Positions 1 through 64,000 of a stretch of 64,000 nt of DNA are shown here, piece after piece. The notes beneath the pieces are model-generated. The model made no database searches. It saw only the letters and a program-made list of their open reading frames with translations, and was not told the DNA's origin. This stretch comes from Thalassomonas actiniarum (lineage in GTDB: Bacteria; Pseudomonadota; Gammaproteobacteria; Enterobacterales; Alteromonadaceae), in NCBI RefSeq assembly GCF_000948975.2, contig NZ_CP059735.1, positions 2,728,001-2,792,000 on the forward strand, written 5' to 3'. The translations under genes were made by a program, and so were the position numbers. Position 1 is the stretch's first letter, and each line of letters begins with the position of its first letter.

Positions 1-2636
1 TGGCCGGTTACGATTCGATTAATCGCGATGCAAAGGAGCCCAGGGCGGGTAGTCCGGACGGTCAGGGGGGCATAGTTAATTTGCGCGGCGACTGGCGCGA
101 AACCATGAGTACTCACTGGTTCCATGATCATATGCTCGATTTTACCGCGCAAAATGTCTACAAGGGCAGCGTTGCCATGATGAATTATTACAGCGCCCTC
201 GATCGCGGCAATGAAGCCCTCGACGATGGCGTGAATTTGCGTCTGCCCAGCGGCAGCGCCCTGGACTGGGGCAACCGGGATTATGATGTTAATTTGCTGC
301 TGGCGGAAAAGGCATGGGACAGCGAAGGCCAGCTCTGGTTTAATCCTTTTAATGTCAAAGGCTTTGTCGGTGATGTCATGACAGTGAACTGGCTTTACAA
401 ACCATATTTTGACGTGCGCGCCCGCCAATACCGTTTTCGCATTTTAAACGGCTCGGTATCGCGCTATTTTAAACTGGCGCTGGTGGATGAAGCAGGGGAG
501 CCGGTACCTTTTTATCTGATCGCCAATGACGGTAATATCATGGAGCATACCGTTTATTTTGAAAACGGCGAATTGCCCACCCTGGGCATCGCCGAGCGTT
601 ATGACATTATCGTGGATTTCAGCGCCTTTAAAGCCGGTGACAAGCTTTATTTTGTCAATATGTTGCAGCATAAAAACGGCCAGGTCACCGATAAGGTGAT
701 CCCGCTTGGGGACATTATCAGCGGTGATTATTATGCCCTCCCTTATGATGATGAGGATGACGGCCAGGTCGATCGCTGGATGCACGGCGATCCCGTGGTG
801 GGCAAGTTTCTTGAGTTTCGCGTGCAACCTTACCAGGGAGAAGATAAAAGTATGGATCCCGCCGACTTTGTTGCCGGTAAGAAAACCCTGATCCCCTTAA
901 ACCGTCCCGATGAGAGTGAGCTGGCCAATGCCCTGCACCGCACCTTTGAATTTGAACGTCAGCCCACAGATGAAAAGCCCTGGGTGATAGAAACCGACGG
1001 CGGCAAAGGGCTGAGCATGGATCCCCGCAGGCTCAGTGCGGCGCCGGATAAGAACTCGGGTGGTATCGAAGTCTGGCGTTTGGTCAACAGCGGCAGCTGG
1101 AGCCACCCGGTACATATCCATTTCGAAGAAGGCATCATTTTAAGGCGTGACGGTAAAGAGCCGCCGGAATGGGAAAAGTGGGCACGCAAGGATGTCTACC
1201 GGCTCGGTCCGCAGGAAGATAGCGGCAGCATAATAGAGATTGCTTTTCGTTTTCGGGAATTTGCCGGTACCTATATGGAGCATTGTCATAATACCCAGCA
1301 TGAAGATCATGCGATGTTGCTGCGCTGGGATGTGGAGAACCCCGGGCAAACCAAGCTGATGCCAACGCCAATTCCTTCCTGGGACGGGGTCGGTTATGTC
1401 GATACCGTGGCGCTGCCGACAGCAAGAACCGGTGACGGCACAGGTCAGTTCGGCCCTGAGCTTGAGCCGGTATCTGTCTGGGTAAAAGGGACAGAAATCG
1501 GTGAGCTGGATAATCTTCGCGATAATCCTATCGGCGATGCTTTATCGGCAGTGCCGCCGGATAATGAACGGGGCACGGCGACTTTTGCCTTGAAGCAGGG
1601 CATCAATATTGACGAGCAGGGACAAGAAACCCGGGTCTGGTACTTTTTGCATGATGTCAGCGACAAGGCGCTGGCAGATGAGTTAGGGCTGGCCTGGGCC
1701 GGGGCGCTGGCGAAAACCCCCGAAGCGGCTTTGGGCCTGGCATCGGTATCGGCTGAGGGACAGTGGACCTTTTACGGTGACTTGCCAAATCCCGTCTGGG
1801 CCAATGATGAAAACCCCGAAGGTATTCCCGAGGTTGATGATAACAACAGCTATTCGCCGCTGCGCCGGGTCAACTATAACGGTAAAGACGTGATCTTTAA
1901 TGCCGTGATCATTAAGTGGGGAGATAAACCCTGGCAGCAAAACCGCATCGATAAATCCTGCCGCGGTTTTCCGGATCTGCCTGCCAATACGCAATGTTTA
2001 TACAACGGCGAAGTTTGGGGCGGCTTAAATGCCTCCGGCCATGTGCTTGCGCTGGAGACCGCAGGGGAAAATCCCCATGTGACCTTCAAGCTGCATAAAT
2101 CCTGGGCCGGGGAAGGGGACTATCTGCCTTATTATATTGTGCTTGATACTTTTCCCTTTGGCCCGGCAAAAGCCATGGGGGTGCCTTATGTGCCTAAGCA
2201 TCAATTTCTCGGTGCGGTAGCCGTGCCGCTGATCCAGTTTATACCGCCGGCGCCGATACGCAGCAGTTATCCGCCCACGCCAAGCGACGGCATGGGTTTG
2301 CTCGGCGGCGGGCCGTTTGGCAGCCAGGTGGGGGTACCTTCCTACTTTATGCCGGAAGATGATTATAGCCCCATGTGGCATATCGGCTTCGCCCACTGGT
2401 TGACGCCGGCGATAGACAGCGTCGGTGTCGTCAAAGGCCTGGAGCAAGTGAAAGAGTTGCGTGCCAAAGGTGAACTGGAAGTATTGGAGTTTCCGCCGCC
2501 GCCGAATATCGGCCTTAACAATTATGATTTTGAAAACCTCAACTCTCCCCATGTGGTCAACTGTCCGGTGCCGATGACAGTGGATAAGCTGGTGCATGAT
2601 GCCCGTAATGCCGGCAAAGCCGATAACGGGGAGTAG
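1..2636 (+). CDS. Multicopper oxidase, 5'-truncated by window edge
   Basis: The reading frame is open to the left edge (first full codon at 3), so the N-terminus lies outside. Visible copper motifs are HWFHDH near 114-131, HPVHIHF near 1104, and HCH-x3-H-x4-M near 1281, which fits the type 1, 2 and 3 copper ligands of multicopper oxidases, with Met as axial type 1 ligand. The first HxH motif is expected upstream of the window. About 420 residues follow the last copper motif, far longer than laccase or CueO; I recognise no domain there. Enzymes of this family oxidise metals, phenols or bilirubin while reducing O2 to water, normally outside the cytoplasm; the substrate here is unknown. A copper-delivery fusion gene starts 5 nt downstream, so the two are probably one operon and the fusion may metallate this enzyme. 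Confidence 0.85.
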   Translation, partial: AGYDSINRDAKEPRAGSPDGQGGIVNLRGDWRETMSTHWFHDHMLDFTAQNVYKGSVAMMNYYSALDRGNEALDDGVNLRLPSGSALDWGNRDYDVNLLLAEKAWDSEGQLWFNPFNVKGFVGDVMTVNWLYKPYFDVRARQYRFRILNGSVSRYFKLALVDEAGEPVPFYLIANDGNIMEHTVYFENGELPTLGIAERYDIIVDFSAFKAGDKLYFVNMLQHKNGQVTDKVIPLGDIISGDYYALPYDDEDDGQVDRWMHGDPVVGKFLEFRVQPYQGEDKSMDPADFVAGKKTLIPLNRPDESELANALHRTFEFERQPTDEKPWVIETDGGKGLSMDPRRLSAAPDKNSGGIEVWRLVNSGSWSHPVHIHFEEGIILRRDGKEPPEWEKWARKDVYRLGPQEDSGSIIEIAFRFREFAGTYMEHCHNTQHEDHAMLLRWDVENPGQTKLMPTPIPSWDGVGYVDTVALPTARTGDGTGQFGPELEPVSVWVKGTEIGELDNLRDNPIGDALSAVPPDNERGTATFALKQGINIDEQGQETRVWYFLHDVSDKALADELGLAWAGALAKTPEAALGLASVSAEGQWTFYGDLPNPVWANDENPEGIPEVDDNNSYSPLRRVNYNGKDVIFNAVIIKWGDKPWQQNRIDKSCRGFPDLPANTQCLYNGEVWGGLNASGHVLALETAGENPHVTFKLHKSWAGEGDYLPYYIVLDTFPFGPAKAMGVPYVPKHQFLGAVAVPLIQFIPPAPIRSSYPPTPSDGMGLLGGGPFGSQVGVPSYFMPEDDYSPMWHIGFAHWLTPAIDSVGVVKGLEQVKELRAKGELEVLEFPPPPNIGLNNYDFENLNSPHVVNCPVPMTVDKLVHDARNAGKADNGE

Positions 2637-2641
2637 TTAAG

Positions 2642-4039
2642 ATGTCTCAATATCAACCCCGTTTGCAAATGAGTGTGGTGCTGTTGGCTGTGTTCACTCT
2701 CTCGAGCAGTTTTCAAGTCCTGAGCGCAGCGAGTCCCTGGGGGGCAAACTATTTTCCCAATACCCTGTTAACGACCCATGAAGGAAGAAAAGTCAGGTTT
2801 TTTGATGACTTGATCAAAGATAAAACCGTGGTCATTAATTTTATCTATACCGCCTGCCCGGATACTTGTCCGCTGGAAACCGCCCAGCTTATCCGGGTGC
2901 AGAACATCCTGGGCAACCGGTTGGGGAAAGATGTGTTTTTCTATTCGATTTCTATCGACCCGAAAACCGATACCCCGGAAGTCCTTGATGCCTATCGCAG
3001 CCGCTTCGGCGCTAAATGGACCTTTCTTACCGGCAATGAAGACGATATCAGCAGGCTGCGCCGCAAGCTGGGGTTATATATCGAGGAAATTCAGGACGGC
3101 TCTTTAAATCACAATGTCAGTATGATCATCGGCAATCAAAGCACAGGTCGCTGGATGAAACGGTCGCCGTTTGAAAACCCCTATGTGTTGGCGGATCAAA
3201 TTGGCAACTGGCTGAGCGACTGGAAGTCTGCCAAGCCGTTAACGGATTATGCCAGTGCGCCCAAGCTGCGCAACCTTGCCACAGGAGAGCAGCTTTTTCG
3301 TACCCGCTGCCAGAACTGTCATAACATCTCCGGGGCAAGTAGCGGGGCAGACAGCAGGGCAGGCAGCGGCACAAGCAGTAGCGAAAAGACCGGACAAAAA
3401 GTGCCGGTAGCCTTGGGGCCTGATTTATTTGCCGTGAGTCAAAGACGGGAAAAAAACTGGTTGGTTAGCTGGATAATGGCGCCGGATAAAATGTTAGCAG
3501 AGAAAGATCCCATTGCCATGTCCCTCTACCTGCAATATGACCGCCTGGCTATGCCTAATATGCGGCTAACCTATAAGGAGACCATGCAAATACTTGCCTT
3601 TATCAAGAAGGAAAGCGAGCGTATAGCCGCATCCGGGCCGGTAAAAGCACCGGGTAGCCAGCGCAGCAGTGACGATAAAGTGGTGAAGATTGTCAATGCC
3701 TGGGTGCGCCAGGCTTTACCTGAGGCTAAGGTTAATGCCGGTTATCTGACCTTGATTAATCCCACCGGGCAGGAGCTGACGCTGGTGAAAGTGGAAAGTG
3801 ATGCTTTTAGCCAGATAGAAATCCATGAAATGGCAATGCAAGACGGCCTGATGGCGATGCAAAAACTCAATGAGTTGTTAGTGCCTGCATTCGGGCAGGC
3901 GGCATTGCTGCCCGGCGGTAAACATTTAATGCTCAAGTCGCCGCGAAAGCCGTTAAATAAAGATGACAGCATTAAGCTAACGTTAAAATTTAAATCCGGC
4001 TGGCAGCAAAACGTTTCGGTGAAGGTGGCGGCAAAATAA
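2642..4039 (+). CDS. SCO1/SenC - cytochrome c - PCuAC fusion protein
   Basis: A 465-aa exported protein with three recognisable modules. After a signal peptide (about 1-29) comes a SCO1/SenC thioredoxin fold with the copper-binding CPDTC (C72, C76) and distal H157. A class I cytochrome c follows, with CQNCH at 223-227, a Ser/Gly-rich insert after it, and M304 or M307 as likely axial ligand. The C-terminus (about 348-465) is a PCuAC copper chaperone whose H395, M406, H428 and M430 match the H-x10-M-x21-H-x-M motif exactly. SCO and PCuAC proteins normally act as separate chaperones that load copper into cytochrome oxidase. Fused here and placed 5 nt after a multicopper oxidase, with a GGGGAG site just before the ATG, the likely role is copper delivery or redox control for that enzyme. 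Role is inference; domains are clear. Confidence 0.9.
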   Translation: MSQYQPRLQMSVVLLAVFTLSSSFQVLSAASPWGANYFPNTLLTTHEGRKVRFFDDLIKDKTVVINFIYTACPDTCPLETAQLIRVQNILGNRLGKDVFFYSISIDPKTDTPEVLDAYRSRFGAKWTFLTGNEDDISRLRRKLGLYIEEIQDGSLNHNVSMIIGNQSTGRWMKRSPFENPYVLADQIGNWLSDWKSAKPLTDYASAPKLRNLATGEQLFRTRCQNCHNISGASSGADSRAGSGTSSSEKTGQKVPVALGPDLFAVSQRREKNWLVSWIMAPDKMLAEKDPIAMSLYLQYDRLAMPNMRLTYKETMQILAFIKKESERIAASGPVKAPGSQRSSDDKVVKIVNAWVRQALPEAKVNAGYLTLINPTGQELTLVKVESDAFSQIEIHEMAMQDGLMAMQKLNELLVPAFGQAALLPGGKHLMLKSPRKPLNKDDSIKLTLKFKSGWQQNVSVKVAAK

Positions 4040-4078
4040 CCAAGTGCTTTTCCCGGCAAGGGAAGCCGGGGTCATGCA

Positions 4079-4294
4079 TTAACATTTCCCTTTGATAAAG
4101 GTCTGGTAATCCTGATGGATGACTTTGGCCTGCTCCAGTGCACTTTCCAGGCTGCCGGCGATATTACGGCCGGATAGCCAGATTTTTATTGCCAGATCGG
4201 CGATAAACTTGCGTTCATTAATATCGGTAATGTCCTGGCTTTGGGCAATAATTCTTTTTAATTGGGCATTTGTATCGGGTACTTGGGCTAACAT
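4079..4294 (-). CDS. Small hypothetical protein
   Basis: A 71-aa protein, mostly helical and charged, without signal peptide, membrane segment or recognisable motif, ending in Lys-Cys. It is convergent with the SCO fusion gene and oriented like the two small genes upstream of it on the minus strand. I do not recognise a family. Its composition is that of a real soluble protein and it does not overlap another gene, which is the main support for it. Confidence 0.5.
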   Translation of the reverse strand: MLAQVPDTNAQLKRIIAQSQDITDINERKFIADLAIKIWLSGRNIAGSLESALEQAKVIHQDYQTFIKGKC

Positions 4295-4493
4295 CTTGGT
4301 GTCCTTATGAGAGGGGTAAAGTTGTGATTAAGATATCATTTTGCTGATTTTCGCAAAGGGCAAAATTGACCGCTCGGGTAAACTGAGGAATTATCTGGGC
4401 TTCTCTTAGGCCTTTACCAAAGGTTGGAATAAGGCAGGGGAAAGCTTATGCCCGGGATGATTGCCGCGAGCAACGAGCTGAGGCATAGGAAAA

Positions 4494-4661
4494 CTATTTT
4501 TTCTTGCGAAGAATGAGCACAACAATGGCGACCATCACCAGTAGCACTAAACCGGCATAAATGATCCCTTGTTGCTCCGGGCCCAGGCGAAAGCTGGCAC
4601 TGCCCGGCTGTGAATACGTGTTTTGCTGAATACTTTCCTGGGTTGTTGCGCTTGTGTTCAA
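4494..4661 (-). CDS. Small single-pass membrane protein (TTG start)
   Basis: A 55-aa reading frame starting at TTG (4661) with a GGGAG ribosome-binding site about 7 nt upstream. The N-terminal half is polar, rich in Gln, Ser and Thr; residues of about 36-52 form one strongly hydrophobic segment ending in a positively charged RKKK tail. This predicts a small inner-membrane protein with the tail in the cytoplasm. It lies 38 nt downstream of the small zinc-ribbon gene on the same strand, so the two may be co-transcribed. No family recognised. Confidence 0.5.
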   Translation of the reverse strand: MNTSATTQESIQQNTYSQPGSASFRLGPEQQGIIYAGLVLLVMVAIVVLILRKKK

Positions 4662-4699
4662 AATAATTCTCCCTGCTTGCTTGATAAGGCTAGAGCTTG

Positions 4700-4900
4700 C
4701 TAATCACCCGTAGGCGGGGCTAATGTCAGCGTTAACTCATCGACAAATTTTTGATCTTCTTCCTGGGCCTTCAATTGCAGGTCAATGAATTTTGCCGTGT
4801 GCCGGCAATGGGGACAAGTGACTAGTTCAAACGGGCCGGTATTAGGCGGCAGTTGAATATTGTCTTTACATTGAGCGCAAGTGATAGTCGAAGTATACAT
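4700..4900 (-). CDS. Small zinc-ribbon protein
   Basis: A 66-aa protein with two CxxC pairs (CAQC near residue 8 and CPHC near residue 29), typical of a zinc-ribbon or rubredoxin-like knuckle, followed by an acidic helical tail. It is a probable structural zinc-binding protein of unknown partner. Located upstream of the small membrane protein on the same strand. Confidence 0.65.
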   Translation of the reverse strand: MYTSTITCAQCKDNIQLPPNTGPFELVTCPHCRHTAKFIDLQLKAQEEDQKFVDELTLTLAPPTGD

Positions 4901-5187
4901 AAGGTCAATCCTTTGCCTGAGATGTTTTTCCTTCTTAAAAATAATGTAGCAGTGGCAATTGAGGGTTTCAATAATCCCGGTGTTTTATTGGTGTTTTGTC
5001 TGTTATTTTTTGAGATGGCTTTATGTTTTTAGTATGTAAAATTGTAGCTGTAACTTATTGCTGTAATTTAGGAACTTAGCTTAAGGTGTTTAAAATTCTG
5101 GACAAAAACGAATAATATTGAGCAGTTAATTCTTAACCGAGGGCCTTTGTTTAGAAGAAAATTTAGCCAAAAGCGCTATAATTAAAT

Positions 5188-5266
5188 TGTTTCATGAAGC
5201 TGGGTATGGATACATTTTTTTTGCTTCTCTTCGCTCATTGATGTCCCCGTTAATGAGCGATTTTTT
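5188..5266 (+). ncRNA. Candidate small RNA ending in a hairpin terminator
   Basis: A TATAAT box at 5177-5182 is followed by a stretch with a GAAGC/GCTTC inverted pair and then a rho-independent terminator: CGCTCATT (5232-5239), a 12-nt loop, AATGAGCG (5252-5259) and a T run. The flanking genes are both on the minus strand, so nothing annotated explains a plus-strand terminator here. No good -35 box is present at normal spacing. A 15-codon frame starting ATG near 5194 also lies inside. Low confidence. Confidence 0.25.
5232..5266 (+). terminator. Rho-independent terminator
   Basis: Perfect 8-bp stem CGCTCATT/AATGAGCG with a 12-nt loop, followed by ATTTTTTG. In the minus direction the hairpin is followed by A residues, so it should act on plus-strand transcripts. 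Confidence 0.65.
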
Positions 5267-5323
5267 GATTGGTCTTTTTATTTTTTGATGATTACCCTGT
5301 TGTTATCGCAAGCAGGGTTTTCT

Positions 5324-6475
5324 TTACAGGGATAAGAATTTTCTGATCTGAGTCTCTTTTTCCATCGCATCCTCAAACCCCAGCTTGATCAGGTGTTTGC
5401 AGTATTTTTGCTCAAACAGCAGATAGCTGGTGATGCTCGACTCCGAGTCCTCCCTGATACCGATACAGCGCAGCAACATGCGGATGGATAAAGGTAACTC
5501 GTCAAAATATTTGCTGGCGATGGCATTAAAATCATGGCTGGGATTCAGTACCAGGCTGTCGATATGCTTGAGTCCCTCGTGGCTTTTCCGCTGCTTTTCG
5601 GGAATAAGCGACAAGGTGGCATTTATCCGCCGCATACGCTCAAGATCACTTTGCAGGGTATCGGCAAAAACCGTATCTAACATATGTCCGGCGATGGTCG
5701 CGCTGGTGGGGGGATGGGGGTTGTTTTCCATGGCATGGCGCGGCTCTTTCGGCTGTTCGACCCCGACGATAAACAAACGCTCGGCGCCTAAATGAATGGC
5801 CGGACTCAAAGGGGAAAGCTGATGCACCGAGCCATCGCCGAAATGTTCGGTTTGCAGCTTGATGGAGGGAAAAATCATCGGGATGGCGGCAGAAGCCATT
5901 AAATGTTCGCTGTTAATTTTTCCGACCTGGCCCCGTCTTTTCGCGCGGTGCCAGGGGGGAATTGCCCGCTCGGACTGATAGAAACTGATGGAGTCGCCGC
6001 TGCTGTAGCTTGATGCGGTGACGGACACGGCATCTAAGTAGCCGCGCAGGATATTGGCGTCTATGCGTTTAAAATCCACCACTAAATTGAGCAGATCCCT
6101 CAGCGGGGCATTATTTAACAGACTGCGGGCGGTTTTCGTGGCGTAATCGGCCTGGAAGCTGGCCAGCATACCTTTGCTGATATTGCCAAAGACCCGCAGC
6201 GGATCGCTATGGTAGATGCGGTTGGTTTTCAGGTTTTTCCACACCCATTCCAGTTTTTTTACCCCGAGGTGGAAGCAGGAAGCGTAACAGGCCAGGCCCG
6301 TGGTATTGATGGCGCCGGCGGATGTGCCCGCCAAAATAGGGAAGGGGATACCGTGATTTCTCGGCACGAATTTCGCGATAGCCGTCAGCACCCCGACCTG
6401 GTAGGCGGCACGTGCACCGCCGCCGGTTAATACCAGGGCATTTTTAGAATCTTTATAGGTTCTTTTATTCGACAT
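5324..6475 (-). CDS. Patatin-like phospholipase
   Basis: A 383-aa protein with the three hallmarks of the patatin lipid acyl hydrolase fold: the glycine-rich oxyanion hole GGGARAAY (18-25), the nucleophile elbow GTSAG with catalytic Ser52, and the Asp of the dyad in DGS at Asp214. The family hydrolyses acyl esters of phospholipids or neutral lipids. There is no signal peptide or autotransporter barrel, so it is probably cytoplasmic or peripheral to the inner membrane, as in RssA-like proteins, and longer than RssA (about 300 aa). The oxyanion motif has Ala where many members have Gly (GGGxRG), a tolerated variation. Monocistronic by appearance. Confidence 0.88.
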   Translation of the reverse strand: MSNKRTYKDSKNALVLTGGGARAAYQVGVLTAIAKFVPRNHGIPFPILAGTSAGAINTTGLACYASCFHLGVKKLEWVWKNLKTNRIYHSDPLRVFGNISKGMLASFQADYATKTARSLLNNAPLRDLLNLVVDFKRIDANILRGYLDAVSVTASSYSSGDSISFYQSERAIPPWHRAKRRGQVGKINSEHLMASAAIPMIFPSIKLQTEHFGDGSVHQLSPLSPAIHLGAERLFIVGVEQPKEPRHAMENNPHPPTSATIAGHMLDTVFADTLQSDLERMRRINATLSLIPEKQRKSHEGLKHIDSLVLNPSHDFNAIASKYFDELPLSIRMLLRCIGIREDSESSITSYLLFEQKYCKHLIKLGFEDAMEKETQIRKFLSL

Positions 6476-6561
6476 AAATCCGATATTTTTTTCTTATATA
6501 GTTATATCTTTTATAGTTGTCAGTGTAATGAGTTTTTTAAAATCAGGCCAGGGCTAATTCC

Positions 6562-6789
6562 ATGCCCGGATCTATGGGTGTGAAGATGATACTTGTTTCA
6601 AAAATTATTTGTCCCGAATGCGGTTTTCAGCAGGAAGAAACCATGCCGGCCAATGCCTGCTGGTATTATTATCAGTGCAATAGCTGCCAGGTCTGGCTGA
6701 AACCCTTAAAGGGGGATTGTTGTGTTTTTTGCTCTTTTGGCACGGTTAAATGCCCGCCGGTACAGCTTGGCGATAACTGTGGTCATTAA
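6562..6789 (+). CDS. Cys-rich GDCCVFCS-type small protein
   Basis: A 75-aa protein with CPEC near the N-terminus, CNSC in the middle, and a conserved-looking GDCCVFCS-x-GTVKCPP block at the C-terminus. Small proteins with this block are, as I recall, widespread in proteobacteria, often near metal transport genes, but their function is not established; metal binding is likely from nine or more cysteines. ATG at 6562 has AGGG 9 nt upstream; ATG at 6586 (67 aa) is an alternative start. It is divergent from the patatin gene, with the shared upstream region at 6476-6561. Confidence 0.7.
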   Translation: MPGSMGVKMILVSKIICPECGFQQEETMPANACWYYYQCNSCQVWLKPLKGDCCVFCSFGTVKCPPVQLGDNCGH

Positions 6790-6927
6790 CTTCGGCAGTC
6801 ATCAGGGCATCTTTTATCGCCGGTGAAAGCTTGCACTTGTTGTCTTGAAGCGGAGCTAACGGAGGTTATTGCTGTTGCTACCCGTTAGCTTGTCAAACTT
6901 TTGTCTGGGCTGCACCCAGGGTTTTGC

Positions 6928-8145
6928 TTAAGCCATCAGCAAGGAATCCACCCAGTCGGTATCGCCGGTTAAGGCCGATAGCAGACACAGGCCGATCCCT
7001 GTGTAGCCCATTAATAATCCGGTATCTTCTTCGTGCTCTTTGGTAACGCCGGAAAACATATAAAATCCTTTTAAGCCTTTTTCCCGGTAGTCGTCCAGGG
7101 TGATATCCAGCCATTTATTTGCCGTGTGCAATAATTTTTCTTCACCAAGGTGTTGATGCAATAACTGAAAAACCAGGGCGATGCCGGCACTGCCGTGACA
7201 TAAACCGGCATCATTGACCATACCGTTATCCTGGTCGCGCCCGGCGGCATGTAAGCTGATTTCCTTGGCTTTTTCCAGGTAAGAAGGCAGTTCCAGCGCC
7301 TGGCCGACCCGCGCCAGGGTTAAGGCTATGGTCAGATCGCCGTAACACCAGCCCAAACGTGAAATGTGCTGCTCGTTACACGAAGAGCCAAAACAGCTGC
7401 CTAACTTATGCTTATCCAGCTCCTGTGCCATTAACCAGTCACAGCTTTGGAGCAGCAAAGATTTGCTACGCTGGTGTAAAGCCGGTATTTTTAATGCCGG
7501 TAGCAAGGCGGCAATGATCCCGGGGACGCCATGGGCCAGGCCGAGGTTAAATTCAGGGGTCTCTTTCTCTTCCTTATTGAAGCGATAAACCGAGTCTGCC
7601 GGTTGTGACCAGGTCAGGGTGTGTTCGGTCACCTGCACGGCTGCCTGTTCAAAATGGCTGACTAAAGTTTCAAATAAATCGGCAGAGGGTGATTTCAATA
7701 AACGTCTGGCAGCATAGACGGCAACGCCCCCCAAACCCAGCACCATTTCTATTTCGCCCGGCCAGGGAGTCTGCGACAGGCTTTCTTGTAATAGGCTGTC
7801 GATTTCTTCACACATCTCGGGATCATAATCGTCCCCCTGAGCCTGGTTGAGATATTCCAGCAACCAGCCCTGTCCGCTGAGGCCGCTGCTTAAATCGTTA
7901 TAATGAATATGGGCGGCCAGTTGCTGCTGTAAAAATTCCAGTTTGTCATCAAAGACTTCTTCATTGACCAGCCTGGCGTCAAATACGCTGAGTTTATATA
8001 AAAACAACAGGTTTCCGCTTAAACCGCTCAATAAACCACAAAAGCCCGGATTTGAGGGTAAAGTTGCGACGGTGTCGCCGAGTTGTTTGAGAATTTGCTC
8101 GATAAGCGGGCGGTTTTCAATGGCTGACGATAATGCAGGAGACAT
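6928..8145 (-). CDS. LanC-like lanthionine synthetase C family protein
   Basis: A 405-aa protein with the alpha/alpha-barrel repeats of the LanC family, seen as repeated GLSG/HGVPG/GSAG/GYTG glycine motifs. The catalytic His205 of HGVPG and the zinc ligands Cys267 (WCYGD), Cys316 and His317 (LCHGSAG) are all present, so an active cyclase that adds Cys thiols to dehydroamino acids is plausible. Length fits stand-alone LanC (about 400 aa). The ATG at 8145 is preferred because AAGG lies about 8 nt upstream. No LanB dehydratase, LanM, precursor peptide, protease or ABC exporter is visible nearby, so it is an orphan; a eukaryote-LanCL-like glutathione-addition role is an alternative. Confidence 0.88.
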   Translation of the reverse strand: MSPALSSAIENRPLIEQILKQLGDTVATLPSNPGFCGLLSGLSGNLLFLYKLSVFDARLVNEEVFDDKLEFLQQQLAAHIHYNDLSSGLSGQGWLLEYLNQAQGDDYDPEMCEEIDSLLQESLSQTPWPGEIEMVLGLGGVAVYAARRLLKSPSADLFETLVSHFEQAAVQVTEHTLTWSQPADSVYRFNKEEKETPEFNLGLAHGVPGIIAALLPALKIPALHQRSKSLLLQSCDWLMAQELDKHKLGSCFGSSCNEQHISRLGWCYGDLTIALTLARVGQALELPSYLEKAKEISLHAAGRDQDNGMVNDAGLCHGSAGIALVFQLLHQHLGEEKLLHTANKWLDITLDDYREKGLKGFYMFSGVTKEHEEDTGLLMGYTGIGLCLLSALTGDTDWVDSLLMA

Positions 8146-8489
8146 CAAAACATCCTTATTTTTGGTTATTATTTTGGGTTCTTTGCCTGGTCTCTTATCT
8201 GAGGTGCTTTATTGCTTAACTCTCTGATAAACCAAGGTAGAGACAATTTAGCCTAATTAAAAAAATTTCACCACGGTTTTTATTCAAGTATCATAAATAA
8301 CCCCTGGTTCATCTTTACAGCCAGGTTTATTGCCTGTATTCATCAAGTTGGCAAAGAAATAAAACGATAAACTCATTTACAGCAGCAGCTTTGCCCCTTA
8401 AGGTAAGACATGCTGAGCGCTTTATGCTTACATCCTATTTTCGGGGAACTGTTTTCAGGGAATGGGAGTTTAATCATCAGGGAAATCAT
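8146..8489. other. Divergent intergenic region
   Basis: 344 nt between the LanC-like gene and the EEP-family gene. AT-rich, presumably holding both promoters. I looked for a short Cys/Ser/Thr-rich precursor peptide that the LanC-like enzyme could modify and saw none. Confidence 0.4.
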
Positions 8490-9563
8490 TTGTCAGAAAA
8501 AAAGCCGCAACCACAAAAGCCTGCCGATACGCTTGTTCCTCAATCCCAGATAAAAATAGCAAGTTTTAACCTGTTCAATTATCTTGAACCCCCCAACGCA
8601 TTTTATGAATTCCAGCGTATCTACAGTGCACAGCAGTGGCGTAAAAAACAACAGTGGATAGTTGATTATTTAAAAGCGCATCAACCGGATGTGATCGGCT
8701 TTCAGGAGGTCTTTAGTCCCGATGCTTTAAAAGTATTATTGGCTGGGCAGGGTTACCCTTATTTTCATGTTGTGGACCAACCCCAGGTCGCGGACGATTT
8801 TATTTATTCGCATCCTGTGGTGGCTATTGCTTCCCGTTATCCTGTGGCTGAAGCTGCATCGGTAGTGCCTGATGCTGAACTTGCTAAAACCATGGGACTT
8901 AAAGCGGGCTTTGCTTTTAGCCGCAAGGTGCTCAGGGCGACGGTGGATTTGCCCCATATGGGTCTTTGCGACTGTTATGTGGTTCATTTTAAATCCAAGC
9001 GTCCCTTGTTTGAGTACGAACCTGCTAAAGCCCTGTCAGCTGAAAAAAATACCCTTGAGCAGCTTAAAGCCCAGGTCGCAGGAGGCTGGGGGGCAGCAAT
9101 ACAAAGAGGCAGTGAAGCGGCATTGCTGTTTGTTGAGATGATCAGCCGGCGCGAACTGAGCGGCTTGCCAATGATCCTGATGGGGGATTTTAATAACAGC
9201 CTGGCCCAGGAGGAACTGGTATTTTTAATAACGAAAACACTACGGGCTGATACTGTCGAAGGCGGTGAAGTTTATCTGGAAAAATATTGCTTGCAGGATG
9301 CCTGGGACATGTTTCAGGCATTGGCGAAGAGCAGGGGAAAGGCTGAACCAATCCGCCAGTCCAGTCATTATTACGGCGCTAAAGGCTCGGTCCTGGACTA
9401 TATTTTGCTCTCCCGTGAATTTGATGCCGGTTATCAATTAAGCCTGTTCGAGGTCAGCGGTTATGAAACTTATGATCGCCATTTGATTAACCCCATTTTT
9501 GACCGGGACGGCGAAAGTAGCGATCACGGCATCCTGCTGGTGACCCTGACATTGCGTGAATAA
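8490..9563 (+). CDS. Endonuclease/exonuclease/phosphatase (EEP) family protein
   Basis: A 357-aa protein with the EEP superfamily motifs in order: IASFNLFN (N-terminal strand and Asn), DVIGFQEVF (Glu metal ligand), GDFNNS (Asp/Asn pair) and SDHGIL (catalytic His near the end). The family cleaves phosphodiester or phosphomonoester bonds with Mg2+, in DNA, inositol phosphates or sphingomyelin; the substrate here cannot be told. TTG at 8490 is chosen as the start because AGGGA lies 6 nt upstream; ATG at 8424 would add 22 residues but has no ribosome-binding site. No signal peptide is evident. It is convergent with the next gene. Confidence 0.8.
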   Translation: MSEKKPQPQKPADTLVPQSQIKIASFNLFNYLEPPNAFYEFQRIYSAQQWRKKQQWIVDYLKAHQPDVIGFQEVFSPDALKVLLAGQGYPYFHVVDQPQVADDFIYSHPVVAIASRYPVAEAASVVPDAELAKTMGLKAGFAFSRKVLRATVDLPHMGLCDCYVVHFKSKRPLFEYEPAKALSAEKNTLEQLKAQVAGGWGAAIQRGSEAALLFVEMISRRELSGLPMILMGDFNNSLAQEELVFLITKTLRADTVEGGEVYLEKYCLQDAWDMFQALAKSRGKAEPIRQSSHYYGAKGSVLDYILLSREFDAGYQLSLFEVSGYETYDRHLINPIFDRDGESSDHGILLVTLTLRE

Positions 9564-9581
9564 TGAAACAAGAGCCGGGAG

Positions 9582-10172
9582 TTAGACCAAAAATACGCTG
9601 TTGGTGGGAAATTTTTGGATCTTTTTCGGATTTTGTAAATCAAGCCTTTCGGTAATATGCACTTGTACCTGTGAGCCCACCAGCTGTAACAGGTATCCCC
9701 GGGCGATCAGATGGTCTTTTGATATTTTTGAGTAGATATTGACTTTTCGGCCGATGGCAGACTGCAGGCGGCCAAAACGAAAGTCAGGGGCTTTTATATC
9801 CGGCAGGTTTTCCTGCTCGGCAAACAAACCGGTACAGAACTCTCTGGCTTTGCGCAGCAGATCATGGGCAACTTTAACAATATCGACATTACGTAAAAAA
9901 TGGCTGAAGGCGACCTTACGTTGTTCAAACTCAATATTGATATCAGGCAGTCTTTTATTTTGCGCCCATTGACGGATCACCTGGTATTTATCTTTGGCCA
10001 TACTGATAAAAGTAGTGCTGGCGCCTGTCATCTTGCTGCGCCAGACAATGCGATAAGCATCTTGTCCTAACTGGTATAATTCAACCATGATACTACCGAA
10101 CTGCATGGTATTCGTGGGGGCATTACCTTTTGTTTTTCTATGATACCGGATGGGGCTGAACATAGTTGTCAC
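9582..10172 (-). CDS. Hypothetical protein, 196 aa
   Basis: A soluble, basic 196-aa protein with no signal peptide or membrane segment. The N-terminal part (about 15-70) and the C-terminal part (about 145-185) look like beta-rich small domains; the middle is helical. I do not recognise the family. GTG at 10172 is favoured because AGAGG lies 6 nt upstream; the first ATG is at 10163. It is convergent with the EEP-family gene, separated by 18 nt. Confidence 0.6.
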   Translation of the reverse strand: MTTMFSPIRYHRKTKGNAPTNTMQFGSIMVELYQLGQDAYRIVWRSKMTGASTTFISMAKDKYQVIRQWAQNKRLPDINIEFEQRKVAFSHFLRNVDIVKVAHDLLRKAREFCTGLFAEQENLPDIKAPDFRFGRLQSAIGRKVNIYSKISKDHLIARGYLLQLVGSQVQVHITERLDLQNPKKIQKFPTNSVFLV

Positions 10173-10729
10173 GACTAACCTCTGTACATCTTATTCTTAT
10201 TTATTTCCCGTCTATGCGGGATTATTGCTCCTTAGTTGAACCAGATAATGTCTGCAGTGACAGGCCATACGGCTGTGACGCCACTTTGCTCCTGATTTAT
10301 CCTGCTTTTCTTTATCGGTCACGGGAGCATAACCTTGAGAATTTTAGCTGGCATTCCCCTATTGCCCGTTGATAACAAGGAGGCTGTAAATCAACTGGTC
10401 GTGCAGTGTAACACTGAAACGTGCAAGATTATTGAAGAATTCTCAAAAAGTTATCCTTTTGGGGGATTTTTAAGCGTTAGGAAAACCAGGTTTGGGTGGA
10501 AAGTAAAAGTATTTTCCCGCTTAAAAAAGCAGGTAATGACTTGAAACACAGAGACAAGCTTTGAAACACTCACCTTCTGGTATGAATAAATTTTCCTTGC
10601 TATATCTATTATCACCTCCTGGAATTGACTCCGGCAGGTTGTTCTAGCCCGTATTGTTAGGTTGATTCCTCTCATACGATCTAACAAGCAGTAATACGGA
10701 ACATAAAATTAATATAAAAAGGAAAATTT
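10173..10729. other. Intergenic region with inverted repeat
   Basis: 557 nt without a convincing gene. A 69-codon frame beginning TTG at 10335 is present, but it has no family signal. The last 80 nt carry an inverted repeat (see next entry) just upstream of the secreted-protein gene at 10730. Confidence 0.4.
10649..10699 (+). promoter_or_regulatory. Inverted repeat in the leader of the gene at 10730
   Basis: CCGTATT at 10649-10655 pairs with AATACGG at 10693-10699, and TTGTTAG at 10654-10660 with CTAACAA at 10681-10687. The arms end about 30 nt before the start codon, so a folded leader RNA or a dyad operator are both possible. Confidence 0.35.
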
Positions 10730-11152
10730 ATGCTAGCTAATAAAAAAACTTTACTTGCTGCCCTGGTACTTGCTTCTTCATCATTTGCCGCTGCTGCGAG
10801 CGATGACGGTGTAGAAAAATATAGCGACTCCCTGGTTTATTTGAAATGTATAGGCGGTGCCTGTACTCCGGGGACGACTACGCCTTTTCGCGCCATGACC
10901 GTTTATTACAAATATGAAGTTGGTACGCCACCGCACAGTGAAGCAAGACTTTATTGGAATCAGAATGTGCCGGCCGGTATTGCTGCCGGTCGCGATATTG
11001 CCCATACTGTTGCCGGTGCTTGCCCGGCAGGCAGCGTGAACAGTGAACTGACGGCAACCTGGTATTTATCTGACTTTAAGCCGGTGACCGCCAAGGCAGT
11101 CGACTGTGATAATAAAGAATATTTCTACTCGGTACATGAGTTTGATTTTTAA
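10730..11152 (+). CDS. Secreted hypothetical protein, four cysteines
   Basis: A 140-aa precursor with a clear Sec signal peptide (Lys-rich start, hydrophobic core, cleavage likely after the Ala run near residue 24). The mature part of about 115 aa has four Cys (about residues 41, 46, 101 and 125), probably two disulfides, and is rich in Tyr, Gly and Thr. I do not recognise the family. An AAAAGGAAA ribosome-binding site precedes the ATG. A perfect 22-bp palindrome about 30 nt after the stop may end the transcript. Confidence 0.65.
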   Translation: MLANKKTLLAALVLASSSFAAAASDDGVEKYSDSLVYLKCIGGACTPGTTTPFRAMTVYYKYEVGTPPHSEARLYWNQNVPAGIAAGRDIAHTVAGACPAGSVNSELTATWYLSDFKPVTAKAVDCDNKEYFYSVHEFDF

Positions 11153-11183
11153 TAACTCAATTGATTAAAAATACCTTACTAAT

Positions 11184-11205
11184 ATAGGGATCGGCCGATC
11201 CCTAT
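11184..11205. terminator. Perfect 22-bp palindrome after the secreted-protein gene
   Basis: ATAGGGATCGG followed directly by its reverse complement CCGATCCCTAT, 31 nt past the stop at 11152. The downstream bases are T-rich (TCAATGTTCTTTCTTTC) but not a clean T run. Terminator function is possible; a protein-binding site is the alternative. Confidence 0.4.
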
Positions 11206-11424
11206 TCAATGTTCTTTCTTTCATTGACGGCTAAGCCGTTGCTGACATTATTTCCTGCTTCGCACCAGTTAAGCCTTTGACTTTGAGCCTTTATGCTATC
11301 TCTGATTTGACGGTCATTTGCTTTTCCGGCCTCAGCCCGGGTGCTAAGGTTTATCATGTTTGATGAGAGGATGAAGTCATGCTGCGAATATTTCCTGAGC
11401 GGACAGTGGCTCTGTGCGGCTATA

Positions 11425-11631
11425 ATACCAATTGCATTAAGTAGATGAGCAAAATTCGGTGAGGATAAATTTTCAAGAAACCCTTTTATCGTTCCAGACT
11501 AAAGCTAAGCACCTGCATCCATGCAGGCGAGGCGTTTGATTGAGCAATCGCAAGCTATTGTGATTGAAAACAACGCAGGACTTGGAGATTTAGACCATCG
11601 AAGATGGTTAGATATTTAATAAAATTGGTAT
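11425..11631. mobile_element. MITE-like element with terminal inverted repeats
   Basis: About 207 bp with no coding capacity. The left end begins ATACCAATTGCATTAA (11425-11440); the right end, read on the minus strand, begins ATACCAATTTTATTAA (11631-11616). The 22-nt ends match at 17 positions. An internal stem CCTGCAT/ATGCAGG lies at 11512-11527. Such short AT-rich inverted-repeat elements are common in Alteromonadales genomes. No second copy was noticed in this window, and no clear target duplication. Confidence 0.55.
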
Positions 11632-11889
11632 AACCAAGGTGCTCCTTCATTAAGAGCGACTCGTTATGTTTGTGAACGGTGATCCTGGGCACTTCAGTTA
11701 GCAAAATACCGGGAAATGAACAGGAAAAGAGCATGTCAGTGTTAAATTCAAGTTTTATTGGTTAAATAAAAGTAAAGTTTAAAGGGGTTGTGTGTAACAA
11801 AATGTTTAATGAGTCGTTTCTTTTAGGTATTAAAAGCAGAGTGCTTTCGCAAAATGAAGGTTATTTAACGAGTCGTAAAAGGAAGAATA

Positions 11890-11965
11890 TGGTGGACGAT
11901 ACTGGGCTTGAACCAGTGACCCCCGCCTTGTAAGGGCGGTGCTCTCCCAACTGAGCTAATCGTCC
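11890..11965 (-). tRNA. tRNA-Val (UAC), copy 8 of 8 (promoter-distal)
   Basis: 76 nt including encoded CCA. GGACGAT/ATCGTCC acceptor stem; anticodon stem CCGCC/GGCGG around loop CTTACAA, giving anticodon UAC (Val). Sequence identical to the other seven copies. Confidence 0.97.
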
Positions 11966-12004
11966 GTATGGAGATAATTGTTAGCATAATAAAGCGAGGT
12001 AAAG

Positions 12005-12080
12005 TGGTGGACGATACTGGGCTTGAACCAGTGACCCCCGCCTTGTAAGGGCGGTGCTCTCCCAACTGAGCTAATCGTCC
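12005..12080 (-). tRNA. tRNA-Val (UAC), copy 7
   Basis: Identical 76-nt tRNA-Val(UAC) with CCA end; 39 nt from the previous unit. Confidence 0.97.
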
Positions 12081-12136
12081 GTATGGACATATCGGGTAGA
12101 ATCTTGAAATTTACGCTTTATATGAAAAAGATAAAA

Positions 12137-12212
12137 TGGTGGACGATACTGGGCTTGAACCAGTGACCCCCGCCTTGTAAGGGCGGTGCTCTCCCAACTG
12201 AGCTAATCGTCC
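12137..12212 (-). tRNA. tRNA-Val (UAC), copy 6
   Basis: Identical 76-nt tRNA-Val(UAC) with CCA end. The spacers on both sides share the string ATGGACATATCGG, evidence of recent unit duplication. Confidence 0.97.
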
Positions 12213-12264
12213 GCATGGACATATCGGATAATATCTTAAATTTACACTCAAAAGAGCAGGTAAA

Positions 12265-12340
12265 TGGTGGACGATACTGGGCTTGAACCAGTGACCCCCG
12301 CCTTGTAAGGGCGGTGCTCTCCCAACTGAGCTAATCGTCC
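12265..12340 (-). tRNA. tRNA-Val (UAC), copy 5
   Basis: Identical 76-nt tRNA-Val(UAC) with CCA end. Confidence 0.97.
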
Positions 12341-12396
12341 AAAAATATATCTGACAGTACTTCAGGTTTTATACTTTTTGCAAACAAAGGGTAAAG

Positions 12397-12472
12397 TGGT
12401 GGACGATACTGGGCTTGAACCAGTGACCCCCGCCTTGTAAGGGCGGTGCTCTCCCAACTGAGCTAATCGTCC
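12397..12472 (-). tRNA. tRNA-Val (UAC), copy 4
   Basis: Identical 76-nt tRNA-Val(UAC) with CCA end. Confidence 0.97.
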
Positions 12473-12516
12473 AAAGAAACTATCTGATAACTTTACGCTT
12501 TATAGCAGGTGTAAAA

Positions 12517-12592
12517 TGGTGGACGATACTGGGCTTGAACCAGTGACCCCCGCCTTGTAAGGGCGGTGCTCTCCCAACTGAGCTAATCGTCC
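12517..12592 (-). tRNA. tRNA-Val (UAC), copy 3
   Basis: Identical 76-nt tRNA-Val(UAC) with CCA end. Confidence 0.97.
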
Positions 12593-12631
12593 GAATTTTA
12601 CAGTCATTATTGTTTATCTTTAATAAGAAGA

Positions 12632-12707
12632 TGGTGGACGATACTGGGCTTGAACCAGTGACCCCCGCCTTGTAAGGGCGGTGCTCTCCCAACTGAGCTA
12701 ATCGTCC
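12632..12707 (-). tRNA. tRNA-Val (UAC), copy 2
   Basis: Identical 76-nt tRNA-Val(UAC) with CCA end. Confidence 0.97.
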
Positions 12708-12742
12708 GCATATTATTGAAGTAAATAATAATTTTACAAAGA

Positions 12743-12818
12743 TGGTGGACGATACTGGGCTTGAACCAGTGACCCCCGCCTTGTAAGGGCGGTGCTCTCC
12801 CAACTGAGCTAATCGTCC
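12743..12818 (-). tRNA. tRNA-Val (UAC), copy 1 (promoter-proximal)
   Basis: Identical 76-nt tRNA-Val(UAC) with CCA end; its 5' end lies 16 nt from the -10 box of the array promoter. Confidence 0.97.
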
Positions 12819-12834
12819 GTCTTTGTGGGGGCGT

Positions 12835-12862
12835 ATTATAGGGAGATCGAAAAGGCTGTCAA
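12835..12862 (-). promoter_or_regulatory. Sigma-70 promoter of the tRNA-Val array
   Basis: On the minus strand, a consensus -35 TTGACA (12862-12857), a 16-nt spacer and a consensus -10 TATAAT (12840-12835), followed by the GC-rich discriminator ACGCCCCC. Consensus boxes plus a GC-rich discriminator are typical of stable-RNA promoters under growth-rate and stringent control. Confidence 0.9.
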
Positions 12863-13079
12863 CAAAAACCAAGGAATAAAACCGCTTTTTTTCATCTTAT
12901 TTTACTAACTGCTTTAATTTTCAACATCCTGATTAATTAGTGATCTTTTAACAGACAAATCGCGACAATAGGTGTATTCAATTCATTAGCCTGATAAAAT
13001 AGCGCCAGATTTTTTTAGGCTAAAAATAGTATCTGCTGGTATCACCTTTATACCGGCAGATAAGCAAGATGAGAACAAT

Positions 13080-14492
13080 ATGACATTAACAACCCGATTT
13101 GCACCAAGCCCGACCGGATATTTACATGTAGGCGGCGCCCGTACCGCTTTATATAGCTGGTTATACGCCAAGAAAAATGGCGGTGATTTTATTCTGCGTA
13201 TCGAAGATACCGATCTGGAACGCTCCACCCAGGCCTCTGTCGACGCCATTATGGACGGTATGAACTGGTTAAATCTTGACTGGACCCATGGTCCTTATTT
13301 TCAAACCAAGCGTTTTGACCGTTATAAAGAAGTCATTGACCAGCTGATTGAAACCGGCCATGCCTATCGTTGTTACTGCACCGCTGAAGAAGTAGAAGCG
13401 ATGCGCGAAGAAGCGCGTGCCAAAGGTGAGAACGAGCGTTACAACGGCATGTGGCGTGAGCGCACCGACTACCCGGCAGATAAACCTTATGTGATCCGCT
13501 TTAAGAACCCTTTGGAAGGGGATGTCGTGATCAAGGATGCGGTGAAAGGTGAAATTGTTATTGCTAATAAAGAGCTGGACGATCTGATCATTGCCCGCTC
13601 CGACGGTTCTCCTACTTATAACCTGACCGTGGTGGTCGATGACTGGGATATGAAAGTCAGCCACGTGGTACGCGGCGACGATCATGTTAACAATACCCCG
13701 AGACAAATTAATATCTTAAATGCCTTAGGGGCACCATTACCTGTTTATGCCCATATCCCGATGATTTTAGGGGATGACGGCAAACGTTTATCGAAACGTC
13801 ACGGCGCGGTAAGTGTGATGCAATATCGGGATGACGGTTACCTGCCGGAAGCCCTGCTTAACTATTTAGTGCGTTTGGGCTGGTCTCACGGCGATCAGGA
13901 AATTTTCTCCCGTGAAGAAATGATCGAGTTATTCGACTTAACCGGTTGTAACCGTGCGCCGTCTGCTTTTAATACCGAGAAGCTTATCTGGGTTAACCAG
14001 CATTATATGAAGACTATGGATGCGGAATATGTTGCCTCGCACCTGGCCTGGCATATGGAAGACCAGGGTATCAGCACAGATAACGGTCCGGCATTAGCCG
14101 AAATTGTTAAAGTACAGGCAGACCGGGTGAAAACGTTAAAAGAAATGGCGCAGATCAGCCGTTATTTCTACCAGGACTTCACCGAGTTTGACGCTGCTGC
14201 CGGTAAAAAACACTTACGTCCGGTCGCCAAAGAGCCGCTTGAGCTGGTAAAAGCCAAGCTGAGTGCACTGGAGAGCTGGCAAGGGGATGCTATCCATGAG
14301 GTCATCAATGCTACCGCCGAAGAGCTGGAGCTGGGCATGGGTAAAGTGGGTATGCCGCTGCGTGTTGCCGCAACCGGTGCAGGTAATTCCCCGTCACTGG
14401 ATATTACCCTGGCATTAATGGATAAAGATAAAGTGCTTGCCCGTATCGATATGGCGTTGGCCTTTATCGAAGAGCGCATTGCCAACAGCTAA
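13080..14492 (+). CDS. gltX: Glutamyl-tRNA synthetase
   Basis: A 470-aa class I aminoacyl-tRNA synthetase of normal length. The HIGH-type motif appears as [11 protein letters not shown] near residues 9-19 and the KMSKS-type motif as KRLSKRHG near residue 240. It charges tRNA-Glu in the cytoplasm. It is divergent from a tRNA-Val array, the same arrangement as gltX and valU-valX-valY-lysV in E. coli, which supports orthology. A strong hairpin follows 64 nt after the stop. Confidence 0.97.
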
Positions 14493-14555
14493 TGGCTTTT
14501 AATCCGGGAGGTTGGCATTAAAATAATCAGCTGAGTTCCCGCGAATTTATCAATG

Positions 14556-14584
14556 GCCGGTAAAAGTGATTCACTTTTACCGGC
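14556..14584 (+). terminator. Hairpin terminator of gltX
   Basis: A perfect 14-bp inverted repeat GCCGGTAAAAGTGA/TCACTTTTACCGGC around one base, followed by TGTATTTTTA. It is placed between gltX and the helicase gene. Confidence 0.7.
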
Positions 14585-14742
14585 TGTATTTTTACTATCA
14601 AGTTTACCTGTAGAGAGCTGCAGGTGATATACCTTATTTTAGTGTCGGCACTTAAGCCTTTTTTGGCCTTTATTATTTTAGGCCATTAGTATGGCAATAA
14701 TTTGACTATACTAGTGCGGCACACCTTGTTTTGGAGTTTAGC

Positions 14743-16083
14743 TTGCAATTTAATGAATTTGGCTTAGATAAAAGGTTGTTATCCGCCATTGAACATATGG
14801 GCTTTGAACAGGCCACACAAATTCAACATCAGGCCATACCTGCGGCCATGTCGGGACATGATTTAATTGCATCGTCTAAAACAGGGTCGGGTAAAACCTT
14901 GGCCTACTTGCTGCCTGCGATGCAGCGTTTGATCAAAAACCGGCCGTTAGCCAAGCGCGATCCCCGGGTGGTGATTTTAACGCCGACCCGTGAACTGGCG
15001 AAACAGGTGTTTGCCCAGTTGCGTTTACTTACCTCGGGCACACAGTTTAAGTCGGTATTGATCCTCGGCGGTGAAAACTTTAACGACCAGGTGAAAGTGC
15101 TGGAGAAAGATCCGCAGTTTATCGTTGCCACCCCGGGGCGTCTGGCGGATCATTTATCGCAGGGACATTTTTATTTAAACGGCTTAGAGCTGTTGATTCT
15201 CGATGAAGCGGACCGCATGCTGGATTTGGGTTTTTCCAAGCAGCTGGCGCAAATCAATAAAGCCGCCGATCACAGAAAACGCCAAACCCTGATGTTTTCC
15301 GCGACCCTGGATCATGCCCAGGTGAATGACTTTGCTTTAGAGCTGTTAAATAAACCTAAGCGTATTGCTATCGGCCATGCCCACAGTGAGCATAAAGACA
15401 TCAATAAACGTTTTTACCTGTGTGATCACTTAGATCATAAACAGGCTTTGCTTGAGCATTTCCTCAGTGCTGAAGATTACCAGCAGATGATCATATTTAC
15501 TGCCACCCGTAGTGATACCGAGCGCTTGTCGAAAGCGTTATCGGCCCAAGGCTTAAGCACAGTGGCACTAAGCGGTGATTTAAACCAGAGCCAGCGTAAC
15601 CAGATCATGGACGGCTTCAGTAAAGGCCAGCAGAAAATTCTGATCACCACAGATCTTGCTTCCCGCGGCCTGGATTTAACCAATGTCTCCCATGTAATCA
15701 ACTTTGACTTGCCCAAGCACAGTGAAGAATTTGTCCACCGTATTGGTCGTACCGGCCGTGCCGGCAGTAAAGGGGATGCCATCTCTTTTGTCGGCCCGAA
15801 AGACTGGTGGAGTTTTAAAAATATCGAAGCTTTCTTGCAGCAAAACTTTAGCTTTGAGCAAGTTGAAGGCTTAAAGGCTAAGTTTAAAGGCCTGAAACCG
15901 AAAAAAGCTGCGATCAGTGATAAAAAGCAGACCGGGGCGAAGAAAAAACCGGTTAAGAAAAAGACCGGCCAGGGGCGCAAAGCCAGCAATAAAACCTTTC
16001 ATTTTGCCGAGGATGCCGGGGATATGCCGGTGCTTCGCCGTAAAGGCGGCTTGCAGGAGCATGAGGATAACGAAGAAAGCTAG
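14743..16083 (+). CDS. DEAD-box ATP-dependent RNA helicase
   Basis: A 446-aa superfamily 2 RNA helicase. Motifs in order: Q motif (FEQATQIQ), Walker A ASSKTGSGKT, PTRELA, DEAD, SAT, and HRIGRTGRAG. The C-terminal 60 residues are Lys-rich and basic, probably an RNA-binding tail. SrmB- or RhlE-type helicases of gammaproteobacteria look like this and act in ribosome assembly or RNA turnover; I cannot decide which. TTG at 14743 is chosen as the start because GGAG lies 6 nt upstream; an in-frame TTG at 14731 overlaps that site. Confidence 0.92.
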   Translation: MQFNEFGLDKRLLSAIEHMGFEQATQIQHQAIPAAMSGHDLIASSKTGSGKTLAYLLPAMQRLIKNRPLAKRDPRVVILTPTRELAKQVFAQLRLLTSGTQFKSVLILGGENFNDQVKVLEKDPQFIVATPGRLADHLSQGHFYLNGLELLILDEADRMLDLGFSKQLAQINKAADHRKRQTLMFSATLDHAQVNDFALELLNKPKRIAIGHAHSEHKDINKRFYLCDHLDHKQALLEHFLSAEDYQQMIIFTATRSDTERLSKALSAQGLSTVALSGDLNQSQRNQIMDGFSKGQQKILITTDLASRGLDLTNVSHVINFDLPKHSEEFVHRIGRTGRAGSKGDAISFVGPKDWWSFKNIEAFLQQNFSFEQVEGLKAKFKGLKPKKAAISDKKQTGAKKKPVKKKTGQGRKASNKTFHFAEDAGDMPVLRRKGGLQEHEDNEES

Positions 16084-16116
16084 TCCTTATCAGTAAAGAT
16101 GCTGCCAGCAGCGGGC

Positions 16117-16143
16117 AAGAGCTTGGCCTGCTGCCAAGCTCTT
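16117..16143. terminator. Bidirectional terminator between convergent genes
   Basis: An 11-bp stem AAGAGCTTGGC/GCCAAGCTCTT with a 5-nt loop, lying between the helicase gene and the convergent zinc-ribbon gene. Confidence 0.6.
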
Positions 16144-16162
16144 ATCAGTTTGTTGTAAAACC

Positions 16163-16429
16163 TTATTCCCCGAAAGTTGTTTTTGACAGCAGTCCCGCTT
16201 TTTTGGCATTAAAACTGACGGTATGGCCGCAGTCGGCACACTCTATCACCAGTAACGGGATTAAAGACCTTTCCGGATCGGCGCCGCCTATGGGTAACTT
16301 CATTAACTCATAAAGCTGGGGATGAATGACCCACTGATTCTTGCCGCAAACATAACAACGCCGGTTGTCCTTGAAATGTAGATCCAGGTGTTCCATTGCC
16401 TGTTCTTGTTGTTTTTGCGTTAATGCCAC
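16163..16429 (-). CDS. Small zinc-ribbon-like hypothetical protein
   Basis: An 88-aa soluble protein with CYVC (about 25-28) and CADC (about 64-67), a spaced pair of CxxC knuckles that should bind one zinc ion. Between them is a helical stretch with many Leu and Pro. Function unknown; no partner is suggested by the flanking helicase gene, which converges on it. Confidence 0.7.
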   Translation of the reverse strand: MALTQKQQEQAMEHLDLHFKDNRRCYVCGKNQWVIHPQLYELMKLPIGGADPERSLIPLLVIECADCGHTVSFNAKKAGLLSKTTFGE

Positions 16430-16545
16430 GGCAACTCTTCCTTTTGGCTGACACGTTGAAAAGTAAACTTATATCTTATTCATTATAATCACTATTTTTG
16501 TAACTGTATTATTGTGCGTGAAATAACGAAAGAGCTTATGATGCA

Positions 16546-17112
16546 CTAAGGGTAGTGGATCAGACTGTGGAATACCGCAGGTGCCTGATGAAGGTTCCGG
16601 TATCCGTGTGCTTGGTCAGCGGCAAACCTAACAGCAGCTCCTTGTTTAAGTGTTAACCACTGTCCGTCAACCAGTAACTCCATTTCTCCGCCGGTGACGA
16701 TCACATGCTCAGTAACTCCTTTTTCATGAGGCTCGGCAAGACGTTCGTATCCCGGCAGCAAGGTTAATTCAAACAATTCAAAACCAAAGCGGGGCTCAAA
16801 GGGAAATAGCGCAGCCACCAGCATTTGATCGCTGGCGGGCTGGCGGCGCAACTCGGCGCTTGAGCGGATCACGGTTTGTTCAGTGTCGGTTACCGGCGGT
16901 TCAAGAAAAGTGGACAGGGATAAATGAAAACCACTGGCTATTTTCCACAAGGTGGCCACTGTCGGGCTCGATTCTCCCCGCTCTATCTGACCTAACATGG
17001 CTTTGCTGACACCGGTTTCTTTTGCTGCCCGGTCCAGGCTCCAGCCTTTTTCTTTTCTCTGTGTTTTTAATGTTCGGGCCAGGTACTGATCAAGTGCTTG
17101 CATTGGTTGCAT
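16546..17112 (-). CDS. XRE-family regulator with cupin domain
   Basis: A 188-aa one-component regulator: an XRE/Cro-type helix-turn-helix at about residues 10-65 (SLDRAAKETGVSKAMLGQIERG) and a small C-terminal beta-barrel cupin (about 105-185) that would bind an effector. Proteins of this architecture usually regulate a neighbouring transport or catabolic gene. It is divergent from the BenE-type transporter, and the intergenic region carries two copies of a 17-bp repeat that could be its operators. A second XRE-cupin regulator of similar build lies at 39303. Confidence 0.88.
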   Translation of the reverse strand: MQPMQALDQYLARTLKTQRKEKGWSLDRAAKETGVSKAMLGQIERGESSPTVATLWKIASGFHLSLSTFLEPPVTDTEQTVIRSSAELRRQPASDQMLVAALFPFEPRFGFELFELTLLPGYERLAEPHEKGVTEHVIVTGGEMELLVDGQWLTLKQGAAVRFAADQAHGYRNLHQAPAVFHSLIHYP

Positions 17113-17156
17113 TGCTGTTTTCCATTTTAATGGGCTGAAAAGTGTTTAAAAAAAAC

Positions 17157-17215
17157 TTGTGCGTTATAGCGTACAAATGCTACTTTAAGCAAATGGACGT
17201 TATAGCGCACAAATG
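17157..17215. promoter_or_regulatory. Repeated candidate operator between XRE-cupin and benE-like genes
   Basis: GTTATAGCG(T/C)ACAAATG occurs at 17163-17179 and again at 17199-17215, 36 bp apart. The first copy sits inside an imperfect dyad TTGTGCG...CGTACAA (17157-17176); the second has a weaker dyad. Position between divergent genes fits binding by the regulator at 16546. Confidence 0.55.
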
Positions 17216-17261
17216 ATTGTAAGGGGTGGGGCAGATGGGGTCAATATCGGGAGTTTCTCAC

Positions 17262-18458
17262 ATGATGAGGTTTTTCAGCGTGTCGCATATTTGCGCCGGT
17301 TTTGTCGCGGTACTGGTGGGTTATACCAGTGCGGCCGTGATCATCTTTCAGGCGGCGGAAGCGGCCGGGGCATCGCCCGTGCAAATCAGCTCCTGGTTAT
17401 GGGCATTAGGCATAGGCATGGGCGTGAGCAGTATCGGGCTGTCGCTGTATTTTCGCACGCCGATCTTAACCGCCTGGTCGACACCGGGAGCGGCATTACT
17501 GGTGACCGCCTTGTCGGCAACGTCGTTAAATGAGGCAGTAGGCATATTTATTTTCAGCTCAAGTTTGATTTTGCTGTGCGGCATCACCGGCTGGTTTGAA
17601 AAGATCATGCGCCATGTGCCTGCGTCTTTGGCCGGCGGCATGCTTGCCGGTGTTTTGCTGCAATTTGGCATGGATATCTTTAAGGTTTTGGATGATGAGT
17701 TTTTACTGGTGGGGGGCATGCTGGCGGTTTATATGCTGTTTAAGCAGGTTTTGCCCCGGTATGTTATTCCGCTGGTGCTGTTAACCGGCGGCGGTGTCGC
17801 CTTTTTTCAGGGGCAGCTGCAACTCGATAATTTGAGCTGGCAGCTGTCGGCACCTGTTTGGGTGACGCCGGATTTTAGCTTAGCGCAATTAATCGGTGTT
17901 GGTATTCCGCTATTTATTGTGACCATGGCATCACAAAATGTCCCGGGGGTCGCAGCCCTGAGGGCAAACGGTTATCAGACGCCTGTGTCTCCGCTGATCA
18001 GCTGCACCGGATTTACCGGCGTGGTACTGGCGCCATTTGGCGGTTTTGCCTTTAATCTGGCGGCGATCACCGCGGCTATTTGTCAGGGGAAAGAGGCGGG
18101 AGTTGATCCCGATAGACGTTATCTGGCCTCGGTATGGGCCGGGGGCTTTTACCTGCTCACCGGCATCTTTGGGGCAAGTGTTGTTGCCTTATTTGCCGCC
18201 TTTCCAACCGAGCTGGTGATGGCCCTTGCCGGGCTGGCGTTATTGGGCACCATAGGCAATAGTTTATCTGCTTCCCTGGCAGATCATCATGAGCGGGAAG
18301 CGGCGTTGTTAACCTTTTTAGTGACCGCTTCCGGTATCAATCTGGCGGGGATCGGCAGTGCCTTCTGGGGCCTGGTTATCGGGCTGCTGGCTTATCACTT
18401 GCAAAAATCTGTCGCCCCGGAGATCAGAAAAGCCTATATCGCAAGACAAAGCACTTAA
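17262..18458 (+). CDS. BenE-family benzoate/H+ symporter-like transporter
   Basis: A 398-aa, very hydrophobic protein with about 12 predicted membrane segments and family-typical stretches such as VGYTSAA near the start, TAWSTPGAALL, and PLFIVTMASQNVPG. The BenE family imports benzoate with protons. The start at 17262 has GGGAG 8 nt upstream and puts the first membrane helix at the usual distance; in-frame starts at 17226 and 17235 are alternatives. No benzoate dioxygenase or catechol pathway is nearby, so the substrate may be another aromatic acid or unrelated. It is probably controlled by the divergent XRE-cupin regulator. Confidence 0.85.
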   Translation: MMRFFSVSHICAGFVAVLVGYTSAAVIIFQAAEAAGASPVQISSWLWALGIGMGVSSIGLSLYFRTPILTAWSTPGAALLVTALSATSLNEAVGIFIFSSSLILLCGITGWFEKIMRHVPASLAGGMLAGVLLQFGMDIFKVLDDEFLLVGGMLAVYMLFKQVLPRYVIPLVLLTGGGVAFFQGQLQLDNLSWQLSAPVWVTPDFSLAQLIGVGIPLFIVTMASQNVPGVAALRANGYQTPVSPLISCTGFTGVVLAPFGGFAFNLAAITAAICQGKEAGVDPDRRYLASVWAGGFYLLTGIFGASVVALFAAFPTELVMALAGLALLGTIGNSLSASLADHHEREAALLTFLVTASGINLAGIGSAFWGLVIGLLAYHLQKSVAPEIRKAYIARQST

Positions 18459-18503
18459 GGGCGAATCAAGCCGGATTATTTGCAGGCTTGTTGGTGGCTT
18501 GGT

Positions 18504-19406
18504 TCATGCTAATGCTTTTGCAGCCTTGGTGCTGGCCCTTTGCGTTAATATGCCCTGGCTGATGCCGGCCAGGATGATCAAAGTACAACTGCTTAATTGC
18601 AGCAGGGTTAAGGTTTCGGCAAAAAGCGACCAGGCAAAGCAAACCACGGCAACCGGCTCAACATAAGCCAATGTGCCAAAAGTGACCGCAGGTAAGTTTC
18701 TCAGTGCTTTTACCGCGCACAAGATGGCAATAAAACCTGGGATGATGCCGATGGCCAACAACCATAGAGCCTGAGCGGCGGATATTTCAGGGGTCGAAAC
18801 CAGCATCAGCGGCAGCAGACACAAGGCACCGGTGAGCAACTGTACTAAGGTGCTCTGATATGGGGTCGATTTGTCCGGTTTACGGTTGATCAGCATAAAG
18901 CCGCTGTAGGTCAACAGAGACAAAACCCCGTAAAACAGGCCCAAAGCTTCGTTTTCTGAGCCTGAGGCGGCTAATGAAAACTGCATCATCATGGCAAATC
19001 CCAGTAAAGCGAGGGCGATGGCTAAGACATTGGCAAAGGCCAGACGCTCCTTAAAGATAAAATGTGCGAATACGGCACTGACTAAGGGGGCCAGGTACAC
19101 CATCATCACGGCATTGGCCATGCTGGTATAGTTCATTGCCTGGATATAAAAAAACATAAAGCCGGCTAACATGGCGCCGTTGACTAAGGTGCGTTTACCC
19201 GGTCTATGTAAAATCTGGCTGCGTTTGGATGAGGCCAGCATATAGACAAGCAGACACAGGGCGCCTAAAAACAAACGGTAAAAGGTGATGTGCTCGGCGG
19301 GCAAAGCGGCAAAACGCGCCAGTGTGCCTATGGTACCCATACAGATGGCGGAGGTTATCGCCAGGAAAATAAAGGATAATTTCGGGGAGTTAACGGAGTG
19401 TGACAA
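18504..19406 (-). CDS. EamA/DMT-family transporter
   Basis: A 300-aa protein with ten predicted membrane helices in two repeats (the EamA fold), including the family-typical stretch near residues 85-110 (SMANAVMMVYLAPL). DMT permeases export amino acids, nucleosides or other metabolites; the substrate cannot be read from sequence. It is convergent with the BenE-like gene. Confidence 0.88.
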   Translation of the reverse strand: MSHSVNSPKLSFIFLAITSAICMGTIGTLARFAALPAEHITFYRLFLGALCLLVYMLASSKRSQILHRPGKRTLVNGAMLAGFMFFYIQAMNYTSMANAVMMVYLAPLVSAVFAHFIFKERLAFANVLAIALALLGFAMMMQFSLAASGSENEALGLFYGVLSLLTYSGFMLINRKPDKSTPYQSTLVQLLTGALCLLPLMLVSTPEISAAQALWLLAIGIIPGFIAILCAVKALRNLPAVTFGTLAYVEPVAVVCFAWSLFAETLTLLQLSSCTLIILAGISQGILTQRASTKAAKALA

Positions 19407-19496
19407 ACTGTGAACCTGACAATTTTTTATATAAGGACTGATAACTAAGGGCTTAAAAAAGCTGCTGTTTTATCAGCTGCTTTATGAGTGAAGGTT

Positions 19497-19928
19497 TTAG
19501 CAAGGCTTAGCCTGCATATGAAACTCGTATTCATCTTTTCCCGTAATGGCAAAACCAAGCCTTTTATATAAGTTAAGGGCGGGGTTTTCTTTTAATACTG
19601 TAAGCTCCACGGTTTTGTTTGTTGCCTGTTGCAATACATGCTGCAGAATTTTTTTACCTAAACCTTGTCCCTGGTATTGGGGAGAAATCTGGAGTTGCAT
19701 GATTTCGACGGTCTCGTTTTGCTGCCGGAACTTTAATGTGCCTATTTTACTTTCTTGGTAAAAGATGATGTGCGAACATTCATAAGCATCATTGAGCCTG
19801 AAGATATGCTCTTCTTCCGTGAGAAACTGGCCTGACTTTTCCAGGTGCTCAACCATAGTTAATTTACGCAGTTGTAGCAGGTAAGCTTTATCATCTGCTG
19901 TTGCCTGAACGAAAGTGAAACTCATCAA
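19497..19928 (-). CDS. GNAT-family N-acetyltransferase
   Basis: A 143-aa single-domain GNAT protein. The acetyl-CoA binding motif A is seen as QYQGQGLGKKIL (about 84-95) and the C-terminal NLYKRLGF motif (about 119-126) is typical. The acetyl acceptor is unknown. The start may be at either of two adjacent Met codons. Confidence 0.88.
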   Translation of the reverse strand: MMSFTFVQATADDKAYLLQLRKLTMVEHLEKSGQFLTEEEHIFRLNDAYECSHIIFYQESKIGTLKFRQQNETVEIMQLQISPQYQGQGLGKKILQHVLQQATNKTVELTVLKENPALNLYKRLGFAITGKDEYEFHMQAKPC

Positions 19929-20086
19929 TGACCTCTAGGTGCCGGTATTTTCTCAGAGGATAAAAAGGGAGATGATAACGGCTTAGCCGGTAAGCAGCCA
20001 GTCTTTTGTTGCATCCTGGCTCTTTGTCTGATTTGTTTTATCAAAGGGTTTGCAACAGCCTCGGCAAAAGCTTCTATGCTAATAAC

Positions 20087-21112
20087 TTACCCGGTTGCTT
20101 TTACTTCGCTGGCAGCTTGTTCAGTGATGATGACCAAAGACCGGCTGTTTACGAGTCGGCTCTTGAGCAGTGCGGCTAAACCGGCGGCACCCGATGTTGT
20201 CGTCGCTAAGCCGAGATCTGTTGCTATCGCTGCAGCATTTACTGCTTCTTGCTCTGATACAGTAACAAAGCTGTCTGCCTGGTGTTGTAAAATATCAAAC
20301 GCCAACAGGGAAGGGGTTTTACAATCAAGGCGGCCCATATTGGAAACCCCTCCCGATACCGTGCAGATTTCTCCTTTGTCGGTACTTTGTTGCAGGCAGG
20401 GGGCCAGCTCAGGCTCGACGATAATAATTTTTGGCTGAACTTGCCAGTGTGCCCGGATCATAAAGGTGATGGCCGCGGCCAAACCGCCAACGCCAGCCTG
20501 TAAAAAGACATGGCTTGGCCAGTTATTTTGCTGTTGAAAAGCCTGGCGCATTTCCTCGGCAATGACAGTGTAGCCTTCCATCACCAGACGGGGGATTTCG
20601 GTATAACCGGGCCAGGAGCCGTCACCAAGATGAACCGCTCCCGTTTGCTCGGCATCTTTAATGGCTGCTGCCATACTTGCTTCATAGTTTGTGCCTGAGC
20701 GTACCACTTGTGCACCTTTATCCCGCAAACGTGCGGCAAAACTTTCCGGTACCGTCTCGGCCAGATGAATCCGGGCACGGGCAGAGAATATTTTTGCCCC
20801 GGCGGCAACCGCTAAACCATGGTTGCCGGCACTGGCACAGACAAAAGTCATGGTTTTAGCCATTGCCAGCATTTTCTCGGATAAGTACTCTTCGGGAGCA
20901 ACCGCTTTTCCCGTTTGTTTTTCAAGTGCCAGTGCTATCAGCCTGGCCAGGGCATAGAAACCGCCAAGGGCTTTGAAAGAGCCTAACCCCATGCGTTTGC
21001 TTTCATCTTTGAACAGGATGTTTTGTCCCAGGTAGCTGAGTTCGGTGAGCGGGCTTTGCCGGTAAAACGGACAGGCCTGTAGCAGTGCTTTCGGTTGCTG
21101 GCAATTAAACAT
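20087..21112 (-). CDS. Diaminopropionate ammonia-lyase-like PLP enzyme
   Basis: A 341-aa fold type II pyridoxal-phosphate enzyme. The KDESKRMGLGSFKALGG segment near residues 35-51 closely resembles that of 2,3-diaminopropionate ammonia-lyases, with Lys47 as the PLP Schiff-base lysine, and a GVGGL phosphate-binding-type loop follows further on. Such lyases convert diaminopropionate to pyruvate and ammonia; threonine/serine dehydratase activity is the alternative. It is shorter than DpaL (about 400 aa). It is divergent from an Lrp-type regulator, a usual arrangement for amino-acid catabolic genes. Confidence 0.75.
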   Translation of the reverse strand: MFNCQQPKALLQACPFYRQSPLTELSYLGQNILFKDESKRMGLGSFKALGGFYALARLIALALEKQTGKAVAPEEYLSEKMLAMAKTMTFVCASAGNHGLAVAAGAKIFSARARIHLAETVPESFAARLRDKGAQVVRSGTNYEASMAAAIKDAEQTGAVHLGDGSWPGYTEIPRLVMEGYTVIAEEMRQAFQQQNNWPSHVFLQAGVGGLAAAITFMIRAHWQVQPKIIIVEPELAPCLQQSTDKGEICTVSGGVSNMGRLDCKTPSLLAFDILQHQADSFVTVSEQEAVNAAAIATDLGLATTTSGAAGLAALLKSRLVNSRSLVIITEQAASEVKATG

Positions 21113-21260
21113 ATTTTTCTACCGCGATTATTGTTGGCTTCATTTAGCTGATTTGATGATCTTATTTTAAAATAAGCTTTTGCCTGCTTTATGTCGGTTT
21201 TTCATGGTTTTTGATAAAATATATTCATGTTTAGCTAATCTTTTGGGAAATATTTTCATT

Positions 21261-21734
21261 ATGGAATTGGATAAGGCAGATATACGTATCCTGGTAGCAG
21301 TGCAGGAAAATGCCCGTATCGGGCTCGAGGCGCTGGCTGAAACCGCTTCGCTGTCGGTGGCTTCGGTGCAGCGCAGGCTGAAACAGCTCAGGGCTAAGCA
21401 AATTATCACCCGGGAGGTGGCGGTGCTCGATCCGGACAAACTGGGCCAGCCGATGAGTTTTATCGTCATGGTGGAGATGGAGCGGGAGCGCCCGGATCAA
21501 ATTGATGCATTCTCCCGCCTGGTATTAGCCGACCCCCAGGTGCAGCAATGTTACTACATTACCGGTGAAGCCGACTTTTGCCTGATTTGCAGCGCGGCAG
21601 ATATGAAAGGTTTTGAAGCCTTAACCCAGAGGTTATTTTTTAATAATAATAATGTCCGCTGTTTTAAGACCTCGGTGGTGATGGGCAAAAAGAAAGTGGG
21701 GCTTAATGTTGATGTCAGCGGTATACTCACATGA
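21261..21734 (+). CDS. Lrp/AsnC-family transcriptional regulator
   Basis: A 157-aa regulator: winged helix-turn-helix at about 3-60 (DKADIRILVAVQENARIG at its start) and an RAM ligand-binding domain at about 65-150. ATG at 21261 is chosen because it gives the standard Lrp start (MELDKADIRIL); an upstream in-frame start would add 27 atypical residues. Divergent from the PLP ammonia-lyase gene, which it probably controls in response to an amino acid. Confidence 0.9.
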   Translation: MELDKADIRILVAVQENARIGLEALAETASLSVASVQRRLKQLRAKQIITREVAVLDPDKLGQPMSFIVMVEMERERPDQIDAFSRLVLADPQVQQCYYITGEADFCLICSAADMKGFEALTQRLFFNNNNVRCFKTSVVMGKKKVGLNVDVSGILT

Positions 21735-21791
21735 GTGATGCCGGTTGAGTAAAAGTTTTTAGCTGCCTGAGGATGATTTTTTGCAATTGTG

Positions 21792-22208
21792 TTATTCGGC
21801 GCCCGGTCCCAGCGGCTGACCGAAACTGAATTCAACGAAATTGCCATCGGGATCTTTGATGCCGCAATAATAGCCTACCGGGTAGGGCTCTTGTTTGCAG
21901 GGCCAGACCAGGATACCGTCCTGTTTTGCCCTGAGTGCGATGTCATCAACCGCCTGCTTGCTGGTCATGGCAAAACCCAGATGGGAAAAGTCATTGCTTT
22001 GCTGGTATTTCTCCGGTCCGCCGGGCAGCATCACCAAAATAAAGTCATGCTCTTTGCCTGTCTCTGCCATCCAGACGATAGATTTACCGTCTATGCCCTG
22101 GGCTCTGCGCTCGCGGATAACATTGAGACCGGCATATTGCTGGTAAAACTCGACACAGGCACGTAAATCTTTTACATGTAAAGCGATATGGGTGAGGGAG
22201 ATCGTCAT
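21792..22208 (-). CDS. VOC-superfamily (glyoxalase-like) protein
   Basis: A 138-aa protein with two beta-alpha-beta-beta-beta modules. The likely metal ligands are His7 (HIALHV), a His in SHLGFAM in the middle, and the Glu of FVEFSFG near the C-terminus. The family includes glyoxalase I, dioxygenases and fosfomycin-resistance enzymes, so the reaction cannot be assigned. Confidence 0.82.
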   Translation of the reverse strand: MTISLTHIALHVKDLRACVEFYQQYAGLNVIRERRAQGIDGKSIVWMAETGKEHDFILVMLPGGPEKYQQSNDFSHLGFAMTSKQAVDDIALRAKQDGILVWPCKQEPYPVGYYCGIKDPDGNFVEFSFGQPLGPGAE

Positions 22209-22251
22209 GTTTACTTTTGGGGCCTTATTGTTGATGAAGCGCCAGTCATTC

Positions 22252-24402
22252 TTATATGGTGGCGCTGATATCGTCTTCTTCTTCGCTGATCAGTTCGCCA
22301 AAATCATCCAGGGCACTTTTGCTGCCTGTTGTTGCCTGCGTCTGTCGCTGCTGGTTCTGTGCCGGTTCAGGCGAGTTCTGTCCGGCTTGTCCTGAGTCCG
22401 GGGTAAACTGGGCGACCAGATCATAAAGCTGGCTTGATTGTTCTGCCAGATGATTTGAGGTCGAAGAAATATGCTCTATTGCTTCGGCTGAGACATTGGC
22501 CAGGTTACTGACATTTTCACCGATATCCCGGATTTCGACGGTCTGCTGGGTTTGCTCTCCCGAGGCGGTAGCGATTTCCAGGGCATGCTGGTTAACATTA
22601 TCAATATTGTTGCTGATGGTGTTGATCGAGGTTTTAGTACCTTCAAGACTGGCCAGCAGCGACTGGGTATCATTGGCGGTAGATTGCATGCATTCGCTTA
22701 ACAGTTGGTTCAGGCGGAAATTCTCCTGTAACAGGTTGCCTATGTTAGTGGTGGAGTCCTGGGTTTTACTGGCCAGCTGGCGGATTTCATCGGCGACGAT
22801 GGCAAAGCCGCGGCCTACTTCCCCGGCCCGGGCGGCTTCAATGGCGGCATTAAGCGCCAGCAGATTGGTTTGATCGGCGATGGTTTTAATGGTGCCGAGC
22901 ATATCCAGCAGGCTTTTGCTCTGGCTGTTGAGCTGGGCAATTTCTGCTTCGAGTTTTTCTATCTCCTGACCCATAGTGATGGCTTTTACGCTTAATGAGT
23001 CCATGTTGTCCAGGCCATCGGCGGCGGCTTCCTTGGCTTTGACCAGCTCCTGCACCGTGGCGTTGGTTTTATCGGCAATTGCCTGGCAAACCGTGTAAAT
23101 TTGTTCGCTGGAATCAGATGCTTTTTCCGTCAGGGAAACACTTTGCCGGGTATTGCCGCTTGCCTCGCTTAGTGACTGCTTGATATGGCTTGAGTCCTGG
23201 CTGATGAGTTTGGCGACATCTATAGTTTTGCCCATCATCGCCTGCAGGTTGGTTAATAATTTATTGAAATGGATTGAGGTCTCGCCGAGTTCATCGCTGG
23301 ACAATACCTCTATTCTCTGAGTTAAATCCGCTTGTCCCTGGGACATTTCCCGCATCATATTACGCAGGGTAAGGATAGGTTTGATAATTTTGGCGTTGGC
23401 AAAGTAAATAACGAAAATACCAAAAGAAATACCACCGATAAACAGGCTCAATAAAATCAGCACATTGGTTTGGGTGGACTTGACCAGCTTCTGGCTGGTA
23501 TCCAGACTGAGTTGTTGCTGGACCTTGACCAGGGTGCCGAGTTCATCGCCGAGTTTCTTGAGCAATTCGCCGAATTCGTTGCGGATCAAATAGGCATCGG
23601 TGCGCCATTTTTCGCTGCTGTGAATATCGATCGCCAGTTCCAGGTGGGAAAAAAAATTGTCCTTGAGCTGGCTAAATTCATCCAGGGCATCGAGTTGCTC
23701 TTCTCCCAGTTGATCTTCTTTTGCACGCAGGCTGATCATGTTTTGCTCCAGCCCTTTTTTAAATAAGTCAACTTCTGACAGGATCTCGCTGTTGCGCAGG
23801 GCAAGGTAATGCCTGACATTACTTAAGATCATCGCCCACTGATATCTGAGATTATGAATATCCAGCAACAAGTTGGCATATTGCTCGACATCCTCAGTAT
23901 CAGACTCTCCCAGCACGATATCTGTGGTCATTTGCAGGGCTTTGCTGCCAAGCGGCTCAAGCTGGTCCCGGGATATTTGCAATGCAGGACGGTTTTTTTC
24001 CGGGTGTTCGGCCAGGTCAAACATCACGGTTTGATAATTGCTGAGCTCATCCACTAAGGTGGCGATGTAATTGATTTGCGGTTGATCTTTTGGCTGGCTG
24101 TCTTGTGCAGACTGATTAAGGATTTGTTTCAACGAGTCCAACTGACTTTTTAAACTACTGAGGTTTTCCAGGTATTTTTGTTTATCAGAGCTTTCCTGGC
24201 TCAGCATATAATAACCCAGGGAGCTGGAGCTTTGGTGTACCTTGTTGGCAAGATCCATGGAGGCAACGAGGGTAGGGATCAATTTCTCAACAAACTGGCC
24301 GGTTTCTCTTTCCATGCTTTTCATGCTGAGATAGGCGACGGTTAAGACCAGCAGCAACATAATTAATAAGCCGCCTAAAGATCCCAGCACTTTTTTTCTC
24401 AT
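22252..24402 (-). CDS. Methyl-accepting chemotaxis protein
   Basis: A 716-aa transmembrane chemoreceptor. Membrane helix 1 is at about 4-25, a long helical periplasmic sensor domain follows (about 26-305, four-helix-bundle type), membrane helix 2 at about 308-328, a HAMP domain, and a cytoplasmic signalling domain whose hairpin tip ([18 protein letters not shown]) is well conserved. It binds CheW and controls CheA. The ATG at 24402 is preferred over an in-frame GTG four codons upstream. The ligand is unknown. It lies 83 nt downstream of the P460 gene on the same strand, so linkage to the electron-transfer locus is possible but unproven. Confidence 0.93.
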
Positions 24403-24485
24403 CGATAATACCACTTGTCTGCCCTCTAAAAATAACTCTGCGGATAGTCAGCTAAGTGAAAAACTTAACCGGCGCTATAGGGTAA

Positions 24486-25136
24486 TTAACGGCTTTGCTC
24501 GGTATAAAAAGTGGAAAAGACGTAATCCCGCTCTTGCATATTTTCATGACATTTCGCACAACTTTGGTAGATATCAACATTGGTGTTATTGCCGCGCATC
24601 ATCAAGTCGCCGTTAGGTGCAAATTGCGTGTATTCCCAGTCGCCTCCTGTCGGGGCATATCCCGGTGGCTTTTTCACCATTAAGGTCAGGGATGTAGGCT
24701 GATGAGGGATACCGTTTTTGACGGTATAGTTTTCTTTTAAAAAGATGGTGCCGACTTCATAACCCTTAAAATATTTATCTTCGGCTGCTTCCTCGTCCTC
24801 ATCTTCATCGTCGTCTTCATTTTGATAAACCCTAAGGTATTCGATGTAATTGTCGCGATAGATATCTGTGCCTTTATTGACATAAATCACGACATAATTG
24901 TTCCAATGCAGGCCGGAAAATTCAAAACCCGTCAACCGGCTCCACTTTTTTCGGTAGTCCCGGGTTTGGGGGTACATAGCCGGAACGGTAAAAAGGCTTT
25001 TATAGTAGGCCTCATCCATATTAAATTCTTCTTTTTGATTTGCATTGGCCGAAGCGGATCCGGCGAAGACAAGAAGCAGTGACAGTAAAAAGGCACTGGT
25101 TACTTTGCTGATATCAATCCCTGATTTCAAAGTCAT
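24486..25136 (-). CDS. Cytochrome P460-family protein
   Basis: A 216-aa exported protein: signal peptide (about 1-31), a beta-rich domain, an unusual acidic Asp/Glu run near residues 100-116, and a single c-type heme site CAKCH near residue 192 close to the C-terminus, which is where cytochromes P460 carry it. P460 proteins of ammonia oxidisers oxidise hydroxylamine or bind NO using a Lys-cross-linked heme; the cross-linking Lys cannot be identified by eye. It is the last of three genes in a row (diheme peroxidase, cupredoxin-like, P460), starting 9 nt after the cupredoxin-like gene, so they are almost certainly co-transcribed. Confidence 0.82.
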   Translation of the reverse strand: MTLKSGIDISKVTSAFLLSLLLVFAGSASANANQKEEFNMDEAYYKSLFTVPAMYPQTRDYRKKWSRLTGFEFSGLHWNNYVVIYVNKGTDIYRDNYIEYLRVYQNEDDDEDEDEEAAEDKYFKGYEVGTIFLKENYTVKNGIPHQPTSLTLMVKKPPGYAPTGGDWEYTQFAPNGDLMMRGNNTNVDIYQSCAKCHENMQERDYVFSTFYTEQSR

Positions 25137-25145
25137 GATTTCTTC

Positions 25146-25772
25146 CTATTGGCGAGAAAGCTTTAAGGTGCCGCGTTGTTTGCCTTTTTTGGAAATCGGC
25201 ACTTCCTTGGTTTCACCCGGCTGCAGCTCGAACTCCATGCTCTTGTAACCCGGCATCAGTAAATTCATGGTGGTTAAGTTACTGGGCACGTCCTTTATTT
25301 GGATTTGATAGTTTTTTTTCTTTTTTTCAAAGTCCAGTACCTGATAGTAGTCGCTGAGGATATTGGCAATGTAGGCGCGCATTTTTGGATGAATTTTACA
25401 GCCGATGCGGACAATCGAGTTTTCCTGCCAGTTAAGCGCAACTTCCGAGGTGGCCCCCGGCTGCATCAGGCCGACATCGAAATTGGCACTATGTTTGGTT
25501 TCATTGGTAAAAATATTATGCTCGACATCATCGGAATTATTGAACTTGATTTGTTGTCCGGAAGAGCCTACCTGGAGTTTCTGGGTAAACTGTTTGTCTT
25601 TTTGATCTATGGTTACCTGGGAGTTGGTGCTTTTGTTGTCCACCAGGTAGATAAGCCCCGCAAAAGGGGGTCTTTTGGTAAATTCCAACTCGGCCGTGAC
25701 CGTATCGGCCAGGGCGCCGCCGGCAAAAGCCAGCGGCAGTAACGAAGTTAATATTTTTTTGCTAAAGCTCAT
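25146..25772 (-). CDS. Secreted cupredoxin-like protein
   Basis: A 208-aa precursor with a signal peptide (cleavage likely after ALA near residue 22). The fold appears plastocyanin-like: an HNIF segment near residue 85 and IGCKIHPKM near residues 122-130 give a His, Cys, His and Met in the type 1 copper order. Homologues are often called methylamine utilization proteins in databases although no methylamine dehydrogenase is present here. The C-terminal 70 residues are beta-rich. It probably shuttles electrons in the periplasm between the diheme peroxidase encoded 68 nt upstream and the P460 protein encoded 9 nt downstream. Confidence 0.75.
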   Translation of the reverse strand: MSFSKKILTSLLPLAFAGGALADTVTAELEFTKRPPFAGLIYLVDNKSTNSQVTIDQKDKQFTQKLQVGSSGQQIKFNNSDDVEHNIFTNETKHSANFDVGLMQPGATSEVALNWQENSIVRIGCKIHPKMRAYIANILSDYYQVLDFEKKKKNYQIQIKDVPSNLTTMNLLMPGYKSMEFELQPGETKEVPISKKGKQRGTLKLSRQ

Positions 25773-25840
25773 AAAACCTCCCTGTTAAATGCTTATCTGA
25801 TTCGAGCAATACCTGCTCTTTTCTGTGTTATCAACGAGTG

Positions 25841-26821
25841 CTAAGGAATTTTTGGGCGCTCAATGACAATGGGATCTGTTAATGCGGCTAAGAAAGCCAG
25901 TAAGTCACTGATTTCATCTTCACTTAAATTCAGCGGCTTAATGAGTTTGCTTACGCCGGCGATGCCCTCGCTGCCCTTGTTATAAAAACGGATCACCGCT
26001 TCGAGGGACGGCTCTGAGCCGTCGTGCATATAAGGGGAGGTTAGCCAGACATTTCTCAGGCCCGGAGTTTTAAACGCGCCTTTCATGCCCTGGGCCTTGC
26101 TGATTTTTTCTCTGCCGGCGTCATTGTTATTTACGCCGATATTATGAAAACTGTCGTCGGTAAAGTTGACGCCGTCATGGCATTTGGTGCAGCGTGCTTT
26201 GCCTTCAAATAAAGCCAATCCGCGAATAGCCGCGGGATCCATGGCGTTTTTATCTCCCTGTATATAACGGTCGAAAGAAGAATTTCGGGTGATAATACTG
26301 CGCTCAAAGGCGGATATTGCCCGGGCAATAGTGGTCTTGTTGATGCCGGAGTCGCCATAGGCGGCTTTAAACAGTTTTTGATAGCCGGGGACTTTCTTGA
26401 GCCTCTTGATTAATTGCGGCAGCGGCATGTTCATTTCGCCGGGGGCAGATATCGGGCCCAGTGCCTGCTCTTCAAGGGTTTTCGCCCGACCGTCCCAAAA
26501 GAAGATTGAGCTCCAGGCCAGGTTGTAAATATGCGGGGTATTTCTGCCAAGCACTTCACCCATGGTGCCTAAACCTGTTGCCATGCCGTCGCCAAAACCC
26601 ATTTCCGGGTTATGGCAGGTGGCGCAGGATTGCTTTTCGTTTAAAGACAAACGGGGGTCGAAAAACAGCACTTTACCCAGTTCAATTTCTTCGGCGGTGG
26701 GGGGCTCGTCATCGGGATATTCGATGTCTTCCAGGGATGGCGTGCCCAATTCTGCTGCAAAAACCAGTAACGGTAGGGTAAAAATGAAAGCAACCAGATT
26801 TAAAAAGATTCTTTTTAACAC
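25841..26821 (-). CDS. Diheme cytochrome c peroxidase / MauG family
   Basis: A 326-aa periplasmic protein with a signal peptide (about 1-23) and two c-heme sites, CATCH (66-70) and CTKCH (211-215). The YMHDGS stretch with Met265 is where family members place the axial Met of the high-potential heme. Members either reduce H2O2 with electrons from cytochrome c or cupredoxin, or carry out oxidative protein modification (MauG). It is the first gene of the minus-strand set and is divergent from the cytochrome c gene at 27058. Its immediate cupredoxin-like neighbour is a plausible electron donor. Confidence 0.92.
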   Translation of the reverse strand: MLKRIFLNLVAFIFTLPLLVFAAELGTPSLEDIEYPDDEPPTAEEIELGKVLFFDPRLSLNEKQSCATCHNPEMGFGDGMATGLGTMGEVLGRNTPHIYNLAWSSIFFWDGRAKTLEEQALGPISAPGEMNMPLPQLIKRLKKVPGYQKLFKAAYGDSGINKTTIARAISAFERSIITRNSSFDRYIQGDKNAMDPAAIRGLALFEGKARCTKCHDGVNFTDDSFHNIGVNNNDAGREKISKAQGMKGAFKTPGLRNVWLTSPYMHDGSEPSLEAVIRFYNKGSEGIAGVSKLIKPLNLSEDEISDLLAFLAALTDPIVIERPKIP

Positions 26822-27057
26822 GGCATTCTCCTTTGCTTTATATCTTGCTGATTTACTTGTGGTATTTCCTTGATGCTTTGTTTTCCAACATCTTATTGCA
26901 GCAGTTTAAGTGTTAGCAACTCTAATATTTAGACCATAATTTTAAAAAAAACAAACCAGTAGACTGGCAATTTTTTGAGCAAGTAAAAATCATCATCTAT
27001 ACTGGGTTTGAAGATTATGAATGAAGTCTATTTTTATGTTATTTCAAGGGAAATGTT

Positions 27058-27495
27058 ATGACGTTTAAAATTGCCACAGTTAATTTCATTTTTACCTCCA
27101 TCGTATTTATATTCACTTTTGTTTTTACTTCTGAGCTTGTTTTTGCCTATCAGGAAAAACCTGCTCCCTGGCGTGTTTCTGCGCGTAAAGCGAAAATTAA
27201 AAATCCTATTCCGATTGATGAAGCTTCCGTCAGCATGGGTAAAGAGATTTACCAGCGGGAATGCCAGGAATGCCACGGCACTAACGGTAATGGTGACGGC
27301 CCCGAGGCGGCTAAGCTAGATAAAATGGTCAAAGACTTTGCCGAGGACGGTATGTGGGCGCAAACCGACGGCGCCATCTACTGGAAAATCCGCACCGGCA
27401 GAAGGCCTATGCCCGGCTTCAAGAAATTATTGAGTAAAGAAGAGATCTGGCATGTGATCAATTACGTGCGCCATGATTTCGAACCTGAAAAATAA
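27058..27495 (+). CDS. Monoheme class I cytochrome c
   Basis: A 145-aa precursor: hydrophobic N-terminus (about 10-30, signal peptide or anchor), CQECH at 69-73, and MPGF near residue 119 providing the axial Met. The single domain of about 85 residues is a small soluble electron carrier. It opens the plus-strand half of the locus; the multiheme gene starts 23 nt after its stop. Confidence 0.92.
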   Translation: MTFKIATVNFIFTSIVFIFTFVFTSELVFAYQEKPAPWRVSARKAKIKNPIPIDEASVSMGKEIYQRECQECHGTNGNGDGPEAAKLDKMVKDFAEDGMWAQTDGAIYWKIRTGRRPMPGFKKLLSKEEIWHVINYVRHDFEPEK

Positions 27496-27518
27496 CCTGA
27501 CCTTCAGAAGCCTACATT

Positions 27519-29366
27519 ATGCTTATATATTTGAATCTTATCCTGATGCTGTCCGGAAGAAAGCTGCTGGCGGGAGGTTTTTGCCGCCGGCTTAAAAGCA
27601 CCTTGCCTATGTCCGATCTTGCTGTGGCAGCGTTAATTTTGTCCTTGTTATGGTCTGATGCGGTATTATCGGTCTCCCCTGAGACGGTACAGGGAGGAGT
27701 TGAACAGGCTCAGGAGGATCAAGCACCTGTGCTAAACCCGGACCATCAGGCACTGCTGGAGCAAGTTGAGTTTCCCTCGGCGCAGGAATGCGGTGGTTGT
27801 CATATCGATATTTATCGCGAATGGTCGGTTTCCCGGCATGCTTACGCACAAACCAGTCCCACCTTTCTCGCCTACCAGGCGACTTTAGTGAAACTGACCA
27901 ACGGCACCCTGGGGGATTTTTGCCAGCGCTGCCATTCTCAAACCGGCATGTCCAGCAGTGAAGCCATACTCACCAGTAACAGCAATCGGGGCGCGGTATC
28001 CAAAGAAGGGGTTACCTGTATCGTTTGTCACCGGGTGGCGGGGGAATACGGTAAAATAAGCGGCCGGCTGCCAATTGAATCCGGCGATATTTACAAACCT
28101 GTATATGGTCCCAGGCCGGGAGACGAGCTTGAACGCGTGCTGGCATCGCAAAAGGGTCGCCCGCCTAAGGTACATAAAGAAGCCCGTCACCTGGAGCAGG
28201 TTTCCCAGTCAGGGTTTTGTGCCCGTTGCCATGATGTCCGCCTGGTGAACGGCTTCCGTTTAGAAGATGCGTTTAGCGAATATAAGCAGACACCGGCAGC
28301 AAAACGGGGAGAATCCTGTCAGGATTGCCATATGGGGCCGATTCCCGGTATTGCTTCACAGTATCCTCATGCACCGGCAGCCGTGGTCAGGGGAACCCCG
28401 AGTAAACCGGCGAAAAGAACCAACCATATGTTTGTCGGTCCGGACAGCCCTTTGGTGCATCCGGGGATTTTTCCGATAGACCCCGAAGCACAGGAGTTTG
28501 CCACCCCGGAGCAATGGCTGGGCTTTGATTATAAAGCCGGCTGGGGCACCGAGGCATTTGAACAGGACATCAGTGATTCAGAGGAAGATCAGCGTCAGTT
28601 TACCGGCATCTGGCAAGATCAGGATGAGCGATATATGGCGCGGGAAATTATCGACCGCCAGCTGGCCCTGCGCGCCGAAGCCCATGCCCGGGGAACCGCT
28701 TTATTGCGTAACGGTTATGGCTTGGGGGATATCGAGGTGCTTGACTCCGGTGACGGTCTGGCGTTTAAAGTGCAGGTGAAAAATCTGACCGACGGTCACA
28801 GCGTACCCACAGGTTTGATTGCCGAGCGCAATGTTTTTTTACAGGTGAGTGTGACCGATCAGCAAGATCAGGTGCTTTTCCGCTCGGGGGATCTGGATCC
28901 TAACGGCGATGTCAGGGATTCGCATTCTTTGTATGTACATAATGGCTCCATGCCCCTTGACGAGCAGTTATTTAATTTACGCTCTCCTTTTATGGTACAC
29001 ACCGCCTATGGCGGGGAAAGGGAGCAGGTATTGCCGGCAAATTATTCCTTTGACCCTTTGATTTTTATGCGGCCATCGCCGACTCCCGCTTTGTTAATGG
29101 GGGGGATCCGGGATATCCGTCTACAAAAACGCAGTATAGAAGCTAACGGCTACCGTTGGGCAAACTATCGGGTGGCACCTGAGCAATTAAGCGGACACGG
29201 GCCTTACAAGGTGAACGTTAAGCTGGTTGCCGGGCAATTGCCGCCGCACCTTATTCATGCGATATCGGGAGCCGGATTTGAATACGGTCTCAGTGCCCGG
29301 GATATCGGGGATAGGATGGTAGAGCTTTACCGGGTGCTGTGGGAGCGTGATCTTGTTATTAACTAG
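27519..29366 (+). CDS. Five-heme cytochrome c, c554-like
   Basis: A 615-aa exported protein with five CxxCH sites within 180 residues: CGGCH (91-95), CQRCH (135-139), CIVCH (167-171), CARCH (234-238) and CQDCH (267-271). The spacing and the H-rich loops resemble the cytochrome c554/c' family, in which hemes are stacked for electron transfer. A C-terminal region of about 250 residues (from about 385) contains no heme and looks beta-rich. The N-terminus is long for a signal peptide; Met31 (27609), followed by a hydrophobic stretch, is an alternative start. The gene for a predicted barrel begins inside its last codons, so the two products are probably made in a fixed ratio. Confidence 0.85.
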   Translation: MLIYLNLILMLSGRKLLAGGFCRRLKSTLPMSDLAVAALILSLLWSDAVLSVSPETVQGGVEQAQEDQAPVLNPDHQALLEQVEFPSAQECGGCHIDIYREWSVSRHAYAQTSPTFLAYQATLVKLTNGTLGDFCQRCHSQTGMSSSEAILTSNSNRGAVSKEGVTCIVCHRVAGEYGKISGRLPIESGDIYKPVYGPRPGDELERVLASQKGRPPKVHKEARHLEQVSQSGFCARCHDVRLVNGFRLEDAFSEYKQTPAAKRGESCQDCHMGPIPGIASQYPHAPAAVVRGTPSKPAKRTNHMFVGPDSPLVHPGIFPIDPEAQEFATPEQWLGFDYKAGWGTEAFEQDISDSEEDQRQFTGIWQDQDERYMAREIIDRQLALRAEAHARGTALLRNGYGLGDIEVLDSGDGLAFKVQVKNLTDGHSVPTGLIAERNVFLQVSVTDQQDQVLFRSGDLDPNGDVRDSHSLYVHNGSMPLDEQLFNLRSPFMVHTAYGGEREQVLPANYSFDPLIFMRPSPTPALLMGGIRDIRLQKRSIEANGYRWANYRVAPEQLSGHGPYKVNVKLVAGQLPPHLIHAISGAGFEYGLSARDIGDRMVELYRVLWERDLVIN

Positions 29367-30843
29367 CATCTTACCCTGTGATGGGAAATCTCTTTTATCT
29401 GCTGCCGGCTTTTGTTGTCTGCTGATTTGCCCGCCGGGGCTGGCAGAAAGCGCGCAGGATGAGCAACAGCAGCGGCCGCAGCAAGAAACTGTGCCGCAAG
29501 GGCGTGAGGCTTTATCTTTTTATCCGATAACAGAGCAAGCCGAGATAGAAAAAAACCGGCTCTCGGATCAAGCGATCGCCTATCCGGCAAATCCGGTTTC
29601 CCGGCTGAGTCCCCTGTTAGAGTTCGGGGATGATTTTTTAGGGCGAGGGCCGATAAAACCCGGGATAAAAACACCGTTTGAGCAAATGTTACAGCCGACA
29701 TTTTTGCTTTATGGTCAGTTCAGAAGTGCGCTGCAAAGTTATGATGCCGAAGGTAAAGATATCGTGCAATGGAGTACCCGGCTGGATTTGCATGGTGATG
29801 TCAAGCTGTCCGGGACCGAGCGTATTGTTTTTTCATTAAGGCCGCTTGATAACGATAAAGGTGAGGATACCGGCTTTACTTTCAGTCCCGATGGCGGTGA
29901 AGATAACTGGCACGATCAAACCAACGGCAAGTTAACCCAGCTGTTTTTTGAAGGGGAGATCGGCGAGATATTTCCCCGCCTTGATCCCAGCGACAGCAAA
30001 ACCTGGGATATCGGTTTTTCTGTCGGCAGGCAGGAGCTTAAAGTCCAGGACGGTATTTTACTTAATGACACCTTTGATGCCTTAGGCATTACCCGCAATT
30101 CATTGATCGCACGCGGCCTGCCAAACTTGCGGCTCACCGCCCTCTATGGCTGGCATGATATTGATAATCCCTTTGCCGACGTGACTTCTCCAAGCAGGCT
30201 GTTTGGATTGTTATCCCAGGCAGATACCGCCTGGGATAACAGCTTAGATCTGGATATGGTTTATGTGGATAACGATAACAGTGCCAATGCCTGGTATCTG
30301 GGGCTGGGTTCTACCCAAAGGATTGGCATGATTAATTCAACCTTCCGGATCAATACCGAGATCCCGTTGGATGAAGATAACAGCACACTCAGTAAAGGCA
30401 CTTTAGTGACGGCAGAATTGTCGGGCGGTTTTGCCCACTCGGATGACCTTTGGTATTTCAATTCTTTCCTCAGTTTTGATGACTTCTCTTCTGCTGCCCG
30501 TAGCCGGGACGGCGGCGTGCCGCTGGCTAATATCGGTATGTTGTTTTCTCCTGTCGGCATGGGGCAATATGGTGTGCCCCTGGGAGACAGCATAGAGGAT
30601 ACCTATGGCGCGGTGGCCGGATATCAGCACTTTTTTGGCGGCATCGGCTCCCAGTTTATTGTCGAGCTGGCAGCAAGGAGCAGCATGAAAAGTCAGCAAA
30701 AGCGCGATGCTGTCGGCGTTGGCCTGAGGTATCAGAAGAGCTTAAGCCGGCAGACCTTAATACGTTTTGATACTTTTTTTGCCGTCAAAGAAAAGCAGCA
30801 ATCGGCTAAAGGCGTGCGATTGGAATGGTTATTAAAGTTTTAA
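29353..30843 (+). CDS. Predicted outer-membrane beta-barrel protein
   Basis: A 496-aa exported protein. After a signal peptide the sequence alternates polar and hydrophobic residues with many aromatic and Gly residues, ends in Phe (WLLKF) and carries no long hydrophobic helices, which together suggest an outer-membrane barrel of roughly 16-18 strands. TTG at 29353 has GGGAG 7 nt upstream, inside the preceding multiheme gene, so the genes overlap by 14 nt and are translationally coupled. I do not recognise a named family; a porin through which the multiheme cytochrome could exchange electrons (as in MtrAB) or substrates is an inference. Confidence 0.7.
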   Translation: MLLTSILPCDGKSLLSAAGFCCLLICPPGLAESAQDEQQQRPQQETVPQGREALSFYPITEQAEIEKNRLSDQAIAYPANPVSRLSPLLEFGDDFLGRGPIKPGIKTPFEQMLQPTFLLYGQFRSALQSYDAEGKDIVQWSTRLDLHGDVKLSGTERIVFSLRPLDNDKGEDTGFTFSPDGGEDNWHDQTNGKLTQLFFEGEIGEIFPRLDPSDSKTWDIGFSVGRQELKVQDGILLNDTFDALGITRNSLIARGLPNLRLTALYGWHDIDNPFADVTSPSRLFGLLSQADTAWDNSLDLDMVYVDNDNSANAWYLGLGSTQRIGMINSTFRINTEIPLDEDNSTLSKGTLVTAELSGGFAHSDDLWYFNSFLSFDDFSSAARSRDGGVPLANIGMLFSPVGMGQYGVPLGDSIEDTYGAVAGYQHFFGGIGSQFIVELAARSSMKSQQKRDAVGVGLRYQKSLSRQTLIRFDTFFAVKEKQQSAKGVRLEWLLKF

Positions 30844-30884
30844 CATCCTGGTGAAGTGAACAGGATCATGGTGCTGTACCCTAT

Positions 30885-31041
30885 GGCCTGTTTATCTTTG
30901 GAGGGGATTAAAATTTTTGAGCGTTTTTGTATTTATCAAGGCAGAAAAATGGACGTGTGGTTATTCTACATGACATTTTTCTAACGCCGATAAATGGAAA
31001 AATAGCCGAAAAGATAATTCACGGTCAAAGATAAGCAGGCC
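30885..31041 (+). repeat. 157-bp inverted-repeat element, copy A
   Basis: Ends are GGCCTGTTTATCTTTG (30885-30900) and CAAAGATAAGCAGGCC (31026-31041), 16-bp terminal inverted repeats with one mismatch. The interior matches the copy at 47864-48020 (opposite orientation) over most of its length, including TCAAGGCAGAAAAATGGA and TTCTACATGACATTTTTC. It lies between the barrel gene and the triheme gene. Copies of exactly equal length point to a MITE-type mobile element. Confidence 0.8.
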
Positions 31042-31086
31042 CTGGGTGCTTAGCGAAATATCCCAGCGATTTAAAAAGGTTATGTC

Positions 31087-32463
31087 ATGCTAAAAACAAT
31101 ACAAAGTTGGCAGTGGCTAATATTGACAATTGCAATCACAATTTTGGTCTCCATCCTGGTTTCTGCTTTTTTAGCCTTTGCCCGGCAACCGGCAAGTACG
31201 CCTGTGATGCGGGGATATTACCTGGCCCAGGAAATGGGGTGTTTTGCCTGCCATGGACCAGGCGGGGTCCAGGGGGCAGCGAACTTTGGCGCCCTGTGGG
31301 GGGAAACTCCGCCTTTTAAAGCCGGCGGCGCCATCATGTCTTTTATCCAAAGTGATCAGGATATCAGGGAGTGGATTTTATACGGCCTGCCGCGCCGGTT
31401 ATGGAAAGATGATGTTAAACCGGAAGTGAAAGTGTATCGTGCCAGTGAGTATGGCAAGGACTGGGTGCATGAACTCGGGGTTGGCGGCATAGTGAAAATG
31501 CCGGCTTACGAAGGTCTGTTTTCCGATGAGGAACTGGAGGATCTGCTGGCCTTTGTTAAGTTGATGTCAGAGTCGAAAAAGCCGATATCTGAGCTGGAGC
31601 TTAAAGGGCGGGATCTGGCGTCAAGCCTTGGCTGTATGGGGTGTCATGGCCCGGACGGACGTGGCGGTATTTCTAATCCCGGTAGTTTTAAAGGTTATAT
31701 TCCCCCCTGGGACGGGGATGACTATGCCGAGCTGGTCAGAAACGAAGATGAGTTACGGCAGTGGATTCTGGAAGGAAAAATCGATCGCCTGGAAAAAAAT
31801 CCCCTAGCCACCTATTTCACCCACGGGCAAACCATTCAAATGCCGGCCTTTGAAAATGTTTTGCGGGACGGGGATTTAGAGGCGATTATTGCTTATATTA
31901 ATTGGCTCAGGGACAATCCTATCAGTGATCATTCCATGAGCGATCTTGGTCCCTGGATATCATCAACGGTTCCGGACTTTCCCGATATCACCGAGCGCGG
32001 CAAATGGCTATACGAGCGTTCGGGCTGTGTTTCCTGTCACGGGCCTGCCGGCATAGGAGGGGTGGCCAATAAAAATGCCTCCGGGGGGTATGTGCCTTCG
32101 CTGGAAGATCTGGCGGAAAACATGGAATTGTTCGAACCGGAAGAAGTGGATATGGTGATCTCTATTTTAAACCGGGGCATCAGCCTTGATGATGAGGAGC
32201 TGGAGGTACCGCTTGAGCATTTTGACAGTATTTTAGGCCAGTATAAAAGCATTCGTAAATTGATCCTCACCGGGGCGAGGCCCGGCAGTAAGGGACAGCC
32301 GCCGGCCATGGTAATGCCTGCCTGGCGGCACAGGTTATATACCGATAATTCACCGCCGTCCCAGGCGGATATCAATGCCATTATCGCCTATCTGATCAGC
32401 TTGTATGAATTTGAAGAGGAAGATGGTGAAGAAATGATCGTAGCAGTGGAAGATGAAGAGTGA
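31087..32463 (+). CDS. Membrane-anchored triheme cytochrome c
   Basis: A 458-aa protein with an N-terminal membrane anchor (about 10-32) and three tandem class I cytochrome c domains. Heme sites are CFACH (52-56), CMGCH (183-187) and CVSCH (314-318), evenly spaced by 131 residues; each is followed by its own axial Met motif (KMPAYE, QMPAFE, VMPAWR). The even spacing points to internal triplication. The tail is very acidic. It would be an inner-membrane-tethered periplasmic electron carrier, such as a quinol-to-periplasm relay. The HAMP protein gene follows 31 nt after its stop. Confidence 0.9.
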   Translation: MLKTIQSWQWLILTIAITILVSILVSAFLAFARQPASTPVMRGYYLAQEMGCFACHGPGGVQGAANFGALWGETPPFKAGGAIMSFIQSDQDIREWILYGLPRRLWKDDVKPEVKVYRASEYGKDWVHELGVGGIVKMPAYEGLFSDEELEDLLAFVKLMSESKKPISELELKGRDLASSLGCMGCHGPDGRGGISNPGSFKGYIPPWDGDDYAELVRNEDELRQWILEGKIDRLEKNPLATYFTHGQTIQMPAFENVLRDGDLEAIIAYINWLRDNPISDHSMSDLGPWISSTVPDFPDITERGKWLYERSGCVSCHGPAGIGGVANKNASGGYVPSLEDLAENMELFEPEEVDMVISILNRGISLDDEELEVPLEHFDSILGQYKSIRKLILTGARPGSKGQPPAMVMPAWRHRLYTDNSPPSQADINAIIAYLISLYEFEEEDGEEMIVAVEDEE

Positions 32464-32494
32464 GTTTTTTGACAGTTAACCTTAGGTGTCCAAT

Positions 32495-33058
32495 ATGGTC
32501 AAGAATCAAAGAAGATTGATATTAATTAACCCCGGCTATCAAAACAGGATAGGGATATTTTCGGGACTGATGGCGGTGATCAGTGTGTTGATCGGGGTCG
32601 GCAGCCTGACCTTATTGCCTTTGCTGGCAGGGGCTTTCTCAAAGCAACGCACTTATATCCCCACCAATATTCTCGACATGCTGATGTTGTCATTTCCCTG
32701 GCTGGTGATGATGTTGGGCTTGATTTTTACTTGCCTGGTGTTTGTCGGTATCTATTTCAGTCACCGGGTGGCGGGCCCGCTGCATAAAATAGAAATGTCT
32801 ATTAAGGACAGGATCAAAGGAGAAGAGGTGCCGCCGATTATCCTCAGGGATAAAGATCATATGAAAGACCTGGCTAATCTCTTGAACCAGTTGGTAGATA
32901 AATATACCGGGTCGGAGCAAATGAACCAGGAGCTGGTTGAGCTGCTTACCCCCTTGTTAGCCGGGGTGAAACGGGAGGAAGAGAGCAGTATTACCCTGGC
33001 TCCCGAGCAGGTTGCACAATTGCTGGATATTATGCAACCGGATAACGAACCGCTTTAG
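32495..33058 (+). CDS. Membrane protein with two helices and a HAMP domain
   Basis: A 187-aa inner-membrane protein: helix 1 at about 20-45, a short periplasmic loop, helix 2 at about 60-85, then a HAMP domain starting SHRVAGPLHKIE and ending near residue 145. There is no kinase, cyclase or methyl-accepting output domain. Stand-alone HAMP proteins of this type have no settled role; co-location with a triheme cytochrome suggests a redox-responsive or structural partner. ATG at 32495 is used; a GTG three codons upstream is possible. Confidence 0.75.
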   Translation: MVKNQRRLILINPGYQNRIGIFSGLMAVISVLIGVGSLTLLPLLAGAFSKQRTYIPTNILDMLMLSFPWLVMMLGLIFTCLVFVGIYFSHRVAGPLHKIEMSIKDRIKGEEVPPIILRDKDHMKDLANLLNQLVDKYTGSEQMNQELVELLTPLLAGVKREEESSITLAPEQVAQLLDIMQPDNEPL

Positions 33059-33074
33059 CTCTTGCTCCGGGGGC

Positions 33075-33821
33075 TTACTCTCCCTTGTTGCTGCCGCCGA
33101 TACTGGGGGCATGCTCAAGGATCCTGTCAGCCAGGCGGGAAAAGGGCAGGCTTTGGATCCAGACGCTGCCGTGGCCGCTTAAGGTTGCCATAAACAGGCC
33201 TTCACCGCCAAAAAACATGCTTTTTAAACCCCGGGTCATTTCGATGTCGTAATCTATGCCCTGGCTAAAGGCGACTAAACAGCCGGTATCCAGGCGCAGG
33301 GTTTCGCCGTTGAGTTTCTTTTCAATGACGGTGCCGCCGGCGTGTAAAAATGCCAGGCCATCTCCCTGTAATCTTTCCAGAATAAAACCTTCGCCACCAA
33401 AAAAGCCGCTGCCGAGTCGGCGGTTAAAGGCGATATCGATCTTAGTGCCTAAGGCGGCGCATAAAAAAGCATCTTTCTGACAGGTGATTTCATTGCCGAC
33501 CTCGGCTAAATTTACCGGTATTATCGAACCCGGAAAAGGGGCTGCGAAAGCGACGCATCTTTTTCCCTTAACCCGGTTGCTAAAATGGGTCATAAATAAC
33601 GACTCTCCGGTGATCATGCGCTTGCCGGCAGAAAATAATTTCCCCATAAAGCCTTGATTAACATCCGAGCCGTCACCCATTTTAGTTTCAAAGTCAATAC
33701 CGTCTTCCATATAGTTCATGGCGCCGGCTTCAGCGATAACGGTTTCATCCTGATCCAATTCGATTTCCACCATTTGCATGGCATGACCGATAATTTGATA
33801 ATCTATTTCATCGCTGCGCAT
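33075..33821 (-). CDS. AIM24 / TIGR00266-family protein
   Basis: A 248-aa soluble beta-rich protein of the TIGR00266 (AIM24) family, recognised from [18 protein letters not shown] near the start, the GESLFMTHF segment and the repeated GEGxxxxxLxGxGxxxL pattern ([15 protein letters not shown]). Bacterial members have no defined biochemical function; the mitochondrial homologue affects inner-membrane organisation. It is convergent with the HAMP protein gene (16 nt) and does not look part of the cytochrome locus. Confidence 0.88.
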
Positions 33822-34041
33822 AGTAACTCCTGTGTTTTAGTGGCTGTAGTAGCATATCTGTTGTCTAAATAATATGCCAGCCAGGGCTAAGTGATGTCAG
33901 TTGTTATCCCGCCTGCTTTTATATTTTTGTTCTGCCTTTACCGGACGGGTAAAGAAATCATTAAACTTTTTTCTTTTTTTGCCGATTAATTGAACAGCGG
34001 GAGACATTTCTGACATTTACCGGATTTTGAGGGAGGCTTGT

Positions 34042-34341
34042 ATGAATTATATTGCACAACTGTTGCCATCTCAGCGCGCGGTAAAGTCTGAGCATTCCCA
34101 TAAAGATAAAAAACAAAAAAATTCCTTGCTTGTCTCGGATGAAAAACCTGGGCAGGAAAGCCGTCAACAAGCTGAACCTGAAAGTCCTGATGCCGAGCCA
34201 GAAACTTCTCCCCATGAGCCGTTTGAAGAGCGTCGCAGCGGCAGCGAACGGCGTCTTAAGAATATCACCCGGGGGCGCTGGCTAGATTCCAGGGAAAAAC
34301 AGGACAGACGAAAGCCTGTTGATATTTACGTTAAAATTTAG
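34042..34341 (+). CDS. Small charged hypothetical protein
   Basis: A 99-aa hydrophilic protein, probably disordered, rich in Glu, Lys, Arg and Gln. The C-terminal part has two Arg-rich blocks, ERRSGSERR and SREKQDRR, of a kind seen in small conserved hypothetical proteins of marine gammaproteobacteria. ATG at 34042 has GGGAGG 6 nt upstream. Function unknown. Confidence 0.6.
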   Translation: MNYIAQLLPSQRAVKSEHSHKDKKQKNSLLVSDEKPGQESRQQAEPESPDAEPETSPHEPFEERRSGSERRLKNITRGRWLDSREKQDRRKPVDIYVKI

Positions 34342-34399
34342 AACTTCCCTGAAGCTTCCTCATATTCTAAAAGTTAACATGCCTGAGTCGGCTGCTTGC

Positions 34400-35443
34400 T
34401 TATAAGTTAACATGCCGGCTTCGGTATTGGCGCGGACTGAGGCCAAAATACTGTTTAAAGCGCCGGCTAAAATGGCTGGCGTTGCCAAACCCCAGCTCGA
34501 AACAGACCTTGGTAATTTGCTTACCGCTTTTAATCAAATTGGCTGCCTGGCGGATCCTGGTTTGCTGCTGGAAGGCTACCGGGCTGCAACCCAGGTGGTT
34601 TTTAAACTCGCTGAAAAACTTACTGCGGCTCATGCAGGCAATCCGGGATAAGGCATCAATATCGAGCTCTTCGGTTAAATGTGTGGTGATATGCTGGATC
34701 ACGGCATTGATGCCGTTAAAGTCGGGTTCGCTGCTGGCAAAGGAGAGCAGCAGTTCCCGGCTTTGTTCCCGCAGCAAACGTATAGTGAGCTCAGATACCG
34801 CCAAATCTATCATATAGCTGCGATCCGGATGATTTTCACTGTAGATCCCCAGCATTCTCTCTAACAGGGCCTGGGTCTGGCTGCTGTGGTGCAGGTGGAT
34901 TAAGTCATGGCGATAATGCCAGGGCTCCAGACCCCGGACTTTGGGGCAGGTTCTATCCAACTGTCCGGCTATTTCGCTGATCCTTTCCTTTGATATTTCT
35001 ATTGCCAGACAGCGGGTGGGGCGATCGAGCCGGGCCCCGGGGAAGTCGATTTCTACCGCGCTGTCCGGCGTCATCACAAAAGATTCATGGGGTAAAAATG
35101 GCCGCTGAAATGCCCCGTCATCGCTGTGCATGATTTTTTTGCCGCTGACCATAGCGCAGAACAATAATTGATCTGACTTTAACGGTACCCGGGTGGCTGC
35201 TTCATAAGTGTCATAAATACTGAGCTCGGACTGCGGACCGGCAAAGGTAATTTTATTTTCAACCAGAACCTGGGGATTGGCTTTACATTTTTCAGTGATC
35301 ATAAATTTATCGTTTTTATTATTATCGATATGAAAGTATTGTCCTGGCAGTATTGGACTGACAGTCAAGTTATTCGCACTTTGGGTATAGTTGCCTGCTG
35401 GCTTTAAGCATAAGGTAATAGTCACAGGCGATAAAAGCAACAT
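34400..35443 (-). CDS. AraC-family transcriptional regulator
   Basis: A 347-aa regulator with a beta-rich N-terminal ligand domain and a C-terminal double helix-turn-helix of about 100 residues ([21 protein letters not shown], then [19 protein letters not shown] ending in SPRQYR), the AraC/XylS signature. It is divergent from an AldB/ExaC-type aldehyde dehydrogenase with only 29 nt between them, so it is very probably the regulator of that gene. EutR-like regulators have this layout. Confidence 0.92.
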
Positions 35444-35472
35444 TCGTTAGCGAACAAAAAGAGGAAAGCTTG

Positions 35473-36993
35473 ATGATTTATTCACCACCCGGAACAGACG
35501 GCGCATTATTTCATTTTAAAGAGCGCTATCAAAACTATATCGGCGGCCAGTGGCTTGAGCCCTTTAACGGCCAGTATTTTGAAAATATCAGTCCGGTCAA
35601 CGGCCAGGTTTTTTGCCAAATTCCACGTTCAGATCATCAGGATATCGAATTAGCCTTAGATGCCGCCCATAAAGTTAAGGCCAGCTGGGGCAAAACCTCG
35701 GTGACCGAGCGCTCGAATATCTTGTTAAAAATTGCCGATCGCATCGAAAATAACCTGGAGTTGCTTGCGGTAGCAGAAACCTGGGACAACGGTAAGGCGG
35801 TTCGGGAAACCCTTGCCGCCGATATCCCGCTGGCGGTGGACCATTTCCGGTATTTCGCCGGTTGTTTACGCGCCCAGGAAGGCAGTTTGGGAGAAATCGA
35901 TGAACATACGGTTTCTTATCACTTCCATGAACCTTTAGGGGTGGTCGGACAGATCATTCCCTGGAACTTTCCTTTGCTGATGGCGGCGTGGAAGCTGGCG
36001 CCGGCACTGGCCGCGGGAAACTGTGTCGTGCTGAAACCGGCAGAACAGACCCCGGCGTCTATTTTGGTGTTAATGGAATTAATCGGCGATCTTATCCCGC
36101 CCGGGGTGCTCAACATTGTTAACGGCTTTGGCGCGGAAGCGGGGCAGGCGCTGGCATCGAGTAAACGCATCGCAAAAATCGCCTTTACCGGCTCAACTCC
36201 GGTGGGTTCCCATATTTTAAAATGCGCCGCGGAAAATATTATCCCGTCAACGGTTGAGCTGGGGGGAAAATCCCCGAATATCTTTTTTGAAGATGTCTTA
36301 GATCATGAAGACGATTATCTTAACAAATGTATTGAAGGGGCGGTATTGGCGTATTTTAACCAGGGAGAGGTGTGTACTTGTCCGTCACGGTTATTTGTCC
36401 ATGAGAACATTTATGAGCGTTTTGTGGAAAAAGTCATTGAACGCACCAAGGCGATCACCCGCGGCAATCCGCTTGATACCGAAACCATGGTGGGGGCACA
36501 GGCCTCACAAGAGCAGTTTGATAAGATCTTAAGTTATGTGAAAATCGGCCGGGATGAAGGGGCTGAGATCTTGATGGGCGGCGAGGTAGCGCAAGTCTCG
36601 ACCGAGCTCTCGGGCGGATATTATATTGAACCGACCCTGCTTAAGGGGACAAATGATATGCGGGTTTTCCAGGAAGAAATTTTCGGCCCGGTGATCTCCC
36701 TGACCACCTTCAAAGATGAAGCCGAGGCCTTAGCGATGGCCAACAGCAGTGAGTTTGGCTTAGGGGCAGGTGTCTGGACCCGGGATATGAATTGTGCCTA
36801 CCGTATGGGCAGACAGATAGAGGCGGGCAGGGTTTGGACCAATTGTTATCATATGTATCCGGCCCATGCGGCTTTTGGCGGTTATAAAAAGTCCGGTGTC
36901 GGCCGGGAAACCCATAAGATGGCGCTTGAGCATTACCAGCAAACCAAAAACTTACTGGTCAGCTATGATGTCAAACCCTTAGGCTTTTTTTAA
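35473..36993 (+). CDS. NAD(P)-dependent aldehyde dehydrogenase, AldB/ExaC type
   Basis: A 506-aa aldehyde dehydrogenase of normal length. [28 protein letters not shown], the catalytic Glu in ELGGKSPN and the catalytic Cys301 in [11 protein letters not shown] are all present. The double Cys (CTC) and overall pattern fit the acetaldehyde/alcohol-associated AldB-ExaC group, which oxidises aldehydes to acids in the cytoplasm. ATG at 35473 has AGGA 7 nt upstream. It is divergent from an AraC regulator and is followed by a strong terminator. No alcohol dehydrogenase is next to it. Confidence 0.93.
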
Positions 36994-37023
36994 AAGCTCT
37001 TCTTTATAACAGAGCCGTTAATA

Positions 37024-37052
37024 AAGTCCGCTGACGCCAGGCGGACTTTTTT
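37024..37052 (+). terminator. Rho-independent terminator of the aldehyde dehydrogenase gene
   Basis: Stem AAGTCCGC/GCGGACTT with a 9-nt loop and a run of six T. Confidence 0.9.
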
Positions 37053-37155
37053 ATTGCCCTTAAAAAAACTCCGGCACAGGCAACATCGGGCTGCCATGTA
37101 TCAAGCTGTTATGTATAATAAAAAATTTAGTCATTTGAATGTATAGGGCTTCTTT

Positions 37156-38403
37156 TTGAGATCTTTTTTATTATGCGGCTTTTTTCTGCTTGCCGCGCCT
37201 TTGTCATATGCCGAACAGGCGGGGGCTCCTGTGGTATCGGAGCAAGCCTTGCCCTCGACTTTGTCGCTTGACCAGCAAGCACTCCTGCAGGCTTTTGAAA
37301 ACTTTTTATTGGCGGAGGTGGCGCCAAAAACCCCGGGGTTTGCCGTTGCCGTTGTGCTTGGCGGCGAAGCGCAGTTGCTTAAAGGTTATGGGGTGACCAA
37401 TGTCAGTTCTCCGGAAAAGGTGGATCTTGATACCGTGTTCCGCCTGGCTTCGGTTTCAAAAACCTTTACCTCTGCCGCGGTCGGCACGTTAGTGGCGCAA
37501 GGCAAGGTTTCCTGGGACAGCAAACTAAGCGACTATGTCGATCACCTGAGCTTTAAGCAACCGGACTATGCCAGCGCGTTAACGCTACGTCACCTGTTAT
37601 CCCATAGCAGCGGTTTGATGCCGCATGCCTATACCAATTTGATAGAGGACAGGGTCAGCTATAAGAAAATATTAAAGAAAATGGACCAGGTGCCTTTTAT
37701 CTGCGCCCCCGGCACTTGTTACGGCTACCAAAATGTTGTCTATAGCCTGGCAGGGAATGTGGTCGAAGCGATCAGTAACAACAGCTTTGAGCAGGTGGTC
37801 GATACCAACCTGTTTAAACCGCTGGCCATGAAAAATGCCTCCTATGGCTTAACGGCATTTGTCGGCAATAAAAATCGTGCCCAGCCCCATAAATGGCATC
37901 GGCCAACGAAAAAATGGACACCGGCAAAGGTGAACAGCAACTATTACCGGGTAGCGCCTGCGGCCGGTATTAATGCCAGTATTCGTGATATGAAGTACTG
38001 GCTGATGGCACAACTGGGCAAATATCCGGCGGTACTAAACGATGAGATTTTAGATGAAATGCACGGTAAACAGATCAAAACCAGCGCTGCTCAGGGACAT
38101 TACCGTAAGAGAGACTGGCAAAATCTGGGGAAAACCTATTATGGACTGGGCTGGCGCGTCTTTGACTATAATGGCAGGGAAAGTTTTGTGCATCACGGCG
38201 GCTGGGTCGAAGGCACCCGCACGGAGATGGTGTTTCATGAAGCATTGCAAATGGGCTTGGTTTTTTTGACCAACTCAGAGACGAAAATGGCGAGTAAGGT
38301 AGTGCCGACGTTTTTACGCCTCTATAGCCAGATGGAAACCGGTACGTTAGCGGCTCAGTCCCGAAAAAAGCCGAAAGAGCCATCCCAGGATTTGGTTGAA
38401 TAA
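37156..38403 (+). CDS. Class C beta-lactamase-like serine hydrolase
   Basis: A 415-aa exported protein: Sec signal peptide (about 1-19), then the beta-lactamase/transpeptidase fold with the nucleophile in SVSK, a YQN in place of the usual YxN motif, and HHGG near residue 352 in place of KTG. This HxG variant is typical of the broad serine hydrolase (esterase, D-aminopeptidase, EstB-like) group rather than of true AmpC, so hydrolysis of esters or D-amino-acid peptides is more likely than antibiotic resistance. The start is TTG at 37156, giving a proper signal peptide. Monocistronic. Confidence 0.85.
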   Translation: MRSFLLCGFFLLAAPLSYAEQAGAPVVSEQALPSTLSLDQQALLQAFENFLLAEVAPKTPGFAVAVVLGGEAQLLKGYGVTNVSSPEKVDLDTVFRLASVSKTFTSAAVGTLVAQGKVSWDSKLSDYVDHLSFKQPDYASALTLRHLLSHSSGLMPHAYTNLIEDRVSYKKILKKMDQVPFICAPGTCYGYQNVVYSLAGNVVEAISNNSFEQVVDTNLFKPLAMKNASYGLTAFVGNKNRAQPHKWHRPTKKWTPAKVNSNYYRVAPAAGINASIRDMKYWLMAQLGKYPAVLNDEILDEMHGKQIKTSAAQGHYRKRDWQNLGKTYYGLGWRVFDYNGRESFVHHGGWVEGTRTEMVFHEALQMGLVFLTNSETKMASKVVPTFLRLYSQMETGTLAAQSRKKPKEPSQDLVE

Positions 38404-38484
38404 TCTTTGTTGTTGATGGATACTCACGGCGACAACTTTTGAGCCGGGAGCACTAACGTATGTGTCGCTGTCTCAATCTTAGTA

Positions 38485-38904
38485 TCAGTTGAGCACTAAA
38501 CTTTGCTGATAAATTTTGTTGACCAGGGGAGTAAGCCCATTGGTCATATCCGCCTTACATAAAGTGTAGTCGGCGCCTTTTTCTATTGCCTGTTCCAGGG
38601 CTGATTCGGCGCTGCCCCTTTCTCCTCCCCGGCCGTTACCGCAGGCAAAAATGCCGGAAGACAGGGCTAATATCGGCGTTTTAGTCAGTTCCTTGATATA
38701 AGTGATTAACTCGAATCCATTGAATTCAGGCATATAAATATCGGTGATCACTAAATCAGGCTGGATAAAGATAAAACGCTCTTTAGCTTCTCTGCCACTT
38801 AAAAAGGTTGAAAAACTGACGGGAAAGTCGAGTTGTTTGTTCAGCAGGTTGTGTACTGTTTTAAGGCAGATTTCTGAGTCGTCGACAATCATCACTTTAA
38901 ACAT
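38485..38904 (-). CDS. Stand-alone response-regulator receiver domain
   Basis: A 139-aa CheY-like single receiver domain: the acidic pair in VDD (8-9), the phospho-acceptor Asp in ITDIYMPEFNGFEL, the Ser of ALSSG and the Lys of LCKAD. A Gly/Arg-rich insert of about 12 residues (CGNGRGGERG) after the SSG motif is unusual for this fold. No cognate kinase is adjacent. Confidence 0.88.
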   Translation of the reverse strand: MFKVMIVDDSEICLKTVHNLLNKQLDFPVSFSTFLSGREAKERFIFIQPDLVITDIYMPEFNGFELITYIKELTKTPILALSSGIFACGNGRGGERGSAESALEQAIEKGADYTLCKADMTNGLTPLVNKIYQQSLVLN

Positions 38905-39302
38905 TTGCTACATTCCTTGTAATTAGGTGTATCGTGAGACTTGCTATGGACTGGGTGTAAAAGTGAACGGCTTATTTATAAGCAAGAACATCCGCTTTTG
39001 ATGATGATTCATTGCTCGCGATAAATTGAGTCACTTTATTGCCATAGTGCTAACCGGCGCAAAAGATATAACACCACTATACCTGAGACAGGGGGCTACA
39101 CCTTATTAATTATGGCAAATAATTCTAAAAAGTTGATAAAAATCAATAAAAATAGCCTTTGACTGCCAGGCCCTGAGTCGGATTAAGTATGATGGCGCCC
39201 CTTTATCCAATATGGTGTTACTTTGTCTGATATAGTGGACTTTGGTTGGGGTTATGCTTATGATAACCGCATGGATTGTCTGACCGTCAAGGGGAAAAAG
39301 CG
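38905..39302. other. Intergenic region, nothing recognised
   Basis: 398 nt between divergent receiver-domain and XRE-cupin genes. AT-rich; presumably carries both promoters. No repeat, RNA gene or convincing reading frame seen. Confidence 0.4.
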
Positions 39303-39860
39303 TTGCAGCAAGATCCGAGCAAAGATATTGCCTTGAGAATTAAATATGAGCGGGAAAGTCGTGGCTGGTCTCTGGCAGAGCTGGCAAAACGCTCTGATGT
39401 TTCCAAAGCCATGATCAGTAAAATAGAGCGTCAGGAAACCAGCCCCACCGCGGCTTTGTTGGGACGGTTGTGCGGGGCTTTTCAGCTGTCTCTGTCAACT
39501 TTGCTCGCCCGTGCCGAGCAGCAGCAACAACGTTTGTTGCGCCAGCATCAACAAGCTGTCTGGCAAGACCCGCAAAGCGGTTATATCCGTACCCAGATCT
39601 CCCTGGCCATGGACAGTCCGCTGGAATTAACCAAAATAGAGTTACCTCCCGGGGCAGAGGTTGCTTTTCCTGCGGCTTCCGTGGTGTTTTTACGGCAAGT
39701 TATCTGGATATTGCAGGGCTGTTTGAGCTTTGTTGAAGGAGAAGCACTGCATCACTTACATCCGGGAGACAGTTTTACCCTGGGAGAACCCAGCGGGCAT
39801 GTGTTTCGTAATGACAGCCAGCGGCCATGTGAGTATCTGGTGGCGGTTGTCAGGCAATAA
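39303..39860 (+). CDS. XRE-family regulator with cupin domain (second)
   Basis: A 185-aa regulator with a helix-turn-helix (about 10-65, SLAELAKRSDVSKAMISKIER) and a C-terminal cupin barrel (about 105-180). It resembles the regulator at 16546 in architecture. TTG at 39303 is preferred as the start, with AAGGGG 8 nt upstream; a TTG at 39276 would add nine residues. The GNAT gene starts 52 nt after its stop on the same strand; in related bacteria such XRE-cupin genes often precede an acetyltransferase, so the pair is probably an operon. Confidence 0.88.
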   Translation: MQQDPSKDIALRIKYERESRGWSLAELAKRSDVSKAMISKIERQETSPTAALLGRLCGAFQLSLSTLLARAEQQQQRLLRQHQQAVWQDPQSGYIRTQISLAMDSPLELTKIELPPGAEVAFPAASVVFLRQVIWILQGCLSFVEGEALHHLHPGDSFTLGEPSGHVFRNDSQRPCEYLVAVVRQ

Positions 39861-39912
39861 GTTTTTTGTTGAGATGTTGGCTGCGGCCATGAAGCAGTAA
39901 TTAAGGGGTTAT

Positions 39913-40374
39913 ATGGAAATCAGGCGTGATGATTTAATCGGGGAAGAAGCACAAGACTTGTTAACCCGGCATTTGCAAACCAGCGCTTTGCATTCGCCGC
40001 CTGAAAGTGTTTTTGCCCTGGACCTTGACGGTTTGCGTGCACCTGAGGTGACTTTTTGGACCGTCTGGCAGCAGGATATTTTACTTGGCTGCGGGGCATT
40101 AAAAGCAATCGCCCCGGGTCATGGCGAAATTAAATCTATGCATACCTGCCAGCGGCAAAGGGGTAAAGGGGTTGCCTCTTTTATGGTGGAATTTATTATC
40201 AACGAAGCGGTAAAAAGGCATTATCAGCGCCTGAGCCTGGAAACCGGCTCTATGGCGGCTTTTGCACCTGCCCGCAGGTTATATCAAAAATTTGGCTTCG
40301 GTGAATGTCCGCCTTTTGGTGATTACCGCCTTGACCCCCATAGTTTGTTTATGACGTTAGTTTTACCGCGTTGA
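39913..40374 (+). CDS. GNAT-family N-acetyltransferase
   Basis: A 153-aa single-domain acetyltransferase. Motif A reads QRQRGKGVASFMVEFI (about 79-94) and the C-terminal ARRLYQKFGF block (about 117-127) is typical of the YjcF/PhnO-like GNATs. Probably co-transcribed with the XRE-cupin regulator upstream. Substrate unknown. Confidence 0.88.
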   Translation: MEIRRDDLIGEEAQDLLTRHLQTSALHSPPESVFALDLDGLRAPEVTFWTVWQQDILLGCGALKAIAPGHGEIKSMHTCQRQRGKGVASFMVEFIINEAVKRHYQRLSLETGSMAAFAPARRLYQKFGFGECPPFGDYRLDPHSLFMTLVLPR

Positions 40375-40461
40375 GGGGGCTAGCGGAGTCAGTTTTCATA
40401 TGCTCCCGGGTTACTGGCTCCATAGACAAGGTTCTAAGCAAACCTTGTTGGCAGTGTAAGT

Positions 40462-40831
40462 TTACTGTTTGTTATGTCTTCTTAAGCCCAAAGCTAGCAG
40501 AACAAGTGCCAGCAGGCTAGGGGGAGCCTGCTCGGGAACCTCATTCAGTGGTGTGGAAGGGCACAAAGCACAGCGGTCGGTGGAAATATCAATTCCTGTC
40601 TTTTAACACCTTACTGACCTGTTGTCCGCAGCCCCTGGGGTTATTGGCAACGATATTACCGCTGCATTGTTGTTCATACATGGATATATCCCAAAAAGAG
40701 ATACCCCAGACTTTACTTTGGCTGAAACTAAAGTGGGTGTCTGTGGTGTTTCCCTGGACGGCAAATTGGACATACGCTGCACCAGCTTGTGGTATCATTG
40801 AGCTAAAGTCGCGGTCTTTTTTGGAGGGAAG
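40462..40831 (-). pseudogene. Frameshifted remnant of a PEP-CTERM protein gene
   Basis: On the minus strand the last 25 codons before the stop at 40462 encode VPEQAPPSLLALVLLALGLRR: a PEP-type motif, a hydrophobic helix and a basic tail, which is the PEP-CTERM sorting signal. That frame is open only back to a TAA near 40607. The upstream residues are in another frame (open from about 40831 to a TGA at 40589-40591), with two Cys and aromatic-rich sequence like an extracellular domain. A one-base shift near 40600 would join them. No start codon with ribosome-binding site or signal peptide remains because the DsbA-family gene begins at 40832. It is therefore a 5'-truncated, frameshifted relic. 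Confidence 0.65.
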
Positions 40832-41440
40832 ATGAAGATAGAATTCTGGTTTGATTTTGCCAGCAGCTATTCTTATCCGGCGGCGATGCGAATCGAAACT
40901 TTGGCCAAAAGAGAAAGTCTTGAAATATCCTGGCGGCCGTTTTTATTGGGGGCGATCTTTAACCGGCAGGGATGGCAGGACTCACCTTTTAACCTGTACC
41001 CGGCAAAAGGTGCTTATATGTGGCGAGACCTCGAGCGCCTGTGTGACGAGCTAGACCTTGCTTTTATCCGGCCGAGCCAGTTTCCCCGCAACGGCCTGCT
41101 GGCGGCACGTGTAGCTTGTCTGTTTGAAGATGCTCCCTGGCTTGCGGATTTTATCCGGGCGGCTTATACGGCAAACTTCGCCGATGATCTCGATATTTCT
41201 TCTTCCCGGGTGATTGCCTCTTGTCTGGAGGCTGTCGGCGAGGATAGTGCAGGGATATTAAAAGCAGCGAATGCGCCGGCTGCAAAAGCCCGGTTGCGGG
41301 AGCAGACAGAACAAGCCTGTCAAAAGGGAGTTTTTGGCGCCCCTTCATTTTTTGTCGGTGAAGAACTGTTTTGGGGCAATGACAGGTTGAGCAGTGCGCT
41401 TAACTGGGCCGTAAAAAACAAGTGTCAATATAACCGCTAG
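40832..41440 (+). CDS. DsbA-family 2-hydroxychromene-2-carboxylate isomerase-like protein
   Basis: A 202-aa thioredoxin-fold protein of the kappa-GST/HCCA isomerase group: the start FWFDFASSYSYPA carries the Ser that binds glutathione in place of the DsbA CxxC, and the FGAPSFFVG segment contains the cis-Pro. Members isomerise 2-hydroxychromene-2-carboxylate in naphthalene breakdown, but most chromosomal copies lack such a pathway; none is seen here. GGAGGG precedes the ATG. Confidence 0.85.
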   Translation: MKIEFWFDFASSYSYPAAMRIETLAKRESLEISWRPFLLGAIFNRQGWQDSPFNLYPAKGAYMWRDLERLCDELDLAFIRPSQFPRNGLLAARVACLFEDAPWLADFIRAAYTANFADDLDISSSRVIASCLEAVGEDSAGILKAANAPAAKARLREQTEQACQKGVFGAPSFFVGEELFWGNDRLSSALNWAVKNKCQYNR

Positions 41441-41733
41441 CCAACGGCTTTGCCTTGAGTGGCAATATCAGGCTTACCTCTGCCGTTATTTCACCTCATT
41501 CAAACGGTTTCTGTAACCCGCTGTATTGCATTCATCTTTTGCATCGCTGTTATTGACTATAATTTAACTAAGCAGTCAATAAATGGCTGCCAGGTGTCCG
41601 GTGCCATCGCTAGAGCATTCGTTCATTACATCCGGGAGCATGTTTACTTTGATGTTCAAGAGGTTTTTGCTTATTCGTGCTAAAACAGCGGATGTCAGGT
41701 TAATCGTTCGGCATTTTCATAGAAGAAGTTATT

Positions 41734-42759
41734 ATGACAAAAATCAGACCTGTTTTTATTTTAGGCTCACCCAGATCAGGGACGACATTATTAAATTCGG
41801 TGTTTTTTTCCACTAAGAAATTTGCCCTGTATCAGTCAGAAACTCATCTTATGGATAAATGTGCGCCTGTTTATGGCCATTTATCCGATACAAAAAACTA
41901 CCAGCGCTTTCTTCAGGATTGGCTGAATTCGGTTAATTTTGAACGGGCAAATATTGCCAAAGAAAAATTTGTGCAAATGATCACGAAAAAAGATCGTCAA
42001 AGTTATGCCTGTTTTTTAAAGAAATTTATGGATCAGATCGCCATCAAGCAAGGGCTTGAGCATTGGGTAGACAGCACGCCGTCGAATGTTTTCCATATAG
42101 ATGAAATCATAACAACTTTCCCGGAGGCAAAAATAGTTCATGTTATCCGTGACGGCCGTGATGCCGCACTTTCCATCAGAAAGCTGGGCTGGCATGGCTG
42201 TAAATCAACGGATAAAACTCGATGCCTGCTTTATGCAGCCCTTAATTGGCAAGAGGCGGTGGTGCAGGGACGCAAGAGCGGTAAACGTTACCCGGATCAG
42301 TATATGGAACTACATTATGAAACCTTGGTCAACGAGCCGGATAAGACGCTTAGCCGCCTCAGTAGCTTTATAGGGATCAACTTTAACGAGCAGCAGTTGC
42401 AGAATGTCAGGTTTGGTTCGCTCAAAACGGCGAACTCTGAAGTGATGTCGGCGCAGGAATCGGCTAAAGGCGGGCTGATCAATACGGCTGTAGGGCGGTG
42501 GAAAGAGCTGCTTAGCGATGAAGAAATAAAGCTGCTGACCGGGGCCATAGGGCATACGCTTAAATCCCTTGGCTACCGGGAAGTGTCGGACATCAGCTCT
42601 GGATTTTTTGAAAAAGTCACGATTTTTTACATAAAAAGCAGGTTGAAAATCAACCGCTGGTTACGCTTAAATACCATTTTGGGGAGGCTGAGTGTTGGCC
42701 GGCTGTTATGCTCGAAAGACGTAGCCGTCAATACCAAGGAAACCAGTTACGGTGAATAA
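41734..42759 (+). CDS. Sulfotransferase-family protein
   Basis: A 341-aa protein with the PAPS 5'-phosphosulfate loop FILGSPRSGTTLLN (about 8-21) and the 3'-phosphate motif VIRDGRDAALSIRKLGW (about 138-154). The family transfers sulfate from PAPS to hydroxyl groups of sugars, lipids or peptides. There is a possible membrane-proximal basic C-terminus but no clear signal. No glycan-synthesis genes are adjacent, so the acceptor is unknown. Long upstream gap (293 nt) suggests its own promoter. Confidence 0.85.
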   Translation: MTKIRPVFILGSPRSGTTLLNSVFFSTKKFALYQSETHLMDKCAPVYGHLSDTKNYQRFLQDWLNSVNFERANIAKEKFVQMITKKDRQSYACFLKKFMDQIAIKQGLEHWVDSTPSNVFHIDEIITTFPEAKIVHVIRDGRDAALSIRKLGWHGCKSTDKTRCLLYAALNWQEAVVQGRKSGKRYPDQYMELHYETLVNEPDKTLSRLSSFIGINFNEQQLQNVRFGSLKTANSEVMSAQESAKGGLINTAVGRWKELLSDEEIKLLTGAIGHTLKSLGYREVSDISSGFFEKVTIFYIKSRLKINRWLRLNTILGRLSVGRLLCSKDVAVNTKETSYGE

Positions 42760-43067
42760 TAAGCGGCCGCAGCGTCATCTAGAGGTGCTTTATTCCCGGC
42801 ATTTTTATTTCGCGACAGCCTCATTGTTCATTGATAACTTCCTTGCTGGTAATCGTGGCCGGCCCCGTAGTAAAAAACCCCTTAAGTAATATGTAAACCT
42901 TCAGCGGGCTGCATGCCTTTTTCAGTACATTTAAGCTACATAGGTAACCAAGTGTAACCCGGGTACCGTTGGCAGGCGTAACTGTACCGTTGAATATTTA
43001 CTGTTTGGCGATGAGGGCACATCTTTTATAACTTTTAATTATTCTTTTTTATTACGGATAGCTGGCG
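42760..43067. other. Intergenic region, nothing recognised
   Basis: 308 nt between two plus-strand genes. No repeat, hairpin terminator with T run, or reading frame of note. Confidence 0.35.
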
Positions 43068-43460
43068 ATGGCCAAATCGAATGAGCTTCGTTTTAATGAA
43101 GCGCTGGAAACTTTACTGTTTTTGGGCTCAACAGATAATGCCGACTTGTATAAGGCGTATCATGGGGTTTTACAGTGGTTGGATCATCAGGGAAACAGGC
43201 ATCAGGCGATAGAAGCGATAGGCAAGCGCATTGCTTTACCCGGTTATGGCTATTTAGCCGATGAGGCGGTGTTAAATGCCGAATATCGCAAGCGGGTACA
43301 GGCTTTATTATTGTTGCTGGCTACCCGGCATAAAAAAAGCAGTGCAGAGCTTGAGCAAATAAGCAGACGTTTGTGTTCGGGAAAGCCGCGTATGGACATT
43401 GTGATGGCAGAGCTTGCCGTCAATAACGGCGATATAGAAATGTCACTTCCCTGTCATTAA
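43068..43460 (+). CDS. Hypothetical protein, 130 aa
   Basis: A soluble, helical protein rich in Leu, Ala and His/Arg, without signal peptide or motif that I recognise. It lies 99 nt upstream of a large gene of unknown function on the same strand and could be co-transcribed with it. Confidence 0.55.
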   Translation: MAKSNELRFNEALETLLFLGSTDNADLYKAYHGVLQWLDHQGNRHQAIEAIGKRIALPGYGYLADEAVLNAEYRKRVQALLLLLATRHKKSSAELEQISRRLCSGKPRMDIVMAELAVNNGDIEMSLPCH

Positions 43461-43559
43461 CCGGGAAAGTTCTTTGGATATCTTATTTGTCCGGCCTCGA
43501 AAATTTCACTCTCTGCCCTAAAATTAAAGACGGGTCAAAGCGCAGGCAAAGGAGTGCAG

Positions 43560-45629
43560 ATGCAAAGTCTTTATCGGACAGCACAGGCTAAATCGAGGAA
43601 GGTAACAGCAGGGCGTTCTGCCTCGTTTTATCCCTTGGCTTATGGTAAGAGAAATGCCAGGATCCGTGAAATCCTCCACGCCCCCGTCACACAGGCGCCG
43701 TCGCCGCATATTGCTCTGCAACAAACAGGGCAGAAAACGACACAACAAGGGACAACACCAAGAAAAACAGGCTCGTCACCCGCTGCCGGGATTATTCAGC
43801 GCAATACCGGGGAAACAGCTGCGGTGATGGCCCAAGGCACCCGGACGGGCTCGGGGTTACAGTTCTTGCCGGTAAACGTCACTGACACACAAGTTGGCCC
43901 GGTATCCATTGCCGGTGGTAGACGCCATCGAAGAGCAAGCCGCTTGAATGTGATCATTGCCGCCAATATGACGCCCAGATTACTTAGCCGGGCATTATTA
44001 CCTTTGTGGACCAGTGCCACGCCTTTTACCCCGCCGGGGGAAACGTCCCCTTTACCCCTTGAGATAATTGACGAAGAAACCCTGGCAAAAGCTTTGCTGG
44101 TGTATAACCACAGCTATTTGTCCCTGCCGGATATGCCGGCCTGGCAAGTCGGCTTACGCTTACCTCTGCCGGTGCAAATTGATGAAACAAATGGGGTGGC
44201 GACGGTAAACCCGGGCGCAATCCGGCGGCTTGCCGCGACTTTTGATCAGGAGTTAATTGCTTTGCTTGACAGTCGCACCGTGAGCAATACTGTCCCCTCT
44301 GCCGTGATGCTGACAGCGGAGGTGGATGCCTTTTTAAGCCGCAATGCAACGGCGCAGCGGCGGGGCAGCAATCTTAGCGCCCGGGCCGAGAGAAATGTTC
44401 AGGCATTACGGCCTTTTATTGAAGCGGTATTTGCCCGGGTCAATGCCGCTGATGGTTTTGCCCTGGCACTTGCCTTTATGACAGATCAGGTTAACCGCAC
44501 TATTTCCCTGATCGGCAGTCAGCAAGACGGCGCAGCCATCCTTAGTCTGATACAAACCCGGTTAAATTCAGCCCCGGGGGATATTACCCCTGAGCAGCAA
44601 AGTCACCTGGATCGGGCAAACCATATGCTTGCTCTGGTAAGCGGGGGCGCCGTGGTTGCTCCGCCAGCTGAGCGGCGGCAGCGCCACAGGCGGCGCAGGT
44701 TGGAAATGCGCCGCTCAATAGCCGGACGGCCATGTGCCTGCATGGTTTTTATTCATAATGATGAACGCAATGCCCGCCGCGCGGTAGAAGACCTGCACCG
44801 GGCCTGTCGTTATAACCTCGCGATTATCGACCGGGGCACGTTGCGCAGCCGGGAGATCAGCGTGCCCGGGCAAGGTGCTACCGATCCCAATGAGTTATTT
44901 CCCGAGTCGGTCCAGACAGAATGCACCAGCAACGAAGCCGCCTGCCGTTTGTATGAAGCAAGTCATAATGATCGCCGGGCGATGCAAATTCAGTTTTTCC
45001 TGACCATGAAGCAATGCTCAAAAAACTTTTCCCTGCCGACCATTGCGCTGCATAATAACCGCAGCAGCGATACCGACGCCTTTCGCGGCGCAGCCTTAAG
45101 CGAGCAGCAAAATGCCTCACTGACGGGTGGGGTTGAGCGGGAAACGGCAAGCGGTAGCGGCAGCCGCGATGATTTGCGTAGCCGGTTGCAGGCGGTCAGT
45201 CCTGTGGTCAGGGGCCGCAGAAGGCCGGATTTTAGCCGGTTATTAAACTTAGGGGGCACCACCAATATTTTCCGCTGGTGCAATATGCCGGAAATCGTTG
45301 CTTGTCATGTCGGCGATACCGAACATCCGGATTTTGTTATCTGGACCACCACCCGTGAGGATTTTACCGCTTTTAGCGGGCAAAATTTTAATGTGGTCTT
45401 GCAGGACAGGGCGGCAGGCGAGTCAGCCACGGATTTATCCACCTTGTACGTGCGCCTTGGCAGCGATCACCGATATATCAATATTGAAACTCCCCATAGC
45501 CGGCCAACCCGGCTGGATAGTGAAGCTGTGCGCCGCGAAAATATGAATGCTATTACCGGGGCCTTGCGGGCGCGTAATCTGCTTTGCTGTGACGAGACCT
45601 TGCTTGGCTCGGTGGCGGATATTCCCTGA
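43560..45629 (+). CDS. Large hypothetical protein, 689 aa
   Basis: ATG at 43560 has AAGGAG 5 nt upstream. The first 110 residues are basic, low-complexity and rich in Gln, Thr, Pro and Arg; there is no signal peptide. Residues about 130-370 are helical. From about 395 a distinct domain begins after an Arg-rich stretch (RRQRHRRRRLEMRR), with FIHNDERNARRA, then TIALHNNRSS, then a segment ending in NVVLQD and RYINIETPHS. This resembles, from memory, an uncharacterised group of bacterial proteins with conserved HND/HNN/IE motifs, possibly a hydrolase; the assignment is weak. Basic disordered N-terminus plus C-terminal enzyme-like domain would also suit a secreted effector, but no secretion genes are in the window. 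Confidence 0.6.
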   Translation: MQSLYRTAQAKSRKVTAGRSASFYPLAYGKRNARIREILHAPVTQAPSPHIALQQTGQKTTQQGTTPRKTGSSPAAGIIQRNTGETAAVMAQGTRTGSGLQFLPVNVTDTQVGPVSIAGGRRHRRASRLNVIIAANMTPRLLSRALLPLWTSATPFTPPGETSPLPLEIIDEETLAKALLVYNHSYLSLPDMPAWQVGLRLPLPVQIDETNGVATVNPGAIRRLAATFDQELIALLDSRTVSNTVPSAVMLTAEVDAFLSRNATAQRRGSNLSARAERNVQALRPFIEAVFARVNAADGFALALAFMTDQVNRTISLIGSQQDGAAILSLIQTRLNSAPGDITPEQQSHLDRANHMLALVSGGAVVAPPAERRQRHRRRRLEMRRSIAGRPCACMVFIHNDERNARRAVEDLHRACRYNLAIIDRGTLRSREISVPGQGATDPNELFPESVQTECTSNEAACRLYEASHNDRRAMQIQFFLTMKQCSKNFSLPTIALHNNRSSDTDAFRGAALSEQQNASLTGGVERETASGSGSRDDLRSRLQAVSPVVRGRRRPDFSRLLNLGGTTNIFRWCNMPEIVACHVGDTEHPDFVIWTTTREDFTAFSGQNFNVVLQDRAAGESATDLSTLYVRLGSDHRYINIETPHSRPTRLDSEAVRRENMNAITGALRARNLLCCDETLLGSVADIP

Positions 45630-45726
45630 TTGCAAAATCATTGAGCGGGCCTTGACCTCCTCAATGGTCGGCAGTATGTATTTGCGGTTATTCAACACAT
45701 GCCAATAACCGCAGTGACAGGAAAAT

Positions 45727-46014
45727 TTATTTCGGATTTAATTCGTTAAATTTCGCCAGTTGCTCGGGGGTTGCCGGCAGCTGGTGTTTTTCTTTCCATT
45801 CGCTGTAAGGCATGCCGTAAACTTGCTCGCGGGCGGTGTCGATATCGATTTCGACACCGAGTTTTTCTGCTTCGGCCACGGTCCATTTGGAAAAGCAGTT
45901 GCGGCAAAAACCGGCTAAATTCATCAACTCGATATTTTGCACGTCTTTGCGGCTGTCCAGGTGGGCTAATAAACGGCGAAAAACCGCCGCCTGTATTTGA
46001 TCTTGTTTGTCCAT
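45727..46014 (-). CDS. DUF1244-family protein
   Basis: A 95-aa protein recognised as DUF1244 from VFRRLLAHLDSRKDVQNIELMNLAGFCRNC and the YGMPYSEWK segment. The family is conserved in proteobacteria and helical, with two Cys in CRNC; its function is unknown. ATG at 46014 has GAGAG 6 nt upstream; an in-frame start four codons further upstream is less likely. Confidence 0.88.
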   Translation of the reverse strand: MDKQDQIQAAVFRRLLAHLDSRKDVQNIELMNLAGFCRNCFSKWTVAEAEKLGVEIDIDTAREQVYGMPYSEWKEKHQLPATPEQLAKFNELNPK

Positions 46015-46076
46015 GGTAACTCTCAACTCTTGTTCATCGGGTGAATGAAGCCGCGCAGTAGCGCCGACTTCGTTGT

Positions 46077-47759
46077 TTATTCGTTATCCTGTGTTTTAGG
46101 CGTCGGCGGCTCGGGACGCTTATAACGGCGGATCTGTACTATCATGCCCATATAAGGGTGATCGAAATAATGGATTTCACCGCTGATCACCCGCCGGTTT
46201 TGCTTAAAATTAATGGCTTTGGGCAATGTATGTTCATGTGAATCATTTCCTTGTGGTGCCAGCGCCTGCGTGGCCTGCTGCGCCAATGTAGTATCCATGA
46301 TATTAAAATCGGCGGTGATATATAAATAGTGGTTTACATGCACCTTAAAGAAGCCGTCGAGAAACCAGGGCTGTACCGGCGGCTCGGGGGCACTGGCCAG
46401 CATCAGCTTCTGGCTGAAATCTTCGATGTTTTGCTCCAGCGGCATCTGCGGCTTATTCAGCTCGTTAATTAAACTGGCATCGCTAAGTAAACCGGTTGTT
46501 ATGTTTTGACCTGGGTTATTTGGATTTTCCAGCGCAGCTAGGCTTTCATCCAGGGTCTCGATTTGTGCAAGGATATCCCGGATTTGCAGGTTCAGTCTTT
46601 GGTCGATCAGCTGCGTCGGATCTGCTTGCGGTGCAGGTGTTATATCTGTTGTTAAGCCAGACTGGTTACCTTGACCTGCCAGTGTCTGAGCCAATACTTG
46701 CTCTTGCTCCCTTGATTTGGCCATGTCTTGCAGATAGGACTGATGGGCGCCCTGGTAATGGGCTTGCAGGTTGTCGCCGGCAAATATGCGCAGCGGCACA
46801 GCGCGGCGCCGTGATACCGTGGGTTGACGCCAGCCAAGGTGTAATAGCGGCTTAAAGTTTTTACTGCGCCTGAGCTGGGTGACTATGCTGCGTAATTTCA
46901 GCGAGTCCTTGCTCAGTAAATAGGGTGCAGACGCGGACTTATCTTCAATACCGTCAATGCGCAGCGGCATTTGTGTGACGGTAAAACCGTCCAGGCTATA
47001 TTCGCTATGATCTTGCTGATACTGGTTAAAAAGTGCTTCATCAAGCCGGCAAAGGCTGCGGGGAAGTGCTTGCGGCGAATAGTGAAACTGGATCGGGGAA
47101 AATTCCTGCTCGGCTAAAGCAACCAGTGCAACTTGCTTCGGGCTGAGTCCGGGGTCAAGCTCAGGGATTTCAACGAGTGGCTCCTTGGTGTTGATGGCCT
47201 CAGGCAAGGTTTCGCCAACTTGCTGCGCCATATTGCTCTCAAGTCCGGGCTCATTGCCGGTCAAATCCGGGTATGACGGATCATCAGTACCCGGTTCGCT
47301 GATAGCATTATTCCGGCTAAAGATAGCTTCATTTGTGTTTAAATCAGGATTGTAAAAAGCCGGATCAGAAAAATCATCGGCAAGTGTTTGCTGCGCAGCA
47401 AACTCCGTCAGCTGAATTTGCTCCAGGGTTTTTGGGTTAAAGAAGACCTGGCGGCTGTCTGTTATCGCCTGACTGATCAGATCCCGGGCCGACTGTTCAT
47501 CGCCACAGGTGGCAAGTTGCTGTTTTAAGGCGGCAATATCCGGGTTGAGATAAGGGGTCAGCAAATCCAGCACTTTTTTATACTTTGGCAGTGGCTGGCT
47601 ATCGGGGAAGTGCTCCTTTAACAAGGCCTTATCTGAAAGCTGGCTAAATAAAATAACTTCCATTTCAAACCAGCGCTGATTGCTCCCTTTGCTGGCCGCA
47701 AGGGCGCTGGCTGACATCAAAATAGCGCTGCCCAAGGCTAAAGCCCGGTTAAATTTCAT
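46077..47759 (-). CDS. csiV: CsiV-like cell-shape protein
   Basis: A 560-aa exported protein with a signal peptide (about 1-21) followed by RWFEMEVILFSQLS, the start of the CsiV family, and the family C-terminus (HYLYITADFN, RRVISGEIHYFDHPYMGMIVQIRRYK). CsiV of Vibrio cholerae is a periplasmic activator of the lipoprotein-peptidoglycan synthase system LpoA/PBP1a. The gene is next to mfd, which is its usual place in gammaproteobacteria. At 560 aa it is much longer than Vibrio CsiV; the extra length is a Gln/Asn/Pro/Glu-rich, probably disordered middle region. Confidence 0.85.
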   Translation of the reverse strand: MKFNRALALGSAILMSASALAASKGSNQRWFEMEVILFSQLSDKALLKEHFPDSQPLPKYKKVLDLLTPYLNPDIAALKQQLATCGDEQSARDLISQAITDSRQVFFNPKTLEQIQLTEFAAQQTLADDFSDPAFYNPDLNTNEAIFSRNNAISEPGTDDPSYPDLTGNEPGLESNMAQQVGETLPEAINTKEPLVEIPELDPGLSPKQVALVALAEQEFSPIQFHYSPQALPRSLCRLDEALFNQYQQDHSEYSLDGFTVTQMPLRIDGIEDKSASAPYLLSKDSLKLRSIVTQLRRSKNFKPLLHLGWRQPTVSRRRAVPLRIFAGDNLQAHYQGAHQSYLQDMAKSREQEQVLAQTLAGQGNQSGLTTDITPAPQADPTQLIDQRLNLQIRDILAQIETLDESLAALENPNNPGQNITTGLLSDASLINELNKPQMPLEQNIEDFSQKLMLASAPEPPVQPWFLDGFFKVHVNHYLYITADFNIMDTTLAQQATQALAPQGNDSHEHTLPKAINFKQNRRVISGEIHYFDHPYMGMIVQIRRYKRPEPPTPKTQDNE

Positions 47760-47863
47760 TTATTATCTGACCCTTATCAACGGTTATCACGTCACTGTTA
47801 GCATTTATGATAACAAAATTTATGGCTGATTTAATACGTTTTCGCATGTCGTTACATTATTAG

Positions 47864-48020
47864 GGTTTGTTTATCTTTGCCCGCGAATGACTTTTTTGGC
47901 CGTTTTCCCTCTAGCGGCGTTAGAAAAATGTCATGTAGAATAACTACACCTCCATTTTTCTGCCTTGATATATGAAAAAACTGCTCAAAAATCTTCATCC
48001 CCTCCAAAGATAAATAAACC
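47864..48020 (-). repeat. 157-bp inverted-repeat element, copy B
   Basis: Ends GGTTTGTTTATCTTTG (47864-47879) and CAAAGATAAATAAACC (48005-48020), 16-bp terminal inverted repeats with one mismatch, flanked on both sides by TTAG, a possible 4-bp target duplication. It matches the element at 30885-31041 in opposite orientation and has exactly the same length. It abuts the stop codon of mfd at 48021-48023. A 62-codon frame within it is part of the repeat, not a gene. Confidence 0.8.
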
Positions 48021-51000
48021 TTAGTGTTTGGCCAGGTCATTTATCATATTGGTGACCAGATCAAAACGAGATTTGGCGTCTTCACTCGGGTGTTTAAATT
48101 TGAGTTTATTGGCCCCTTCCATTTTATAAATCGCCGGCTGTTGCTGGATCAAACCGATAATAAACATAGGATCGACTTTGGTATTATCGGTAAATTCGAT
48201 AGCGCCTCCCGCCGGACCGGCTTCAAGCCGGGCGATACCGATTTTTTGTGCCTTTAAACGCAATTTTGCTATTTGTACCAGGTTTTTAGTGGCCTGGGGC
48301 AATAAGCCGAAACGGTCGATCAGCTCCACCTGGATTTCATCGAGTTGGTTTTTATTCTTACAGCTGGCAATGCGCTTATAAAGGCTTAAGCGGATGCTGA
48401 CATCAAAAATATAATCATCCGGCAGCAGGGCCGGCAGGCGTAAATCGATTTCCGTTTGCGAGGAGGTGACCTGGTTTAAGGTCGGCTCTTTGCCTTCTTT
48501 TAAGGCATCCACCGCCAGATCCAGCATTTCCATATAGAGGCTGAAACCTATCTGGCTCATCTGGCCGCTTTGATCTTCCCCGAGTAATTCACCGGCGCCG
48601 CGGATCTCCAGGTCATGGGTAGCCAGGGTAAAACCTGCACCAAGATCTTCGAGTGAGGCGATGGCCTCGAGACGCTTTTTCGCGTCCTTGGTCATGCGCT
48701 TTTCATGCGGGGTTAATAAATAGGCATAGGCCTGGTGGTGGGAGCGGCCAACCCGGCCCCTGAGTTGATGCAGTTGCGCCAAGCCTAAGTGATCTGCCCG
48801 ATCCATGATGATGGTATTGGCGCTGGGAATATCGATACCGGTTTCGATAATGGTGGTACACACCAGCACATTATATCTTTGGTGGTAAAAATCGCTCATG
48901 ATGCGCTCAAGTTCGCGCTCGCGCATTTGTCCGTGGGCGATAACAATTTTTGCCTCCGGCAGCAGGGTTTGCAGATCTGCGGCGGTTTTTTCTATGGTAT
49001 CGACATTATTGTGCAGGAAATACACCTGGCCGCCGCGCAGGATTTCCCTGAGCACAGATTCGCGTATCAGGGCATCATCGCGCTGACGGACAAAGGTTTT
49101 CACCGCCAGGCGTTTTGCCGGCGGCGTGGCGATAATGGATAAGTCCCGCATGCCGCCCATGGCCATATTTAAGGTTCTGGGGATCGGGGTGGCGGTCAGG
49201 GTCAGGATATCGACATTGCTGCGCAGCTGTTTGATTTTCTCTTTTTGCTTGACCCCGAACCTGTGCTCTTCATCGACGATAAGTAAACCTAAGTCTTTAT
49301 AGGTGATGGAGTTTTGCAGCAATTTATGGGTGCCGATCAAGATATCCACCTGGCCGGATTCGACCCGGGAGATCACCTCGTTTTGTTCTTTGGCGGATTT
49401 AAAACGGGACAAGACTTCTATGGTGACCGGCCAGTTGGCAAAACGATCACGGAAATTTTCGTAATGCTGCTGGGCCAGCAAGGTGGTCGGCACCAAAATG
49501 GCGACCTGCTTAGAATCATTGACGGCAACAAAGGCGGCACGCATCGCCACTTCGGTTTTACCAAAACCGACATCGCCGCACACCAGGCGGTCCATGGCCT
49601 TGGCTTGGAGCATATCGCTGATCACGGCGTTAATAGCCTGCTCCTGATCTAAGGTTTCTTCAAAGCCGAAACTGTCGCTAAAGGCCTGGTAGTCCTTTTT
49701 ATCGCGATTAAATTTATAGCCCTGGTTGCTGGCGCGCTTGGCGTAAATATCCAGCAATTCTGCCGCAACATCGCGCACTTTCTCTGCGGCTTTTTTCTTG
49801 GCTTTGCTCCAGGCGTCTGTGCCTAATTTATGCAGCGGTGCGCGGTCGCCTTCGGCGCCGGAGTAGCGGCTGATGAGGTGCAATGAGGCGACCGGGACAT
49901 ATAATTTGGCGTCGTTGGCATAACTGAGCATCAAAAACTCTGTAGTGATGCCGCCGGTTTCCAGTGTTTGTAAGCCCATATAGCGGCCGATGCCGTGTTC
50001 AAAATGCACGACTGCCTGACCGATGGAAAGCTCTGCCAGGTTTTTAAACAAGGCATCTGCCTGGACATCCTGTTGTTTGTTGCGGCGACGGGTCTGCCTG
50101 ACCCGGTCGCCGAGTAATTCCGCTTCGGTGATCAGGGCAATTGCCTCTGGGCCGTGTTGGCTTTTTTCGTCGCTTTGAAAAATAAAGCCGGTCGTTAACG
50201 CATTAACCGTGATGCCCAGCTGGATATCGCTGTTAATGAAATCATCTATGCTGTCCACCAGCTGAGGCTTGATATTATCCCGGATCAGTAATTCCAGTAC
50301 ACTTTCCCGGCGTCCCTGGCTTTCGGCGACAAAGAGAATTTTATCCGGGGTATCCTTGGCGGCGATAAACCGATCCAATAACTCAAATGGCTGTTTTAGC
50401 TTATGGTTCACGCTTAAATCCGGCAAGGCTTTGACATCAAAGCTGACGGTACCGGCTTTTGCTTCACTGGCCTGTGTTTGTCCGCCGGCGGCATCGAGTT
50501 TGATGCGATCAAAAGGTTTTAACGCGCGGTAAAGCTCATCGCTGCCAAGGAACAACTGCTCGGGCGGCACCAGCGGGCGGGATCTGTCGTAACGTCTTTC
50601 TTCATAGCGATGCTTGATATCATTCCAGTGGTGGTTCAACGCCTGGTCGATATCGCCGTAAAGCATCACTAAGGTTTGTGCGGATAAATAGTCGCACAGG
50701 GTATTGGTTTGCTGAAAAAACAACGGCAGATAATATTCTATGCCGGCAGGTAAAATGCCGCCGCTGACTTTATGGTAGACGGACTCTTTGTCTATGGTGC
50801 CGCTAAAAAGCTCCCGGTACTGGCTGCGAAATAAACTGATGCCATCCTGATCGGTGGGAAATTCATGGGCGGGCAATAAGTTGATGTTGTCAATTTTATC
50901 GCTGGAGCGCTGGCTGTCGGGATCAAATAAACGGATCTCATCTATTTCATCGTCAAAAAAGTCCAGGCGGAACGGGCTGGTGCTGCCCATGGGAAATAAA

Positions 51001-51536
51001 TCCAGGATGGCGCCGCGGGCGGAAAATTCGCCGTGTTCCATCACTTGATCGACATGGCGGTAGCCGCTGGCCTCAAGCTCTTGTCTGAGCTGGTGCAGAT
51101 CTTTTTTATCGCCTTTTTTAATGACCAGGCTATTGGCATCCAGGTATTGTTTTGGCGCCAGTCGCTGCATTAACGTGGTAACCGGCACTATTACTATGCC
51201 TTGTTCAATCCGGGACAGTTGATAGAGGGTAGACAGGCGCTGGGAAATAATATCCTGGTGCGGAGAAAAGCTGTCATAGGGCAAGGTTTCCCAGTCGGGG
51301 AATAAACACACGGATAAGCCGTTATCCGTGTTTAAGCTCAGTAATTCCTGCTCCAGGCGTAATGCCGATGGCGTATCATAAGTGATCAGCAATACCGGCG
51401 ACCCCGCATTTTTCGCACCATGATAAATGGCCAGCGCGCTGCTGCTACCGACTAAGTTGCTCCATACTTTTTTATCGGCAAGATCACCGCGGCGTTTGGC
51501 GATAACCGGATCGAAAATATTGCTTGTTTGACTCAT
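48021..51536 (-). CDS. mfd: Transcription-repair coupling factor Mfd
   Basis: A 1171-aa protein, near the usual 1150. Order of domains: UvrB-like N-terminal region, an RNA-polymerase-interacting CarD-like domain (about 495-570, IGQAVVHFEHGIGRYMGL), the RecG-like translocase with Walker A GDVGFGKTEVAMRAA, DEEH and TATPIPRTL, and the C-terminal TRCF domain. Mfd removes stalled RNA polymerase at lesions and recruits UvrA. A 13-bp tandem repeat lies just upstream of its start. Downstream csiV on the same strand is separated by a repeat element. Confidence 0.97.
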   Translation of the reverse strand: MSQTSNIFDPVIAKRRGDLADKKVWSNLVGSSSALAIYHGAKNAGSPVLLITYDTPSALRLEQELLSLNTDNGLSVCLFPDWETLPYDSFSPHQDIISQRLSTLYQLSRIEQGIVIVPVTTLMQRLAPKQYLDANSLVIKKGDKKDLHQLRQELEASGYRHVDQVMEHGEFSARGAILDLFPMGSTSPFRLDFFDDEIDEIRLFDPDSQRSSDKIDNINLLPAHEFPTDQDGISLFRSQYRELFSGTIDKESVYHKVSGGILPAGIEYYLPLFFQQTNTLCDYLSAQTLVMLYGDIDQALNHHWNDIKHRYEERRYDRSRPLVPPEQLFLGSDELYRALKPFDRIKLDAAGGQTQASEAKAGTVSFDVKALPDLSVNHKLKQPFELLDRFIAAKDTPDKILFVAESQGRRESVLELLIRDNIKPQLVDSIDDFINSDIQLGITVNALTTGFIFQSDEKSQHGPEAIALITEAELLGDRVRQTRRRNKQQDVQADALFKNLAELSIGQAVVHFEHGIGRYMGLQTLETGGITTEFLMLSYANDAKLYVPVASLHLISRYSGAEGDRAPLHKLGTDAWSKAKKKAAEKVRDVAAELLDIYAKRASNQGYKFNRDKKDYQAFSDSFGFEETLDQEQAINAVISDMLQAKAMDRLVCGDVGFGKTEVAMRAAFVAVNDSKQVAILVPTTLLAQQHYENFRDRFANWPVTIEVLSRFKSAKEQNEVISRVESGQVDILIGTHKLLQNSITYKDLGLLIVDEEHRFGVKQKEKIKQLRSNVDILTLTATPIPRTLNMAMGGMRDLSIIATPPAKRLAVKTFVRQRDDALIRESVLREILRGGQVYFLHNNVDTIEKTAADLQTLLPEAKIVIAHGQMRERELERIMSDFYHQRYNVLVCTTIIETGIDIPSANTIIMDRADHLGLAQLHQLRGRVGRSHHQAYAYLLTPHEKRMTKDAKKRLEAIASLEDLGAGFTLATHDLEIRGAGELLGEDQSGQMSQIGFSLYMEMLDLAVDALKEGKEPTLNQVTSSQTEIDLRLPALLPDDYIFDVSIRLSLYKRIASCKNKNQLDEIQVELIDRFGLLPQATKNLVQIAKLRLKAQKIGIARLEAGPAGGAIEFTDNTKVDPMFIIGLIQQQPAIYKMEGANKLKFKHPSEDAKSRFDLVTNMINDLAKH

Positions 51537-51552
51537 GATTTCTCTTTAGTTG

Positions 51553-51604
51553 GTAAAGGTCCGTAGTAAAGGTCCGTAGTAAAGGTCCGTAGTAAAGGCC
51601 TGCA
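51553..51604. repeat. Four tandem 13-bp repeats upstream of mfd
   Basis: GTAAAGGTCCGTA is repeated three times without change (51553-51591) and a fourth time with three changes (GTAAAGGCCTGCA, 51592-51604). The array starts 17 nt upstream of the mfd start codon, so it probably lies in the mfd leader. It may vary in copy number between strains. Confidence 0.85.
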
Positions 51605-51923
51605 GTACAGCTTAATAGCTAAGGTTAACAACTTCGGCTAATAGTAGACACGAATGATACTGGTTATTCATACAGGATTAAAGTGCTTTTTATTCACTGC
51701 TTTGCCTGATATAAATTCATCCTGGACTGTCAGTTACTGTGATACATTTGCTTTGTTAAGCGGTTACGGCCTGTTTTCTTTCACAAAATGCAGCTGTTGG
51801 AATGCGGCATATTCTAATTAACAAACAGAAAAAGTGCCAGCCCCGGGCTTATTTAGAAAACGGCTTAAGATGAAACCGGCTCAGGCGAGTCAGTTAAAAA
51901 AGAGGATAATAAAGGACGTGAAG

Positions 51924-52379
51924 ATGAAGGCTATCGGGAAGGGCATAAAGATTTGTTTGCATCAGGAAATATTAACGACGCCGGAGAAATTGCTGGCGGT
52001 GCTCTTGGATCATGCAAAGCTGGGACGTTTCTTTAAAGCCGGGGTTGTCGTGGTTAACCCCGAGAATGACGGGCAGATCAGTGGCGGTCAAGGTTGTATC
52101 CGTCAGGTGACCATAGGAAGGCAGCAATTTTTAGAGGAAATTGTTGCGGCTTCGGCTACAGGTATCTGTTATCAGATCATTGGCCCCGGGCCGGTTTCAG
52201 AGCATCAGGGAGAAATTATCTTTAAAAAACAAGGAGAATCGACTTTAGTTGAATACCGGATCGGCTGTAACGGTCCGAAATGGCTCCCGGATTTTATCGT
52301 TAAATATGTTATCGAGCGAGATATCAAATTTGCCCTGAAGCAATTGGCGAAGTTCTTTCGAAAAACGGTGCCTGTTTGA
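51924..52379 (+). CDS. SRPBCC/polyketide-cyclase-like protein
   Basis: A 151-aa protein with the pattern of the START/SRPBCC helix-grip fold: a beta-strand start, TPEKLLAVLLDHAKLGRFF helix, several strands, and a long C-terminal helix (EIRDIKFALKQLAKFF type). These bind hydrophobic ligands in an internal cavity. ATG at 51924 has AAAGGA 7 nt upstream and matches the fold boundary; the frame is open further upstream to 51834. Ligand unknown. Confidence 0.7.
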   Translation: MKAIGKGIKICLHQEILTTPEKLLAVLLDHAKLGRFFKAGVVVVNPENDGQISGGQGCIRQVTIGRQQFLEEIVAASATGICYQIIGPGPVSEHQGEIIFKKQGESTLVEYRIGCNGPKWLPDFIVKYVIERDIKFALKQLAKFFRKTVPV

Positions 52380-52629
52380 CTTTATTGTCAATTCAGCGGG
52401 CGTTAACTCTGTAACAGAGTTTTAGCGTCTGTCCTCGGGCCTGAGTCTTTTTTGCTCAGGTTTATCTTGTGTTAAGTGTTAATTGCAGGGTAAAAAAGCC
52501 AGATAGTCAAAAATCAGTCTTGCTATCTTTCCCGGGCAAGTTTTCTTTGAAGTCTAAACTTAATTCTTGTAGAACAATAACTTTGCAAAGTACTTTGATA
52601 TAACATTAAAAAATGACAGGGAAGGCGCT

Positions 52630-53046
52630 ATGATACATTTAATTTATATCAGTTCGGCAACCAGCTGGCCGACGGAGCGGGATCTTACCGAGTTACTGGA
52701 GCAGGCCAGGGCAAGGAATATCAGACAAAATATTACCGGCATGCTTTTATATGGCAACGCAACTTATATGCAGCTATTAGAGGGAGAAGAAAAAGATGTG
52801 CATGAAATTTATGGCGCAATAAAAAAAGATCCGAGAAATAACAGTGTGGTTACCTTGCTTGAAGAGGGCATTACCGAAAGAGACTTTCCCGACTGGAGTA
52901 TGGGCTTTAGGAATTTAACGGCCTGTTCCCCCGGGGAGTTAGCCGGATTTTCTGATATTTTCCAACAGGGACTTGATAAAGGGGCCGTGCTCAAAAATAA
53001 CAAGGTTGCGAAAAAATTATTATTGAATTTTGCCACCAATGTTTAA
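52630..53046 (+). CDS. Single-domain BLUF photoreceptor
   Basis: A 138-aa protein comprising one BLUF (blue-light sensing using FAD) domain and a short helical tail. Key positions are present: Tyr6 and Gln48 of the light-driven hydrogen-bond switch, Asn30 for flavin binding, and Trp89/Met91 in WSMGF. No output domain is fused, so it must act through a partner protein, as PixD and similar short BLUF proteins do. The upstream SRPBCC-like gene is 250 nt away and probably separate. The partner is not evident. Confidence 0.93.
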   Translation: MIHLIYISSATSWPTERDLTELLEQARARNIRQNITGMLLYGNATYMQLLEGEEKDVHEIYGAIKKDPRNNSVVTLLEEGITERDFPDWSMGFRNLTACSPGELAGFSDIFQQGLDKGAVLKNNKVAKKLLLNFATNV

Positions 53047-53160
53047 TGCTGTGTGAGAACTGTGTTATCTGTTAGCATGGCAGGAGTTAAGCCGTTTTCA
53101 GGCGGCTTAACCGGATATTATCAACTCTGCCGTAGGCGGGTATATGACCTGGTTCTCTGC

Positions 53161-53613
53161 TTAATTGCCATAAATGCGGTAGCTGGTGTGCTGATAGGGG
53201 ATCAGTTCATAATGGGGTTGTAAAAACCACACCAGGTCTATCAGCTCTTGTACTGTCATCACCTCATTAAAAACCTTCATTTTAGATTTCCCCTCATGTT
53301 GAATAGCCGATAACGGATAACTTTTGGCAAATTTATGGGAAGGGTTAATCACTGCTGTGACCAGTTCGGCATAGGTTTTTACTTGCGGGCTTTTCCCGCC
53401 GAGTTTGACATTAAGCTCGGGGTTATTTGTGATACCTTGCTGACTGATACCTTCGAGCTGATGGCAGGATAAGCACTGGTATTTAAGAAAAGCCGTTTTA
53501 CCGGCCTCAATATTTCCTTCGGGTAAACTAAAACCCCGCGGTGCACCCGGGCCGAGATCACAAGCGGTCAACACGGCAAGTGAAATCAGCAATAATGATA
53601 ATAAAGTTTTCAT
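53161..53613 (-). CDS. Cytochrome c lipoprotein
   Basis: A 150-aa precursor with a type II signal peptide: lipobox LTAC with the lipidated Cys at 18, and no Asp at +2 problem-free reading can be given because Asp19 follows, a signal that in E. coli keeps lipoproteins in the inner membrane. One heme site CLSCH is near residues 47-51 and the axial Met is probably in SKMKVF. It is a monoheme class I cytochrome c resembling SoxX-type small cytochromes, but no Sox genes are near. Monocistronic. Confidence 0.85.
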   Translation of the reverse strand: MKTLLSLLLISLAVLTACDLGPGAPRGFSLPEGNIEAGKTAFLKYQCLSCHQLEGISQQGITNNPELNVKLGGKSPQVKTYAELVTAVINPSHKFAKSYPLSAIQHEGKSKMKVFNEVMTVQELIDLVWFLQPHYELIPYQHTSYRIYGN

Positions 53614-53823
53614 TGCAACCCACTCCTATAGCGGTTCTTTAACCGTTCGTTGAACAATGGCAGAAGCTTCAATGAATTTTTATTTTCAATATCCGCTTCT
53701 TGGTTGTTAAAGTCTTGTCAGTATAGACAATATTCGGGTAAAACCGCTTTATAAGAGAGTTTTCATTTTCGCTGTTTTTAAAGCCTCCGCAGCCATGTGT
53801 GCCTTGCATGCGGGGGCGTTTAA

Positions 53824-54684
53824 TTAACTTGCACTATCCTGCTTTTTATAAACATCAAAATTAATGTCCCTGACATCGAGTATGCGCAAGGTGGTGAAGA
53901 TGCTGAAAGCACCGATCAGCTGGAAATACAGGCTGTTGAGGATAACTTCCAGGTGCTCTAAATGAAAAACCGCTATGGTTTTTAATGCCATCAGGTAAAG
54001 ACTTAAGGCAATACTGATATAAAACATTGACCTGATCGTGAAGCCTATTTGTCTGTTCCTGTCCTGGTAGCTCTGATAAGGGTCGAGTTTTTTACCGTAT
54101 AGGTTCCAGTAAAGAATGCCGCCGAGGAGCAAATTACAAAGGATGGTTGCCGATATTCGTACAAGGGTATCACCGGAGCTAAATTCTTTGAGCAACAACT
54201 CCACCAGGATAAAGGCAAGGTAGATGACAATGGTGGCGATAACAAGCACAGGGGATACAAAATCAAACAGGTGCCTTGGATTTAGCTCTGCCTTACGTGT
54301 GCTGCTGACGTTTGCTGCTCTCATTAATTTTACTTGTTTGAACCCGGATATTTCCATCAGGAAAAAGGGAACAAACTGGCACAGGCCGAAAAATATCGGT
54401 AAACCTTCGGCAACTTTTTTATTGGCCGGGTGTTCGGCCGACAACATGGCGTAAAAAGCCAGCAGGACAAAGCCCAAGACAAGTATCAGATGGTTGATCG
54501 CCATGAAATTACGCAGCCCTTTTTCATAAGCGGCAAGGGGCTTAGGGTAGAGTTTGGGATAGTTTTTTGGCGGATAGTTATCAAACACATAGCGGGTGCG
54601 CCGTTTAACTTTTTGAGGAAAATAGTACGAAATCAACAAAATCTGGCTGATAAAGACCAGGAAAAATAAAAGATTGTCCAACAT
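53824..54684 (-). CDS. Integral membrane protein, about six helices
   Basis: A 286-aa hydrophobic protein with about six to seven predicted membrane helices and polar loops rich in Tyr and Lys. I do not recognise a family. It begins 10 nt after the stop of the GntR-family regulator on the same strand, so the two form an operon, a layout seen for YtrA-type regulators that control membrane protein or ABC-transporter genes, though no ATPase is present here. Confidence 0.7.
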   Translation of the reverse strand: MLDNLLFFLVFISQILLISYYFPQKVKRRTRYVFDNYPPKNYPKLYPKPLAAYEKGLRNFMAINHLILVLGFVLLAFYAMLSAEHPANKKVAEGLPIFFGLCQFVPFFLMEISGFKQVKLMRAANVSSTRKAELNPRHLFDFVSPVLVIATIVIYLAFILVELLLKEFSSGDTLVRISATILCNLLLGGILYWNLYGKKLDPYQSYQDRNRQIGFTIRSMFYISIALSLYLMALKTIAVFHLEHLEVILNSLYFQLIGAFSIFTTLRILDVRDINFDVYKKQDSAS

Positions 54685-54694
54685 ATTGCTTTCC

Positions 54695-55075
54695 TTAATT
54701 GTGGTTATTGTTCATTACCCGGCTAAAAGCGATTCTGATCTCAGAATCGGTAATGCCGCTGGCTTTCAGTTTGCTGACCGTTTCATTTAATGTTGTATGC
54801 AGCCATTCATTTAAATCCACCGTGCTGTTGGTTTTTGCCTCGGGGTGAATAAAGGTCCCGCGATAGCCCCGGGTTTGAATTACGCCGTCACGCTCCAATA
54901 TACGATAGGCTTTGGCCACGGTTTTACTGTTCATTGTCAAATCATTTGCCAGTTGCCTGATAGACGGCAGGGCATCACCGGGGGCCAGCTTCTCCTGGTT
55001 TACCGCCTGTTTGATCTGGGTGACCAACTGGGTAAATAAGGGCACGGGATCGTCAATATCTATGCTTATTTCCAT
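54695..55075 (-). CDS. GntR-family regulator, YtrA type
   Basis: A 126-aa protein: GntR winged helix-turn-helix (PLFTQLVTQIKQAVNQEKLAPGD then SIRQLANDLTMNSKTVAKAYRILERDG) with only a short C-terminal helical tail, which is the YtrA subfamily build. ATG at 55075 has GGAGATATA upstream; an in-frame ATG at 55102 is less likely. It is the first gene of an operon with a membrane protein and probably represses it. Confidence 0.9.
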   Translation of the reverse strand: MEISIDIDDPVPLFTQLVTQIKQAVNQEKLAPGDALPSIRQLANDLTMNSKTVAKAYRILERDGVIQTRGYRGTFIHPEAKTNSTVDLNEWLHTTLNETVSKLKASGITDSEIRIAFSRVMNNNHN

Positions 55076-55302
55076 TATATCTCCTTGTTCCATATGTACC
55101 ATGTGTTGTGATGGTACAACTGGTTTGTTAAAAGATCAATCCTAAATTGAGGTGGATAATTATTTAACCTGAACTCGGGATAATAAGTGCTTGATGTTTC
55201 TGCTAAATAAATATCACTGCCGAAAATGGCCAGTATCGGTAAAACCGTCCCGGTACACTGGCTCTATTGTTTATTTGTTATTTTTTATTTTCAGGAGTTG
55301 TT

Positions 55303-55788
55303 ATGACCCTAGATTTTCAGATCACCCCGGTTGACATCGAAGCGTTTCAGTCTGTACTAACGCTAGCCCCCGAGGCATTGGCAAGTGCTCATGCAAAAGT
55401 GCTTGATGTCGATGAGCATCCGGGATATCCGTGCCGGGTATCTTTAATTGAGGCAAAAGTTGGTGAGCAGGTACTGGTGTTACCCTATAACCATCATGAT
55501 GTCGATTCGCCATACCGGGCGAGCGGACCTGTTTTTGTTCGCTTAAATGCACAAACCCATCTGCCGGCAATCAATGAAATTCCCGAAGTGGTGCAACACA
55601 GGTTGCTTTCCCTCAGGGCATATAACAGTGAACATATTATGATAGACGCCATAGTCATACCGGGTCGTGAGCTAAAAGCGGCGATTGAGACTATGTTCGC
55701 CCGGGAGCAGGTCAACTATCTGCATATCCATAATGCCAACCCCGGCTGTTTCAGCTGCGCCGTACAAAGGGTTAACCACAAGCAATAA
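55303..55788 (+). CDS. DUF1203-family protein
   Basis: A 161-aa cytoplasmic protein recognised as DUF1203 from the ordered stretches PCRVSL, VLVLPYNHHDVDSPYRASGPVFVR, LSLRAYN and YLHIHNANPGCFSCAV. The family has no established function. ATG at 55303 has CAGGAG 6 nt upstream. Confidence 0.88.
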   Translation: MTLDFQITPVDIEAFQSVLTLAPEALASAHAKVLDVDEHPGYPCRVSLIEAKVGEQVLVLPYNHHDVDSPYRASGPVFVRLNAQTHLPAINEIPEVVQHRLLSLRAYNSEHIMIDAIVIPGRELKAAIETMFAREQVNYLHIHNANPGCFSCAVQRVNHKQ

Positions 55789-55928
55789 GTTATTTTTGTT
55801 CCGGTTATTGCTGAGCCCGGAGAAATACCATTGACCGCAAAAATTAGTCAATCAGCCGCAAGCTATAGCTTTTTGCCCAAAAACTCGTCTATTATCTTGA
55901 CCACTATAATTAGAAAAAAGACAAACTT

Positions 55929-56396
55929 ATGAGTGAGTTGATAACAATAAACGGACAAGCGCATGAAATAGATGTCGACGGCGATATGCCTTTGCTGTGG
56001 TTTTTGCGTGATAAATTGGAGTTTACCGGCACCAAATTCGGTTGCGGCAGCGGACTTTGCGGCGCCTGTACCGTACATGTCGACGGCCAGGCTACCCGCT
56101 CCTGTATCACGCCGGTGGCTACATTGGCGGGAAAAAAGATTACCACCATAGAAGGCCTGTCGGAAAATGGCGATCACCCGCTACAAAAAGCCTGGTTAAA
56201 CAACAAGGTACCCCAGTGCGGGTACTGCCAGGCGGGACAGATCATGAATGCCGCCAGTTTATTGGCCGTCAACGTTGCCCCCAGCGAAGAAGAAATCGAT
56301 ACCGCGATGCAGGGCAATATCTGCCGCTGCGGTACATATCAGCGCATTAAAAAAGCCATCGGCGAAGCCGCACAAGAAATGCAAGAGGATGCCTGA
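55929..56396 (+). CDS. [2Fe-2S] subunit of IorAB-type molybdenum hydroxylase
   Basis: A 155-aa protein with the plant-type ferredoxin cluster motif [15 protein letters not shown] (about 38-52) and the second [2Fe-2S] domain with CGYCQAGQI (about 98-106) and CRCGTYQRI (about 137-145). It is the small electron-transfer subunit of a xanthine-oxidase-family enzyme related to isoquinoline 1-oxidoreductase. The large subunit begins 1 nt after its stop (TGATATG), so they are coupled. Confidence 0.95.
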
Positions 56397-56397
56397 T

Positions 56398-58665
56398 ATG
56401 AGCAACGCAACGGATCTTGATAATAACGCGAATAGCGGGCAGTTAAGCAGCAATATACCAGGCAGCGGTCAACCCAGTAATACCGGCCGGCGCAGCTTTA
56501 TGAAAATGGCCGGGGTTGCCGGTGGCGGCTTGGTATTAGGGGTCAGTTTACCCGGCTATGCCGGCGGTAAAACTGAAAAAATGGCCGGGCTGGCAAGCGA
56601 AAGTACTTTTAATCCCAATGCCTTTATTCATTTAAGTGAAAACGGCGATACCCTGATTTATTGCGGCCGCTGTGAAATGGGGCAGGGGATCAGTACGGCA
56701 TTGCCATCGGCGGTGGCCGATGAGATGGAAGCCGACTGGTCGCGGGTGCGCGTAGAGCAGGCGGACGGCGATGAGGATAAATACGGCCCGCAGGCGACCG
56801 GCGGCTCCGCCAGTATTGTCCGTATGTACCAGCCGATGCGCGAAGCCGGTGCAGCGGCCAAAGCCATGCTGATTGGCGCGGCGGCCAAGGTATGGAAAAC
56901 AAGTGCCGATAACTGTTATGCACAGGCGCACTTTGTTTATAACAAACTCAATAAGCAAAAACTTGGTTATGGCGAGCTGGCCAGCCTTGCCGCCAATATG
57001 CCGGTGCCTTCAAGTCCGGTATTAAAAAGCAAAGATGAATTTCGCTATATCGGCCATGCCTTGCCAAGACATGATCAGGACGAGGTCGTGGTCGGCAAGC
57101 GTATGTATGGCGTGGATACTAAAATGCCCGGGCTGAAATATGCCGCCATTACTCATTGTCCCGTGCTCGGCGGTAAACTGAAAAGCCTGGATAAAACCGA
57201 CGCCCTTAAGGTGAAAGGGGTGCTTGGCGTAGTGGAAATCCCCCGCTTTGACGTGCCTTACGGTTCTATCGGCGGTGTTGCCGTGGTCGCCGATAATAGC
57301 TGGACCGCACAGCAGGCACTGAAAAAGCTGAAAATCAGCTGGGACCTGGGGGAAAACCAGGTTTACAACACTAAGGCCTATAAGCAGCAGCTGGTGGCGA
57401 ATGTTGAAAAGCCGGCACAAGTGACCCACGAGCGGGGCGATGTCGGACAGGCTTTTGCCAGGGCAAAACAAAAAGTCAGTGCTACCTATACCGGCGGCCA
57501 TTTATCCCATTCACCGATGGAGCCTAATGCCAGTGTGGTCTGGGTGCAGGACAACAGCTGTGAAGTGTGGGCGGCAACGCAAAGCCCGGCGGATATCCAG
57601 AAGGTATTGGCACAGTATTTAAAACGCGAGCCGAAAGATATTCTCGTGCATGTTACTATGTCGGGGGGCGCATTCGGCCGTAAGTTCAAGTGTGATTATG
57701 TGCATGAAGCGGCGGTGATCTCGCAAAAAATGAAGATGCCGATTCAGCTGATCTGGTCGCGTGAAGAAGACATGCGCACGGGGTATTATCATTCCACCAG
57801 CGCCCAGCATATTGAGGCTTCCCTGGATGAAAACGGCAAGGTCACCGGCTGGCTGCACCGCGCTGCGTTTCCTTCTATCGGTTCGTTATTTAATCCTTCG
57901 CTGGATCGGGCGTCCAAGAGCAGTCTGGAAGATGTCGCCATGCATCCTTTTGCCATCGAAAATTTCCGCGCCGAAAGCGGCGAAGCCAAGGCCCATACCC
58001 GTATCGGCTGGTACCGTGCGGTTTATGCCATTTTTTACGGTTTTGCCTTTGGCACCTTTGCCGACGAACTGGCGGATAAGGCGGGTAAAAATACCTTTGA
58101 TTTCCTGAATCAGCTTTATGACGACAGCAGCAATATCAACGACAGGCAAAAAGAGCGGGCGGCCCGCTCTAAAGGGGCACTGGCGCTGGCAGCGAAAAAA
58201 GCCGGCTGGGATAACCGTCATAAACTGCCCAAGGGGCAGGGTATCGGCCTGGCGGTGCATTACAGCTTTAACTCTTATGTCGCTATGGCGGTGCGTGTTG
58301 AAGTCAAGGGCGAAAATATCCGGGTGCTTAAGGTGGATTGCGCTTTGGATTGCGGCCAGATCCTTAATGTCGACGGGGCTACCGCGCAAATGGAAGGGGC
58401 CGTGGTCATGGGCATGTCGCTGGCGCTGAGTACGGAAATCAGCTTTAAAGATGGCGCGGTCGTCAATTCCAATTTCCACGATTATCCTGTGATGCGTATT
58501 TCAGATATGCCAGAGGTTGCCGTGCATATGGTGGAATCTGATCATAAGCCGACAGGGTTAGGTGAACCCGGGGTAGCGCCGTTTGCGCCGGCATTGAGTA
58601 ACGCTATCTTTGCCGCCTCGGGTAAACGCTACCGCGACTTACCTATGTTGCCTTTGTCAGTGTAA
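56398..58665 (+). CDS. Molybdopterin subunit of IorAB-type hydroxylase
   Basis: A 755-aa protein. An N-terminal twin-arginine signal (GRRSFMKMAG, then a hydrophobic stretch) directs export as a folded complex with the small subunit. The molybdopterin cytosine dinucleotide domains follow (GRCEMGQGIST, GGAFGRKFKCD, GLGEPGVAPFAP with the catalytic Glu near the C-terminus). Family members hydroxylate N-heterocycles or oxidise aldehydes. No XdhC-type insertion factor, FAD subunit or cytochrome subunit is adjacent. The start at 56398 is fixed by the stop of the small subunit. A strong terminator follows. Confidence 0.93.
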   Translation: MSNATDLDNNANSGQLSSNIPGSGQPSNTGRRSFMKMAGVAGGGLVLGVSLPGYAGGKTEKMAGLASESTFNPNAFIHLSENGDTLIYCGRCEMGQGISTALPSAVADEMEADWSRVRVEQADGDEDKYGPQATGGSASIVRMYQPMREAGAAAKAMLIGAAAKVWKTSADNCYAQAHFVYNKLNKQKLGYGELASLAANMPVPSSPVLKSKDEFRYIGHALPRHDQDEVVVGKRMYGVDTKMPGLKYAAITHCPVLGGKLKSLDKTDALKVKGVLGVVEIPRFDVPYGSIGGVAVVADNSWTAQQALKKLKISWDLGENQVYNTKAYKQQLVANVEKPAQVTHERGDVGQAFARAKQKVSATYTGGHLSHSPMEPNASVVWVQDNSCEVWAATQSPADIQKVLAQYLKREPKDILVHVTMSGGAFGRKFKCDYVHEAAVISQKMKMPIQLIWSREEDMRTGYYHSTSAQHIEASLDENGKVTGWLHRAAFPSIGSLFNPSLDRASKSSLEDVAMHPFAIENFRAESGEAKAHTRIGWYRAVYAIFYGFAFGTFADELADKAGKNTFDFLNQLYDDSSNINDRQKERAARSKGALALAAKKAGWDNRHKLPKGQGIGLAVHYSFNSYVAMAVRVEVKGENIRVLKVDCALDCGQILNVDGATAQMEGAVVMGMSLALSTEISFKDGAVVNSNFHDYPVMRISDMPEVAVHMVESDHKPTGLGEPGVAPFAPALSNAIFAASGKRYRDLPMLPLSV

Positions 58666-58686
58666 CTTTATGTTTTTATGACAAAC

Positions 58687-58727
58687 GCCTGCCAGCTAAT
58701 TCTATTCGCTGGCAGGCTTTCTATTTT
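58687..58727 (+). terminator. Rho-independent terminator of the IorAB operon
   Basis: A 10-bp stem GCCTGCCAGC/GCTGGCAGGC with an 11-nt loop, then TTTCTATTTTC, 22 nt after the stop at 58665. Confidence 0.85.
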
Positions 58728-58777
58728 CTAAGCGCACAATTGCATGGCTTACCGGCATCGCCGCAATGGCGATATTG

Positions 58778-60958
58778 CTAACCTTTAGTGCTTAACGGCA
58801 AGCTGATGGTGACGGTTACCCCGTCCGGCTCGTGATGGTTGCTGGCGCTGATCTTACCCTGATGAAATTCACAAATTAACCGGGCGATATATAAGCCGAG
58901 GCCTAAATGCGGCTGCTCCTGCCTTTTCGACGATCTTACCGAGACCATAGAATCAAATAAGCGCTCCTGCATCTGTTGCGGCAGCAATTCGCCGTTATTG
59001 CTGATGGTTAATACCAGCTGGGATTTCTCCTCACTGATGGCAAGTTTGACTTGATTGTCTTGGGTAAACTCCACGGCATTGGCCACCACCTTGTCCAGCA
59101 GCTGGGCAATATGCTCGGGCGAGCCGAGAAAATTAACCGTTTTAAGCGACTCGCTGACGGTAAAGTCAAAGCTGATATTCGGGTAGATTTGCTGGTAACC
59201 CTGGACGCAGCCCTTTAATACCTGGATAAAATCAAAGTCCATTTTATCCGTGGTATGCAGCATCTGCTCGATACGGGTGGCTTCGCTCATATTGGTTAAG
59301 ATCAGGTTGAGGCGGGTGATCCCCGATTGCGCCCGGTCGATATAGGCAGAGGCACTTTCCGGCATGGTTTGCATCGACAGGTTTTCCAATGAGGTCCTGA
59401 CCACGGCAATGGGCGTTCTCAGCTCATGGGACAGGCGTGACGACATGTTCTCCAGGTAATGGTTGTACTGGCTTAGCCGGTTTACTGCTGTGGTAAAACT
59501 ACGGGACAGGTCGCCGATTTCATCATTGGTGTTTGACGGCGGCAACGCCTGTTTGATACGGCCATGCTCGTCGATAGCCTGCTCCGCCTGGTTCCTTAAG
59601 GTGCGGATACGGCTGGAAATACGTGAGGCAAACAGGAAAAATGCCACCGCGCCGAGCAACATAATGGCCAGAATCGAGCTGAATAATTTCTCCAGCGCCC
59701 GGTTTCTGAGGGTGCGTATGCCGTTGGTGGTTTCTTCGACGATCACCGCACCCTGCACCTGGTTGTTGATAAAGATCGGGTAGGCGGCAGATAAGATCAC
59801 CGCCTGCTGATCTTGGGTCAGGCGCCATTGCGAAGTAGCTGCCCCTTTGAGGGCGCCGACAATATGTTTGCCGGTGAGGTTACTGGCATCATAAAGCTGG
59901 TCGATAAAATCGCTCGGCGGCCGGGTCAGTACCATGTAGTACAGCGGGATCAGCCATTTTTGCTCTAAGCCCCGCCACCAACTGGTGTCTTCGCTACCGG
60001 CACTTTTTTTATGCCAGACCCCGGCGGCCTGGCGGATATCGCCTGCGGTGGCTAAAACCCTGTGGTGCTGGTCCACCACCCAGATGCTGGAGTTGGTATA
60101 GCGCATGCTGCGTACAATTCGCTCGATTTCCGGGGAAGGTACTAAAACCGTGCCTAAGGTTTTGGCAAAGCGGGGATCGGCAGAGCCGACGGTGTGAGTG
60201 ACCTTACCTTGCTCTTTGTCGACATCATGTACCGCGAAGGCGATTTTATCGCCGACCATAGACAAGGGCACGCGCAATTCTATGTTATATCCCTGGTCCG
60301 TTGTCAGCCATTGCCCCTGAATTTGCGGGGTGACCACGGGAATATTGTTGTCCAGATCGGTAATACGATAGGTATCGAGCCAACCGGGTTTTTTATTGCT
60401 GACCAGATAACGGCTGAATTTGCCCGCCTGATCAACAAACGCCAGTTCCAGGTGGTCATTGCGGTTAAGGTTGATCATATTTTTGTCGCGGTAAACCACC
60501 TTATCGTCGGTGACATTAAAAAACAGGTACAGGTATTTATCATATTTGCCCAGGGTGGTTTTAAATGCCATGGTCAAGGCTTCACCGGAGGGGCTGGTTT
60601 TTTGCTGATAAAGCAGGTGATCTTGACCGTATTCATGGCCGCGGCTGGTGAAATTAGGCCAGTCGCGGTATTGGCCGTCGAGGCGGATGGGGTTTTTTAA
60701 CTGGTAGCCGTATAAATCCCTGCCTTGTTCCACGCTGGGTAAAAAGCTGGCGTGGCTGTTAAACAAATTCGGCCGGTCGTGTAAGGTGGTGGCCAGGGCG
60801 CGTGCCGTGCCCACCAGGGTTTGCTCCTGGCCGTAGCGTAAATATTTCTCCATTTCCCAGACATATTGATAACCGAACCAGGGGATGGAAAACAAAAAAG
60901 TTGATAATAAAAGTAGTTTACTGCGCAGGCCAAAACGTATCGGCAATGATAAAGCCAT
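58778..60958 (-). CDS. pdsS: PdsS-type sensor histidine kinase
   Basis: A 726-aa membrane histidine kinase. Membrane helix 1 is at about 15-33; a very long extracytoplasmic region (about 34-420) includes a carbohydrate-binding-like beta domain (LDGQYRDWPNF, DHLELAFVD) and a second region; helix 2 is at about 430-450, then HAMP, HisKA with phospho-acceptor His511 (SHELRTPIAV) and an HATPase (NAVEFT, LGLGLYIARL). It matches the histidine kinase of the proteobacterial dedicated sortase system. Its ATG overlaps the stop of pdsR by 1 nt (TAATG). Confidence 0.85.
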   Translation of the reverse strand: MALSLPIRFGLRSKLLLLSTFLFSIPWFGYQYVWEMEKYLRYGQEQTLVGTARALATTLHDRPNLFNSHASFLPSVEQGRDLYGYQLKNPIRLDGQYRDWPNFTSRGHEYGQDHLLYQQKTSPSGEALTMAFKTTLGKYDKYLYLFFNVTDDKVVYRDKNMINLNRNDHLELAFVDQAGKFSRYLVSNKKPGWLDTYRITDLDNNIPVVTPQIQGQWLTTDQGYNIELRVPLSMVGDKIAFAVHDVDKEQGKVTHTVGSADPRFAKTLGTVLVPSPEIERIVRSMRYTNSSIWVVDQHHRVLATAGDIRQAAGVWHKKSAGSEDTSWWRGLEQKWLIPLYYMVLTRPPSDFIDQLYDASNLTGKHIVGALKGAATSQWRLTQDQQAVILSAAYPIFINNQVQGAVIVEETTNGIRTLRNRALEKLFSSILAIMLLGAVAFFLFASRISSRIRTLRNQAEQAIDEHGRIKQALPPSNTNDEIGDLSRSFTTAVNRLSQYNHYLENMSSRLSHELRTPIAVVRTSLENLSMQTMPESASAYIDRAQSGITRLNLILTNMSEATRIEQMLHTTDKMDFDFIQVLKGCVQGYQQIYPNISFDFTVSESLKTVNFLGSPEHIAQLLDKVVANAVEFTQDNQVKLAISEEKSQLVLTISNNGELLPQQMQERLFDSMVSVRSSKRQEQPHLGLGLYIARLICEFHQGKISASNHHEPDGVTVTISLPLSTKG

Positions 60959-61689
60959 TAACTCTCTTCCGCGCCTGTTTGCTCTTTACCCGTTTGCTGG
61001 GGCTCATTCCAGCGATAACCCATGCCGTAGACGGTTTCGATGCAGTCAAACTCGCTGTCGATACGCATAAACTTTTTACGGATACGTTTGATATGGGAGG
61101 TGATGGTGCTGTCGTCGACGTAAATTTTCGAGTCCTGCATCAATTGCTGACGATTTTTGACATGTCCCGGGTGCTTGGCCAGGGCGAAGACCATCCAGAA
61201 TTCGGTCACGGTCAGGTCGACGGTTTGTTGTTGCCAGGCAATCGTCATGCGCTGGCTGTCGATGCTTAACGGACCGGATACTAACATGTGCTCTTGCTGG
61301 GTCGGTTGATCCAGGGCGTCTTGTCGGCGGAACAGGGCGGCAATGCGGGCGCTTAAATGGGGCAAACTGATGTCTTTGGTTAAATAGTCGTCCGCGCCCA
61401 TGCGCAAGCCGGAGACGGTATCAAAGTCGTTATCCCGGGCGGTTAAGAAAATAATCGGTAAGGTTTTCGATAAAGTTCTCAGCCACTGGCACAGGGTAAA
61501 GCCACCGTCATATTCCTGCTCCAGGCCGATATCTAAAATGACTAAATGGGGCAGGCGCAAGTTAAAGGCCGCGGTGGCGGTTTCGCGGTTTTCATAGGTT
61601 TGTACCTGATAGCCCTGAGTGCGCAGGACATCGGCATAGTTTTCCCGAATGGCCGCTTCATCTTCTACTATGGCTATACGTTTGCTCAT
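60958..61689 (-). CDS. pdsR: PdsR-type response regulator
   Basis: A 243-aa OmpR-type response regulator: receiver domain with EDE acidic pair, phospho-acceptor Asp in LVILDIGLE near residue 55 and Lys in YLTKDIS, then a winged-helix DNA-binding domain with VDDSTITSHIKRIRKKF. Its location before pdsS, overlapping by 1 nt, and opposite pdsO fits the regulator of the proteobacterial dedicated sortase system. Confidence 0.88.
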   Translation of the reverse strand: MSKRIAIVEDEAAIRENYADVLRTQGYQVQTYENRETATAAFNLRLPHLVILDIGLEQEYDGGFTLCQWLRTLSKTLPIIFLTARDNDFDTVSGLRMGADDYLTKDISLPHLSARIAALFRRQDALDQPTQQEHMLVSGPLSIDSQRMTIAWQQQTVDLTVTEFWMVFALAKHPGHVKNRQQLMQDSKIYVDDSTITSHIKRIRKKFMRIDSEFDCIETVYGMGYRWNEPQQTGKEQTGAEES

Positions 61690-61912
61690 GGCTTTCTCTT
61701 TTTTTCACTGCTGGGGCATCTTATGGGGCCACTATAACGAAAAAATTTCGTTACTGCGCTGTTTTATTGAAATTGCCATTTTGTTGCCACATTTTCCCGG
61801 CAAATTGCCTTTTTTGCGTCCGAGTAGTGCCGTTTTTATCGCGTTTAATAGTAGTCATCAAGCAAAGAGCACATGTAACTAATATGACTGCAACGAATAA
61901 GGGGATACCATT

Positions 61913-62728
61913 ATGAACAACACTAACCTTTCAGCTTCAAACCGCAACCTTGACAAAAAAGCCGGCGGCAAAGGAAAAATGATCAATATGCTGCTTATCG
62001 GCGCCTTAAGCTGCGCCCCTGTAGTGAGCGCAAACAGTTTTGCCGCCGCCATGAAAACCCAGGATGAATTACAGGCATCGGCCAAAGTACGTGAAGAAGT
62101 GGGCTTAGGCACAGGCATGGTGTTAGGGGCGATATTTGGCGGCCCGGCGGGCGCCTTTGTCACCGGTATTGCCGGTACCTTTATTGCCAAAAATATCAAT
62201 GCCACCGAAGAAGTGGATCAGCTCGAGCTGGCCTTAATGGAGCAAGAGCAGGAGCAGGAGCATAGCCTGATGGCCCTTAACCGTAAGCTTGAACTGGCAG
62301 AGCAGGCCTATCAGGCAGAGTTATTGGCGCTGCAGCAAAGCTATCAGGCAACCGGGCAGCTGCAGGCGGAGAACCTGCTAATGAGCCTGCAGTTTTCTAC
62401 CGGCTCCAGTGACATTGCCCCGCACTATCAGGAGCAAATTGCGGCTTTGGCCAATTTGCTAAAACGCTCGCCAACCTTGTCGATAGATCTTTCCGGTTAT
62501 ACCGATTTACAAGGGGATGAAACCTTGAACCATAACTTGTCTGTTGCCCGGGTGGATTCGGTTAAAAATGCCCTGGTAGCGCAAGGGGTTGCCGGTCGCC
62601 GTATTCAAACCTATGCCCATGGTGAAAATGCGCCGGTGGTGGCCAATGCCAAAAAAGAAGTCAGTTTTTATGATCGCCGGGTGGTGGTGAAATTACATCA
62701 GAATGTAGAGCAAACTGCGAAAAACTAA
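61913..62728 (+). CDS. pdsO: PdsO-type sortase-associated OmpA-like protein
   Basis: A 271-aa protein with a hydrophobic signal segment (about 24-44), a Gly-rich hydrophobic hairpin (GLGTGMVLGAIFGGPAGAF), a long helical coiled region rich in Glu and Gln (about 100-155), and an OmpA-C peptidoglycan-binding domain (DLSGYTDLQGD, NLSVARVDSVKNAL, DRRVVV). This order is that of PdsO. It is divergent from pdsR-pdsS, as in known sortase loci. A terminator hairpin follows at 62884. Confidence 0.88.
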   Translation: MNNTNLSASNRNLDKKAGGKGKMINMLLIGALSCAPVVSANSFAAAMKTQDELQASAKVREEVGLGTGMVLGAIFGGPAGAFVTGIAGTFIAKNINATEEVDQLELALMEQEQEQEHSLMALNRKLELAEQAYQAELLALQQSYQATGQLQAENLLMSLQFSTGSSDIAPHYQEQIAALANLLKRSPTLSIDLSGYTDLQGDETLNHNLSVARVDSVKNALVAQGVAGRRIQTYAHGENAPVVANAKKEVSFYDRRVVVKLHQNVEQTAKN

Positions 62729-62883
62729 TCTCTGTGACCAAGTCAATTAACAACCAGGAAAGTAAGGAGGTGAGGCCGGGTATTGTAAAGTGGATACGAT
62801 ACGTTAATAGCTAAGTTAAAACATTTTTCTTAAATAAAGTACCTAAGGTTAATTTTTAAAGTAAAGAAGACAATAAGTGAAAG

Positions 62884-62917
62884 CCGGGTTTTGAGGAGAG
62901 AGCAAAGCCCGGTTTTA
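62884..62917 (+). terminator. Hairpin terminator downstream of pdsO
   Basis: Stem CCGGGTTTTG/CAAAGCCCGG (one G-T pair) with a 9-nt loop, then TTTTATTG. It separates pdsO from the beta-lactamase-like gene. Confidence 0.8.
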
Positions 62918-62990
62918 TTGTATGTTTGCTATCGCTGCTCTCTATAATAGCTCTCTATTAAAGTAAAATAATAAAGTAAAGGAAACTATT

Positions 62991-63827
62991 TTGTCCCAGT
63001 CCCGATTGGCCCCGTTATGTTTTGTTGCCGCAATCAGTACAATGGCCACAACTATCAGCTGCCAGGCGAAAGCCGTTGCTGAACTTCCCTGTAATGCCCC
63101 TGAAAACCAGTGCACTTTTGTGCTGCTTAGTCAGAGCAACACAGTTTTGGAAACAAAAGTTCATGATGAACTGTTAAAGGTTAACCCGGGCAGGGCGGCA
63201 CAAGCCCAGTCGCCTTATTCCACCTTTAAAATTGCCAATTCGATGATAGCGCTGGAAACCGGCACGGTGGCGAGCATTTATCAGCCACTGCGTTATGATA
63301 AGGAAAAATATCCCTTTCAGGCCTGGTGGCCAAAAAACTGGCAGAAAGAACATGATTTAAAAAGCGCCTTTAAATATTCCGTGGTGCCTGTCTACCGGCA
63401 GCTGGCGGGGGATATCGGCGCGGCAAAGATGGCGGCTTATATGCAAAAGTTTCAATACGGCAATCTGGATATCAGCTCGGGTTTAGACAATTTCTGGCTA
63501 AACGGCAGTTTGAAAATATCCGCCATTGAGCAGGTGTATTTTTTACGGGCCCTTAAAAATAATGATTTTGCCTTATCCCGGGCGAGTATCGGTAAGTTAA
63601 AAGATTTGATGTTTGTTGAAGAAGGGCCACGTTATCAGCTTTTTGCCAAAACCGGCACCGGTCCCATAGGCAAGCAGCAATATATTGCCTGGTATGTCGG
63701 TTTTGTCGAAAACAATCACGGCACTTTTTATTTTGCCTTTCATGTTGAAGGCAAGACCTTTGCCGAGGTCCAGCAAAAGCGGCCCGAATTGGCGAGGGCG
63801 CATTTAAAGGCTTTGGATATTATCTAG
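62991..63827 (+). CDS. Class D beta-lactamase-like protein
   Basis: A 278-aa exported protein. After a signal peptide (about 1-27) the class D motifs are all present: S77-TF-K80, S130-V-V132, Y156-G-N158 and K220-T-G222. This is a complete active-site set, so a serine beta-lactamase of the OXA superfamily is plausible; BlaR-like penicillin sensing without hydrolysis is the alternative. Length matches OXA enzymes. The start is TTG at 62991 with AAAGGA about 7 nt upstream. It has its own region upstream, after the pdsO terminator. Chromosomal, with no integron or IS nearby, so likely intrinsic. Confidence 0.88.
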   Translation: MSQSRLAPLCFVAAISTMATTISCQAKAVAELPCNAPENQCTFVLLSQSNTVLETKVHDELLKVNPGRAAQAQSPYSTFKIANSMIALETGTVASIYQPLRYDKEKYPFQAWWPKNWQKEHDLKSAFKYSVVPVYRQLAGDIGAAKMAAYMQKFQYGNLDISSGLDNFWLNGSLKISAIEQVYFLRALKNNDFALSRASIGKLKDLMFVEEGPRYQLFAKTGTGPIGKQQYIAWYVGFVENNHGTFYFAFHVEGKTFAEVQQKRPELARAHLKALDII

Positions 63828-63864
63828 CCATTACCTGGCGATAACGGCAAGTTTCAGGGGCCGG

Positions 63865-63999
63865 TTAATTAATCTCGCGCCAGTAAAGAATACGGTCGTT
63901 TCCGCGGTACTGGCCGAAGCTGGCCAGGCCTCTGGGGTTATTGTCATGATTCGTGTCGCTGTCCCAGTCATATTTTAACCAATCCGGGGTGACATCATT
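63865..63999 (-). CDS. C-terminal end of an MshQ-like protein, partial
   Basis: Only the last 44 residues are in the window; the reading frame is open to the right edge and ends at 63865. The terminal residues, ASFGQYRGNDRILYWREIN, resemble the C-terminus of MSHA pilus biogenesis protein MshQ (DUF6701). MshQ is the last gene of the msh biogenesis cluster, so the cluster probably continues to the right. Judgement rests on a short segment. Confidence 0.5.
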   Translation of the reverse strand, partial: NDVTPDWLKYDWDSDTNHDNNPRGLASFGQYRGNDRILYWREIN

Positions 64000-64000
64000 G

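Follow-up and report, generated by a model that had tools for sequence, protein, structure and literature searches.

Do the eight divergently arranged genes of a putative electron-transfer locus in Thalassomonas actiniarum encode one pathway, possibly a nitrogen- or peroxide-linked oxidation route, as an earlier note on this DNA had supposed, or do they serve separate functions? Within the window, that is, the whole stretch of 64,000 nucleotides analysed, we find that the locus reads best as two modules, A on the minus strand (22252-26821) and B on the plus strand (27058-33058), and that the gene neighbourhood of module A points to signalling rather than catabolism. On balance, we lean slightly towards a joint explanation in which module A would be a periplasmic sensory device and module B a variant of the PCC4-type porin-cytochrome systems.

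Layout of the locus

The inventory drawn up in the earlier note was largely borne out. All eight open reading frames are present in two divergent sets, with the positions and strands it had given, and the approximately 12 c-type haems it had claimed agree with a count of 12 CXXCH motifs (one in the P460 protein, two in the MauG-like protein, and one, five and three in the monoheme, pentaheme and triheme proteins; none in the cupredoxin, the barrel or the HAMP-like protein). Pfam domains or motif counts back the naming of the diheme CCP/MauG, P460 and mono-, five- and triheme proteins, the monoheme and triheme proteins having Pfam cytochrome c domains, while the cupredoxin and barrel assignments hold in predicted structures described below. 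The designation of the last plus-strand gene as a HAMP protein stands only in part: no Pfam family, HAMP included, matches it at E ≤ 0.1, and NCBIfam returns only sub-threshold matches (E 0.005-0.016), some of them to HAMP-bearing sensors.

The minus-strand set extends past the span originally described into a ninth gene, a chemoreceptor 71 bp beyond the P460 gene (Table 1). Because the complete locus is retained in all four Thalassomonas genomes, its arrangement is not a matter of chance. Its portrayal as a redox locus that looks undescribed and probably has components in both membranes and in the periplasm is upheld. Promoter-like sites over 22000-34000 (19, versus 15.8 with an sd of 3.5 in shuffled sequence) are not clearly in excess.

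Table 1. Features of the two modules; all coordinates are positions in the window
Feature	Positions	Strand	Basis
Module A transmembrane chemoreceptor, 4HB-type sensor, HAMP and MCP signalling domain, 720 aa	22252..24414	-	Pfam
Module A monoheme protein of the P460 family, 216 aa, Lys134 retained, Thr151 at the distal carboxylate position	24486..25136	-	Pfam, alignments
Module A two-domain cupredoxin, 208 aa, ligands His85, Cys125, His128, Met131	25146..25772	-	AlphaFold2 and Foldseek
Module A MauG/CCP-type diheme protein, 326 aa, Tyr280 at the CCP Met-ligand position	25841..26821	-	Pfam, alignments
Divergent intergenic region between modules A and B, 236 bp	26822..27057	.	ORF coordinates
Module B monoheme cytochrome c, 145 aa	27058..27495	+	Pfam Cytochrome_CBB3, 2.2e-14
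Module B five-heme c-type cytochrome, 615 aa, C-terminal part c552-like	27519..29366	+	Five CXXCH, profile match
Module B outer-membrane beta-barrel, 498 aa, 20 bp overlap with the pentaheme gene	29347..30843	+	AlphaFold2, Foldseek
Module B triheme cytochrome c, 458 aa, N-terminal membrane anchor by eye	31087..32463	+	Three Cytochrom_C stretches (Pfam)
Module B small HAMP-like membrane protein, 190 aa, two TM segments by eye	32486..33058	+	Homologues in L013, L014

Co-occurrence of the two modules

Modules A and B adjoin each other in the four Thalassomonas genomes and in one metagenome-assembled genome (MAG) of Algicola, which belongs to another family and has a different gene order; they were found adjacent nowhere else. 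Among five genomes carrying the MauG-cupredoxin-P460 set in another family, none gave a pentaheme match in a search run without a positive control, a weak negative in itself, and G105 and G193 gave none in a separate search either. Conversely, outside the genus only three of 44 genomes with a pentaheme protein (drawn from 45 of the 80 pentaheme loci analysed) have a close triad-type cupredoxin, which is linked to the pentaheme gene in one. The idea of one pathway was to fall if the two sets occurred independently in most relatives, and this is largely what we observed; owing to this separate occurrence, a single indivisible eight-gene pathway is rejected. Both the triad P460, detected only in its own genome in a wider sample of the class (1/369), and the triheme cytochrome, likewise confined to its own genome in the order (1/295), are rare.

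The modules could be accidental neighbours brought together by lateral transfer and functionally unlinked. In most genomes searched, whichever module is present stands alone, and 293 of the order's 295 genomes lack the pentaheme protein (E ≤ 1e-20), so that we grant this reading a little short of an even chance. Against it stands the adjacency conserved throughout the genus and recurring, with genes reordered, in a different family.

The pentaheme-barrel core

Next to its porin gene, module B encodes a five-heme periplasmic cytochrome, an adjacency that it shares with the putative porin-cytochrome cluster PCC4 of He et al. 2017 (PMC5566968). The pairing is a stable one, since the two genes adjoin in 77 of 81 loci, the four misses being contig ends, and form a single open frame in three loci, two of which were read; the pentaheme loci examined are the best 80 of at least 366 confirmed. 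In a MAG of Methylococcales (L012), the monoheme cytochrome is in turn fused in frame to the pentaheme protein. Homologues of the HAMP-like protein adjoin the pentaheme and barrel genes in L013 and L014, and the latter locus also holds a homologue of the triheme cytochrome (59%). In the pentaheme tree, L045 and L007 sit on long branches. A search of plasmids with the pentaheme protein returned five distant matches.

The loci of the relatives have the content of PCC4: they encode 4- and 10-heme cytochromes together with a cytochrome b-like membrane protein, and their inner-membrane protein has the WX3HX13H motif twice in 36 of 41 cases. In PMC5566968, too, loci homologous to PCC4 are described as combining the 4- and 10-heme cytochromes with an Fe-S protein and an inner-membrane protein that bears WX3HX13H and SGXXG motifs. 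The Thalassomonas locus departs from this scheme: no 4-heme or 10-heme cytochrome, no inner-membrane protein with two WX3HX13H motifs and SGXXG, and no Fe-S gene is present among its ORFs, and their place is taken by the monoheme and triheme cytochromes and the small membrane protein. A search of the genome itself with one PCC4-type inner-membrane protein as the query found none at E ≤ 0.01, which is a weak negative. The PCC4 core occurs in more phyla than the consulted sections of He et al. 2017 (PMC5566968) name and can exchange its inner-membrane half.

Module B also resembles MtrAB, MtoAB and PioAB in combining an outer-membrane barrel with a periplasmic multihaem cytochrome. Their organization is nevertheless different, as these systems place a decaheme cytochrome inside a barrel of 26-28 strands (28 in PMC5566968), whereas module B has five CXXCH motifs and, by our own count of elements in the AlphaFold2 model (pLDDT 81.4, pTM 0.76), approximately 18 strands. 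The pentaheme protein, with a signal peptide beginning near residue 31 as judged by eye, matches multiheme c families in Pfam and the profile of cytochrome c552 (5ze8, E 1.8e-16). Its match to the MtrC/MtrF domain stays below threshold (27.8 versus 30 bits), and Mtr chains were not among the PDB matches obtained.

Could module B be no wire at all? Outer-membrane barrels head the 50 PDB matches listed for the barrel model (of 242 at E ≤ 0.001), and the nearest among those listed are the solute channels MOMP, AlgE and OprD/Occ, while MtrB is absent from the list. Module B could therefore consist of a small-substrate channel and a periplasmic oxidoreductase acting on the substrate, the more so as the pentaheme protein, in addition to cytochrome c552, is weakly related to MccA (E 0.0015) and MccSep (E 0.09). 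We regard this as somewhat doubtful, because the 4- and 10-heme cytochromes and cytochrome b-like protein of the relatives, as well as the open frames joining pentaheme protein and barrel, suit a membrane-bound electron path. In the PCC4-type reading that we prefer, the pentaheme protein and the barrel would exchange electrons at or through the outer membrane, the monoheme protein would ferry them over the periplasm, and the membrane-anchored triheme protein would give them to, or take them from, the inner-membrane chain at the level of cytochrome c.

The triad and its neighbouring sensors

The evidence that carries the sensory reading of module A comes from the neighbours of its MauG-cupredoxin-P460 triad. 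We found this triad in 12 loci (four in Thalassomonas, five in genomes of the genus g20, and one each in Algicola, SAR324 and Acidobacteriota), and a transmembrane sensor with an MCP or GGDEF output adjoins it in all of them. The output is GGDEF in the five g20 genomes and a divergently oriented MCP in Algicola, whereas SAR324 and Acidobacteriota have a CHASE4-HAMP-MCP sensor, its HAMP and CHASE4 domains scoring under the Pfam cut-off in Acidobacteriota. The triads of Algicola, Acidobacteriota and SAR324 come from MAGs of 9.2, 11.6 and 9.7 Mb, respectively, and these may be mixed bins.

Distant members of the cupredoxin family show the same linkage: a sensor gene with dCache_3, CHASE4, HAMP, GGDEF or cyclase domains comes next in 18 of 19 loci, although many of these loci stem from few genera and are not independent (19 of the 22 loci L099-L120 passed the E-value and length filter; L104, L105 and L108 were excluded). 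In contrast, none of the 20 genes downstream of ordinary P460s is a sensor, several of these ORFs being short; the control was drawn from 25 loci, the other five having no same-strand ORF within 400 bp. Sensor linkage does not, of course, equal contact between the triad proteins and the receptor.

The Thalassomonas receptor combines HAMP (3.1e-9) and MCPsignal (3.2e-35) domains with a periplasmic 4HB_MCP_1 sensor lying just under the Pfam cut-off (1e-5; 25.6 versus 27 bits). Its sensor region has homologues in the GGDEF proteins that five other genomes encode downstream of P460 (28-31% over 254-358 aa, E 1e-33 to 5e-42), so that the sensor is kept while the output is swapped. Of the 12 matches to the receptor profile in the 295 genomes of the order, the top three (462-551 bits) belong to the three genomes in which the triad was found, and the next is an orphan (154 bits). 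Homologues of the 4HB sensor thus exist as orphan receptors, too.

How might such a device operate? The P460 protein may respond to the redox state or bind a small ligand such as NO or peroxide, and the MauG-like protein and the cupredoxin may hand on electrons or act on a partner protein by modifying it. The receptor's periplasmic domain would then sense which redox or ligand state the P460 protein and the cupredoxin are in, with chemotaxis as the output here and c-di-GMP synthesis where relatives have GGDEF instead. Periplasmic sensing of a comparable kind has been reported for CHASE4 in GGDEF-EAL proteins of Pseudomonas aeruginosa (IsmP/PA2072, PA14_53310 and PA14_37690), which responds to iron, haem or copper according to PMC10904736 and PMC13277305. 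The Thalassomonas sensor is unlike these proteins in being of the 4HB type with an MCP output, and the word cupredoxin does not occur in the main texts of either report. Neither the triad nor a cupredoxin-sensor link is described in the titles or abstract beginnings of the top-ranked matches of our literature search, subscription journals being mostly outside its scope.

The MauG-like protein shares with MauG and MbnH two CXXCH motifs, a CCP_MauG domain (E 2.3e-59) and a tyrosine, Tyr280, at the position of the Met ligand of bacterial CCP. MauG itself has Tyr at this position, as do all ten aligned triad proteins, and a classical cytochrome c peroxidase is rejected on this ground. Unlike MauG and MbnH, it misses the cut-offs of TIGR03791 (2.9e-91; 305.7 versus 443.85 bits) and TIGR04039 and adjoins a P460 and a cupredoxin gene. 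The triad alignments comprise 11 P460s and 10 MauG-like proteins from the 12 loci, L009 being omitted from both and L195 from the latter.

The P460 protein belongs to the P460/c'-beta superfamily as set out in PMC11928373, with a Pfam P460 domain (PF16694, E 8.6e-13), a C-terminal CXXCH and K134 in the column of the cross-link lysine, which is Lys in 11/11 aligned triad P460s. It differs in the acidic stretch preceding this domain and in the cupredoxin, MauG-like and sensor genes alongside. The distal carboxylate, in turn, is replaced by Thr, Val or Ala in all 11, as against 18 of 25 ordinary P460s that have it (the 25 best-scoring loci from 53 genomes with a match; L182 has an in-frame stop); the T151 column reads A, E and Q in 6amg, 6e0x and 6e0y, and D in 6hiu/9hrk. 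NsP460, which has the cross-link and lacks this carboxylate, is inactive with NH2OH (PMC11928373). A plasmid search with the P460 protein gave no match.

Might module A instead serve maturation or detoxification, with the MauG-like enzyme and peroxide forming the Lys-haem cross-link of the P460 protein or modifying a cupredoxin residue, the mature pair scavenging NO or peroxide, and the receptor merely sensing the same stress? The MauG-type tyrosine and the co-occurrence of MauG and P460 in every triad locus would suit such a role, as would the peroxide dependence of cross-link formation in vitro. However, the cross-link also forms spontaneously in aerobic expression (both according to PMC11928373), so no maturase is required, and the sensors adjoining distant cupredoxins that have no neighbouring P460 are left unexplained; we consider this reading unlikely. 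Very improbable is one nitrogen-oxidation pathway, in which the P460 protein would oxidise hydroxylamine or NO, as had been suggested, and electrons would pass via the cupredoxin and c cytochromes to an oxidase or outward: the P460 domain, its lysine and the joint retention of the eight genes in the genus and Algicola agree with it, but the two sets are found apart, the constant neighbours of the triad are sensor genes, and the aligned sequences, lacking the distal carboxylate of active cytochrome P460, make hydroxylamine oxidation unlikely and remove it as the main reading.

The cupredoxin scores under the Pfam cut-off (13.6 versus 21.2 bits), but its AlphaFold2 model (pLDDT 96.5) matches cupredoxins and amicyanin in Foldseek, and the His-Cys-His-Met columns of a type 1 copper site are invariant in 28/28 aligned rows. 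Together with a P460 that keeps its cross-link residue and has lost the catalytic carboxylate, this blue-copper-type family beside sensors offers a concrete test case for periplasmic redox and gas sensing and for the way in which electroactive bacteria locate donors or acceptors of electrons, and it may suggest a function for family members now annotated as 'methylamine utilization protein'. With a putative copper-and-heme sensor, linked to a chemotaxis receptor, and a putative conduit back to back, the marine Thalassomonas cell may even navigate by the flow of its own electrons. More tentatively still, and with the probabilities rather against it, the locus would couple an outer-membrane conduit to behaviour and the cupredoxin family would form a class of periplasmic co-receptors: electrons or oxidant entering the periplasm would shift a dedicated P460-cupredoxin-MauG relay into a particular redox or ligand state, the chemoreceptor would read it and the cell would steer by extracellular electron flow. 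The family would then represent widespread, undescribed redox-active co-receptors for MCP, GGDEF(-EAL) and adenylate cyclase sensors, and P460 and truncated haemoglobin would stand in for one another as the partner that binds gas. Members of the cupredoxin family also occur without P460 or MauG, and a search of plasmids returned three distant matches; on a Caballeronia plasmid, a family member lies in a truncated haemoglobin-cupredoxin-EAL arrangement.

Gene content of the locus

The eight open reading frames (ORFs) of the earlier note were borne out as described, with 12 CXXCH motifs in total (ORF and motif check), and Pfam and NCBIfam assigned P460, MauG/CCP, single-heme cytochrome c domains and a multiheme cytochrome. 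The minus-strand set, module A, comprises a triad of a MauG-like diheme protein, a cupredoxin and P460, followed by a ninth gene, for a receptor; by ORF coordinates, the successive gaps are 68, 9 and 71 bp. The divergent plus-strand set, module B, encodes a monoheme cytochrome c, a pentaheme cytochrome c, a barrel, a triheme cytochrome c and a small HAMP-like membrane protein. The entire locus is conserved in all four genomes of the genus Thalassomonas, including G296; the genome containing the window measures 7.5 Mb. The cupredoxin falls under the Pfam cut-off, and its AlphaFold2 model (pLDDT 96.5, pTM 0.90) resembles cupredoxin domains and amicyanin, with the match spanning about half its length. 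Sub-threshold NCBIfam similarities to hydrazine synthase beta (cupredoxin, E 0.002) and gamma (diheme protein, 9e-8) were also seen.

Coordinates of features in the window, elsewhere in its genome (G000) and in separately read loci (L-numbers)
Feature	Location	Strand	Description
Receptor	window 22252-24414	-	4HB-HAMP-MCP protein (Pfam)
Cupredoxin and diheme protein set	window 25146-26821	-	
tRNA-Val array	window 11890-12818	-	eight tandem genes, all anticodon TAC
Second P460-domain match	G000:C1:3138853-3139185		inside a 501-aa open frame
Second, distant cupredoxin	G000:C1:5901725-5902009 (L128:7510-8046)		
Protein following second cupredoxin	L128:5164-7491		dCache_3-HAMP-GGDEF-EAL
SAR324 cupredoxin locus	L197:7460-10383		cupredoxin, STAS-like protein (by eye), CHASE4-HAMP-adenylate cyclase, consecutive
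Methylococcales fusion	L012:864-2942		monoheme c-pentaheme, in frame

The triad and its sensors

A transmembrane sensor adjoins the triad in all 12 loci found. Within the order, triads came to light when the genes around the strongest cupredoxin matches were read. In a second family of the order, 5 of the 146 genomes searched, all of one genus, carry a P460 of the triad type, and the four-gene order is identical in all five: MauG-cupredoxin-P460 and then, as in G105 and G193, a 4HB/CHASE3-like GGDEF protein. Homology between these proteins and the Thalassomonas receptor lies in the sensor part (28-31% over 254-358 aa, E 1e-33 to 5e-42); the output domains, GGDEF and MCP, are unrelated. A profile of this sensor part matched 12 of 295 genomes of the order (E<=1e-10), the top three (462-551 bits) being the three in which the triad was found; the fourth-best match was a 154-bit receptor, with no triad genes found in the 14 kb read around it, and the remaining matches were weaker.

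Among 44 pentaheme-bearing genomes searched outside the genus, 13 had cupredoxin matches at E<=1e-10 and three had a close one (>180 bits): Algicola, Acidobacteriota and SAR324. The Algicola cupredoxin is linked to the pentaheme locus, and the sensor neighbouring its triad is oriented divergently. In Acidobacteriota and SAR324, complete triads in differing gene orders lie beside CHASE4/HAMP MCP receptors, both domains of the Acidobacteriota receptor being under the cut-off. Across these samples of genomes, the triad spans five lineages and three phyla, provided that the bins are right; the three triad-bearing MAGs are 9.2-11.6 Mb in size, and loci from MAGs may be misbinned.

Beyond the triad, the cupredoxin family is associated with sensors in general. 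Order-wide, 43 of 295 genomes matched its profile at E<=1e-8, mostly distantly, and for 18 of 19 distant cupredoxins (from 22 loci, three removed by a filter; several share a genus and are not independent) the next same-strand gene codes for a dCache_3, CHASE4, HAMP, GGDEF or cyclase domain. Further cases are G059, the second cupredoxin of the window genome, and the SAR324 locus L197, which lies in the genome that carries the pentaheme locus L028, on a contig of identical length (247,271 bp) and about 13 kb away. On the Caballeronia plasmid pSBC2-4 (L139), DUF3034, a group 1 truncated haemoglobin, a 'methylamine utilization protein' (cupredoxin) and an EAL protein stand in a row; by eye, truncated-haemoglobin-like neighbours of cupredoxins occur in L125, L127 and L129 too. 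As a control, ordinary P460s were taken from the class, where 53 of 229 genomes have one: in 20 of the 25 best-scoring loci (L158-L182) an ORF follows on the same strand no more than 400 bp away, and not one of the 20 codes for a sensor-type domain of the kinds listed. Seven were ECF sigma factors and one had a zf-HC2-family zinc finger, which suggests another regulatory role for P460.

The earlier note considered a nitrogen- or peroxide-linked oxidation possible; a hydroxylamine oxidase role for P460 is improbable. In a profile alignment, Thr151 falls in the column occupied by Ala in 6amg, Glu in 6e0x, Gln in 6e0y and Asp in 6hiu and 9hrk, a column that we equate with the distal carboxylate position described in the review PMC11928373. 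When 25 high-scoring ordinary P460s from the class were compared, the cross-link column held Lys in 19 and the carboxylate column Asp or Glu in 18; all 11 triad P460s keep the Lys and none has the carboxylate (Thr in nine, Val, Ala). According to that review, NsP460, which has the cross-link but no such carboxylate, does not oxidise NH2OH, and an NO-binding role is proposed for c'-beta proteins. The triad P460 is thus probably not a hydroxylamine oxidase, which would leave ligand binding, redox sensing or electron transfer.

In the diheme protein, Tyr280 (Tyr in all 10 triad members aligned) aligns with the Met ligand of CCP. MauG likewise has Tyr there, so protein modification by the diheme protein is possible.

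The pentaheme-barrel core and its variant

Scanning a four-protein pentaheme alignment against a collection of species genomes confirmed at least 366 relatives, the best 80 of which, together with L007, form a set of 81 loci. The barrel adjoins the pentaheme gene in 77 of these, the four misses all lying at contig ends, and in three (including L032 and L049, both read) the two form a single open frame. When neighbouring genes were grouped into clusters, those near the pentaheme gene included a 4- or 8-heme protein (51/81), a 10-heme protein (46/81), a 275-aa membrane protein (41/81), a cNMP/Fe-S protein (40/81) and a flavin reductase (29/81). WX3HX13H occurs at least twice in 36 of the 41 membrane proteins, and SGXXG in 36. 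Since both motifs mark the inner-membrane protein of the putative porin-cytochrome cluster PCC4 in He et al. 2017 (PMC5566968), the wider family is, on these sequence marks, identified as PCC4, and it was seen here also in phyla beyond those named in sections 16 and 17 of that paper.

In Thalassomonas, unlike PCC4, the partners are absent and the monoheme c, triheme c and small membrane protein stand in their stead, which makes the plus-strand set, judged by gene content, a variant of PCC4. An Algicola MAG has homologues of all three next to its pentaheme gene, a Nitrospinota MAG has a homologue of the membrane protein there, and in a Methylococcales MAG the monoheme c is naturally fused to the pentaheme protein, with six CXXCH. 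Together with two Thalassomonas rows, the pentahemes of these loci group in one clade (SH-aLRT 100). This single clade across MAGs and the rarity of such pentahemes in the order (2/295 genomes) point to lateral spread of the variant. Module B is a putative electron conduit; the barrel model (pLDDT 81.4, pTM 0.76, about 18 strands) resembles solute channels.

Relation between the modules

The proposal that all eight genes serve one pathway is not supported. In favour of a link, the modules adjoin each other in every one of the four Thalassomonas genomes and, differently arranged, in Algicola, where mono-tri-HAMP-penta-barrel is followed by P460-cupredoxin-MauG on the opposite strand and after that by a divergent MCP. 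Against a link, searches found no pentaheme match in the five triad genomes of the other family and no close triad-type cupredoxin in 41 of the 44 pentaheme genomes. We regard the odds of a functional link as about even.

In the mechanism we propose, periplasmic P460 and cupredoxin would respond as a pair to a ligand or to redox state, the MauG-like protein would react with peroxide and either mature or oxidise them, and the receptor would read the state of the pair. Module B would provide an electron path among the barrel/pentaheme, monoheme c, triheme c and the inner-membrane chain. In this scheme the coupling of the modules, the identity of the ligand and the direction of electron flow are conjectural. 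CHASE4 sensors responsive to iron, haem and copper offer a precedent (PMC10904736, PMC13277305), although neither main text mentions a cupredoxin.

Elsewhere in the window, the tRNA-Val genes occupy less than 1 kb, a long single-tRNA array.
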